Source: Actinomycetes bacterium (GTDB lineage Bacteria > Actinomycetota > Acidimicrobiia > Acidimicrobiales > Ilumatobacteraceae). From it: a stretch of DNA of 33,374 nucleotides. The position numbers and the translations under genes are program-made. Where the stretch lies: positions 1-33,374 of the forward strand of contig JANYDH010000041.1 of assembly GCA_025359865.1 (NCBI GenBank), in the 5' to 3' direction. Positions 1 through 33,374 of this stretch are shown here, piece by piece (the first letter of the stretch is position 1; the number at the start of each line of letters is the position of its first letter). The notes beneath the pieces were generated by a model that was not told where the DNA came from, ran no database searches, and saw only the letters and a program-made list of their open reading frames with translations.

Positions 1-1
1 C

Positions 2-262
2 GCCCGACCCGCCGCACACTGCCAAGCAGACCACCTGCTCCCATGGGGTCATCAAGGCCCAACCACATCCGGTAACGGCGGCCCAGCATGCGGGCATCAC
101 AACCGGTGGAAATCAACCGGGTACCGCACCTGGCACGACCCGCAAGGCCACTGGCACCACTACCGGCCAGACGGAACCGAAATCGGCTGGCGCGCCGACC
201 TCAACACCACCAGCCCAATCACCCCCCAACGCCCCAACGCAACCCACAACCCCGCCGTCTGA
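2..262 (+). CDS. HNH endonuclease C-terminus (DUF222/13E12-type), 5' end outside window
   Basis: An open frame runs in from the left edge and stops at TGA 260-262, giving the last 86 residues of a protein. It contains HCQADHLLPW, then GNGGPACGHHNRWK, which is the C-terminal HNH nuclease module common in actinobacterial DUF222/13E12 proteins: the DH pair, a central Asn and the final His of the beta-beta-alpha metal site, plus the knuckle-like Cys residues. A tail with WHDPQGHWHHYRPDGTEIGWR-like aromatic and His-rich composition follows and is also usual in the family. No start codon is visible, so the N-terminal DUF222 part is inferred only from the family. These proteins are often repeated in actinobacterial genomes and are presumed DNA nucleases, sometimes linked to mobile DNA. 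Nothing in the window shows its target. Confidence 0.72.
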   Translation, partial: ARPAAHCQADHLLPWGHQGPTTSGNGGPACGHHNRWKSTGYRTWHDPQGHWHHYRPDGTEIGWRADLNTTSPITPQRPNATHNPAV

Positions 263-383
263 TCGACCGCAGTCGGCACCTCGACGCCTGATGAGCCAGC
301 CTCCGACGCCCCAGGACGATGAAGCTCCGCGCCCCGCAGATGGATCCGGGCTCCGACTGTCGCTGAGGGTTACGGGGAGCTGA

Positions 384-833
384 TCAATGGGCTTCGTAGT
401 AAATGGCGACATGACGCGCCGAGGTGTCGACCAGGTCACGATCTGCGGCTACGCCCTTGATCTCGATGTGGTTGCCAGCAGGGTCGACGACGAAGAACGT
501 CGCTTGCTCGAACGGTTCGCCGATGAACCGAGAACTCGGGCCAGCGACGAAGCCGATGCCGCCACTGCTCAACCGGTCGGCGAGTGCACGCCAGGAGGCC
601 AGGTCGAGGATTACGCCGAAGTGCGGCATCGGCACGTCACCACCATCGACCACCCCGCCGTCGATGTCTGCTGGGCGACCGAGGTGAAGCGACAACTGGT
701 GACCAAAGAAGTCGATGTCGATCCACCGCTCGGCGGATCGGCCCTTCGTACAACCCAGCACACCGCAGTAGAACTCGTCGGCAGCAGCGAGATCATCCAC
801 GAGCAACGAGAGATGAAACAGTGGGGCTGTCAT
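384..833 (-). CDS. VOC/glyoxalase-bleomycin resistance family protein
   Basis: A 149-residue protein with the layout of a vicinal-oxygen-chelate protein. An N-terminal FHLSLLVDDLAAADEFYCGVLGC strand-helix is followed by a second half ending in FFVVDPAGNHIEIKG, where the Glu in the last strand is a usual metal ligand, as is the His near the start. The start is placed at the ATG preceding TAPLFHLSLL; an open frame extends 32 codons further upstream but does not look like this fold. Family members bind a divalent metal and act as lyases, dioxygenases or resistance proteins, so the substrate cannot be assigned. It stands alone between the HNH fragment and a disrupted locus. Confidence 0.75.
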   Translation of the reverse strand: MTAPLFHLSLLVDDLAAADEFYCGVLGCTKGRSAERWIDIDFFGHQLSLHLGRPADIDGGVVDGGDVPMPHFGVILDLASWRALADRLSSGGIGFVAGPSSRFIGEPFEQATFFVVDPAGNHIEIKGVAADRDLVDTSARHVAIYYEAH

Positions 834-970
834 CTCAGGTCCATCGGCCGCAGGATATCGCTCCGGCGAAACGGTCCACCGACCCAGGTGGCTTAAGCCG
901 TAGGGTCCACATATGGCCAGCAACATCATCGAGTTGACGCGGCACCACTGAGGGATTCGGCAGTGAGGTT

Positions 971-1096
971 ATGATCGAGGCACGAGTGGTGGCGGAGACG
1001 TAACTCGACTACGACCAGAACCAGTCGGTCCGTGAGCTGTTGTCGCGAGCTGCCGGCTCGCCAATCGTCCGTAAAAGTCGATCCTGCGCAGAGTGA
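971..1096 (+). pseudogene. Possible remnant of a small upstream partner gene
   Basis: An ATG at 971 opens a frame that hits TAA at 1001-1003 after ten residues. The same frame then stays open to TGA 1094-1096 and reads LDYDQNQSVRELLSRAAGSPIVRK, which looks like protein. That final TGA overlaps the GTG start of the next frame (GTGA), the arrangement of translationally coupled gene pairs. I therefore suspect a short gene with an in-frame stop, possibly an antitoxin-like partner, but no family is recognised and the stretch may be non-coding. Confidence 0.22.
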
Positions 1097-1385
1097 GCGA
1101 CGAAGAGGGCGCTGTGGAGGGCGAATACTCCGTAGTCGCCGACGAACAGCTCAACGAACTCGAGGCGAAGGTCCGGCGTTGTACAACGACGTCCTGAAGG
1201 CCTGCGAAGCAGTCTTTCCTGACGCATCACGCGTGCAGTCACTGTCCGCTGCCATTCAGACGAAGGACGGGATGGTCTTTCGTCTGGCCGTTCCGGGAAG
1301 GCACCCGTACAAGGTGTTCTGGAGTTCCGCCGGACCTCGCATCGAGGCCGTGTTCCCGTACCCGTACCCGTACCCGTACCCGTAG
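1093..1385 (+). pseudogene. Frameshifted small gene, unknown function (toxin-like layout)
   Basis: A GTG start at 1093 opens a frame reading SDEEGAVEGEYSVVADEQLN and then ELEAKVRR before stopping at 1195-1197. The frame one base back continues from about 1179 with LYNDVLKACEAVFPDASRVQ and ends in YKVFWSSAGPRIEAVFPYP at TAG 1383-1385. Joined by a -1 shift near 1179 they give one plausible protein of about 97 residues, so a one-base deletion or a sequencing error is likely. No slippery heptamer is visible, which argues against programmed frameshifting. The C-terminus is a PYPYPYPYP tail made by a hexamer repeat. Small size and an overlapping upstream frame recall a toxin-antitoxin pair, but the family is not recognised. 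Confidence 0.4.
1356..1379 (+). repeat. CCGTAC hexamer tandem repeat (4 copies)
   Basis: Four perfect copies of CCGTAC are followed by CCGTAG, the fifth unit changed by one base into a stop codon. In the frame ending at 1385 it encodes a Pro-Tyr repeat. The unit length keeps the frame, so copy-number change would only lengthen or shorten the tail. Confidence 0.9.
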
Positions 1386-1495
1386 TTGTCGGTCTAGCCC
1401 GTTCGGCGGATCATGCGCCGTAGGACTGCTCTGGGTTCCTGCCTGCCCCGGACGCGCGATCGATCTTGGACATCTACCTCACCTTGCTGCCGAAC

Positions 1496-4018
1496 TCAGC
1501 CCCGGGTGAGCCCGATCAGGTTGGCCTGCAACTCACCGGTCTGCTCGGTGGCGGCGAGGTCGAACACGATCGTGAGCCGCCATTCGTCGAAGCCCTCCGG
1601 ATCGGCCAAGGTCTGGCGGACCGTCCACCGGCGCGTAGTGGGATCGTCAACCAGGCTGAAGCGGTGCGGGCCGCGCGCGTCGCCGTCGATGCCGATCGAT
1701 GTGTGTTCGGCAAAGTAGTCGGCGAACTGGGCGGCCAAGAGCTCGGTCGACCAATGTGTGTCGCCGGCCTCGAGCAGATCGTCACGCAATGCTTCCCACG
1801 CTTGCCGCGAGGCGAGCTGCACCCACCTGAACACACGACTGCGAACCAGCGCACGCAACGCTGCCGGTCGCCGCACGATGTCGGCAGGATCTGTCGCTGC
1901 GACATCGGAGACGACGAGAGGGACCGCGCCGTCGCGCAGCGCCTGCCATTCCTCGATCAGGCTCGAATCGGTCGTGCGGATCACGCCGTCGAGCCAGTCG
2001 GCGATCTCGCGGATCTCATCGGACTTGTCGTCGTCAGGAATGGTGCGCATGATCGTTCGGTATGCGTCGCTGAGGTAGCGCAACAGCGTGCCTTCGGACC
2101 GTTTGAGGTTGTAGTGCCGCACGAACGTGTGAAAGTCCATCGCCCGTTCCCACATGTCTCGCACGACACCTTTTGGCGAGACGGTGGCTCCGTCGACCCA
2201 TGGGTGCCCGATCCGCCATTCGTCGAACGCGTCGTACAGTTCGCCCGCCATCGGCATCGGCCACGTGACCTTGTCGAGCCGGGCGATCCGCTCCTCGTAC
2301 TCCACGCCGGCAGCCTTCATTTCTGCCATCGCCTCGGTCTTGGCTCGGTCGCGCTGGGCAAACAGCACCTGGCGCGGGTCGTCAAGCACACTTTCGACGG
2401 CGGCGAGCACCGCCAGCGGATGACCCACGTCGTCGCTGTCGAGCAGCGGGAGGAGGTCGAGCAGAAATGGCGCAAGCGGCTGATTGAGCGCGAAATCGCG
2501 CTGGAGCGAACGGTCGACGCGGACTCTGCGTCCGTCGGCAAGAGGTTCTGGCAGTTCCTCGACGATGCCGCTGGCGCGCAGCGAGCGATACAACCCGATC
2601 GCTCGACGGACGTGGCGTCGCTGGCGCGAACGCGGTTCATGATTGTCGAGTAGCAACGCCTTGGCGGTGGTCCACGTGTCGGCGGGCCGGTCCAACAGAT
2701 GCAACAGCATCGCCGGCGTGACCGTGAAGCTGCTTTCCAAGCGTTCTGGTGGGGCCACCTGCAATTTGGTGAACGTGGCCTCGTCGTAGTGGACGTACCC
2801 GCGGGGTGCGGCCGGCTTGGTGACCTTGCGGCGCTTCTTGGAATCGTCGCCCGCCTTGGCCAACTTGGTCACGAAATCGGCCTCGTGCTCGGGGGCCAAC
2901 GCCACCACGAGCCCTTCGGTGTCGTAGCCCGCCCGACCCGCGCGCCCCGCAATCTGATGGAACTCGCGCGCACTCAACATCCGACTGGCACTGCCGTCGT
3001 ACTTGTAGAGACGGGTGAACACCACGGTTCGGATCGGTAGGTTGACGCCCACCCCAAGGGTGTCCGTGCCGGAGACCACCTTGAGCACTCCCTGCTGGGT
3101 GAGCCGCTCGACCAGCCGTCTATGGCGCGGCAACATGCCTGCATGATGTACGCCGACGCCGTTGCGAAGCAGTCGGCCGAGGTCGCGGCCGAAGCCTGGG
3201 GGCATCGTAATGCGCGCCAGTTCAGCGGCAACGACCGCCTTGGCCTCGGGCGCCAACTTGACCAGCGAAGCGAGGTTGTTCGCCTGCTCGACAGCATCGG
3301 CTTGGGTGAAGTTGACCAAGTACAGCGGCGCTGCACCCGTCTGGATCAACTCCTCCACCACATGGTGCAAGCGTTCACTGCGGTACTCGTAGCGCAGCGG
3401 CACCGGCCGAGCGGAGTCGGCTATCACCACCGTCTTGCGGCCGGTTCGGCGGGTGAGGTCGCTCGCCAGGAACCGGGTGTCGCCAAGTGTGGCCGACATC
3501 AACAAGAACGTTGCCTGTGACAGTTCCAACAACGGAACCTGCCATGCCCACCCACGCTCACGATCGGCGTAGAAGTGAAACTCGTCGAGCACCACGGTGT
3601 CGGCATCGGTGAGTGCACCCTCGCGCAGCGCCATGAACGCGAGGATCTCGGTGGTGCAGCACATGACCGGCGCATCGGCGTTGAACGACGAGTCACCCGT
3701 CATCATCCCGACGTGCTCTGGCCCGAGTTGCTCACATAGGTCGAAGAACTTCTCGGTAACCAAGGCCTTCACGGGTGCCGTGTACCAACTCCGCCCGCCG
3801 AGCACGCGCGCCTTTGCGTGTGCAGCGAGCGCGACCATCGACTTGCCCGACCCTGTTGGCGTGGCGAGGATGACGTTGTTGCCCGAGAGCAGTTCCAAGA
3901 TGGCCGACTCTTGATGCGGGTAGAGCGTGCGCCCGTTGTCGAGCGACCAATCGACCATCGCCTCGATGACACCTTCGACCGTTGGGTCGGCGGCAAGGAA
4001 CTCGACGAGCAATGACAC
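1496..4018 (-). CDS. Ski2-like DEAD/DEAH RNA helicase with C-terminal DUF3516-type region
   Basis: An 840-residue superfamily 2 helicase that starts with GTG. Helicase motifs appear in order: YPHQESAI (33-40, Q-motif-like), Walker A ATPTGSGKS (52-60), DEFH (145-148, motif II), SAT (175-177, motif III), HHAGMLPRHR (291-300) and QIAGRAGRAG (355-364, motif VI). DEFH rather than DEAD, together with HHAGMLP, points to the Ski2-like group. About 450 residues follow the helicase core and match the actinobacterial DUF3516 arrangement as I remember it: charged, helical and without membrane segments. Such proteins are probably ATP-dependent RNA helicases in RNA turnover; the substrate is not shown by the sequence. 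It ends about 110 bp from the frameshifted gene, and its start lies 47 bp downstream of the TetR gene stop, so co-transcription with TetR is possible. Confidence 0.85.
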   Translation of the reverse strand: MSLLVEFLAADPTVEGVIEAMVDWSLDNGRTLYPHQESAILELLSGNNVILATPTGSGKSMVALAAHAKARVLGGRSWYTAPVKALVTEKFFDLCEQLGPEHVGMMTGDSSFNADAPVMCCTTEILAFMALREGALTDADTVVLDEFHFYADRERGWAWQVPLLELSQATFLLMSATLGDTRFLASDLTRRTGRKTVVIADSARPVPLRYEYRSERLHHVVEELIQTGAAPLYLVNFTQADAVEQANNLASLVKLAPEAKAVVAAELARITMPPGFGRDLGRLLRNGVGVHHAGMLPRHRRLVERLTQQGVLKVVSGTDTLGVGVNLPIRTVVFTRLYKYDGSASRMLSAREFHQIAGRAGRAGYDTEGLVVALAPEHEADFVTKLAKAGDDSKKRRKVTKPAAPRGYVHYDEATFTKLQVAPPERLESSFTVTPAMLLHLLDRPADTWTTAKALLLDNHEPRSRQRRHVRRAIGLYRSLRASGIVEELPEPLADGRRVRVDRSLQRDFALNQPLAPFLLDLLPLLDSDDVGHPLAVLAAVESVLDDPRQVLFAQRDRAKTEAMAEMKAAGVEYEERIARLDKVTWPMPMAGELYDAFDEWRIGHPWVDGATVSPKGVVRDMWERAMDFHTFVRHYNLKRSEGTLLRYLSDAYRTIMRTIPDDDKSDEIREIADWLDGVIRTTDSSLIEEWQALRDGAVPLVVSDVAATDPADIVRRPAALRALVRSRVFRWVQLASRQAWEALRDDLLEAGDTHWSTELLAAQFADYFAEHTSIGIDGDARGPHRFSLVDDPTTRRWTVRQTLADPEGFDEWRLTIVFDLAATEQTGELQANLIGLTRG

Positions 4019-4065
4019 GACGGCCAGTGTGCCCCCTGCGACGACGAACGGTGCGTCGACGCGCG

Positions 4066-4689
4066 CTATCGGTCGACCGGTGCACTGGCACTGGCACCGA
4101 ACCCATGCAGCACCGAGTCGACAACGCGACTCGCGAACTCATCGGACAGTTCTCCGCCGAACACCAACCGGAAGTACACCGGCCCGACGAGCAGTTCGGT
4201 CGCTAGGTCTGGATCGGCGTCGTGGCGCAAATCATCGCGCGCGATCCCGCGTGTAATCACCTGGGCAATCTCCGCACGGCGAGCCAGAACGACCGAGGCG
4301 CGAAATGGATCGCCGAGACGCGGGTTCGAAGCGATCTCAGAGAGCAAGCCACGGATCACCACACCGAACGCACTGTCGTTGAGCGCACGGCTCGCGTTCG
4401 TGACGCACGACAACAGTTCCGTCCGCGTGTCGCCGACTTCTTCGACGGCGATGTGGGGAGCCGCAAGAGCGAGCAGCAACTCGAGTACCAGTGCCTCCTT
4501 CGACCGCCATCGACGATAGATCGTCGCCTTGCCGACACCCGCCCTTGCAGCGACGTGCTCCAGCCTCAACTGCGTGAACCCGACCTCGATGACGAGATCG
4601 CGGGTGGCGTCGAGAATCGCTCGATGTGCGGCATCACTGCGCGGCCTGCCGGGGCGCAGACCCAGTCGCAACGGGTGGTCATCGGTCAC
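4066..4689 (-). CDS. TetR/AcrR family transcriptional regulator
   Basis: A 207-residue TetR regulator when started at GTG 4689 (TDDHPLRLGLRPGRPRS). The DNA-binding domain is clear: AILDATRDLVIEVGFTQLRL then VAARAGVGKATIYRRWRSKEAL, with the GKATIYRRW recognition-helix region. The C-terminal ligand-binding half (ELLVGPVYFRLVFGGELSDE) resembles the TetR_C_11/16 type. An ATG at 4752 would add 21 residues, but that start would place the CGGAACGTTCCG palindrome inside the gene; I prefer the GTG, which leaves the palindrome in the leader as an autoregulatory operator. A small gene runs divergently at 4805 and the helicase lies downstream. The inducer is unknown. Confidence 0.85.
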   Translation of the reverse strand: MTDDHPLRLGLRPGRPRSDAAHRAILDATRDLVIEVGFTQLRLEHVAARAGVGKATIYRRWRSKEALVLELLLALAAPHIAVEEVGDTRTELLSCVTNASRALNDSAFGVVIRGLLSEIASNPRLGDPFRASVVLARRAEIAQVITRGIARDDLRHDADPDLATELLVGPVYFRLVFGGELSDEFASRVVDSVLHGFGASASAPVDR

Positions 4690-4734
4690 GTTTCGACTCG
4701 CTGCGTCTCGGAAGTCCCCATCCAGAATACGATA

Positions 4735-4746
4735 CGGAACGTTCCG
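4735..4746. promoter_or_regulatory. Palindromic operator, probably for the adjacent TetR regulator
   Basis: CGGAACGTTCCG is a perfect 12-bp palindrome centred on AACGTT. It lies 46 bp before the chosen TetR start and 59 bp before the divergent small gene. AACGTT-centred palindromes are common TetR-family operators. On the minus strand a TATTCT hexamer, a possible -10, lies close to it, so binding there would block transcription. Binding is inferred from position and symmetry only. Confidence 0.55.
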
Positions 4747-4804
4747 CAACATTGTGCACAGTCCGCCAGTGTGAGGCGTTCGGACAGTACGAAAGGCACC
4801 AAAC

Positions 4805-5041
4805 ATGAGTGAGCAGAGCAGGGCAGTGGAGTTGATTGAACTGAGTGAGCGAGACCAGCCACGATGTGAGGCATGCGGTGCCCCGACGATGCCGGTGGCG
4901 CGTGCGGGCATGATCTGGCTCGAATGCTCTGCCGCTAACCGGGCGACGTCGCGTCTACGACGATTGATCGCCCTCGACGGATTGACCGGCCATACGCGCC
5001 GGCCGATCATGACCGACGCCGACTACCAGCATGTCGCCTGA
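4805..5041 (+). CDS. Small Cys-containing protein, unknown function
   Basis: A 78-residue protein preceded by a GAAAGG ribosome site. It has CEACG at 21-25 and a further Cys at 41 in MIWLECS, so a half zinc ribbon is possible, although only three Cys are present; a His (63) could be the fourth ligand. It is divergent from the TetR gene across the palindromic operator and so may share its control. I do not recognise a named family. The ribosome site and plausible composition support a real gene. Confidence 0.55.
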   Translation: MSEQSRAVELIELSERDQPRCEACGAPTMPVARAGMIWLECSAANRATSRLRRLIALDGLTGHTRRPIMTDADYQHVA

Positions 5042-5095
5042 TCGCATGCACCCGAACTGACGACACCACCGCTACCGACGCCTCGGCTGATCTTG

Positions 5096-5101
5096 TAACG
5101 T
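5096..5101 (+). promoter_or_regulatory. Candidate -10 element (TAACGT) for nitrile hydratase operon
   Basis: TAACGT ends seven nucleotides before the GTG start of the beta-subunit gene, and no Shine-Dalgarno sequence lies between. This spacing fits a -10 element of a leaderless mRNA that begins at or next to the start codon. No clear -35 is visible. Confidence 0.35.
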
Positions 5102-5108
5102 TCGGTTC

Positions 5109-5761
5109 GTGGATGGAATACACGACATGGGAGGTATGCACGGCTTCGGTCCGGTACGTACCTCTGATGGTGACCTCGCCTACCACGAACCATGGGAACT
5201 CCGAGCACAGTTCGTCGGGCTGATGTCGAGTCTCACGGGTGGCACCATGCGCGCCAACATTGAAATGCTCGCACCGGCGGACTACCTCGCGTCGTCGTAC
5301 TACGTGCGTTGGCTCACGGCAGCCGAACAGTTCCACCTCCGAATCGGCGCGGTCACAACGGCAGAGTTGCTCGAGTGGAGAGCGGTGTTCACGCACGACC
5401 CCGATGCCGTAGTGCCACGCTGCGAGAACCCGGAACTCGCACAGCGGGTGTCGGCGATGTTGTCGGGGGGCAGCCCGCTACCGAAGGCAGGCGACCCGCT
5501 GTTCGCTGTCGACGAAACGGTCGTGGTGAAGCGGATCCATCCCGAGACCCATCACCGCTGCCCACGTTACGTGCGCGGTGTTCATGGCACGATCGAGGCG
5601 GTATGCGGAGACGACCGCGTGCCGGGGTCCGAGCCGCGCGACTCGCGAGTCGAGGCGGTGTACACGGTTCGTTTCCTGTCAATCGACCTGTGGGGTGTCA
5701 CCGCTGAACCGCCCTTTACCGTGCTCGTCGATCTCTGGCAGGGTTACCTGGAGGCTGCAGC

Positions 5762-5765
<4 letters not shown>
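5109..5765 (+). CDS. Nitrile hydratase beta subunit
   Basis: A 218-residue beta subunit starting at GTG. The N-terminus MDGIHDMGGMHGFGPV is the hallmark of the family, and the length is normal. The middle holds YYVRWLTAAEQ, and the C-terminal SH3-like domain reads PRYVRGVHGTIEAV with the closing WGVTAEPPFTVLVDLWQGYL. With the alpha subunit it forms the enzyme that hydrates nitriles to amides in the cytoplasm. The beta-before-alpha order matches cobalt-type operons, and the gene overlaps the alpha gene by ATGA, so the two are translationally coupled. Confidence 0.95.
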
Positions 5766-6408
<643 letters not shown>

Positions 6409-6418
<10 letters not shown>

Positions 6419-7266
6419 CGGAACTCGGTCCCGAGGCGGTCGACATCGTCGGGTAACAACTGCAAAAGGTCGCGCCGTAACTCGTCCCAGCACGCCAACC
6501 GTGACCAGTCCGGCTCGGCCAACAGTTGCTGATCATCATCGAGGAACGGGTTCGGCAGGAGAACGGTGAGCATCTGCTCACAGGTGCCGTTGTACATCCG
6601 GAACATCCACGACGTGGGCACGTCGTCGACGAAGACCCGAGCCAACTCGGCATAGGTGCAACGACGGCGGCGGGCCAACTCCGTTGTCACCGGATGACCT
6701 GGGGCGCCGATGTGCTCGCCGATGCACAGGTGCACATGCCATCCTTCGAAACCAATGGTGAGATAGCCGTCGAGCATCGTCATGTGCGGCTCGTGCGGGG
6801 CGCGCAGCTCGTACACGGCCCCCTGGACGATCGGCCCGAACCGAATGTTCGGCCACCACCGCAGAAACATCACGTCGAGCGCATGACGAACCGAGTTCTC
6901 GGTGACGGCGATCGGGAAGATCTCGGTGTCACCGCCACCGGACTCGTCGGTGCGATATGACGCGCTACGCATGCGGTACTCCGCGAGGCCGGCAGCATCG
7001 GTTGCCTGGTTGTCGAGCACGAGGCGCTCCAGCGCGGCCAACCACGACTCGTAGTACGGCCGGTGTGGATCGAGTGTGAGCTCGGCGATGAGCCGCTGCC
7101 GGAACTCGTCCCACGCGAGTCCCATCCGCTCGACGGTCTGTACCGCCAACGCAAAGGCGCGTCCCTCCCACGGCTCCGCGAACACCGGCTCACCACCCTG
7201 AGTCGGCATGTGCCCGTCGGCCGCCAAGACGGCGACTCGGTCACGTAGGGCAGCGGCGTCAGTCAT
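6409..7266 (-). CDS. Nitrile hydratase accessory protein fused to an unassigned C-terminal domain
   Basis: A 285-residue protein in two parts. Residues 1-105 resemble nitrile hydratase accessory/activator proteins, which are related to the beta-subunit N-terminus: GGEPVFAEPWEGRAFALAVQ and then YYESWLAALERLVLD. In cobalt systems such proteins deliver metal or activate the alpha subunit. Residues 115-285 form a second domain not found in the classical activator of about 100-140 residues. It contains MFLRWWPNIRFGPIVQGAVY, EGWHVHLCIGEH, ELARRRRCTYAEL and LLPNPFLDDD; the His/Cys cluster WHVHLCIGEH could bind a metal or haem. I recall similar uncharacterised proteins but cannot name the family safely. 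The gene sits on the strand opposite the structural genes, 3 bp after the MBL-fold gene. Confidence 0.8.
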
Positions 7267-7269
7267 AAA

Positions 7270-8196
7270 CTAACCGTACCGTGCCGACCGCCTGCCGGAT
7301 TCGTGTCCGATCTTCGCCCGCTCTACCATTCCGCCGGTCACCCCCGGATTGTGGCCTAGGTAGTGATCGCAAATCTCGATCAGGCGGTCACGTCCGAAGC
7401 TGCGCTCGTGGCCGCCGTGAACAACCGTTACCGGCAGGCTGCGCAGACGGTGCATCGTTGAAACGTAAGCGTCGACGTCGGATCCCTCCAACTCGTCGAG
7501 CAACGGACCGTCGTACGCGGCATCGCCGGCGAACAAGACGCCGGTCGCCGCTTCCCACAGCCCGATGCTGCCTGGCGAGTGGCCCGGCAGGTGAAGCACC
7601 TCGAAACTGCGGTCACCGAGGTCGACAATGTCGCCCTCATCCAAGACGCGGGTAACAGGAACGGGGCCCCGTTCGATGATCGTTGCCTGCAGGCCACCCG
7701 GCGGCACCGCGTCGATGAACAGTTCGGGAATCACGTACCCGGCACGCCGGTACGGGCCGAGAACGGTCTCGCCGTACACCGCAGACTCAAGAAAGTTCAA
7801 TACAGGTTTCGCCAACTCCGCGACCTCATCACGATGGGCGGCCCGATCGGTGAACTCGTCGAGACCACCGATGTGATCGCTGTGCGAATGCGTAGCGACG
7901 GCGAGAATACCCGCTGCCAACTGGCGGTCGACGAGGTGTCGAAGGGGGGCGAGACCGAGCGAGGTGTCGACCACGAGGTCGAACTCGCGGCCTTGAACGT
8001 GCCACACGTTGCATCGCAGCAACGGGTGAACGTGCGGTTCGGACACCAGTGTGATGCCATCACCGACCCGCGAGCAGACGAACCACGGGTCGGCAACGGG
8101 CAGGTCGATCACGACTGGCACTCTATTCGCCCGCGGCCGCAGCGTCCCGTTCGCGCCGACCACCGGTCGGTGAGGCTCCGGCAGCCCAGCCTGCAT
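7270..8196 (-). CDS. MBL-fold metallo-hydrolase
   Basis: A 308-residue metallo-beta-lactamase-fold protein. The zinc motif is THSHSDHIGG (H-x-H-x-D-H), followed by a conserved LPGHSPGSIGLW His, a GDAAYDGP Asp and a late GGHE His, the full two-metal ligand set. It probably hydrolyses a small thioester, lactone or similar compound; the substrate is unknown. The start is uncertain. ATG 8196 has a GAGG site four bases upstream; an internal GTG at 8112 (IDLPVADPWF) fits the start of many relatives better. It is 3 bp upstream of the nitrile hydratase accessory gene and is surely co-transcribed with it, which links it to the nitrile locus. Confidence 0.85.
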   Translation of the reverse strand: MQAGLPEPHRPVVGANGTLRPRANRVPVVIDLPVADPWFVCSRVGDGITLVSEPHVHPLLRCNVWHVQGREFDLVVDTSLGLAPLRHLVDRQLAAGILAVATHSHSDHIGGLDEFTDRAAHRDEVAELAKPVLNFLESAVYGETVLGPYRRAGYVIPELFIDAVPPGGLQATIIERGPVPVTRVLDEGDIVDLGDRSFEVLHLPGHSPGSIGLWEAATGVLFAGDAAYDGPLLDELEGSDVDAYVSTMHRLRSLPVTVVHGGHERSFGRDRLIEICDHYLGHNPGVTGGMVERAKIGHESGRRSARYG

Positions 8197-8224
8197 CCAA
8201 CCTCACAACCGGGTCGGGGCGGCG

Positions 8225-8230
8225 TATCGT
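8225..8230 (+). promoter_or_regulatory. Candidate -10 element (TATCGT) for the DMT transporter
   Basis: TATCGT lies ten nucleotides before the ATG at 8241 with no ribosome site between. It fits a near-leaderless start. It lies upstream of both candidate starts of the divergent MBL gene. Confidence 0.3.
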
Positions 8231-8240
8231 AACCAGTCTC

Positions 8241-9152
8241 ATGCCACCACACCGGATCCCTTTCGTCGCTTCGGCGATGGCGCTCGGGGCCGGCGCAATC
8301 TGGAGCTTCGGCGCGATCGTTGCTCGCCTTGCTGACGGCACCGATGCCTTCCAGTACCTCATCTGGCGCTCGATCGGCGTGATCATCGTGATCGAGTTGC
8401 TCGGTCTGTACAGGAACAAGCCGTGGTCGACGATCCGTGCCTTTCGCTCAGGCCCGATGATGATGTTGGCGAATGTGATGCTGTTGTTGGCATCGATCGG
8501 ATTCATCTACGCGGTCAAGACTACGAGTCCCGCGAACGCGGCCTTCTTGGGTTCCACCACACCGGTGTTCGGGGTGATCATGGCCAGGGTCTTCCTCCAT
8601 GAGCGCCTCACCGGCATCACCGTCGCCACCATCGCCGCGGCCTTCGTCGGGTTGGCGACCATGGTCGCCGGTGACCTGTCGGCCGGAAACATGCTGGGCA
8701 ATCTGTGCGCATTGTCCGCCGCCGTCGGGTTTGCGGGCTACACGGTGGTCGTGCGGTCGAACCCTGCCGAAGACTGGTCGCCTGTCTTGCCCGGCTACGC
8801 GGTGTTGATGATCGTGCTCTGCAGCGTCATCACGATCAGCCACGGCAAGACGCTGATTCCGCCCGTCGGCGACATTGGATACGCGCTCTTGCATGGCGGC
8901 ACGTTCATCGTCGTCGGCACGATCTTGTTCAATACGGCATCTCGACAAGTGCCCGCCGCCGCAATGACGGTGTTCGCTCAAAGCGAGATGGTGCTCGTGC
9001 CCGTCTGGGCTTACCTCGTGTGGTCAGACCGCCCGAAGGCCACCACGCTCATCGGTGGCTGCATCATCTTCACGGCGATCATGACGAAGGCGATCGTCGA
9101 CGCCCGCCGCGCTGGTCATATTGCCCACCCGTTGTTGGAACCGGCGCACTGA
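8241..9152 (+). CDS. EamA/DMT family membrane transporter
   Basis: A 303-residue, very hydrophobic protein with about ten membrane segments in two repeats of five, the EamA pattern. The first repeat ends in SPANAAFLGSTTPVFGVIMA then RVFLHERLTGITVATIAAAF, the usual location of the conserved Pro and Glu. The second ends in VPAAAMTVFAQSEMVLVPVW. Members export or import metabolites such as amino acids; the substrate cannot be read from sequence. It is divergent from the MBL-accessory operon and converges on the diguanylate cyclase gene with a 15-bp gap. Confidence 0.88.
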   Translation: MPPHRIPFVASAMALGAGAIWSFGAIVARLADGTDAFQYLIWRSIGVIIVIELLGLYRNKPWSTIRAFRSGPMMMLANVMLLLASIGFIYAVKTTSPANAAFLGSTTPVFGVIMARVFLHERLTGITVATIAAAFVGLATMVAGDLSAGNMLGNLCALSAAVGFAGYTVVVRSNPAEDWSPVLPGYAVLMIVLCSVITISHGKTLIPPVGDIGYALLHGGTFIVVGTILFNTASRQVPAAAMTVFAQSEMVLVPVWAYLVWSDRPKATTLIGGCIIFTAIMTKAIVDARRAGHIAHPLLEPAH

Positions 9153-9167
9153 TCATCGACGGCGTGG

Positions 9168-11627
9168 TCACTCAAGCCCGCCATCATGGACGACCACGCG
9201 ACCCTTGCCGCTGCCCTTTGCCTGGTACATCGCCTGGTCAGCCAGCTGAATTGCTCGATCGGCCAGTTCGTGCAGTGCAGCGTCGTCTGTGTGGAAGCGA
9301 CTCGAACTGCCGTCATCGACATACGCAATGCCGATGCTCGCTCCGACGTGCAGCATCGTCCCGCAGTACTCGGCGATAGACATGCTCAACCGCTCGATCA
9401 AACGCTGAGCAACCGACTCGGCCGACACTCGGTCGACCACGAGTATGAACTCGTCGCCGGCGAGCCTGGCGACGATGTCGTCGCTACGAACAGTCCCTGA
9501 CAACAGTTGGGCGACCCCCACCAACACCGCATCGCCAGCCTCGTGACCATAGGTGTCGTTGATCGCCTTGAAACCGTCGAGGTCGATGAACAGCACCGAT
9601 GTAGGCGTCGCCGCCCCCAACCGTTGTGCAAGGAGGGGATACAGGGCATGACGGTTGAGTAGCCCCGTGAGTGCGTCACGGTGGGCAAGGTGGTCGAGTC
9701 GCTGCTTCAACTCCTTGTCGGCCGTCACGTCCCGCGCTGTCGCCTCGAGCGTGGTGGCGCGACCATGCTGGTCACGCGCCAACGTGCCGCGGATCTCCAT
9801 CCAGCGAACCGATCCATCGAGATGCACGAGGCGGAACTCGAGATGATCCCGCGGGTCTTTCCCGAACAAGTCACGACCGACCCGCTCCAGATCATCGGGG
9901 TGGATGTGACGAAGCAGCAGATCCTGGTCGGCGACGAACGACTCCGCGTCGACGCCGGTGAACGTGCGAATTGCCGGGCTGACGTACTCGATCCGGTAGG
10001 GACAGAGTTGAACCCGGGTGACGATGTCTTGTGATCCTTCAGCCAACTCGCGGAACCGGGTTTCGCTCACCGTGAGTTCGTCGCGCAGCAATACCTGAGC
10101 GGTGAGATCGGTGGCCGTCCCCAGGTATCCCGTCAACACACCGTCGGCGTCACGAGTCTGATCCGATTCCACCTGGACCGGGACCACCACACCGTCGGGC
10201 CGCTGGTAGCGGAACTCAGCGCTGAATCGCCTTCCCGATTCCATCGCCTTGCTCCATTGTGCGTGTACCCGCGCCTTGTCGTCGGGATGAATGGCCTTCG
10301 CCCAGCCAGCACCCAGCGCCTCCTCAGCCGTCATACCGGTGAGTTCCTGCCAACGATGGTTGGCGTAACGGCAGGCACCCTTCAAGTCGGTCTCGAAGAT
10401 ACCGACCGGTGCAATGGCGGCGAGTTGGCGGAACCGTGCTTCGCTCTCGCCGATTGCCCGGGCCGTCGCGAGTTCGGCGCTGACGTCGGCAAACGTGACC
10501 ACCACTCCGCTCGGGTTCCGGGACTCGACGCTCCACATCGGGTGTGCCGACACCCGCATCCACCGGATCGATCGGCCGAAGTTCACGCCCCACACTTCGG
10601 CATCGACGTCAACACCGCCATCGAGTGCTCGCCACAGTGGATGGCGGTCTCGCGAAACCGACAGGCCTTCGCCGTCCACCAACGGCATCGAATCGGCATG
10701 CAGTCCAACCATCATCTCGGCGGCAGGAAACAGGAGCATCTCGGCGGCAGAAACGTTGGCATCGGTACAGACGCCCTGATGATCCACCACGATCACGCCT
10801 TCTGCGAGCGAATCCACGACCATTTGCTGATGAGCGGCAAGTTGCGCCAGTGCGTCCTGGTTCTCCAGCCACTCTGTTCGATCCTGCACCAGAAACAGCA
10901 AGCTGTCGACTCCCCGCACGATGGTCGGCACACTGGTCCAATCAACGAAACGTTCCGTGCTATCGGGACGCACGATCCAGTGGTTCGTTGGAACTGGCCG
11001 ACCCTCGGGGCGAGTACTGCTCCCCAATGGAGCAACCGGCTCAACCACCACCGGACGATCCCGGGGACGCATATGCTCGAAGGCAGCCATCCGCTCCGCC
11101 AGGGCGTCAACCGAATCGACACCCATCAATTCGAGGGCCGCCGGATTTGCCAGCCGGACCCTGCCACGAGACTCGAGCATCAACGGCATCGGCATCCTGT
11201 CGATGATTTCGTCTTGCCGGTCTTCTGCCTCGACGAGTTCTACGCGCGCTCGCTGTAATGACGAGACATCGCGCAGCGTGACGACTGCACCATCGACCAG
11301 TCCATCCACGCCGTACATCGGCACCACCGTCGCGGTCACTTGGAAGCTGCGACCGTCGTCGGCCACGATCCGGCGGAGCACTTCGGTCTGCTCAGCGCCC
11401 CCGCGGACCCGGGCCGCCGCGGTCGCCGCGTCGGCTTGTTCACCTGCGTGGGCGAACTCGGCGATGGGCCGTCCGAGCAGCGCCGCGGCCGACTGCGCGA
11501 ACATCTCACACAGGGCAGGATTGACGTGGGCAATGCACCCATCAAGGCCCAATGTCAGCACCGGCACAGCAACGAGGTCGAGCATCTGCTCGCGAATGCC
11601 CACCACCGTTCCCGTGTCCGCCGACAT
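9168..11627 (-). CDS. Five-PAS sensor diguanylate cyclase (AGDEF variant)
   Basis: A soluble protein of 819 residues with five PAS-type sensor modules followed by a GGDEF domain. In the numbering from the upstream ATG (11633) the PAS modules lie at about 18-125, 143-255, 271-388, 398-512 and 524-637; the last two carry the HPDD and WMEIRGTL features of PAS_3 domains. The GGDEF domain (650-815) begins HRDALTGLLNR and has LFIDLDGFKAINDTYGHEAG. The active-site loop reads AGDEF (725-729) instead of GGDEF, a change tolerated in some active enzymes. RSDD lies five residues before it and matches the RxxD inhibitory site. There are no membrane segments and no EAL domain. The start at 11627 is chosen because the GGAG site touches the ATG at 11633 but has normal spacing to the second ATG. 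Confidence 0.9.
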   Translation of the reverse strand: MSADTGTVVGIREQMLDLVAVPVLTLGLDGCIAHVNPALCEMFAQSAAALLGRPIAEFAHAGEQADAATAAARVRGGAEQTEVLRRIVADDGRSFQVTATVVPMYGVDGLVDGAVVTLRDVSSLQRARVELVEAEDRQDEIIDRMPMPLMLESRGRVRLANPAALELMGVDSVDALAERMAAFEHMRPRDRPVVVEPVAPLGSSTRPEGRPVPTNHWIVRPDSTERFVDWTSVPTIVRGVDSLLFLVQDRTEWLENQDALAQLAAHQQMVVDSLAEGVIVVDHQGVCTDANVSAAEMLLFPAAEMMVGLHADSMPLVDGEGLSVSRDRHPLWRALDGGVDVDAEVWGVNFGRSIRWMRVSAHPMWSVESRNPSGVVVTFADVSAELATARAIGESEARFRQLAAIAPVGIFETDLKGACRYANHRWQELTGMTAEEALGAGWAKAIHPDDKARVHAQWSKAMESGRRFSAEFRYQRPDGVVVPVQVESDQTRDADGVLTGYLGTATDLTAQVLLRDELTVSETRFRELAEGSQDIVTRVQLCPYRIEYVSPAIRTFTGVDAESFVADQDLLLRHIHPDDLERVGRDLFGKDPRDHLEFRLVHLDGSVRWMEIRGTLARDQHGRATTLEATARDVTADKELKQRLDHLAHRDALTGLLNRHALYPLLAQRLGAATPTSVLFIDLDGFKAINDTYGHEAGDAVLVGVAQLLSGTVRSDDIVARLAGDEFILVVDRVSAESVAQRLIERLSMSIAEYCGTMLHVGASIGIAYVDDGSSSRFHTDDAALHELADRAIQLADQAMYQAKGSGKGRVVVHDGGLE

Positions 11628-11639
11628 CGTCATCTCCGT

Positions 11640-12284
11640 GTTGCCCCCTGAATCGAGTAGTCAATCATCGGCAAATGTACCACGGTACTCAATCCCGCAT
11701 TCCGATGGAACACGCGCACACTCGTTTCCGCTCATTGGACAGGCTGTCACACATTGCCCTTTGGTGGTGTGGGGGGTGAGGTTGGCCGTCTGGTCGTCTG
11801 GCCGTCTGGCCGTCTGGCCGTCTGGTCGTCTGGTCGTCTGGCCGTCTGGCCGTCTGGCCGTCTGGCCGTCTGGCCGGCAACGCTGTGATGGTTGTCGCTG
11901 AACTCGTGCTTGTGTCGCACAAGTCGGCTCGACGTCGGCGACTGACAGCCCGACCGCCGGACCTACCCGTTGTTGCGGTGCCGAGTCGCGTCGAGTTATC
12001 GGCGCTGGCGACATGAACGTCGACGCGATCCTGCCCGCCCAGCCGTCGTGGTGGCTGATCCAGGCTTCCATCACACGCGACTGTCATGCAACGAACGTTC
12101 ACGCTGCGACGCGAGCGCGCTGGCGGCTGGGGTTTGGGTCTGCGCCGTGGCGAGTTCGAATCGCGGGTCGCGGTGATCAACTTCGTCGAGCACGCCACAC
12201 CGTTCGCACCGGTGAGGTCGGGTCGAGGTGCTGGCACACTCCACCCGCAAGTTGCGACAGCCTGTGGAGACCTTCTATCCGATT
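11640..12284. other. Long non-coding gap between cyclase and aminotransferase genes
   Basis: About 650 bp with no convincing gene on either strand. The open frames that cross it have repeat-driven or Arg/Pro-rich composition and no recognisable motif. It holds the 11-copy 8-bp repeat at 11786-11873 and, at its right end, the aminotransferase promoter. An in-frame extension of the aminotransferase gene reaches back to 12086, but that segment does not resemble a class III aminotransferase N-terminus. Confidence 0.6.
11786..11873. repeat. 8-bp minisatellite, 11 copies of YCGTCTGG
   Basis: Eleven uninterrupted copies of an 8-bp unit. Eight are CCGTCTGG and three (copies 2, 6 and 7) are TCGTCTGG. 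The unit is not a multiple of three and lies outside genes. There is no spacer, so it is not a CRISPR. The interspersed T variants suggest expansion by duplicating blocks of units. Confidence 0.95.
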
Positions 12285-12304
12285 ATCGTACTGTATGGTA
12301 CGAT
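12285..12304. promoter_or_regulatory. Inverted repeat operator overlapping the aminotransferase promoter
   Basis: Perfect 7-bp arms ATCGTAC and GTACGAT are separated by six bases. The right arm contains TACGAT (12299-12304), a good -10 hexamer, ending six bases before the ATG at 12311, with no ribosome site. A protein bound here would cover the promoter. The obvious candidate is the Lrp/AsnC regulator encoded by the second gene of the operon, but this is inferred from position. Confidence 0.55.
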
Positions 12305-12310
12305 TTACGT

Positions 12311-13684
12311 ATGCCGACCGATCTGTCTCAGCGTGCCGAGCGTCATCTCTGGATGCATTTCACCCGATTGGCGGGATTCGCCGATCATGAGGTGCCGGTA
12401 ATCGCCCGCGGCGAAGGATGCTACGTCTGGGATCAGCACGGCAACCGCTACCTCGACGGTCTGTCCGGGCTGTTCACCGTGCAGGTCGGCCACGGCCGCA
12501 CCGAACTGGGCGAAGCGGCAGCGAAGCAGTCGGCGACCCTTGGATACTTTCCCACGTGGGGTTTCGCTCATGAGCCGGCAATCGAGCTGGCAACACGGCT
12601 GGCCGCTCTCGCGCCAGGTGACTTGAACCGGGTCTTTCTCACCCCGAGCGGCGGCGACGCGGTCGAGACCGCGATCAAGCTCTCTCGGCAATACTGGAAG
12701 CTGCGCGGTCAACCGCAACGAACGAAGCTGATCTCGCGGTACCTCGCCTATCACGGCACCTCACTCGGTGCGCTCAGCCTCACCGGCGTGCCGTCGATCA
12801 AAACACCGTTCGAGCCGCTGGTCCCGGGTGCCATCAAGGTGCAAACGCCATACCGCTACCGCTGCCATGACTGCGGCCACCTCGATGCGTGCACGCTTCG
12901 ATGTGCCGACGACCTGGAGCTACGACTGCAGATGGAAGGCCCCGACACCGTGGCCGCGGTGTTCATGGAACCGCTGCAGAACACCGGTGGTGCGTTGGCT
13001 CCCCCGGCCGGCTACTGGCAGCGCGTGCGCGAGATCTGTGATCGCTACGACGTGCTACTGGTGAGCGACGAGGTGATCGCCGCGTTTGGTCGACTGGGTC
13101 ACATGTTCGGCTCCGAACGCTACGGATACCAGCCCGACATGATCGTGTTCGCCAAGGGGGTCACCTCCGGATATGCGCCGCTCGGCGGGCTGATGATCAG
13201 CGACCGCATCGCAGAACCGTTCCTCGGCGACACCGCGGTGTTCATGCAGGGCCAGACGTTCGGCGCCCACCCCGTGTCGTGTGCGGTCGCCAACGCGAAC
13301 CTCGACATCTTCGAACGTGAAGACATCTGCGGTCACGTGCGCGCCAACGAAGGCATGCTCAACTCCATGCTCCAGTCGTTGCGTGACATCCCCTTGGTCG
13401 GCGACGTGCGCGGTGAGGGGTACTTCTATGCGATCGAACTCGTCACCGATCAGACCACGAAGGGCACGTTCGACGACGACACCGCCGAATGGCTGCTACG
13501 CGGTTACCTGTCGCCCCGCCTATACGCGGCCGGTCTGATCTGCCGTGCCGACGACCGCGCCGAACCGGTGATCACGCTCAGCCCGCCGTTGATTGCCGGT
13601 GAACGCGAATTCGAGTTCATCACCAGCACCCTTCGCACCGTCCTCACCGACGCCTCGCACGCGCTGGCAGCCAGACGGGGATGA
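12311..13684 (+). CDS. Class III PLP-dependent aminotransferase with a Cys4 insertion
   Basis: A 457-residue fold-type I aminotransferase of class III (omega-transaminase-like). VWDQHGNRYLDGLSGLFTVQ marks the N-terminal substrate region, SGGDAVETAIK the phosphate-binding area, SDEV has the PLP-ring Asp (D253), and FAKGVTSGYAPLGG holds the Schiff-base Lys (K282). The likely reaction moves an amino group from an amine or omega-amino acid to a keto acid; the substrate is not fixed. Residues 181-200 carry C-x2-C-x5-C-x3-C (C185, C188, C194, C198), a possible zinc knuckle that is absent from well-studied members. The ATG at 12311 is chosen because promoter-like sequence lies just upstream. The gene overlaps the regulator gene by ATGA. 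Confidence 0.9.
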   Translation: MPTDLSQRAERHLWMHFTRLAGFADHEVPVIARGEGCYVWDQHGNRYLDGLSGLFTVQVGHGRTELGEAAAKQSATLGYFPTWGFAHEPAIELATRLAALAPGDLNRVFLTPSGGDAVETAIKLSRQYWKLRGQPQRTKLISRYLAYHGTSLGALSLTGVPSIKTPFEPLVPGAIKVQTPYRYRCHDCGHLDACTLRCADDLELRLQMEGPDTVAAVFMEPLQNTGGALAPPAGYWQRVREICDRYDVLLVSDEVIAAFGRLGHMFGSERYGYQPDMIVFAKGVTSGYAPLGGLMISDRIAEPFLGDTAVFMQGQTFGAHPVSCAVANANLDIFEREDICGHVRANEGMLNSMLQSLRDIPLVGDVRGEGYFYAIELVTDQTTKGTFDDDTAEWLLRGYLSPRLYAAGLICRADDRAEPVITLSPPLIAGEREFEFITSTLRTVLTDASHALAARRG

Positions 13685-14124
13685 TGCTCGACGACACCGA
13701 CCGGGAGATCGTCGGGCGGCTGCAACGTGATGGACGCATGCCGTTCACCCAGATCGCTGCCGAGGTCGGCCTTTCCGAGGGTGCGATCCGCAAGCGGGTG
13801 CAGCGCCTCACCGAGACCGGCTTCATGCAGATCGTCGCGGTGACCGATCCGCTCTCGGTCGGCGATCGCCGCGTGGCTCTCATCGGGTTACGGATCACCG
13901 GCGACACCGATCGCATCGCCACATCGATCAGCACGCTGGCCGAAGTCGAGTACCTCGTTGCCACGGCGGGCCGTTTCGACTTGATGTTCGAAGTGATGGT
14001 CGTCGATGAGCAACATCTGCTCGAACTGCTCTCGTCGTTACGATCGCGAGCCGACGTCACCGATGTCGAGGCGTTCCCCTGCCTGAAGCTCTACAAGCAG
14101 ACGTTCGCGTGGGGTACGAGTTGA
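13681..14124 (+). CDS. Lrp/AsnC family transcriptional regulator
   Basis: A 147-residue regulator of normal family size. The N-terminal helix-turn-helix reads LDDTDREIVGRLQRDGRMPF then QIAAEVGLSEGAIRKRVQRL. The C-terminal RAM domain, which binds amino acids and drives octamer assembly, follows with VEYLVATAGRFDLMFEVMVV. The ATGA overlap with the aminotransferase gene indicates coupled translation, so the regulator probably controls that gene in response to its substrate or product. The likely binding site is the inverted repeat at 12285-12304. Confidence 0.92.
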   Translation: MMLDDTDREIVGRLQRDGRMPFTQIAAEVGLSEGAIRKRVQRLTETGFMQIVAVTDPLSVGDRRVALIGLRITGDTDRIATSISTLAEVEYLVATAGRFDLMFEVMVVDEQHLLELLSSLRSRADVTDVEAFPCLKLYKQTFAWGTS

Positions 14125-14142
14125 GAGTGAGCAGACCCGCGA

Positions 14143-15582
14143 TCAGACCGGCGGGCGTCGGCCGCTCATCGTCGGCATCGCCACTTCCAGCGCATGGCCG
14201 ACGAGTAGCACCGTATTTTCTTTCCAGCGATGGCCGACGATCTGCAGCCCGATCGGCATGCCTGCGTAGGGTGCCGCCATGTGGATGCCGCACGGCACGC
14301 TCATCACCGGGCACGGTGCCACCAAGTTCCACGGTGCCGTCATGTCCTCTGCGTGGTACAGCCCATCGGCCGGTGCCGCGACCGTCACCCGATCAGCCTT
14401 TGCCGCGCTCACCGGCGGTGTCGCCATGGTGGGGCACAGCAGTGCGTCGCGGCCGGCGAGTGCCCTGGCCACCCTGTGCCACGTGGCCGTGCGTGCGATC
14501 TCCAGTCGCTTGTACTCCGTCGCGCTGAGCGAGTTGCCGAGCTCGATCAGGCGAACGACATCGGGATCCATCCGGTCGGCCCACTCATCCACCAGATGGC
14601 CGAAGTAGGCCGACATGAACACGCCCCAGAGTTGGATCCACAACGTCTCGTCGGCAGCGGTGAACAGCGGTTCGCTGACGTCGATCGGTTCGACGATCGC
14701 TCCGGCGGCGCGGAGGCAGTCGGCAGCGGCATGCACAGCGCCGATGATCTCGGGATGCACCCACCACGAGCCGTAGTCCACCGAGAGCCCGAATCGCATC
14801 CCACGCACATCACCCGACAGTTGGCCCGACAGATCGAGCGCTGTGGTGACCGACATGATATCGGCATCGTCAGGACCCTGCGTGGCGGCGAGAAACAGAC
14901 GCGCGTCGGACACACTGCGGGCAAGTGGGCCGTGGTGGCTGATCGAATCGAACAACCCCGGCAGTACATCCATCGGGATGCGGCCGATGCCGGGTTTCAA
15001 ACCGACGATCCCGCTCCATGCCGCCGGAATGCGCACCGAGCCACCCATGTCGCTGCCCTCGGCCAGGTACACGCACCCCGAGGCGACTGCCGCCGCGCTG
15101 CCTCCGGAACTCCCTCCCGGCGTGAACGCCGGATTCCAAGGATTGCGGGTGGCGCCCCACATCGGGCTATCGGTCTGCAGGGTGTGCGCGAACTCCGGTG
15201 AGGTGGTGGCGCCCACGATCACGGCGCCAGCGCGGCGTAGCGCCCGGGTGACGTACGCATCGCGTTCGGCAACGACATGCTGGTGGGTGAACGAACCGAG
15301 CGTCAGCGGACGACCGGCGACGGGTGTGGTCTCTTTCACCGCAATCGGCACTCCGTGCAGCGGACCCAGCGACGCGCCCTGCGCGACCGCATCTGCCGCT
15401 AGCTGCGCCTCGAGTCGCGCCTCGTCGGCCCAGACTGCGGTGAAACAGTTGAGCGCCGGCTGCACGTCATCGATCCGGCGCAACGTGTTGTCGAGGAGTT
15501 CGACGGGCGAGATCCGACCGGTGGCGACAGCGGTTGCCGCGTCGGCTGCAGACATGTACGCAAGGTCGAGGTCAGTGGTCAC
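14143..15582 (-). CDS. Amidase (amidase signature family)
   Basis: A 479-residue amidase starting at GTG. The catalytic Lys lies in GVPIAVKETT (K83); the Gly/Ser-rich signature FTPGGSSGGSAAAVASG contains the cis-Ser (S158), and SDMGGSVRIPA holds the nucleophile (S182), so the whole Ser-cisSer-Lys triad is present. Such enzymes hydrolyse amides to acids and ammonia. It starts within the end of the amidohydrolase gene (GTGA overlap), so the pair is an operon. A nitrile hydratase lies 8 kb away, and a role in using the amides it makes is possible but inferred. GatA is unlikely because no gatB or gatC is adjacent. Confidence 0.92.
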   Translation of the reverse strand: MTTDLDLAYMSAADAATAVATGRISPVELLDNTLRRIDDVQPALNCFTAVWADEARLEAQLAADAVAQGASLGPLHGVPIAVKETTPVAGRPLTLGSFTHQHVVAERDAYVTRALRRAGAVIVGATTSPEFAHTLQTDSPMWGATRNPWNPAFTPGGSSGGSAAAVASGCVYLAEGSDMGGSVRIPAAWSGIVGLKPGIGRIPMDVLPGLFDSISHHGPLARSVSDARLFLAATQGPDDADIMSVTTALDLSGQLSGDVRGMRFGLSVDYGSWWVHPEIIGAVHAAADCLRAAGAIVEPIDVSEPLFTAADETLWIQLWGVFMSAYFGHLVDEWADRMDPDVVRLIELGNSLSATEYKRLEIARTATWHRVARALAGRDALLCPTMATPPVSAAKADRVTVAAPADGLYHAEDMTAPWNLVAPCPVMSVPCGIHMAAPYAGMPIGLQIVGHRWKENTVLLVGHALEVAMPTMSGRRPPV

Positions 15583-16736
15583 ACTGGAACGGTACCTCGA
15601 TACAGGTCGGCGAAGTTGAGCGAGTAGAACCGCTCACGGGTGGCCTCGGAGACGTCTCCCATCGTGGATTCGAACCTGGCCACCGGATCCTTCGTACCTT
15701 CCGGGTGCGGGTAGTCGCTGGAGAACAGGTAGAGATCATCGCTCGACGATCTGATCAGCCAATCGACCGGCTCGTTCGGGAATGGAGTGAACCTCAGCTG
15801 ACGGTGCACGTACTCACTCGGCCGCATCGGCAGTTCGCGCAGCGTCGATTCGGTGCGGGAGAACCCGCGAATGGCTACATCGAGACGAATCAGCCAGGAC
15901 GGAACCCACAGCGCACCCTCTTCGATCGCTCCGCCGCGTAGCCCCGGGAACCGTTCGAGGATGCCGTCGAGCACCATCGCGCCCCAGAACACCTCGCTAC
16001 GCTGATGGATCGCGAGGAAGTCTTTGGATCGCACGTTCTCGCCGCCGCCGAGAAAGTCGGTGACCTCGATCCCGTTGTCGTGATACCCACGCGGCACCGG
16101 GTTGCCATTGCCGCCGATGTGTGTGAGCGCAGGGACGTTGCGCTCCTCCAGCATTGCCCACAGTTCGTGATGCAACCGATGAGTGGGCGACACCGCTCCC
16201 TTCGGAAGTTCGGACGGGAACTGCAACGCCTGGCACCCAGCGTCGAGCGCCCGCCGCGCCGCCAGGACCGTACGCTGCGGATCGCCCCATGGCACCACGC
16301 CGACGGCCAACATCCGCTGGTCGCCTGCGCAGAATGCGGCGATCGCCCGGTTCAGCGCATCGGTGCCCCCATAGAGCAGGTCGAGATCGCGACCGGCGAA
16401 CTGGGTTCCGGCAAACGTCGGGAACACGAACTGTGCCGCGAATCCCATCGAGTCGAGCACCTGAGCGCGCTCCTCAGGGTCGAACGCCCCGATCGCCGAC
16501 CAGCCCTTTGCTTGCAAGAGCTCATGCGGATCTCGTTCGGCAACCGCCACGCCGCCGGCAACACGACGCGCTTCCGCCTCAGCGACAGCGCGATCCGCGA
16601 GGAACCCCGCCGCACCCAAATACAGAGGTCGCAGGTGCCGCGCTGTGGCTGCATCGGCGAACGGTTCGATCCAGCCGGACAGCTCCATCACGTGGCTATC
16701 GGCGTCGTACACCACGCGTCCCTCGACGTAGGCCAT
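15579..16736 (-). CDS. Amidohydrolase family protein (Amidohydro_2)
   Basis: A 385-residue TIM-barrel hydrolase. The N-terminal YDADSHVMEL gives the D-x-H metal motif, QFPSELPKGAVSPTHRLHHE and THIGGNGNP carry central His residues, and FSSDYPHPEGTKDP is the C-terminal Asp/His site typical of Amidohydro_2 proteins related to decarboxylases such as ACMSD. The ATG at 16736 is preceded by AAGGGGGA, a strong ribosome site, so the longer open frame upstream is not used. It is the first gene of a two-gene operon with the amidase. The substrate is unknown; a metal-dependent hydrolase or decarboxylase of an aromatic acid is the usual guess. Confidence 0.88.
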   Translation of the reverse strand: MAYVEGRVVYDADSHVMELSGWIEPFADAATARHLRPLYLGAAGFLADRAVAEAEARRVAGGVAVAERDPHELLQAKGWSAIGAFDPEERAQVLDSMGFAAQFVFPTFAGTQFAGRDLDLLYGGTDALNRAIAAFCAGDQRMLAVGVVPWGDPQRTVLAARRALDAGCQALQFPSELPKGAVSPTHRLHHELWAMLEERNVPALTHIGGNGNPVPRGYHDNGIEVTDFLGGGENVRSKDFLAIHQRSEVFWGAMVLDGILERFPGLRGGAIEEGALWVPSWLIRLDVAIRGFSRTESTLRELPMRPSEYVHRQLRFTPFPNEPVDWLIRSSSDDLYLFSSDYPHPEGTKDPVARFESTMGDVSEATRERFYSLNFADLYRGTVPV

Positions 16737-16824
16737 GACCAATCCCCCTTCTTTCCGGCTTCTTTCCTGTGAGCCCCACTGTAGGCGCTTCACGGTAGGG
16801 CCTCCGACGTGCAAGGCTGTCGGT

Positions 16825-17154
16825 GTGGCGTGGTTGGTGAGCGACGGCAATGTGATGGCTTCGGTCGAGGTCGCCCGAACTGCACACGACCGTCGCCGAG
16901 GGTTGCTGGGCCGCGACCATTTCGAGGGTGCGATGGTACTCGAGCGGTGTCGCTGGGTTCATACCCTCGGCATGCGGTTCGCCCTCGATGTCGCGTACCT
17001 CGACACCGACGGCAACGTGTTGAAAGTCGTTCGGATGCGGCGCTACCGCGTCGGAGCGCCGGTGTCGAAGGCACGCACCGTCGTCGAAGCCGAGGCTGGC
17101 GCGTTCGAGCGCTGGGGACTGCACCTCGGTGACGTCGTCGAGCTACGAGAGTGA
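16825..17154 (+). CDS. DUF192 family protein
   Basis: A 109-residue protein beginning at GTG (AWLVSDGNVMASVEVARTAH). It matches DUF192 (COG1430): RRGLLGRD near the start, then HTLGMRFALDVAYLDTDGNV and a final LHLGDVVEL. Unlike many relatives it has no signal peptide, so it should be cytoplasmic. The biochemical role of the family is not established. It overlaps rsmI by GTGA and therefore heads the housekeeping operon. Confidence 0.85.
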   Translation: MAWLVSDGNVMASVEVARTAHDRRRGLLGRDHFEGAMVLERCRWVHTLGMRFALDVAYLDTDGNVLKVVRMRRYRVGAPVSKARTVVEAEAGAFERWGLHLGDVVELRE

Positions 17155-18011
17155 ACTCGCCCGGCCCCGCTGTGCCATCACCAGGACTCGTACTCGTGGC
17201 AACGCCGATTGGCAACCTGGCAGACATCTCTCCGCGAGCAGTCGATGCCCTACGCACCTCCTCGCTGATCTGCTGCGAAGACACTCGCCGTACCGGCAAG
17301 CTGCTCCAACACGCCGGCATCACCGGAGTGCGCATGGCTGTCACCAACGAACACACCGAACGAGCCCGCATCGCCGAGGTGATCGACATCATCCTTGCCG
17401 GTGGCTCAGTTGCGCTGGTCAGCGATGCCGGAACACCGGGTATCTCCGACCCTGGTGAGCGACTCGTTCGCGCCGTTGTCGAGGTCGGGCTGGTGGTGTC
17501 GGCAATACCTGGCCCGGCGGCGCTGGTGATGGCAGTGGTGATCAGTGGTTTCGACACCACCCGATTTGCGTTCGAAGGATTCATTCCCCGAAGCGGCAGC
17601 GAACGGACGAAACGACTCGTCGAGATCAGCAAGGAGCAACGAACCGTCGTGTTGTACGAAGCGCCACACCGCATTGCACGCACCGTCGCCGACCTCGCCG
17701 ACCACTGCGGATCCGACCGCCGTGTGTGCCTCGCCCGAGAACTGACCAAACTGCACGAGGAATGCTGGCGAGGCACGCTGGCCGACGCGATGGTCCACCT
17801 CGACCAGGTCAGGCCACGCGGCGAATACGTCGTGGTGGTGGAAGCCGCCGCCGACCTGGCCCCGGCCGACGACGCAGCAATCGGTGTGGCATTGATCACG
17901 GCGATGGATGGTGGCGCAGATCGCAAGACCGCGATCGCTACGGTGACAGCAGCACTCGCGGTCTCCAAGCGCCGCGTGTACGAGATTGCCACGTCGATTC
18001 CCCGACCCTGA
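17151..18011 (+). CDS. rsmI: 16S rRNA (cytidine1402-2'-O)-methyltransferase RsmI
   Basis: A 286-residue SAM-dependent methylase starting at GTG. LVLVATPIGNLADISPRAVD is the diagnostic N-terminus, CCEDTRRTGKLLQHAGI and VALVSDAGTPGISDPGERLV are further family blocks, and LYEAPHRIARTVADL follows. The enzyme methylates the 2'-hydroxyl of C1402 in the decoding centre of 16S rRNA. The length is normal. It overlaps the DUF192 gene and is followed by the HAD gene after a 46-bp gap that contains an 8-bp repeat. Confidence 0.96.
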   Translation: MNSPGPAVPSPGLVLVATPIGNLADISPRAVDALRTSSLICCEDTRRTGKLLQHAGITGVRMAVTNEHTERARIAEVIDIILAGGSVALVSDAGTPGISDPGERLVRAVVEVGLVVSAIPGPAALVMAVVISGFDTTRFAFEGFIPRSGSERTKRLVEISKEQRTVVLYEAPHRIARTVADLADHCGSDRRVCLARELTKLHEECWRGTLADAMVHLDQVRPRGEYVVVVEAAADLAPADDAAIGVALITAMDGGADRKTAIATVTAALAVSKRRVYEIATSIPRP

Positions 18012-18029
18012 ACCCCTGAACCCCTGACC
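18006..18029. repeat. 8-bp repeat CCCTGAAC (3 copies) at the rsmI stop
   Basis: Two perfect copies of CCCTGAAC and a third reading CCCTGACC begin at the rsmI stop codon, and the TGA is part of the first copy. The repeat gives stop codons in several frames. It lies between rsmI and the HAD gene. Confidence 0.8.
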
Positions 18030-18057
18030 CCCACTCGCAGCACGATCGGCTTCCGAC

Positions 18058-18867
18058 ATGTCCGAGTTCTCCGAATTCGCCAGCACCGGCCCGAGCGCCG
18101 CATTCTTCGACCTCGACCGCACGTTGATCAGCGGATCCAGCGTGTTCGTGCTCGGCATCGCGGCGTGGCGCGCGCATCTCGTGGCTCCCACGCAGTTCGC
18201 GAAGGACGCCGTCGGCGCAATCGGCTTTCGCGTAGCCGGAGCCAGCGACAACACAAGCAGCAAGGCCCGCGACCGTATTCTGGGAGCGGTGCAGGGCGTG
18301 CGCCGCGACGACCTCGTCGCGCTCAACGCGTTGATCGTGCCGAAGTTGATGGACAGGGTTCGCCCCGAGGCTCAACGTCTGCTCGATCAGCATCGCCAAG
18401 CGGGTCGTGCCACATACATCGTTTCGGCATCGCCGGTCGAACTCGTCTCGCCCTTGGCAGCAGCCCTTGGCATGACGGGCGGCGTCGGAACGGTCAGCGA
18501 GATCATCGACGGGGTCTACACCGGCCGACTTGCCGGACCGTTCTGCTATGCCGAGGGCAAAGTCGAAGCGATCACGGAACTTGCTCGGTGGGAAGGGCTC
18601 GACTTGGCGCAGTGCTATGCGTACAGCGATTCAGCGAGCGACATGCCCATGTTGCAGGCCGTCGGGCACCCCGTCGCCGTCAACCCCGACAGCAAGCTCG
18701 AGCGAATCGCACAGCGGCGCGGCTGGCCAATCGTGATCTTCAGCCAACGCACCAAAGCCGTCGTTCGTCGTACGTCACAAGCGCTCGGTGCATCGTCGTT
18801 GGCGGTCGGCTCGTTCATCGCCGGCATCAAGTACGCCGCCCACTACCGCGGCAACAGCGCCAACTGA
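18058..18867 (+). CDS. HAD-IB family hydrolase (SerB-like phosphatase)
   Basis: A 269-residue HAD hydrolase. Motif I is FFDLDRTL (nucleophile D18, acid D20), motif II lies in TYIVSASPVELV, and motif III/IV in YAYSDSASDMPML. The IVSASP and GRLAGPFCYAEGK features match the IB subfamily of phosphoserine-phosphatase-like enzymes found widely in actinobacteria. The true substrate is unknown; phospholipid precursors and phosphoserine are both possible. A hydrophobic C-terminal stretch (LAVGSFIAGIKYAA) could associate with the membrane. It stands between rsmI and metG. Confidence 0.88.
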   Translation: MSEFSEFASTGPSAAFFDLDRTLISGSSVFVLGIAAWRAHLVAPTQFAKDAVGAIGFRVAGASDNTSSKARDRILGAVQGVRRDDLVALNALIVPKLMDRVRPEAQRLLDQHRQAGRATYIVSASPVELVSPLAAALGMTGGVGTVSEIIDGVYTGRLAGPFCYAEGKVEAITELARWEGLDLAQCYAYSDSASDMPMLQAVGHPVAVNPDSKLERIAQRRGWPIVIFSQRTKAVVRRTSQALGASSLAVGSFIAGIKYAAHYRGNSAN

Positions 18868-18879
18868 CGCCTGAGCGCC

Positions 18880-18903
18880 GTGACCGTGACCGTGACCGTG
18901 ACC
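18880..18903. repeat. GTGACC hexamer tandem repeat (4 copies)
   Basis: Four perfect copies of GTGACC occupy the gap between the HAD gene and metG, about 40 bp before the metG start. The repeat offers several GTG triplets but no ribosome site is linked to them. Confidence 0.9.
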
Positions 18904-18941
18904 GGATGGTCGTTCGCCATTCACCCGAAAGGACCCTTCCC

Positions 18942-20441
18942 ATGGACCGCTACTACGCCACCACCCCCATTTACTACGTCAACGCGAAACCGCATCTCGG
19001 CCACGCGTACACCACCATCATCGGCGACGCCGTCTGCCGCTGGCACCGCCTGCTCGGCGACGACGTCCACTTTCTCACCGGCACCGATGAGCACGGGCTC
19101 AAGATCCAGCAGGCCGCCGAGGCTGCAGGAAAATCACCGCAACAGTTCACCGACGAGATCGCCCCGCTGTTCCAAGACGCATGGCAGAGGCTGAACATCT
19201 CCAACGATGACTTCATCCGCACCACCGAACCCCGTCACAAAGTCGGCGTGCAACAGTTGTTGCAACGGTGCTACGACGCTGGCGATATCGAGCTCGACGT
19301 GTACGCCGGCAAGTACTGCGTGCCCTGCGAGGAGTACTACACCGACGAAGAGTTATTACCAGGCGATCTGTGCGCGATCCACAAGCGACCGGTCGAGTAC
19401 TTCGAGGAGGAGAACTACTTCTTCCGCCTCTCACGTTTTCAGGACCGTCTACTCGATTGGTACGCCGCCCATCCCGGAGCGATCGTGCCCGAGTTCCGCG
19501 GCAACGAAGCGCTCGGGTTGATCCGCGGTGGGTTGCGCGACTTTTCCATCAGCCGCACGAGCCTCACCTGGGGCATCCCTCTTCCTTGGGATTCGAAGCA
19601 CGTCGCATACGTATGGTTCGACGCACTCGCCAACTACATCACCGCCGTCGGGTACGGCTCTGACGACGCTCAATTCCAGCACTGGTGGCCAGCGCAGCAC
19701 CTCATCGGCAAGGACATCATTCGCCATCACTGCGTGTACTGGCCCGCAATGCTGATGTCGGCGGGTATCGAGTTGCCCGCCGGGTGGGCGGTCGGGGGCT
19801 GGCTGCTCAGCGGCGGAGAGAAGATGAGCAAGACATCGGGCAATGTGGTCAATCCACTCGACCTGATCCCCGAGGTCGGCGTTGACGGATTCCGCTACTA
19901 CGTCCTCGCCGAGACTACGTATGGCCAAGACGGGGACTTCACGTACGAGGGGCTGATCGCCCGGTACAACAGCGACCTCGCCAACAACCTCGGAAACCTT
20001 CTGGCGCGGGTGGCAACCGTCGTCGGCAAGAAATGCGCCGGCGTGGGCCCGGCACCGCGTGCCGATTCACCGCTCGCCGACGCCGCCGTCGCTGCGTTCG
20101 AGGGTGCGGCCGCGGGTTGGGCCGACGTTCAGCCAAGCCGTGCACTCGAGGCGACGTGGTCGCTGATCCGCGCCACGAACGCGTACCTCGAGGCGAACGA
20201 GCCGTGGAAGGCCGAACCGGGACCCGAGGTCGATGCAGTGATGGGCGACGCGTTGGAGGCGCTGCGGATCGTGGCTGTGCTCGCATCGCCGTCCATGCCC
20301 GACACGTGCCAGACCGTCTGGGAGCGCCTGGGCCTCCCCGGCTCCGTCGGCGACCAGCGACTCCCTCACGCCGCAGCATGGGGCGGGTACCCCGGCGGCC
20401 TCCCCGTGGTGAAGGGCGACTCCCTCTTCCCCCGCAAGTGA
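18942..20441 (+). CDS. metG: Methionyl-tRNA synthetase
   Basis: A 499-residue class I synthetase. TTPIYYVNAKPHLGH contains the HIGH-type motif HLGH (18-21), and GGEKMSKTSGN contains KMSKT (294-298). A zinc knuckle is visible as C126-x2-C129 and C144-x2-H147. The enzyme charges tRNA-Met in the cytoplasm. The ATG at 18942 is preceded by AAAGGA. The protein ends after the anticodon-binding helical domain; the extra C-terminal tRNA-binding dimer domain of E. coli MetG is absent, as in many actinobacteria. An open frame extends far upstream but overlaps the HAD gene in another frame and is not coding. Confidence 0.97.
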   Translation: MDRYYATTPIYYVNAKPHLGHAYTTIIGDAVCRWHRLLGDDVHFLTGTDEHGLKIQQAAEAAGKSPQQFTDEIAPLFQDAWQRLNISNDDFIRTTEPRHKVGVQQLLQRCYDAGDIELDVYAGKYCVPCEEYYTDEELLPGDLCAIHKRPVEYFEEENYFFRLSRFQDRLLDWYAAHPGAIVPEFRGNEALGLIRGGLRDFSISRTSLTWGIPLPWDSKHVAYVWFDALANYITAVGYGSDDAQFQHWWPAQHLIGKDIIRHHCVYWPAMLMSAGIELPAGWAVGGWLLSGGEKMSKTSGNVVNPLDLIPEVGVDGFRYYVLAETTYGQDGDFTYEGLIARYNSDLANNLGNLLARVATVVGKKCAGVGPAPRADSPLADAAVAAFEGAAAGWADVQPSRALEATWSLIRATNAYLEANEPWKAEPGPEVDAVMGDALEALRIVAVLASPSMPDTCQTVWERLGLPGSVGDQRLPHAAAWGGYPGGLPVVKGDSLFPRK

Positions 20442-20459
20442 TGCCGCAGGGGTGGGTCG

Positions 20460-20465
20460 TAGACT
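20460..20465 (+). promoter_or_regulatory. Candidate -10 element (TAGACT) for tatD
   Basis: TAGACT ends six nucleotides before the GTG start of tatD, and no ribosome site intervenes. The spacing fits a leaderless transcript. It lies in the 30-bp gap after metG. Confidence 0.38.
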
Positions 20466-20471
20466 GGCTGG

Positions 20472-21257
20472 GTGACGATTGCCGGGTATGTCGACAGCCA
20501 TTGTCATCTGCACGATACGCGAGGTGTCGACCCTGACGAGGTAGTCGCAGCTGCGCTCGCTGCAGGCGTCACCACGATGATCGACGTCGGATGCGACAGC
20601 GCAAGCACCGCCTCGGCGATCGAGTTCGCCAGACAGTTTCCCGGCATCGTGTTTGCGACCGCCGGGCTCCATCCGCACGAGGCAGTACATGGCGTCGAGA
20701 CGATCCTTCAGCACCTCGACGATCCGGCTGTGATCGCCATCGGAGAGGCTGGCCTCGACTACTACTACGACCACTCTCCGCGTCCGGCCCAGCGCGAAGC
20801 CTTCGCTGCGCAGATTCAACTCGCCCACGAGCGCAACCTGCCGCTGATCGTCCACACTCGCGACGCATGGGACGAGACGTTCGACATCCTCACGACAGAG
20901 GGCGCACCCACCAACACCATCTTTCACTGTTTCACCGGTGGTGCCGACGAGGCACGGCGATGCCTCGCTCTTGGCGCTTATCTCAGCTTCAGCGGGATCG
21001 TCACGTTCAAGTCCGCCGTCGACGTTCATGAAGCCGCCCGCCTGTGCCCAACCGATCGACTGCTGGCCGAGACCGACAGTCCATACTTGGCACCGGTGCC
21101 GCATCGTGGCCGCTCGAACCAGCCCGCTTTTGTGACGTATGTCGTGCAGTTCCTGGCCGAGTTGCGCAGCGAAACGGTCGAGGCCGTGCGCGAGGCAACT
21201 GCCACATCGGCGTTCGCCGCGTTCCCGCGCCTTGTCTTTCAGCCCGACGGTTCGTAG
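20472..21257 (+). CDS. tatD: TatD family metal-dependent deoxyribonuclease
   Basis: A 261-residue TIM-barrel hydrolase starting at GTG. VDSHCHLHD carries the first His pair; GEAGLDYYYDHSP gives the conserved Glu; LPLIVHTRDAWDET and IFHCFTGG give further His ligands; and LLAETDSPYLAPVPHRG ends the site with its Asp. TatD proteins are 3'-5' exonucleases that act on damaged DNA and RNA. The location between metG and rsmA is the standard actinobacterial order. Confidence 0.94.
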   Translation: MTIAGYVDSHCHLHDTRGVDPDEVVAAALAAGVTTMIDVGCDSASTASAIEFARQFPGIVFATAGLHPHEAVHGVETILQHLDDPAVIAIGEAGLDYYYDHSPRPAQREAFAAQIQLAHERNLPLIVHTRDAWDETFDILTTEGAPTNTIFHCFTGGADEARRCLALGAYLSFSGIVTFKSAVDVHEAARLCPTDRLLAETDSPYLAPVPHRGRSNQPAFVTYVVQFLAELRSETVEAVREATATSAFAAFPRLVFQPDGS

Positions 21258-21260
21258 CCT
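21255..21260 (+). promoter_or_regulatory. Candidate -10 element (TAGCCT) for the anchored exported protein
   Basis: TAGCCT overlaps the tatD stop codon (TAG) and ends seven nucleotides before the ATG at 21268. No ribosome site is present. The spacing again fits a leaderless start. Confidence 0.33.
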
Positions 21261-21267
21261 TTTGACT

Positions 21268-21816
21268 ATGCGTGTACACGAACGACGTCGACTGATGCTC
21301 GCCGCGTTCGTTACCGTCGCTGCGTTGCCCGCGTGGTGGATCATCGAAAGTGGCGCGAGTTCGTCGAGCGACTCATCGTCGGTCGCCGCCGGCAAGCGGG
21401 CCACCGCTGGTGCACTAGGCGACCAGGCCACTGACACCGGCGCCGATCTGGGCGCTCCTCCAGATGACAGTCTCGTGCCCGAGACACCGATCTTTCTCGA
21501 TAACACCGTTGTCGTGCCCGTGCCCGCCGTCATCGACATTGCCGTACCAGATTCGGCAAGCCCCAACGAGACCGGGGCGCGGCTCACCTTTAAGAGCTAC
21601 GACGGAACCCTGATTCCGACCCCGTGTTCCACCGTGCTTGCACCATCGGGCGCGCTGATCAAGGTCGTCAATATCGACAATGGTCAGTCCGTTTCGTGCA
21701 TCAACACGCTCGGTGTGTCGATTCCGCTCGGTGCCGATATGGCGATCGACATCAATTTGTACGTCAGGATCGCCGACCTCGTCGATGCCCCGGTGCCCGT
21801 GCGCATCAGTTGGTAG
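21268..21816 (+). CDS. Small membrane-anchored exported protein in the rpfB position
   Basis: A 182-residue protein. The N-terminus MRVHERRRLMLAAFVTVAAL then PAWWII is a basic region plus one membrane segment with no lipobox, so it should be anchored with its body outside. A Ser/Ala/Asp-rich linker (about 28-70) leads to a globular domain (about 75-182) with two Cys (TPCST and VSCIN) that could form a disulfide. In many actinobacteria this place between tatD and rsmA belongs to rpfB, a resuscitation-promoting factor; here no lysozyme-like Rpf domain and no G5 domain are visible. I do not recognise the domain. A cell-wall role is suggested only by position. Confidence 0.75.
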   Translation: MRVHERRRLMLAAFVTVAALPAWWIIESGASSSSDSSSVAAGKRATAGALGDQATDTGADLGAPPDDSLVPETPIFLDNTVVVPVPAVIDIAVPDSASPNETGARLTFKSYDGTLIPTPCSTVLAPSGALIKVVNIDNGQSVSCINTLGVSIPLGADMAIDINLYVRIADLVDAPVPVRISW

Positions 21817-21821
21817 CACGC

Positions 21822-22652
21822 GTGTTGTCACGCCCCGAAGTCAACGAACTGCTGTCACGCCATGGTCTGGCGCCACGACGCGATCTCGGCCAGAACTTCG
21901 TCGTCGACCCCAACACGGTGCGACGCATCGCCCGACTCGCCGGCGTCGGTGCCGGCGACCATGTACTCGAAATCGGCGCCGGCCTCGGCTCGCTCACACT
22001 GGCGCTGGCCGAGACGGGTGCAACCGTTCGGGCGATCGAGATCGATCGCGGTGTGGTGCCTGTGCTCCGCGAGGTTGTTGCGCCGCACCCCAACGTCACG
22101 GTGGTCGAGGCCGATGCGATGCGAGTGGACTGGGGCGACATGCTCGCAGGAAGCGACCGTTGGACGTTGGTTGCCAACCTGCCGTACAACATCGCTACTC
22201 CGCTCGTGTGCGATCTGCTCGACAAGGTGCCCGCCATCGAGCACCTTCTGGTGATGGTGCAGCGTGAGGTCGCCGAGAGGATCTGTGCTCCGGCCCGCAC
22301 CGCTGCCTACGGCGCAGTTTCGGTCAAGGTGGCGTACTGGGCCGAGGCTCGCATCGCGGGCATCGTTCCGGCCACGGTGTTCGTTCCCAAGCCTAACGTC
22401 GAGTCCGCGCTCGCCGACATCACCCGCCGGACCGGCCCTGCGGTCGAGGTTCCGCCGGAACAGTTGTTTCACCTCGTCCGCACCGCGTTCACCCACCGCC
22501 GCAAGATGCTGCGCCGGTCGCTACTCGGGGTGGTGACCCCCGAAGTGTTCGACGCCGCCGGGATCGACGGGCAGCGTCGGCCTGAAGAACTCGACATCAC
22601 CGAGTGGGGTGCACTGACGGCAGCCCTGATCACACACGAGTCCACCCGTTGA
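21822..22652 (+). CDS. rsmA: 16S rRNA (adenine1518/1519-N6)-dimethyltransferase RsmA
   Basis: A 276-residue methyltransferase, also known as KsgA. RRDLGQNFVVDPNTVRRIAR is the family start, HVLEIGAGLGSLTLALAE is the SAM-binding motif I, NLPYNIATPLV contains the catalytic NLPY, and HRRKMLRRSL lies in the C-terminal domain. It dimethylates two adenines near the 3' end of 16S rRNA. GTG 21822 is chosen as the start; TTG 21810 and TTG 21825 are also possible. It follows the exported protein by 5 bp and overlaps ispE by TTGA. Confidence 0.95.
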   Translation: MLSRPEVNELLSRHGLAPRRDLGQNFVVDPNTVRRIARLAGVGAGDHVLEIGAGLGSLTLALAETGATVRAIEIDRGVVPVLREVVAPHPNVTVVEADAMRVDWGDMLAGSDRWTLVANLPYNIATPLVCDLLDKVPAIEHLLVMVQREVAERICAPARTAAYGAVSVKVAYWAEARIAGIVPATVFVPKPNVESALADITRRTGPAVEVPPEQLFHLVRTAFTHRRKMLRRSLLGVVTPEVFDAAGIDGQRRPEELDITEWGALTAALITHESTR

Positions 22653-23404
22653 TCACCATTCAGCCAATCACCATTCAGGCATCCGCCAAACTGACACTCT
22701 CGTTACGGATCACCGGCGTCCGTCCTGACGGCTACCACCTGATCGACGCCGAAATGGTCTCGCTGGCGTTGGCCGACACGTTGACGATCGACCCGACCGG
22801 CATGGGGCTCAGTGCCGACGGTCCGTTCAGCGCCGGGATGCCACTCGACGACACGAACCTCGTCGCGAAGGCGTTGGCGCTCGCTGGTCGCAACGCACGC
22901 GTACACATTCACAAGGCCATTCCTCACGGGGGCGGATTGGGTGGCGGTTCTGCCGATGCGGCGGCCATGTTGCGGTGGGCCGGATTCGCGGACCTCGTCG
23001 CCGCTTCGAGGTTCGGCGCTGACATCGCCTTCTGCATGATTGGCGGATTGGCACGCGTTCGCGGAATCGGAGAGGTGATCGAACCGTTGCCGTTCCGCAA
23101 GCTGGACGTCACCCTCGTCATCCCGCCACTGTCGGTGAGTACCCCGGCCGCCTACCGGGCATGGGACGAGCTGGCCGCCTCACATCCGGCCAATGCGCAC
23201 GAGAGCATCAATGAACTCGAGGCAGCGGCACTCGCAGTGGAACCGCGCCTTGTCGCGTGGCGTAACCGGATCACCGACGCGTCCGGCCTTGTTCCTACGC
23301 TCGCCGGAAGCGGCGCGACCTGGTTCCTGCTCGGGCACCACCCAGAGCTGGTATCGGCCTGTGCGGATGCTCGCGTGGTGCTCACGCACACAGTGCCAGC
23401 CTGA
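22649..23404 (+). CDS. ispE: 4-diphosphocytidyl-2-C-methyl-D-erythritol kinase IspE
   Basis: A 251-residue GHMP kinase of the MEP isoprenoid pathway. ASAKLTLSLRITGVRPDGYH is the conserved N-terminal substrate block, PHGGGLGGGSADAAAMLRWA is the ATP-binding loop, and PTLAGSGATWFLL is the C-terminal motif. It is short for the family (usually about 280-310 residues), with the helical stretch after the ATP loop trimmed. The likely start is TTG 22649, overlapping the rsmA stop. A 12-bp direct repeat, ATCACCATTCAG, occurs at 22652-22663 and 22667-22678 and doubles ITIQ at the N-terminus. Confidence 0.92.
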   Translation: MITIQPITIQASAKLTLSLRITGVRPDGYHLIDAEMVSLALADTLTIDPTGMGLSADGPFSAGMPLDDTNLVAKALALAGRNARVHIHKAIPHGGGLGGGSADAAAMLRWAGFADLVAASRFGADIAFCMIGGLARVRGIGEVIEPLPFRKLDVTLVIPPLSVSTPAAYRAWDELAASHPANAHESINELEAAALAVEPRLVAWRNRITDASGLVPTLAGSGATWFLLGHHPELVSACADARVVLTHTVPA

Positions 23405-23432
23405 CTCGACGGCCATTGAGCCCGGTCGAGGC

Positions 23433-23484
23433 CGACACGTGGAGGCACGTGTGCCTACGTAGCGACACGTGCCTCCACGTGTCG
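23433..23484. repeat. Long nested inverted repeat (20-bp arms) after ispE
   Basis: Perfect 20-bp arms (23433-23452 and 23465-23484) flank a 12-base loop that itself contains the palindrome CTACGTAG. Each arm is a smaller inverted repeat, ACACGTG and CACGTGT around GAGG or CCTC, so CACGTG occurs four times. It could fold as one hairpin, as two small ones or as a cruciform. It lies 29 bp after the ispE stop and may end that transcript, but it has no T-run. Confidence 0.9.
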
Positions 23485-23540
23485 CCAGATTCGAGGCGGA
23501 ACCGGCACTGCTCGACGAGTGGTATGGGCACAAACACGCA

Positions 23541-23574
23541 ACGACCCCCGCAGGACATGTCCTGCGGGGGTCGT
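23541..23574. terminator. Perfect 34-bp palindrome, probable bidirectional terminator
   Basis: Two 17-bp arms (23541-23557 and 23558-23574) are exactly complementary with no spacer and contain a GC-rich core (CCCCCGCAGGA). It sits between the convergent ispE and bS22 genes, 18 bp past the bS22 stop. The position suits a shared terminator; the lack of a clear T-run is common in high-GC actinobacteria. Confidence 0.75.
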
Positions 23575-23592
23575 CACAAAGGCGGTGTCAGG

Positions 23593-23691
23593 TCACTTGC
23601 CGCGTTGGCGAGCGTGGCGTGTTCGGCGAAGCATCTTCTTGTGCTTCTTCTTACGCATTCTTTTACGACGCTTCTTGATCAGTGAGCCCAT
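23593..23691 (-). CDS. Mini ribosomal protein bS22 (AURKAIP1/COX24-type)
   Basis: A 32-residue, extremely basic protein: MGSLIKKRRKRMRKKKHKKM followed by LRRTRHARQRGK. It closely matches, from memory, the mycobacterial 30S protein bS22, which lies near the decoding centre and was long missed by annotation because of its size. The ATG at 23691 is chosen because the protein begins there in relatives; the open frame extends 34 codons further up without sense. A TAGTGT hexamer lies 10 bases before the ATG, which suggests a short leader or none. It is divergent from tRNA-Gln. Confidence 0.88.
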   Translation of the reverse strand: MGSLIKKRRKRMRKKKHKKMLRRTRHARQRGK

Positions 23692-23792
23692 AGCTCGAAA
23701 GACACTAGCGCCGCATCGGAGCGGAACCACATCGATCGACCCGAAAGGAGTCGGCAACGAAACGACTCGGGCGATAGCGTGCTTGACGTCCA

Positions 23793-23863
23793 TCCGGGGT
23801 CGTTCAATGGCAGGACAGCGGTTTTTGGAGCCGCTTATAGGGGTTCGAGTCCTCTCCCCGGAA
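23793..23863 (+). tRNA. tRNA-Gln (anticodon UUG)
   Basis: A 71-nt cloverleaf. Acceptor arms TCCGGGG and CCCCGGA pair fully; the D arm contains GTTCAATGGCAGGAC, as in bacterial tRNA-Gln. The anticodon stem GCGGT/GCCGC encloses the loop TTTTGGA, giving anticodon TTG. The T arm is AGGGG-TTCGAGT-CCTCT with one G-T pair. The discriminator is A, and CCA is not encoded (CAC follows). It lies 37 bp before glmU and could share its transcript. Confidence 0.95.
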
Positions 23864-23900
23864 CACCATCAGCCCATTCAACGGCGTCGCACGCTAGACA

Positions 23901-25004
23901 ATGGCCATGGCAGTCTCCGCGATCGTCCTCGCTGCCGGCGAGGGAACCCGCATGCGCTCGTCGCGCCCGAAGCCCCTCCACATGATCTGCGGGCGGGCCA
24001 TGGTGATGCACGTCATCCATGCCTTGCACGGACTCGACGTCGACCGCACCGTGGTGGTCGTCGGCCACGACGCCGAACGGGTCACCAAGAAGGTGCAAGA
24101 GCAGGCCCCCGAGTGGGCTCACGTCAGTTTCGTCGAGCAAACCATCCAGCGCGGCACGGGCGACGCGGCAATGGTTGGCATGACGGCTATTCCTGGTGAC
24201 GACCTCGACGACGAATCCACGATCGTCGTCCTGCCCGGCGACACGCCGTTACTTCGGCCCGAGACCCTCGCCGAGTTGGTGGCTGCGCACGTCGCCAACG
24301 GGTTTGCCGCCACGCTCATCACCAGCGTGTTGGACGACCCAACGGGGTATGGACGCATCATTCGCGCCCCATCGAAGTCTGGCGATGGACGGGTACTGCG
24401 CATCGTCGAACAGCGCGACGCCACGCACGACGAGCGCGCCGTCGCCGAGGTTTGTACCAGCATGTATGCGTTTCGGCGCGACCTGCTCGGCCCGGCCCTA
24501 CGTCATCTCTCGCCCGACAACTCCCAGGGCGAGTACTACCTCACCGATGTCATCAGCGCCCTTGCGTCCATGGGCCATCGCATTGGGTGCGTCATTGCGC
24601 CTGAGGAAGAAACGCAGGGCGTCAACGATCGTTGGCAACTCGCACTGGCTGAACGCGAACTTCGCCTGCGGACCAACCGCTCGTGGCTGCTCAACGGCGT
24701 GACGATGCTCGATCCGAGCCACACCTTTCTCGACGTAACCGTGCAACTCGGTCGCGACGTCACGCTGTATCCCGGCACGATCTTGCAGGGTTCCACCGTC
24801 ATCGGCAGCGGTTGCGAAATCGGGCCCGATACGCGACTGGTTGACTGCGTCGTCGGCGCCGACTGCGTGGTGGAAAACACCGTCGGAACCGACAGCGAGA
24901 TCGGCGTAGCCGCTCACGTCGGCCCATACGCCCATCTGCCTAGCGGAAGTTCTGTCGCTGCGGGCCAGGGCACCGGTGCGTTCTACACTGCACCCACCGC
25001 CTGA
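23901..25004 (+). CDS. glmU: GlmU-like UDP-GlcNAc pyrophosphorylase lacking the acetyltransferase half
   Basis: A 367-residue protein. The N-terminal uridylyltransferase is complete: VLAAGEGTRMRSSRPKPLH, then QRGTGDAA, LPGDTPLLRP (metal Asp), GYGRIIR, NSQGEYYLTDVI and QGVNDR. It makes UDP-GlcNAc from GlcNAc-1-phosphate and UTP. The left-handed beta-helix starts (VTLYPGTILQGSTVIGSGCE) but stops after GPYAHLPSGSSVAAGQGTGA. Ordinary GlmU has 450-490 residues; the missing part holds the acetyl-CoA site and the catalytic His (H363 in E. coli). No remnant of it follows in any frame before prs. Acetylation of glucosamine-1-phosphate must therefore come from elsewhere. Start ATG 23901 or 23907; no ribosome site is seen. 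Confidence 0.9.
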   Translation: MAMAVSAIVLAAGEGTRMRSSRPKPLHMICGRAMVMHVIHALHGLDVDRTVVVVGHDAERVTKKVQEQAPEWAHVSFVEQTIQRGTGDAAMVGMTAIPGDDLDDESTIVVLPGDTPLLRPETLAELVAAHVANGFAATLITSVLDDPTGYGRIIRAPSKSGDGRVLRIVEQRDATHDERAVAEVCTSMYAFRRDLLGPALRHLSPDNSQGEYYLTDVISALASMGHRIGCVIAPEEETQGVNDRWQLALAERELRLRTNRSWLLNGVTMLDPSHTFLDVTVQLGRDVTLYPGTILQGSTVIGSGCEIGPDTRLVDCVVGADCVVENTVGTDSEIGVAAHVGPYAHLPSGSSVAAGQGTGAFYTAPTA

Positions 25005-25025
25005 CAGCACACACCGGGAGTTTCG

Positions 25026-26015
25026 ATGGAGAAGGTCACCACCAAGCGAATGTCGCTCTATTCGGGGCGCACGCATCCTGCACTCGCGGAGGAGGTCGGC
25101 GACTGCCTGGGCATCGAGTTGGGCCATCCGAATCTCGTGGAGTTCGCCAATGGCGAGTATCGGCCACGGTTCGGCGAGAGCATCCGCGGCAGCGACGTGT
25201 TCGTCATGCAATCCCACTACGGCTGTGACGGGCGCAGCATCAACGACTCGATCATGGAGCAGCTGATCATGATCGATGCTGCGTATCGCGCTTCAGCCAA
25301 GCGGATCACCGCCGTATGTCCGTTCTACGGGTATGCGCGTCAGGACCGCAAGGCCGAGGGGCGCGAGCCCATCACCGCACGCCTCGTAGCCGATCTGTTC
25401 AAGGCCGCCGGCGCCAAGCGGATGGTCTCGATCGACCTGCATAGCGGCCAGATTCAGGGATTTTTCGAAGGGCCAGTCGACCACCTCACCGCGATGCCGG
25501 TACTGGAGAGCTACATCCGCCAGCATGCCGAAAACCCAGTCATCGTGTCCCCCGATGCGGGTCGCATCAAGGTCGCCGAGCGGATGGCGCAGCACCTCAG
25601 CGACAAGGGCGCCGATCTCGCATTCATCTACAAGCGCCGACCGAAGGGCACCACCAACGTTACCGAGGCCAAAGAGGTGATCGGTGATGTCGACGGCCGG
25701 CTGTGCATCCTCACCGACGACATGATCGACAGCGGCAGCACCATCTGCTCGGCGGCCGACATTTTGTTGAAGCGCGGCGCCACCGAGGTGTGGGCCATGG
25801 CTACCCATGGCGTGCTCAGCGGCCCGGCCATCGATCGACTGAAGAACTCTCGGATCGAGCGGGTGGTGTTGACCAACACGGTCCCACTGCCACCCGAGAA
25901 GCAGATCGACAAGATCGAGGTGCTCTCCATCGCCCCGCTCATCGCCTCTGCGCTCAATGCCGTGTTCGACGACACCAGCGTGAGCGAGATATTCGGCGGA
26001 GAAAACCAAGCCTGA
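25026..26015 (+). CDS. prs: Ribose-phosphate pyrophosphokinase
   Basis: A 329-residue PRPP synthetase. FANGEYRPRFGESIRGSDVF is near the start, CPFYGYARQDRK is the ATP-binding flexible-loop region, MVSIDLHSGQIQGFF gives the metal-binding DLHS block, YKRRPKGTTN is conserved, and LTDDMIDSGSTIC is the ribose-5-phosphate (PRPP) loop. It makes PRPP from ribose-5-phosphate and ATP for nucleotide, His and Trp synthesis. The length is normal, a GGGAG ribosome site precedes the ATG, and it follows glmU by 21 bp, as in other actinobacteria. Confidence 0.97.
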   Translation: MEKVTTKRMSLYSGRTHPALAEEVGDCLGIELGHPNLVEFANGEYRPRFGESIRGSDVFVMQSHYGCDGRSINDSIMEQLIMIDAAYRASAKRITAVCPFYGYARQDRKAEGREPITARLVADLFKAAGAKRMVSIDLHSGQIQGFFEGPVDHLTAMPVLESYIRQHAENPVIVSPDAGRIKVAERMAQHLSDKGADLAFIYKRRPKGTTNVTEAKEVIGDVDGRLCILTDDMIDSGSTICSAADILLKRGATEVWAMATHGVLSGPAIDRLKNSRIERVVLTNTVPLPPEKQIDKIEVLSIAPLIASALNAVFDDTSVSEIFGGENQA

Positions 26016-26156
26016 TCCGGTGGGCGGTGTGGTGTTGCCAGCCGACTCGGACCATCCCAAGTCACGAGCTGCTTTGATGTGGGCCGGATCGCCGGTAACA
26101 TCGGCAGCCGTTCTGGATCCGCGCGGGTCCATCCATCGTGTAGTCGAGGCTCCGTC

Positions 26157-26771
26157 ATGTCGCAAACCGTTCTTTCCGCTCAAACCGGCCGCACCACAGG
26201 CTCGCCCGCATCGCGCCGCCTTCGGGCTGCCGATCATGTGCCCGGCGTGTTGTATGGCCGCGGCATGCAGCCGGTCAGCGTCACCGTCGAGCGTCGCGAC
26301 CTGCGTCTGGCCCTCAGCGGTCCAGCGGGCGTCAACACGGTGCTCGACTTGCAGGTCGACGGCACCAGTTACCCGGCCGTCGTGAAGGAACTGCAGCGCC
26401 ACCCGATCAAGCGCACCGTCAGCCACATCGACTTTCTCCAGGTCAACATGAACGAAGAGATCACGGTGTCGGTCGGTGTTCGCCTCGAAGGCGAATCCAA
26501 GGCGGTCCAGGCCGTCGGCGGCCTCGTCGATGCTGCGGTCGACTCCATCGAAGTCACCTGCACCCCGAGCAACATGCCCAACGAGTTTGTCATCGACATC
26601 ACCGACATGCAGCCGCACGACGTGATCCGCCTCGCCGACGTGCCCATGCCTGCGGGCGTCACGGCGCTCGGCGACCCCGAGATGGCTGTCGTCACGGTAC
26701 TCGTGACCGCCGGTGGCGACGCCGCCGCTGCCGAGGTGCCTGCTGCTGGCGACGCCGACACGGCCGAGTGA
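26157..26771 (+). CDS. rplY: 50S ribosomal protein bL25 (CTC/TL5 type)
   Basis: A 204-residue long-form bL25. The N-terminal 5S-rRNA-binding domain has SRRLRAADHVPGVLYGRGMQ, and VKELQRHPIKRTVSHIDFLQ is the highly conserved joint. The C-terminal TL5 domain follows (ITVSVGVRLEGESKAVQAVG), then an acidic Ala-rich tail. It binds 5S rRNA in the large subunit. The ATG at 26157 (SQTVLSAQTGRTTG) is chosen over upstream starts that add a non-conserved segment. The order prs - rplY - pth is typical. Confidence 0.95.
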   Translation: MSQTVLSAQTGRTTGSPASRRLRAADHVPGVLYGRGMQPVSVTVERRDLRLALSGPAGVNTVLDLQVDGTSYPAVVKELQRHPIKRTVSHIDFLQVNMNEEITVSVGVRLEGESKAVQAVGGLVDAAVDSIEVTCTPSNMPNEFVIDITDMQPHDVIRLADVPMPAGVTALGDPEMAVVTVLVTAGGDAAAAEVPAAGDADTAE

Positions 26772-26775
26772 TCCG

Positions 26776-26793
26776 CGGCCTCTTCCGAGGCCG
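26776..26793 (+). other. Small hairpin in the rplY-pth junction
   Basis: CGGCCTC and GAGGCCG (7-bp arms) enclose TTCC just after the rplY stop. It could pause or weaken transcription into pth. It also argues against an earlier pth start at the GTG overlapping the rplY stop, though it does not exclude it. Confidence 0.45.
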
Positions 26794-26827
26794 AGCTTCC
26801 TCCGCTCGCACACAAGGTGCACCACCG

Positions 26828-27412
26828 ATGCCGGTCGACTTCCTTGTCGTCGGACTCGGCAACCCAGGCAAGCAGTACTCCAAGACGCGCCACAACGTGG
26901 GCGAGGAGACCGTCGTCGAGCTCGCTCGACGATCCGGCAAGTCGCTGCGCGCCGGCCGCGATCATGCGTTGACCGCTGAGGTCACCATCGCCGGGCACTG
27001 CGTCGTGCTCGCGTTTCCGACCACCTTCATGAACGAGAGCGGCCAGGCCGTCGGCGTATTGATGCGCCGCCACGGCCTCACCGAACCGGTGACTTTGATC
27101 GTGGTGCACGATGAACTCGATCTTCCACCGGCGAGCGTGCGGGTCAAGGTCGGTGGCGGTCTCGCCGGCAACAACGGTCTGCGCAGCATCACGGCCCACC
27201 TGCGCACGCAGGACTACCTGCGCGTGCGAATCGGCATCGGCAAGCCACCGTCGAAGGAACACGGAGCGAACCACGTGCTCTCGCGGTTCTCGAGCGCCGA
27301 GAGGACATTGATGGACGTAACGATCCAGGAGTCGGCCGACGCGGTGGAACTGCTGATCAGCGACGGCGCCGATGCTGCGATGCGCCGGTTCAACGTGCGC
27401 CCGGCGACCTGA
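26828..27412 (+). CDS. pth: Peptidyl-tRNA hydrolase
   Basis: A 194-residue hydrolase that frees stalled peptides from tRNA. FLVVGLGNPGKQYSKTRHNV contains N12 and the catalytic H22, PTTFMNESGQAV gives the substrate-binding Asn, VVHDELDLP gives the Asp, and GGGLAGNNGLRSI the later Asn. The length is normal. ATG 26828 has AAGGTG ten bases upstream. A GTG at 26768 that overlaps the rplY stop would add 20 Arg-rich residues and cannot be excluded. Its stop codon directly abuts the stop of the convergent lipoprotein gene with no base between. Confidence 0.95.
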   Translation: MPVDFLVVGLGNPGKQYSKTRHNVGEETVVELARRSGKSLRAGRDHALTAEVTIAGHCVVLAFPTTFMNESGQAVGVLMRRHGLTEPVTLIVVHDELDLPPASVRVKVGGGLAGNNGLRSITAHLRTQDYLRVRIGIGKPPSKEHGANHVLSRFSSAERTLMDVTIQESADAVELLISDGADAAMRRFNVRPAT

Positions 27413-29470
27413 TCAGCCACGGGTGAAGACGAAGCCGACCTCGCCGCCGCCTGGGCCAGTCTGGGTGTTGGTCACCGAGAGCACGTCGGCGGTGCAAGTG
27501 TAATTCCCCGAGCCGACGCCACCTCCGGCGGCTCCGTTGCCGAGCGGATCGTTCAACGGGAAGCGATTGTCCGCCATGACAGCGACGCCGATGATCTCGG
27601 ACTTCACCTGGATCGCCATCGCCGCGAGGTCGAACCCCGTCGACGTCAATTTACCGCCAGCCGTTCCCCACGAGCCGCTCCCCGAGCCTGTGAACACCAG
27701 CGAGTTCTTGAACCGTTGATCTTCCGGGGCATCGACAACGACCACCACCGGCTGCATGCCGCCAAAGTCGATCGTCACCGTGCCGTCAGCGCTGAAGTCG
27801 TACACGACGCCAACACCGCCGCTCACCGTCTGGTTCACCTCGGCGGCGATCGGCGCAGTCCACGCGCTCGACACCCAACGACCGACCACGCACGGATCGA
27901 GCCCATCCGCTGGAGCCGCGACCGCGGTGTCGACCGGTGCGGCACCGCAGAATTGCTCGAAGCTCATCGCTGCGAACTGAGGACCGCTGGTGGTGGAAGG
28001 TCCGAGCCCGACGAACACCTGGTTCGAGGCGACCTGCACCGTCGGTCCCCCGCCCGTCGAGCCAGCGGGGCACTCGCAACCACCGATCCGCATGCAGAAG
28101 TCGACGCGACCCAGCAATGCCGACTCGGTCCCGTCCCCGAAGCGAAGTCCGCCGTACACACCGTTCGAGCTGATCATCCTGAGCACGTCGCCCGGAGCGA
28201 CGAAGTCGACGGGCTGCGCCGCCACGCCCGTGTCACCACGCGAGTCGGTGATGAAGCTCGGCGGTGCATCGACGAGCAGCGAGAACGCCGCAGATGGCGC
28301 CTTCCTCGACGGAGCACCCGGACCGATCACGCTGTAGTGCTCTCCCCAAGCCGGGTCGCCGTAGTGCGTGCCCCACAGATCGCGGACGTCGTCGCCGACC
28401 TGACCGAGGTAGGTGGGCAGTGTCGCGGAGATGGTCATCTCCATGACGAGCCGATGCACATTCATGCCCCGACGATCGGCGAGCGCGAAGAGCCCGATCG
28501 CGTCGTACGAGCGCTGGATGATCGGCATCGTTGGCTGTTCGATCCACCGGTGCCACCAGCCGGTGGACATGTTGCTGCCACCTGCGAAGTCCTCGCCGAC
28601 CCAACCGGCGCCACCCTCGACGACCCACAGGGGCCAGTTGTGTACGCCGTGGATGAAATACTGGTAGCAGTGGTAGAGCTCGTGCGAGACCTGCGAGCGG
28701 AACATCGCCCCGTCCGTGCTGTCGCCTGCATCGCCGTTCAGACGGATGCGGCAGGTGGCCGCCGTCTCGCCGTCGGCGCTCACCTCGCCGGTGGCACTGG
28801 CGGCGTTCAGTGGGTTCGAGAAGTTGCGCGTGCCATCGGGTTCCACCATCGGCAGCTCGACCACGATGAGGAAGTCCTCGGGCATCGACACCCCAAGCTT
28901 GGCGTCGAACAGGGTCATCGCTTGTCGCAGGATCGGTGCTGCGGCCGCCTCGCGGCCGCTGCGCCAGGTGAATGCTCCAGCACCGGCGGCGCCCGCCGGG
29001 ATCTCGCTGAGTGGTGTGCCGGGGCCGCCGAGCACCTTGTCGACCACGGTGCGCTGCGCTGGCGTCAGATCGTCGATACCCACAGTGATCCGTCGGAGGA
29101 TCGGGCCGCCCTCGGTGACCGGCTCGGACGGCTCGATGCCGGGCAGCGGTGCGAACGTTGAGGCGAAGATCGACAGAGCGGCGGCGAGTGGCAAGAGGCC
29201 CTGGTCGTCGACCGATGAACCCAGCGTGTCCATCGTTGCTGCAGCCTGCGCCTCCAACGTTGCGGGGTCGTCCATCTCCATCGTGGTCGACGGCTCCACC
29301 TCGGCTGACGTGTCGGCCGCCGATTCGGTCGCAGGTGCCGATTCGGTCGCAGGTGCTGCGGTGGCGACCGGCGCTGCTTCGATCGCAGGTGCTGCAGCGG
29401 GCTCGGACGAACAGCTGACCGCGATGTAGATGAGCGACAGGGCGACGGCGACGGAACGCACGGAACGCAT
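27413..29470 (-). CDS. Lipoprotein with gluzincin-type zinc protease signature
   Basis: A 685-residue exported protein. MRSVRSVAVALSLIYIAVSC is a signal peptide with lipobox AVSC (lipidated C20), followed by an Ala/Glu/Thr-rich linker that includes an 18-bp repeat. SHELYHCYQYF holds HExxH (H263, E264, H267), and WVVEGGAGWVGEDF supplies the downstream Glu (E285), the layout of MA-clan zinc peptidases. The C-terminal half is Cys-containing and beta-rich (GGCECPAGS; VVYDFSADGTVTIDFGGMQP), perhaps a binding domain. It should sit on the outer face of the membrane. I know no named family, and protease activity is inferred from the motif. The start is set at the ATG that gives a proper signal peptide. 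Confidence 0.75.
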   Translation of the reverse strand: MRSVRSVAVALSLIYIAVSCSSEPAAAPAIEAAPVATAAPATESAPATESAADTSAEVEPSTTMEMDDPATLEAQAAATMDTLGSSVDDQGLLPLAAALSIFASTFAPLPGIEPSEPVTEGGPILRRITVGIDDLTPAQRTVVDKVLGGPGTPLSEIPAGAAGAGAFTWRSGREAAAAPILRQAMTLFDAKLGVSMPEDFLIVVELPMVEPDGTRNFSNPLNAASATGEVSADGETAATCRIRLNGDAGDSTDGAMFRSQVSHELYHCYQYFIHGVHNWPLWVVEGGAGWVGEDFAGGSNMSTGWWHRWIEQPTMPIIQRSYDAIGLFALADRRGMNVHRLVMEMTISATLPTYLGQVGDDVRDLWGTHYGDPAWGEHYSVIGPGAPSRKAPSAAFSLLVDAPPSFITDSRGDTGVAAQPVDFVAPGDVLRMISSNGVYGGLRFGDGTESALLGRVDFCMRIGGCECPAGSTGGGPTVQVASNQVFVGLGPSTTSGPQFAAMSFEQFCGAAPVDTAVAAPADGLDPCVVGRWVSSAWTAPIAAEVNQTVSGGVGVVYDFSADGTVTIDFGGMQPVVVVVDAPEDQRFKNSLVFTGSGSGSWGTAGGKLTSTGFDLAAMAIQVKSEIIGVAVMADNRFPLNDPLGNGAAGGGVGSGNYTCTADVLSVTNTQTGPGGGEVGFVFTRG
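29321..29356. repeat. 18-bp direct tandem repeat in the lipoprotein linker
   Basis: Two perfect adjacent copies of an 18-bp unit (29321-29338 and 29339-29356) encode a doubled ATESAP segment in the low-complexity linker just after the lipidation site. Confidence 0.88.
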
Positions 29471-29494
29471 GGAGTGAGAGGCTAACAAACGGGC

Positions 29495-31147
29495 TCAGCG
29501 GGGTTCGTCGCGCACGACGCGACCGGCGCTCAGCTCGATCGTGCGGGTGAGGCGCACATGGTCGAGCAACTCACGGTCGTGGGTGACGAGCAACACCGTG
29601 CCGCGGAACGCCTCGAGCGCCACCTCCAGTTGCTCGATCGCGGGGAGGTCAAGGTGGTTCGTCGGTTCGTCGAGCACGAGGCAGTTGGTGCCACTAGCCA
29701 TCAGTGCCGCCAACACCGCTCGCGTGCGTTCACCGGGCGACAACGACGCCGTCGGACGGTTCACCTCACCGGCCCCGATGCCGAACTTGGCCAGCAGCGT
29801 GCGGGCCTCGGAAATGCTGAGCGACGTCTCTTGCATGAATGCTTCCAGCAGCGTGGTGTGCTCGGACAGCTGCAATCGAGACTGCTCGAGTTCGCCGACG
29901 ACGACACTCGGGCCAAGATGGCGCCCTCCGGCCTTAATGTCCTGGCGGCCCAGCAACACGCGTAACAGCGTGGACTTACCGCTGCCATTGTTGCCCACGA
30001 TCGCGATCCGCTCGCCAGAACCGATGGCGAGTGAGACCGGGCCGAGCTCGAATGATCCGACCCGAGCAGTGGCATCGACGAGCCGGGCAACAACAGCGCC
30101 GCTGCGCTCGGCCTCACCGAACGTCATCCTCAGCTGCCATGCTTCGCGTGGCTCTTCGACCACATCGAGTCGTTCCAACGCACGTTCGGTCCGGGCGGCC
30201 TTGCCTGCCAACTGCTCGGACTGATTGATCTTGAACGACTTGATGTGCTTGTCGCCGTCGTCGGGCTTCTTCTTTGCCTTGCCCAGTCCCTGCGTCGCCC
30301 ATTCCCGTTCGCGCTGGGCGCGCCCGAGTAGGTTGCCCTTCTTGTCGGCATAGTCGTCATACCGGTCGCGAGCGTGTTGGGCGGCGAGTTCACTCTCGGC
30401 AAGAAACGCGTCCCACCCACCCGCATAGCCCGAGAGTTGATGTGTGAACGGGTCGAGCTCAGCCACGTGGGTGATCGTTCGACGCAAGAATTCGCGATCA
30501 TGGCTGACGACCACGATCCCGACCTTCTGTTCGATCATCCAGGTCTCGAGCCGTGCCAGCCCGGCAAGGTCGAGGTCATTGGTCGGCTCGTCCAACAAGA
30601 ACACATCGAACCGGGCCAGCAAGAGCGCTGCAAGCCCGACGCGTGCCGCCTCGCCACCGGACAGTGTGGACATCGGTTGATCGAGCAGCCGGTCGGCAAG
30701 CCCGAGCTCGGCCCACACGACACCCACTCGCGATTCAAGGTCGGCTCCGCCGAGCGCCAACCACCGGTCAAGTGCGTCCGCGTACCTGTCATCGGCGCCT
30801 GCCACGCCCTCAGCGAGCGCCGTGGTGGATTCGTCGAGCATGGTCATTGCGGCGGTCACTCCGGCGCGCCTGCCGAGGTACTGCGTCACCAACTCGGATT
30901 CGTCTCGCTCGGGCTCCTGGGGGAGGTAGCCGATCGTTGCAGTGGGCGGAGTGGCCAGGACCGAACCGGCATCGACTGCCATCTGGCCGGCGATCACCTT
31001 CAGCAATGTTGACTTCCCCACTCCGTTCGGCCCAACCAGCCCGGTACGGCGGCCGGGGATGATGTCGAGGTCGACCCCATCGAAGATCGTGGTGGTGCCG
31101 AGCGCCATCTTCAGCGCCCTGGCGTGCAACGTGGCGAATGCTGACAT
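29495..31147 (-). CDS. ABC-F family ATP-binding protein
   Basis: A 550-residue protein with two ABC ATPase domains and no membrane segments. Domain 1 has GPNGVGKST, signature LSGGEAARVGLAAL and DEPTNDLDL; domain 2 has GNNGSGKST, LSPGERTRAVLAAL and DEPTNHLDLP. Between them lies the charged linker (about 235-330: NLLGRAQREREWATQGLGKA then KKKPDDGDKHIKSF) that reaches into the ribosome in this family. ABC-F proteins act on stalled ribosomes or protect them from antibiotics; which applies here cannot be read. A GGAG ribosome site precedes the ATG. The stop lies 24 bp before the start of the lipoprotein gene, so the two are probably co-transcribed. Confidence 0.93.
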   Translation of the reverse strand: MSAFATLHARALKMALGTTTIFDGVDLDIIPGRRTGLVGPNGVGKSTLLKVIAGQMAVDAGSVLATPPTATIGYLPQEPERDESELVTQYLGRRAGVTAAMTMLDESTTALAEGVAGADDRYADALDRWLALGGADLESRVGVVWAELGLADRLLDQPMSTLSGGEAARVGLAALLLARFDVFLLDEPTNDLDLAGLARLETWMIEQKVGIVVVSHDREFLRRTITHVAELDPFTHQLSGYAGGWDAFLAESELAAQHARDRYDDYADKKGNLLGRAQREREWATQGLGKAKKKPDDGDKHIKSFKINQSEQLAGKAARTERALERLDVVEEPREAWQLRMTFGEAERSGAVVARLVDATARVGSFELGPVSLAIGSGERIAIVGNNGSGKSTLLRVLLGRQDIKAGGRHLGPSVVVGELEQSRLQLSEHTTLLEAFMQETSLSISEARTLLAKFGIGAGEVNRPTASLSPGERTRAVLAALMASGTNCLVLDEPTNHLDLPAIEQLEVALEAFRGTVLLVTHDRELLDHVRLTRTIELSAGRVVRDEPR

Positions 31148-31248
31148 GGTGGTCTCCGATGGTTCGAGGCGGTAGCGGACCAGTCGTCACAGCACGCCGT
31201 ACATCTTGCCACGCGAGCGGTACTTGCCAAGGGTGCTTTGATGACGGT

Positions 31249-33366
31249 ATGGGATGCGAACGAACCCGCGCGTGGGTGATGGTGTCCGTGCTCGGCCTCA
31301 GTGTCGTTGTTGGCTGCACATCTGCTTCTTCCGGTGCGCGGGCAGTTCGCTCGGACGACGCTGCAACGGACTTGTTGCCGCCGGTAGTGACCACGGTCCC
31401 AGGGCAAACGCTCCCCACCATCGTCACCCCCGATGCCAGCACGAGCATGCCTGCCGTGCCTGCTGTGCCTGCTGTGCCTGCTGTGCCTGCTGTGCCGGGC
31501 ACCCCGCCATCCCCACACAAGCCGTGGACGGTGCTGGTCTACCTTGCCGCCGACAACAACCTCGAACAAGCGGGCGTCGACGACCTTCGCGAGATGGTCA
31601 CCGGGGCGAGTGCCGACATGAACCTGATCGTCATGTTCGACAGGTCACGTCGTGGCGGCGACGAAGCGGGCTACTCCTCCGAGGCGCTCGGTACGTTCGG
31701 CGACTGGAACGGAGTCAAACTGCTCGACATCGCCCCAGACGGCATCCGCGATCTGGGCATGTCAGGCGACGTCGACATGACCGATCCAGCAGTGCTCGAG
31801 AAGTTCGTAGCGACCGAACTGCACCAGTATCCCTCCGACCACACGGCCTTGATGCTGTGGGACCATGCCAGCGGGTGGCGGGGCTACGGCCAAGACCAGA
31901 GCAGCCAGCGGTCGGCATCTCTCAGCCCCGATCAGATCGCGTCGGCCGTCGGCGAAGGCCTTCGCAAGGCTGGCCTCGGGCAACTTTCGATACTCGGGTT
32001 CGATGCGTGTCTGATGGCCAACCTCGAGGTTGCCACCGCGATGGCGCCGGTCGCCGGGCTGCTGTTCGCTTCGGAGGAAATCGTCCCCAACCACGGTGCC
32101 AACTACACGGTGCTGCCACAAGCCGTAGCGGGCGACGCCGCGGAGTTCGGGACCGCCATGGTCGACGGATTCGTCGCACAGGCCCAGCAGGAACACACCG
32201 ACGACCAGATCACGATGTCGCTGATCGATCTCGGCACGATCCCCCAGCTCACCGCTGCCGAAGTGGCGTTTACAACAGCGCTGACCTCCAGCATGAATAG
32301 CGACGCGGTGAGCCTTGCCTTGGCCGCAGAGTCCGCAATCTCGTTCGCCTATCAGCCGAACCCGTCAGACGACCTTCAACTCCGCGACCTTGGCCAGTTG
32401 CTCACTGGATTTTCGAGTCTCGATCCAGCCACGTCGGCGGCCGCTGTGGCGTTCGATCAGGCCCTGTCGGCATCGGTGCTGGTACACACCGAGGGGACCG
32501 GATTCACCGGCGCTCGAGGAATGTCGATTTACTTCCCCAACTCCGGCGATCAGTACTACCTCACCGCATTCTCCGGTATCAGCACGGCCAAACCATGGGC
32601 AGACATGCTCACCCGGTTCTTCGAAGCCGGTGGTGTACTCTCCGGCCGCGCCGGGTTCTCGTTCCTGCACCCGGAACTGACGCCGCAGGTGACCTTCGAC
32701 GCCGACGGACTGGCCGTCACCGGCCAATTGGATCCAGCGGAGATCGCGACGATCGCTTCGGCGACGGTGATCTACGGTCTTTACTCCGCCGATGAGGACA
32801 CGTTGGTGGGCATTGGCCAAGCCCAGGCCGGGATTCTCGATGCCGCTACCGGCACAATCGGAGTGAAGACGCCGCTGTACAACCTCATTCTGAGCGAGGC
32901 CGGTCTGTACCTGGTCGGCTACTACGCGGAGGTCCCCAGCCCCGAGAGTTCCAGCACCACCCTTGCCACACCGATTCTGTACCTCCCGCCCGGCATCACC
33001 GATCCAGCAACCGGAACGAAGGCCTACCTGCTCCTCACGCTGGCGGCCGATGGAACCGTGATCCAGATCGGTGTGTCGTCCATCGGTGACAACGGCACGC
33101 TCGGAGCGTTGGCACTCGATCCCGCAGGAACGATCGAAACGCGGTATCCGGTGTTCCGACCAGGCGGCACCGTTGAGTACCTGTCCTCTTCGGAGATCGA
33201 AACCTCATTCGGAAAATCGATACCGGCGCAACTCGACCAGATCCAGATCTACGTGCAGACCGTGGTTCCGGCCGACAACATCTTCGACGCCAGCACACCC
33301 CTCGGCGTCGGACTCGTCGCCACCGATGTGGGGGGCGTCAGAATCATCGAGACCACCCCGGCCTAG
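31249..33366 (+). CDS. Clostripain-family (C11) cysteine peptidase lipoprotein
   Basis: A 705-residue exported protein. The N-terminus MGCERTRAWVMVSVLGLSVV then VGC is a signal peptide with lipobox VVGC. A Pro/Ala/Val linker built from a 9-bp repeat (PAVPAVPAVPAVPAVP) follows. The catalytic domain begins KPWTVLVYLAADNNLEQAGV, the C11 hallmark; the catalytic His lies in LWDHASGW (H206) and the Cys in GFDACLMAN (C254), with ASEEIVPNHG and RGMSIYFP downstream. The last 200 residues are beta-rich and may be a binding domain. Clostripain relatives cut after Arg or Lys and often self-process. It is divergent from the ABC-F gene and should be surface-anchored. Confidence 0.9.
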   Translation: MGCERTRAWVMVSVLGLSVVVGCTSASSGARAVRSDDAATDLLPPVVTTVPGQTLPTIVTPDASTSMPAVPAVPAVPAVPAVPGTPPSPHKPWTVLVYLAADNNLEQAGVDDLREMVTGASADMNLIVMFDRSRRGGDEAGYSSEALGTFGDWNGVKLLDIAPDGIRDLGMSGDVDMTDPAVLEKFVATELHQYPSDHTALMLWDHASGWRGYGQDQSSQRSASLSPDQIASAVGEGLRKAGLGQLSILGFDACLMANLEVATAMAPVAGLLFASEEIVPNHGANYTVLPQAVAGDAAEFGTAMVDGFVAQAQQEHTDDQITMSLIDLGTIPQLTAAEVAFTTALTSSMNSDAVSLALAAESAISFAYQPNPSDDLQLRDLGQLLTGFSSLDPATSAAAVAFDQALSASVLVHTEGTGFTGARGMSIYFPNSGDQYYLTAFSGISTAKPWADMLTRFFEAGGVLSGRAGFSFLHPELTPQVTFDADGLAVTGQLDPAEIATIASATVIYGLYSADEDTLVGIGQAQAGILDAATGTIGVKTPLYNLILSEAGLYLVGYYAEVPSPESSSTTLATPILYLPPGITDPATGTKAYLLLTLAADGTVIQIGVSSIGDNGTLGALALDPAGTIETRYPVFRPGGTVEYLSSSEIETSFGKSIPAQLDQIQIYVQTVVPADNIFDASTPLGVGLVATDVGGVRIIETTPA
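31449..31493 (+). repeat. 9-bp tandem repeat GCCTGCTGT (5 copies) in the C11 linker
   Basis: Five copies of a 9-bp unit, the first reading GCCTGCCGT and the other four identical. They encode the Pro-Ala-Val repeats between the lipid anchor and the protease domain, so copy number sets the linker length. Confidence 0.93.
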
Positions 33367-33374
33367 GTCTTGCC

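Follow-up and report, generated by a model that had tools for sequence, protein, structure and literature searches.

The locus analyzed here raises the question of how a bacterium obtains GlcNAc-1-phosphate when its GlmU, an essential enzyme of cell-wall synthesis, is missing the acetyltransferase half. The step catalyzed by this half is generally viewed as nearly universal among bacteria and as having no equivalent in eukaryotes, and it is considered a drug target. The window, by which we mean the whole stretch of 33,374 nucleotides that was analyzed, lies on contig C61 of an Ilumatobacteraceae genome (G000) of the order Acidimicrobiales. On its forward strand, positions 23901..25004 encode a 367-aa GlmU with a uridylyltransferase domain and the first part of a left-handed beta-helix, as judged from the open reading frame and from matches to Pfam, NCBIfam, and PDB GlmUs. 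A tRNA-Gln (TTG) lies directly 5′ of the gene on the same strand, at 23793-23864 according to ARAGORN and 23793-23863 according to Rfam, and an ispE-like gene lies further upstream (22604..23404, forward strand). Downstream, the glmU stop codon (TGA, 25002-25004) is separated by 21 nt from the in-frame ATG at 25026 of prs, encoding ribose-phosphate diphosphokinase (25026..26015, forward strand; both flanking open reading frames were named by eye). The original prediction had this gap right, its end point of 25025 being the base before the prs ATG, and it also correctly reported no decayed remnant of the missing region, none being visible when positions 24961-25360 were inspected by eye in all three forward frames. 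A similar ispE-like neighbor is present in loci L366 (genome G223) and L370 (by eye), and glmU is likewise followed by prs in G223 (L366, by eye) and in Actinomyces oris (L408, annotated). Elsewhere in the window, positions 31138-33366 hold a 742-aa open reading frame with a PAV-repeat stretch near its N-terminus, which by eye resembles a secreted clostripain-type peptidase.

The uridylyltransferase domain had been called complete and the acetyltransferase region missing, and both descriptions hold. Family matches span the window protein from residue 4 to approximately 363, the active-site positions of the uridylyltransferase domain are kept, and PDB GlmUs align up to query residue 361-362; with phmmer, the protein aligns with chain 2qkx, which we take to be M. 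tuberculosis GlmU, up to chain residue 361. The match to the bifunctional GlmU model TIGR01173 ends at position 344 of 452, short of the histidine needed for acetyl transfer, and scores 339.3 bits as a protein and 337.7 bits in the genome search, below the curated cut-off of 366.85. The acetyltransferase catalytic region is absent, the alignment having no counterpart of the HL[SA]Y region that full-length proteins carry, and the protein closes with a tail, GAFYTAPTA, that is kept within the order.

Comparison of GlmU across the Acidimicrobiia, proposed with the original prediction, shows the short form to be conserved. The window protein was matched at E 2e-68 or better in 94 of 120 genomes (its own and relatives), and related loci carry public titles that mention Ilumatobacteraceae, Microthrixaceae, Acidimicrobiaceae, and other Acidimicrobiales. 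Of 148 genomes drawn from the class, 37 belong to the window's order, the window genome included, and 111 do not; GlmU was counted as present at E 1e-50 or better, and as full length above the TIGR01173 cut-off. Within Acidimicrobiales, 33 of 37 genomes have GlmU and none of the 33 reaches the full-length cut-off. Their matches end at model position 333-347, except in G038 (240) and G022 (362, read through the stop). In the rest of the class, GlmU is present in 103 of 111 genomes and exceeds the cut-off in 100 of the 103, the three exceptions being G126, whose GlmU lies at the end of a contig, G201, whose GlmU is divided between two contigs, and G223. With all 33 GlmUs of the order short and 100 of 103 elsewhere in the class passing the cut-off, the truncation must be an old and fixed trait of Acidimicrobiales. 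An assembly error can be excluded because the short form recurs through the order in many assemblies, some of them single-contig (G016, G022, G074, and G103).

Some genomes depart further from the full-length protein. Even shorter GlmUs, consisting of the uridylyltransferase domain alone, are found in G223 (L366:1146-1886) and in G038 of genus g14 (L370:1169-2053), and therefore the helix stump can be lost too; in G053 and G066, also of genus g14, the GlmU match extends only to about residue 258. None of the 13 genomes sampled from genera g2, g6, and g10 in the window's family has a clear GlmU (confirmed for G005, G009, and G013), and G104, G105, and G227 are also without a GlmU match.

We compared 109 of 117 short-form loci (89 distinct proteins) with 18 of 26 full-length loci, chosen by a motif filter; 17 of the full-length proteins come from the class and one from another class. 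Within the first ~300 residues, 66 columns are at least 90% conserved in the full-length set, and 59 of these 66 are kept in at least 90% of the short proteins. The arginine of the LRPG motif, presumably Arg333 of E. coli GlmU, is present in 18/18 full-length and 0/89 short proteins, as expected where acetyltransferase constraint has been lost. Most short GlmUs close with the tail G[AP]FY[TD], in which a Tyr (78 of 89 short proteins) replaces a Val (18 of 18 full-length proteins). On the evidence of this alignment, the short GlmU is maintained as a uridylyltransferase with a capped helix stump and is not decaying, because the uridylyltransferase columns are kept, the LRPG arginine is lost, and a new conserved tail has been gained. 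One position within the retained domain does vary. At 24453-24455 the window gene encodes Cys in place of the Asn that forms part of the EVN motif in all 18 full-length GlmUs and that we take to be the Asn169 equivalent. The same Cys, found in 17 of the 88 other short proteins (18 of 89 in all), could be read as a change of substrate, with the short GlmU turning GlcN-1-P into UDP-GlcN that is acetylated afterwards. We regard this as very improbable, as the other uridylyltransferase positions are kept and the Asn itself is retained in 69 of 89 short proteins.

The original prediction held that the cell must obtain GlcNAc-1-P from another acetyltransferase or by salvage, and that a second, full-length glmU would speak against this. 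A whole-genome search of G000 found no second GlmU, the other TIGR01173 matches scoring at most 72 bits. The C-terminal GlmU half alone gave matches of just 20-36 bits in G000, the best two being WbpD/WlbB-like sugar N-acetyltransferases by eye. The beta-helix acetyltransferases considered and set aside as replacements are, also by eye, of the WbpD/WlbB-like (C167, C18), CysE, DapD, and gamma-carbonic-anhydrase types. The enzymes preceding GlmU in the pathway are present: G000 has a glmM above its cut-off, adjoined by a GlmS-like gene that is divergent and encodes 1139 aa (L122:11261-14680, on contig C12). These adjoining genes, and the fixed state of the short GlmU throughout the order, argue for de novo synthesis, and we consider it exceedingly unlikely that GlcNAc uptake or wall recycling followed by phosphorylation supplies the cell.

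The long GlmS has a large N-terminal insertion and a conserved C-terminal extension of ~290 aa. The GlmS match lies in an open frame of more than 1100 aa in 12 of 14 genomes searched; the frame in G082 is 812 aa, and G103 encodes an ordinary GlmS that passes the cut-off. As a conserved part of the very enzyme producing GlcN-6-P, the extension is a conceivable home for the lost acetyltransferase, and one of 19 members weakly matches Acetyltransf_17 (E 0.071). Across the 19 members there is no significant Pfam match, and in structural comparison it mainly resembles PAS/GAF-like folds (best 7jsr, Z 9.4). We rejected the extension as an acetyltransferase because its occurrence does not follow the short GlmU: long GlmS is also found in other actinobacterial families having full GlmU, all eight genomes outside the order where the extension was detected have full GlmU, and no match was found in G103 or G093, which have short GlmU. 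A fused acetyltransferase is the least probable of the explanations considered here.

A search for a stand-alone acetyltransferase, which the original prediction had suggested as a check, did yield a candidate. We collected PF00583 and PF00132 matches in eight genomes of the order with short GlmU and four of the class with full GlmU, and clustered 99 GNATs (90 of 99 matches from the order and 9 of 46 from the class). With 9 of 46 class GNATs read, the contrast between order and class within the clusters is weak, and it is supplied instead by a profile search of the 148 genomes. Three clusters hold all eight order genomes: RimI, an MshD-like family, and a single-domain GNAT of ~145 aa (names by eye). 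The RimI cluster also occurs in all four class genomes, and the MshD-like cluster in G121 with a further 42-bit link to G129; the sole class link of the ~145-aa cluster is a 40-bit match in G137. The member in the window genome is a 145-aa protein (G000:C75:9438-9872). No curated family claims this GNAT, the NCBIfam rows listed for three members lying far under cut-off. Among 14 loci of the order, the genes within ~5 kb of the GNAT include a NUDIX gene (13 loci), a PAC2 gene (12), and a glnD-like gene (9; names by eye), and the copies in G157 and G223 are without these three neighbors (by eye).

In the profile search, this GNAT scores at least 172 bits in 35 of the 37 genomes of the order and, outside the order, in 3 of 111 (G157, G160, and G223), and the next-best score in the draw is 82 bits. 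A Fisher test gives 5e-28, with genomes that are not independent. Some genomes speak against the pairing with short GlmU: the two order genomes without a match at 1e-8, G006 and G245, are drafts with a short GlmU, and G157 and G160 have the GNAT together with a full GlmU bearing the HLSY histidine region. The GNAT is also carried by G009, G104, G105, and G227, in which the class draw gave no GlmU match. Acidimicrobiales is one clade, so that most of the co-occurrence of GNAT and short GlmU is one event, and the independent evidence is that of two lineages.

The first of these is G223, from another family of the class, in which a 246-aa GlmU consisting of the uridylyltransferase alone occurs together with the candidate GNAT. 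Flanked by ispE-like and prs genes, the short glmU lies away from the ends of a 61-kb contig. All five GlmUs read from sister genomes of G223 are full length, and the seven further genomes drawn from its family all fall short of the 172-bit score for the GNAT. G223 is the sole verified short GlmU among the 103 class genomes with GlmU outside the order, and its coincidence with the GNAT has a probability of 0.03 by chance alone. In a tree of 43 rows, whose bootstrap had not settled, the G223 GNAT groups with the G157 and G160 copies (support 81/91), and this group lies inside the main order clade (92/85), which suggests transfer of the gene from Acidimicrobiales. Contamination of G223 by a member of the order is unlikely because its GNAT pairs with no single order genome and the GC of the two contigs agrees (0.59).

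The second lineage is Actinomyces oris WVU627, whose 415-kb "plasmid" record NZ_CP116225.1 encodes both a 330-aa GlmU and a GNAT homologue (WP_070513455.1) that is 53% identical to the candidate. The 330-aa protein is annotated just as an NTP transferase and its gene precedes that for ribose-phosphate diphosphokinase; the glmU count covers this record alone and not the main chromosome. GNAT homologues occur on 11 plasmid-collection records, including those of Streptomyces (seven), Phyllobacterium, Curtobacterium, and Phocaeicola, and the A. oris record is the only one of the 11 in which a GlmU homologue is paired with the GNAT. Loci L386, L387, L389, and L390 represent Streptomyces linear plasmids, a Phocaeicola plasmid, and a Phyllobacterium plasmid; at three loci viewed in annotated records, no sugar-nucleotide gene is annotated beside the homologue. 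Copies on plasmids whose hosts should have full GlmU speak against the pairing of GNAT and short GlmU; Streptomyces, for one, has a full GlmU. A further homologue is found on a 14.5-kb phage record from human feces (MT836300.1, named Bacteriophage sp.). Separately, the Priestia megaterium plasmid pFDU301A encodes a 272-aa uridylyltransferase-only GlmU (L410:2456-3274), presumably an extra copy, on a record, covering the plasmid alone, that is without the GNAT. Schaalia belongs to the same family as Actinomyces. In excerpts from a Tn-seq study of Schaalia odontolytica XH001 (PMC12369343), 10 putatively essential genes are listed for which the database of essential genes offers no orthologue, their predicted functions including "GNAT acetyltransferase activity"; this putatively essential GNAT may belong to the candidate family.

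These distributions bear on the possibility that some other acetyltransferase, either another GNAT or a beta-helix enzyme such as one like maltose acetyltransferase, performs the step and that the candidate merely travels with the order. Our listing was built from PF00583 and PF00132, from which other folds and very divergent GNATs would escape, and the GNATs read from it were 90 of 99 in the eight order genomes and 9 of 46 in the four class genomes, which leaves room for such an enzyme. The maltose-acetyltransferase-like family is, however, not seen among the G103 matches read (locus C1:748291 being left out) and is present in G121, which has full GlmU (by eye), and both G223 and A. oris tie the candidate GNAT to GlmU loss outside the order. 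We consider another acetyltransferase unlikely. The candidate GNAT probably performs the lost acetylation step, and the expectation of another acetyltransferase or salvage is supported in its first part by the pairing of a stand-alone GNAT with short GlmU in three lineages.

We compared the candidate with known GNAT structures and with eukaryotic GNA1. Its AlphaFold model (pLDDT 95.4) has the GNAT fold, and PF00583 matches the G025 member at 65.4 bits. The top Foldseek match is 1z4e, followed by 3fb3 (T. brucei acetyltransferase Tb11.01.2886), the latter with 29% identity over the alignment; 1z4e, titled a transcriptional regulator, is also the best PDB sequence match. The protein of 3fb3 is also that of entry 3i3g. 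Five of the 53 PDB sequences reached by a profile search at E≤1e-4 are GNA1s, and they come from human, T. brucei, C. elegans, and what we take to be Arabidopsis. A yeast GNA1 query gave just weak GNAT matches in 18 of 25 genomes, one of which (G085, E 0.064) belongs to the candidate family, and the 50 rows listed by VIA-align held other GNATs and no GNA1 entry, a result that excludes nothing. PF01704, for the UAP1 type, had no match in 19 genomes, which carries little weight as the model matched no control either.

The active site offers a closer comparison. The excerpted text of PMC3413214 names 3i3g TbGNA1, describes Glu104 and Asp105 of C. elegans GNA1 as binding the sugar 3- and 4-hydroxyls, and gives Tyr149 as a tyrosine proposed to share in catalysis. 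A Glu78-Asp79 pair within the motif IEDVVVD is present in all 43 GNAT-family rows and aligns with the pair in T. brucei GNA1 (3fb3). It occurs in none of the 63 other GNATs from 12 genomes in which the site could be placed; placement was by text pattern rather than alignment in 71 of 99 GNATs, with 28 unplaced, and some placements may be off. The putative catalytic Tyr126 is invariant in 31 rows and seen in all 43, a weak correspondence matched by sequence alone. A Tyr at the catalytic place is common in GNATs. Instead of the conserved active-site Cys of GNA1, the family has an invariant Ser115 (31 rows), and a Ser likewise occurs where T. brucei GNA1 aligns with this stretch. Lys136, which binds phosphate in GNA1, has no conserved counterpart in the family by eye rather than by structure; Arg119 is invariant in 31 rows and a C-terminal Arg is found in most of the 43 (by eye), and these two arginines may bind phosphate in its place.

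Taken together, we think it likely that GlmU has become a single-function enzyme in these bacteria and that the lost acetylation has passed to a separate GNA1-like GNAT acting on a glucosamine phosphate. The most likely substrate, to judge from the sequence comparisons above, is the 6-phosphate rather than the 1-phosphate. In this scheme, GlmS would make GlcN-6-P, the candidate GNAT would use acetyl-CoA to convert it to GlcNAc-6-P in the manner of eukaryotic GNA1, GlmM would convert GlcNAc-6-P to GlcNAc-1-P, and the short GlmU, including that of the window as a GlcNAc-1-P uridylyltransferase alone, would make UDP-GlcNAc. The fuller proposal, that Acidimicrobiales, Actinomyces, and one further Acidimicrobiia genome all use this eukaryotic order of steps and lost their GlmU halves independently, is one that we hold tentatively. 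The same GNAT might instead act on GlcN-1-P, after GlmM, as a like-for-like replacement of the lost GlmU half. This would explain the same co-occurrence, would leave GlmM specificity unchanged, and is consistent with the partial conservation of GNA1 phosphate-site residues; the Glu-Asp sugar-binding pair nevertheless points to the GNA1 reaction, as does the resemblance to the T. brucei enzyme, and action on GlcN-1-P is, in our view, a serious but rather unlikely alternative.

The GlmU acetyltransferase half is thus missing throughout an order and in a record of a human oral Actinomyces, and there is a concrete candidate for its replacement. If true, acetylation by a GNA1-like GNAT would explain the synthesis of wall precursors in these bacteria, predict natural insensitivity to GlmU acetyltransferase inhibitors, correct annotations and flux models in which GlmU is taken for granted, and provide a bacterial example of the eukaryotic UDP-GlcNAc route. 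Within the portions of the openly licensed PMC literature surveyed, we found no report of a GNAT replacing the GlmU acetyltransferase or of short GlmU in Acidimicrobiia; PMC8666670, from its excerpt, concerns another GNAT fusion.

Several known systems resemble parts of this arrangement. With the bifunctional GlmUs (TIGR01173; 3d8v, 2qkx, and 1hv9), the window protein shares the uridylyltransferase domain and the start of the beta-helix, and glmU adjoins prs in Tsukamurella as it does here. It differs from them in being without the second part of the beta-helix, the catalytic His, and the acetyl-CoA site, and the short proteins have lost the LRPG-type arginine and mostly carry the G[AP]FY[TD] tail. 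Loss of the acetyltransferase domain has been reported for a free-living bacterium, Chlorobaculum limnaeum, whose GlmU is without a C-terminus (PMC7725333); the excerpt from that work concerns a single genome and names no replacement, in contrast to the whole order described here. In the Apicomplexa, according to the excerpted text of PMC5838249, an independently recruited GNAT likewise supplies GlcNAc-6-P, and both rescue of yeast and an assay demonstrated its activity, whereas that of our candidate is inferred. Compared with eukaryotic GNA1 (3fb3/3i3g and C. elegans 4ag7), the candidate shares the GNAT fold, the Glu-Asp pair, and the Tyr at the catalytic place, and differs in being a bacterial protein of predicted activity, with Ser in place of Cys and without conservation of Lys136.
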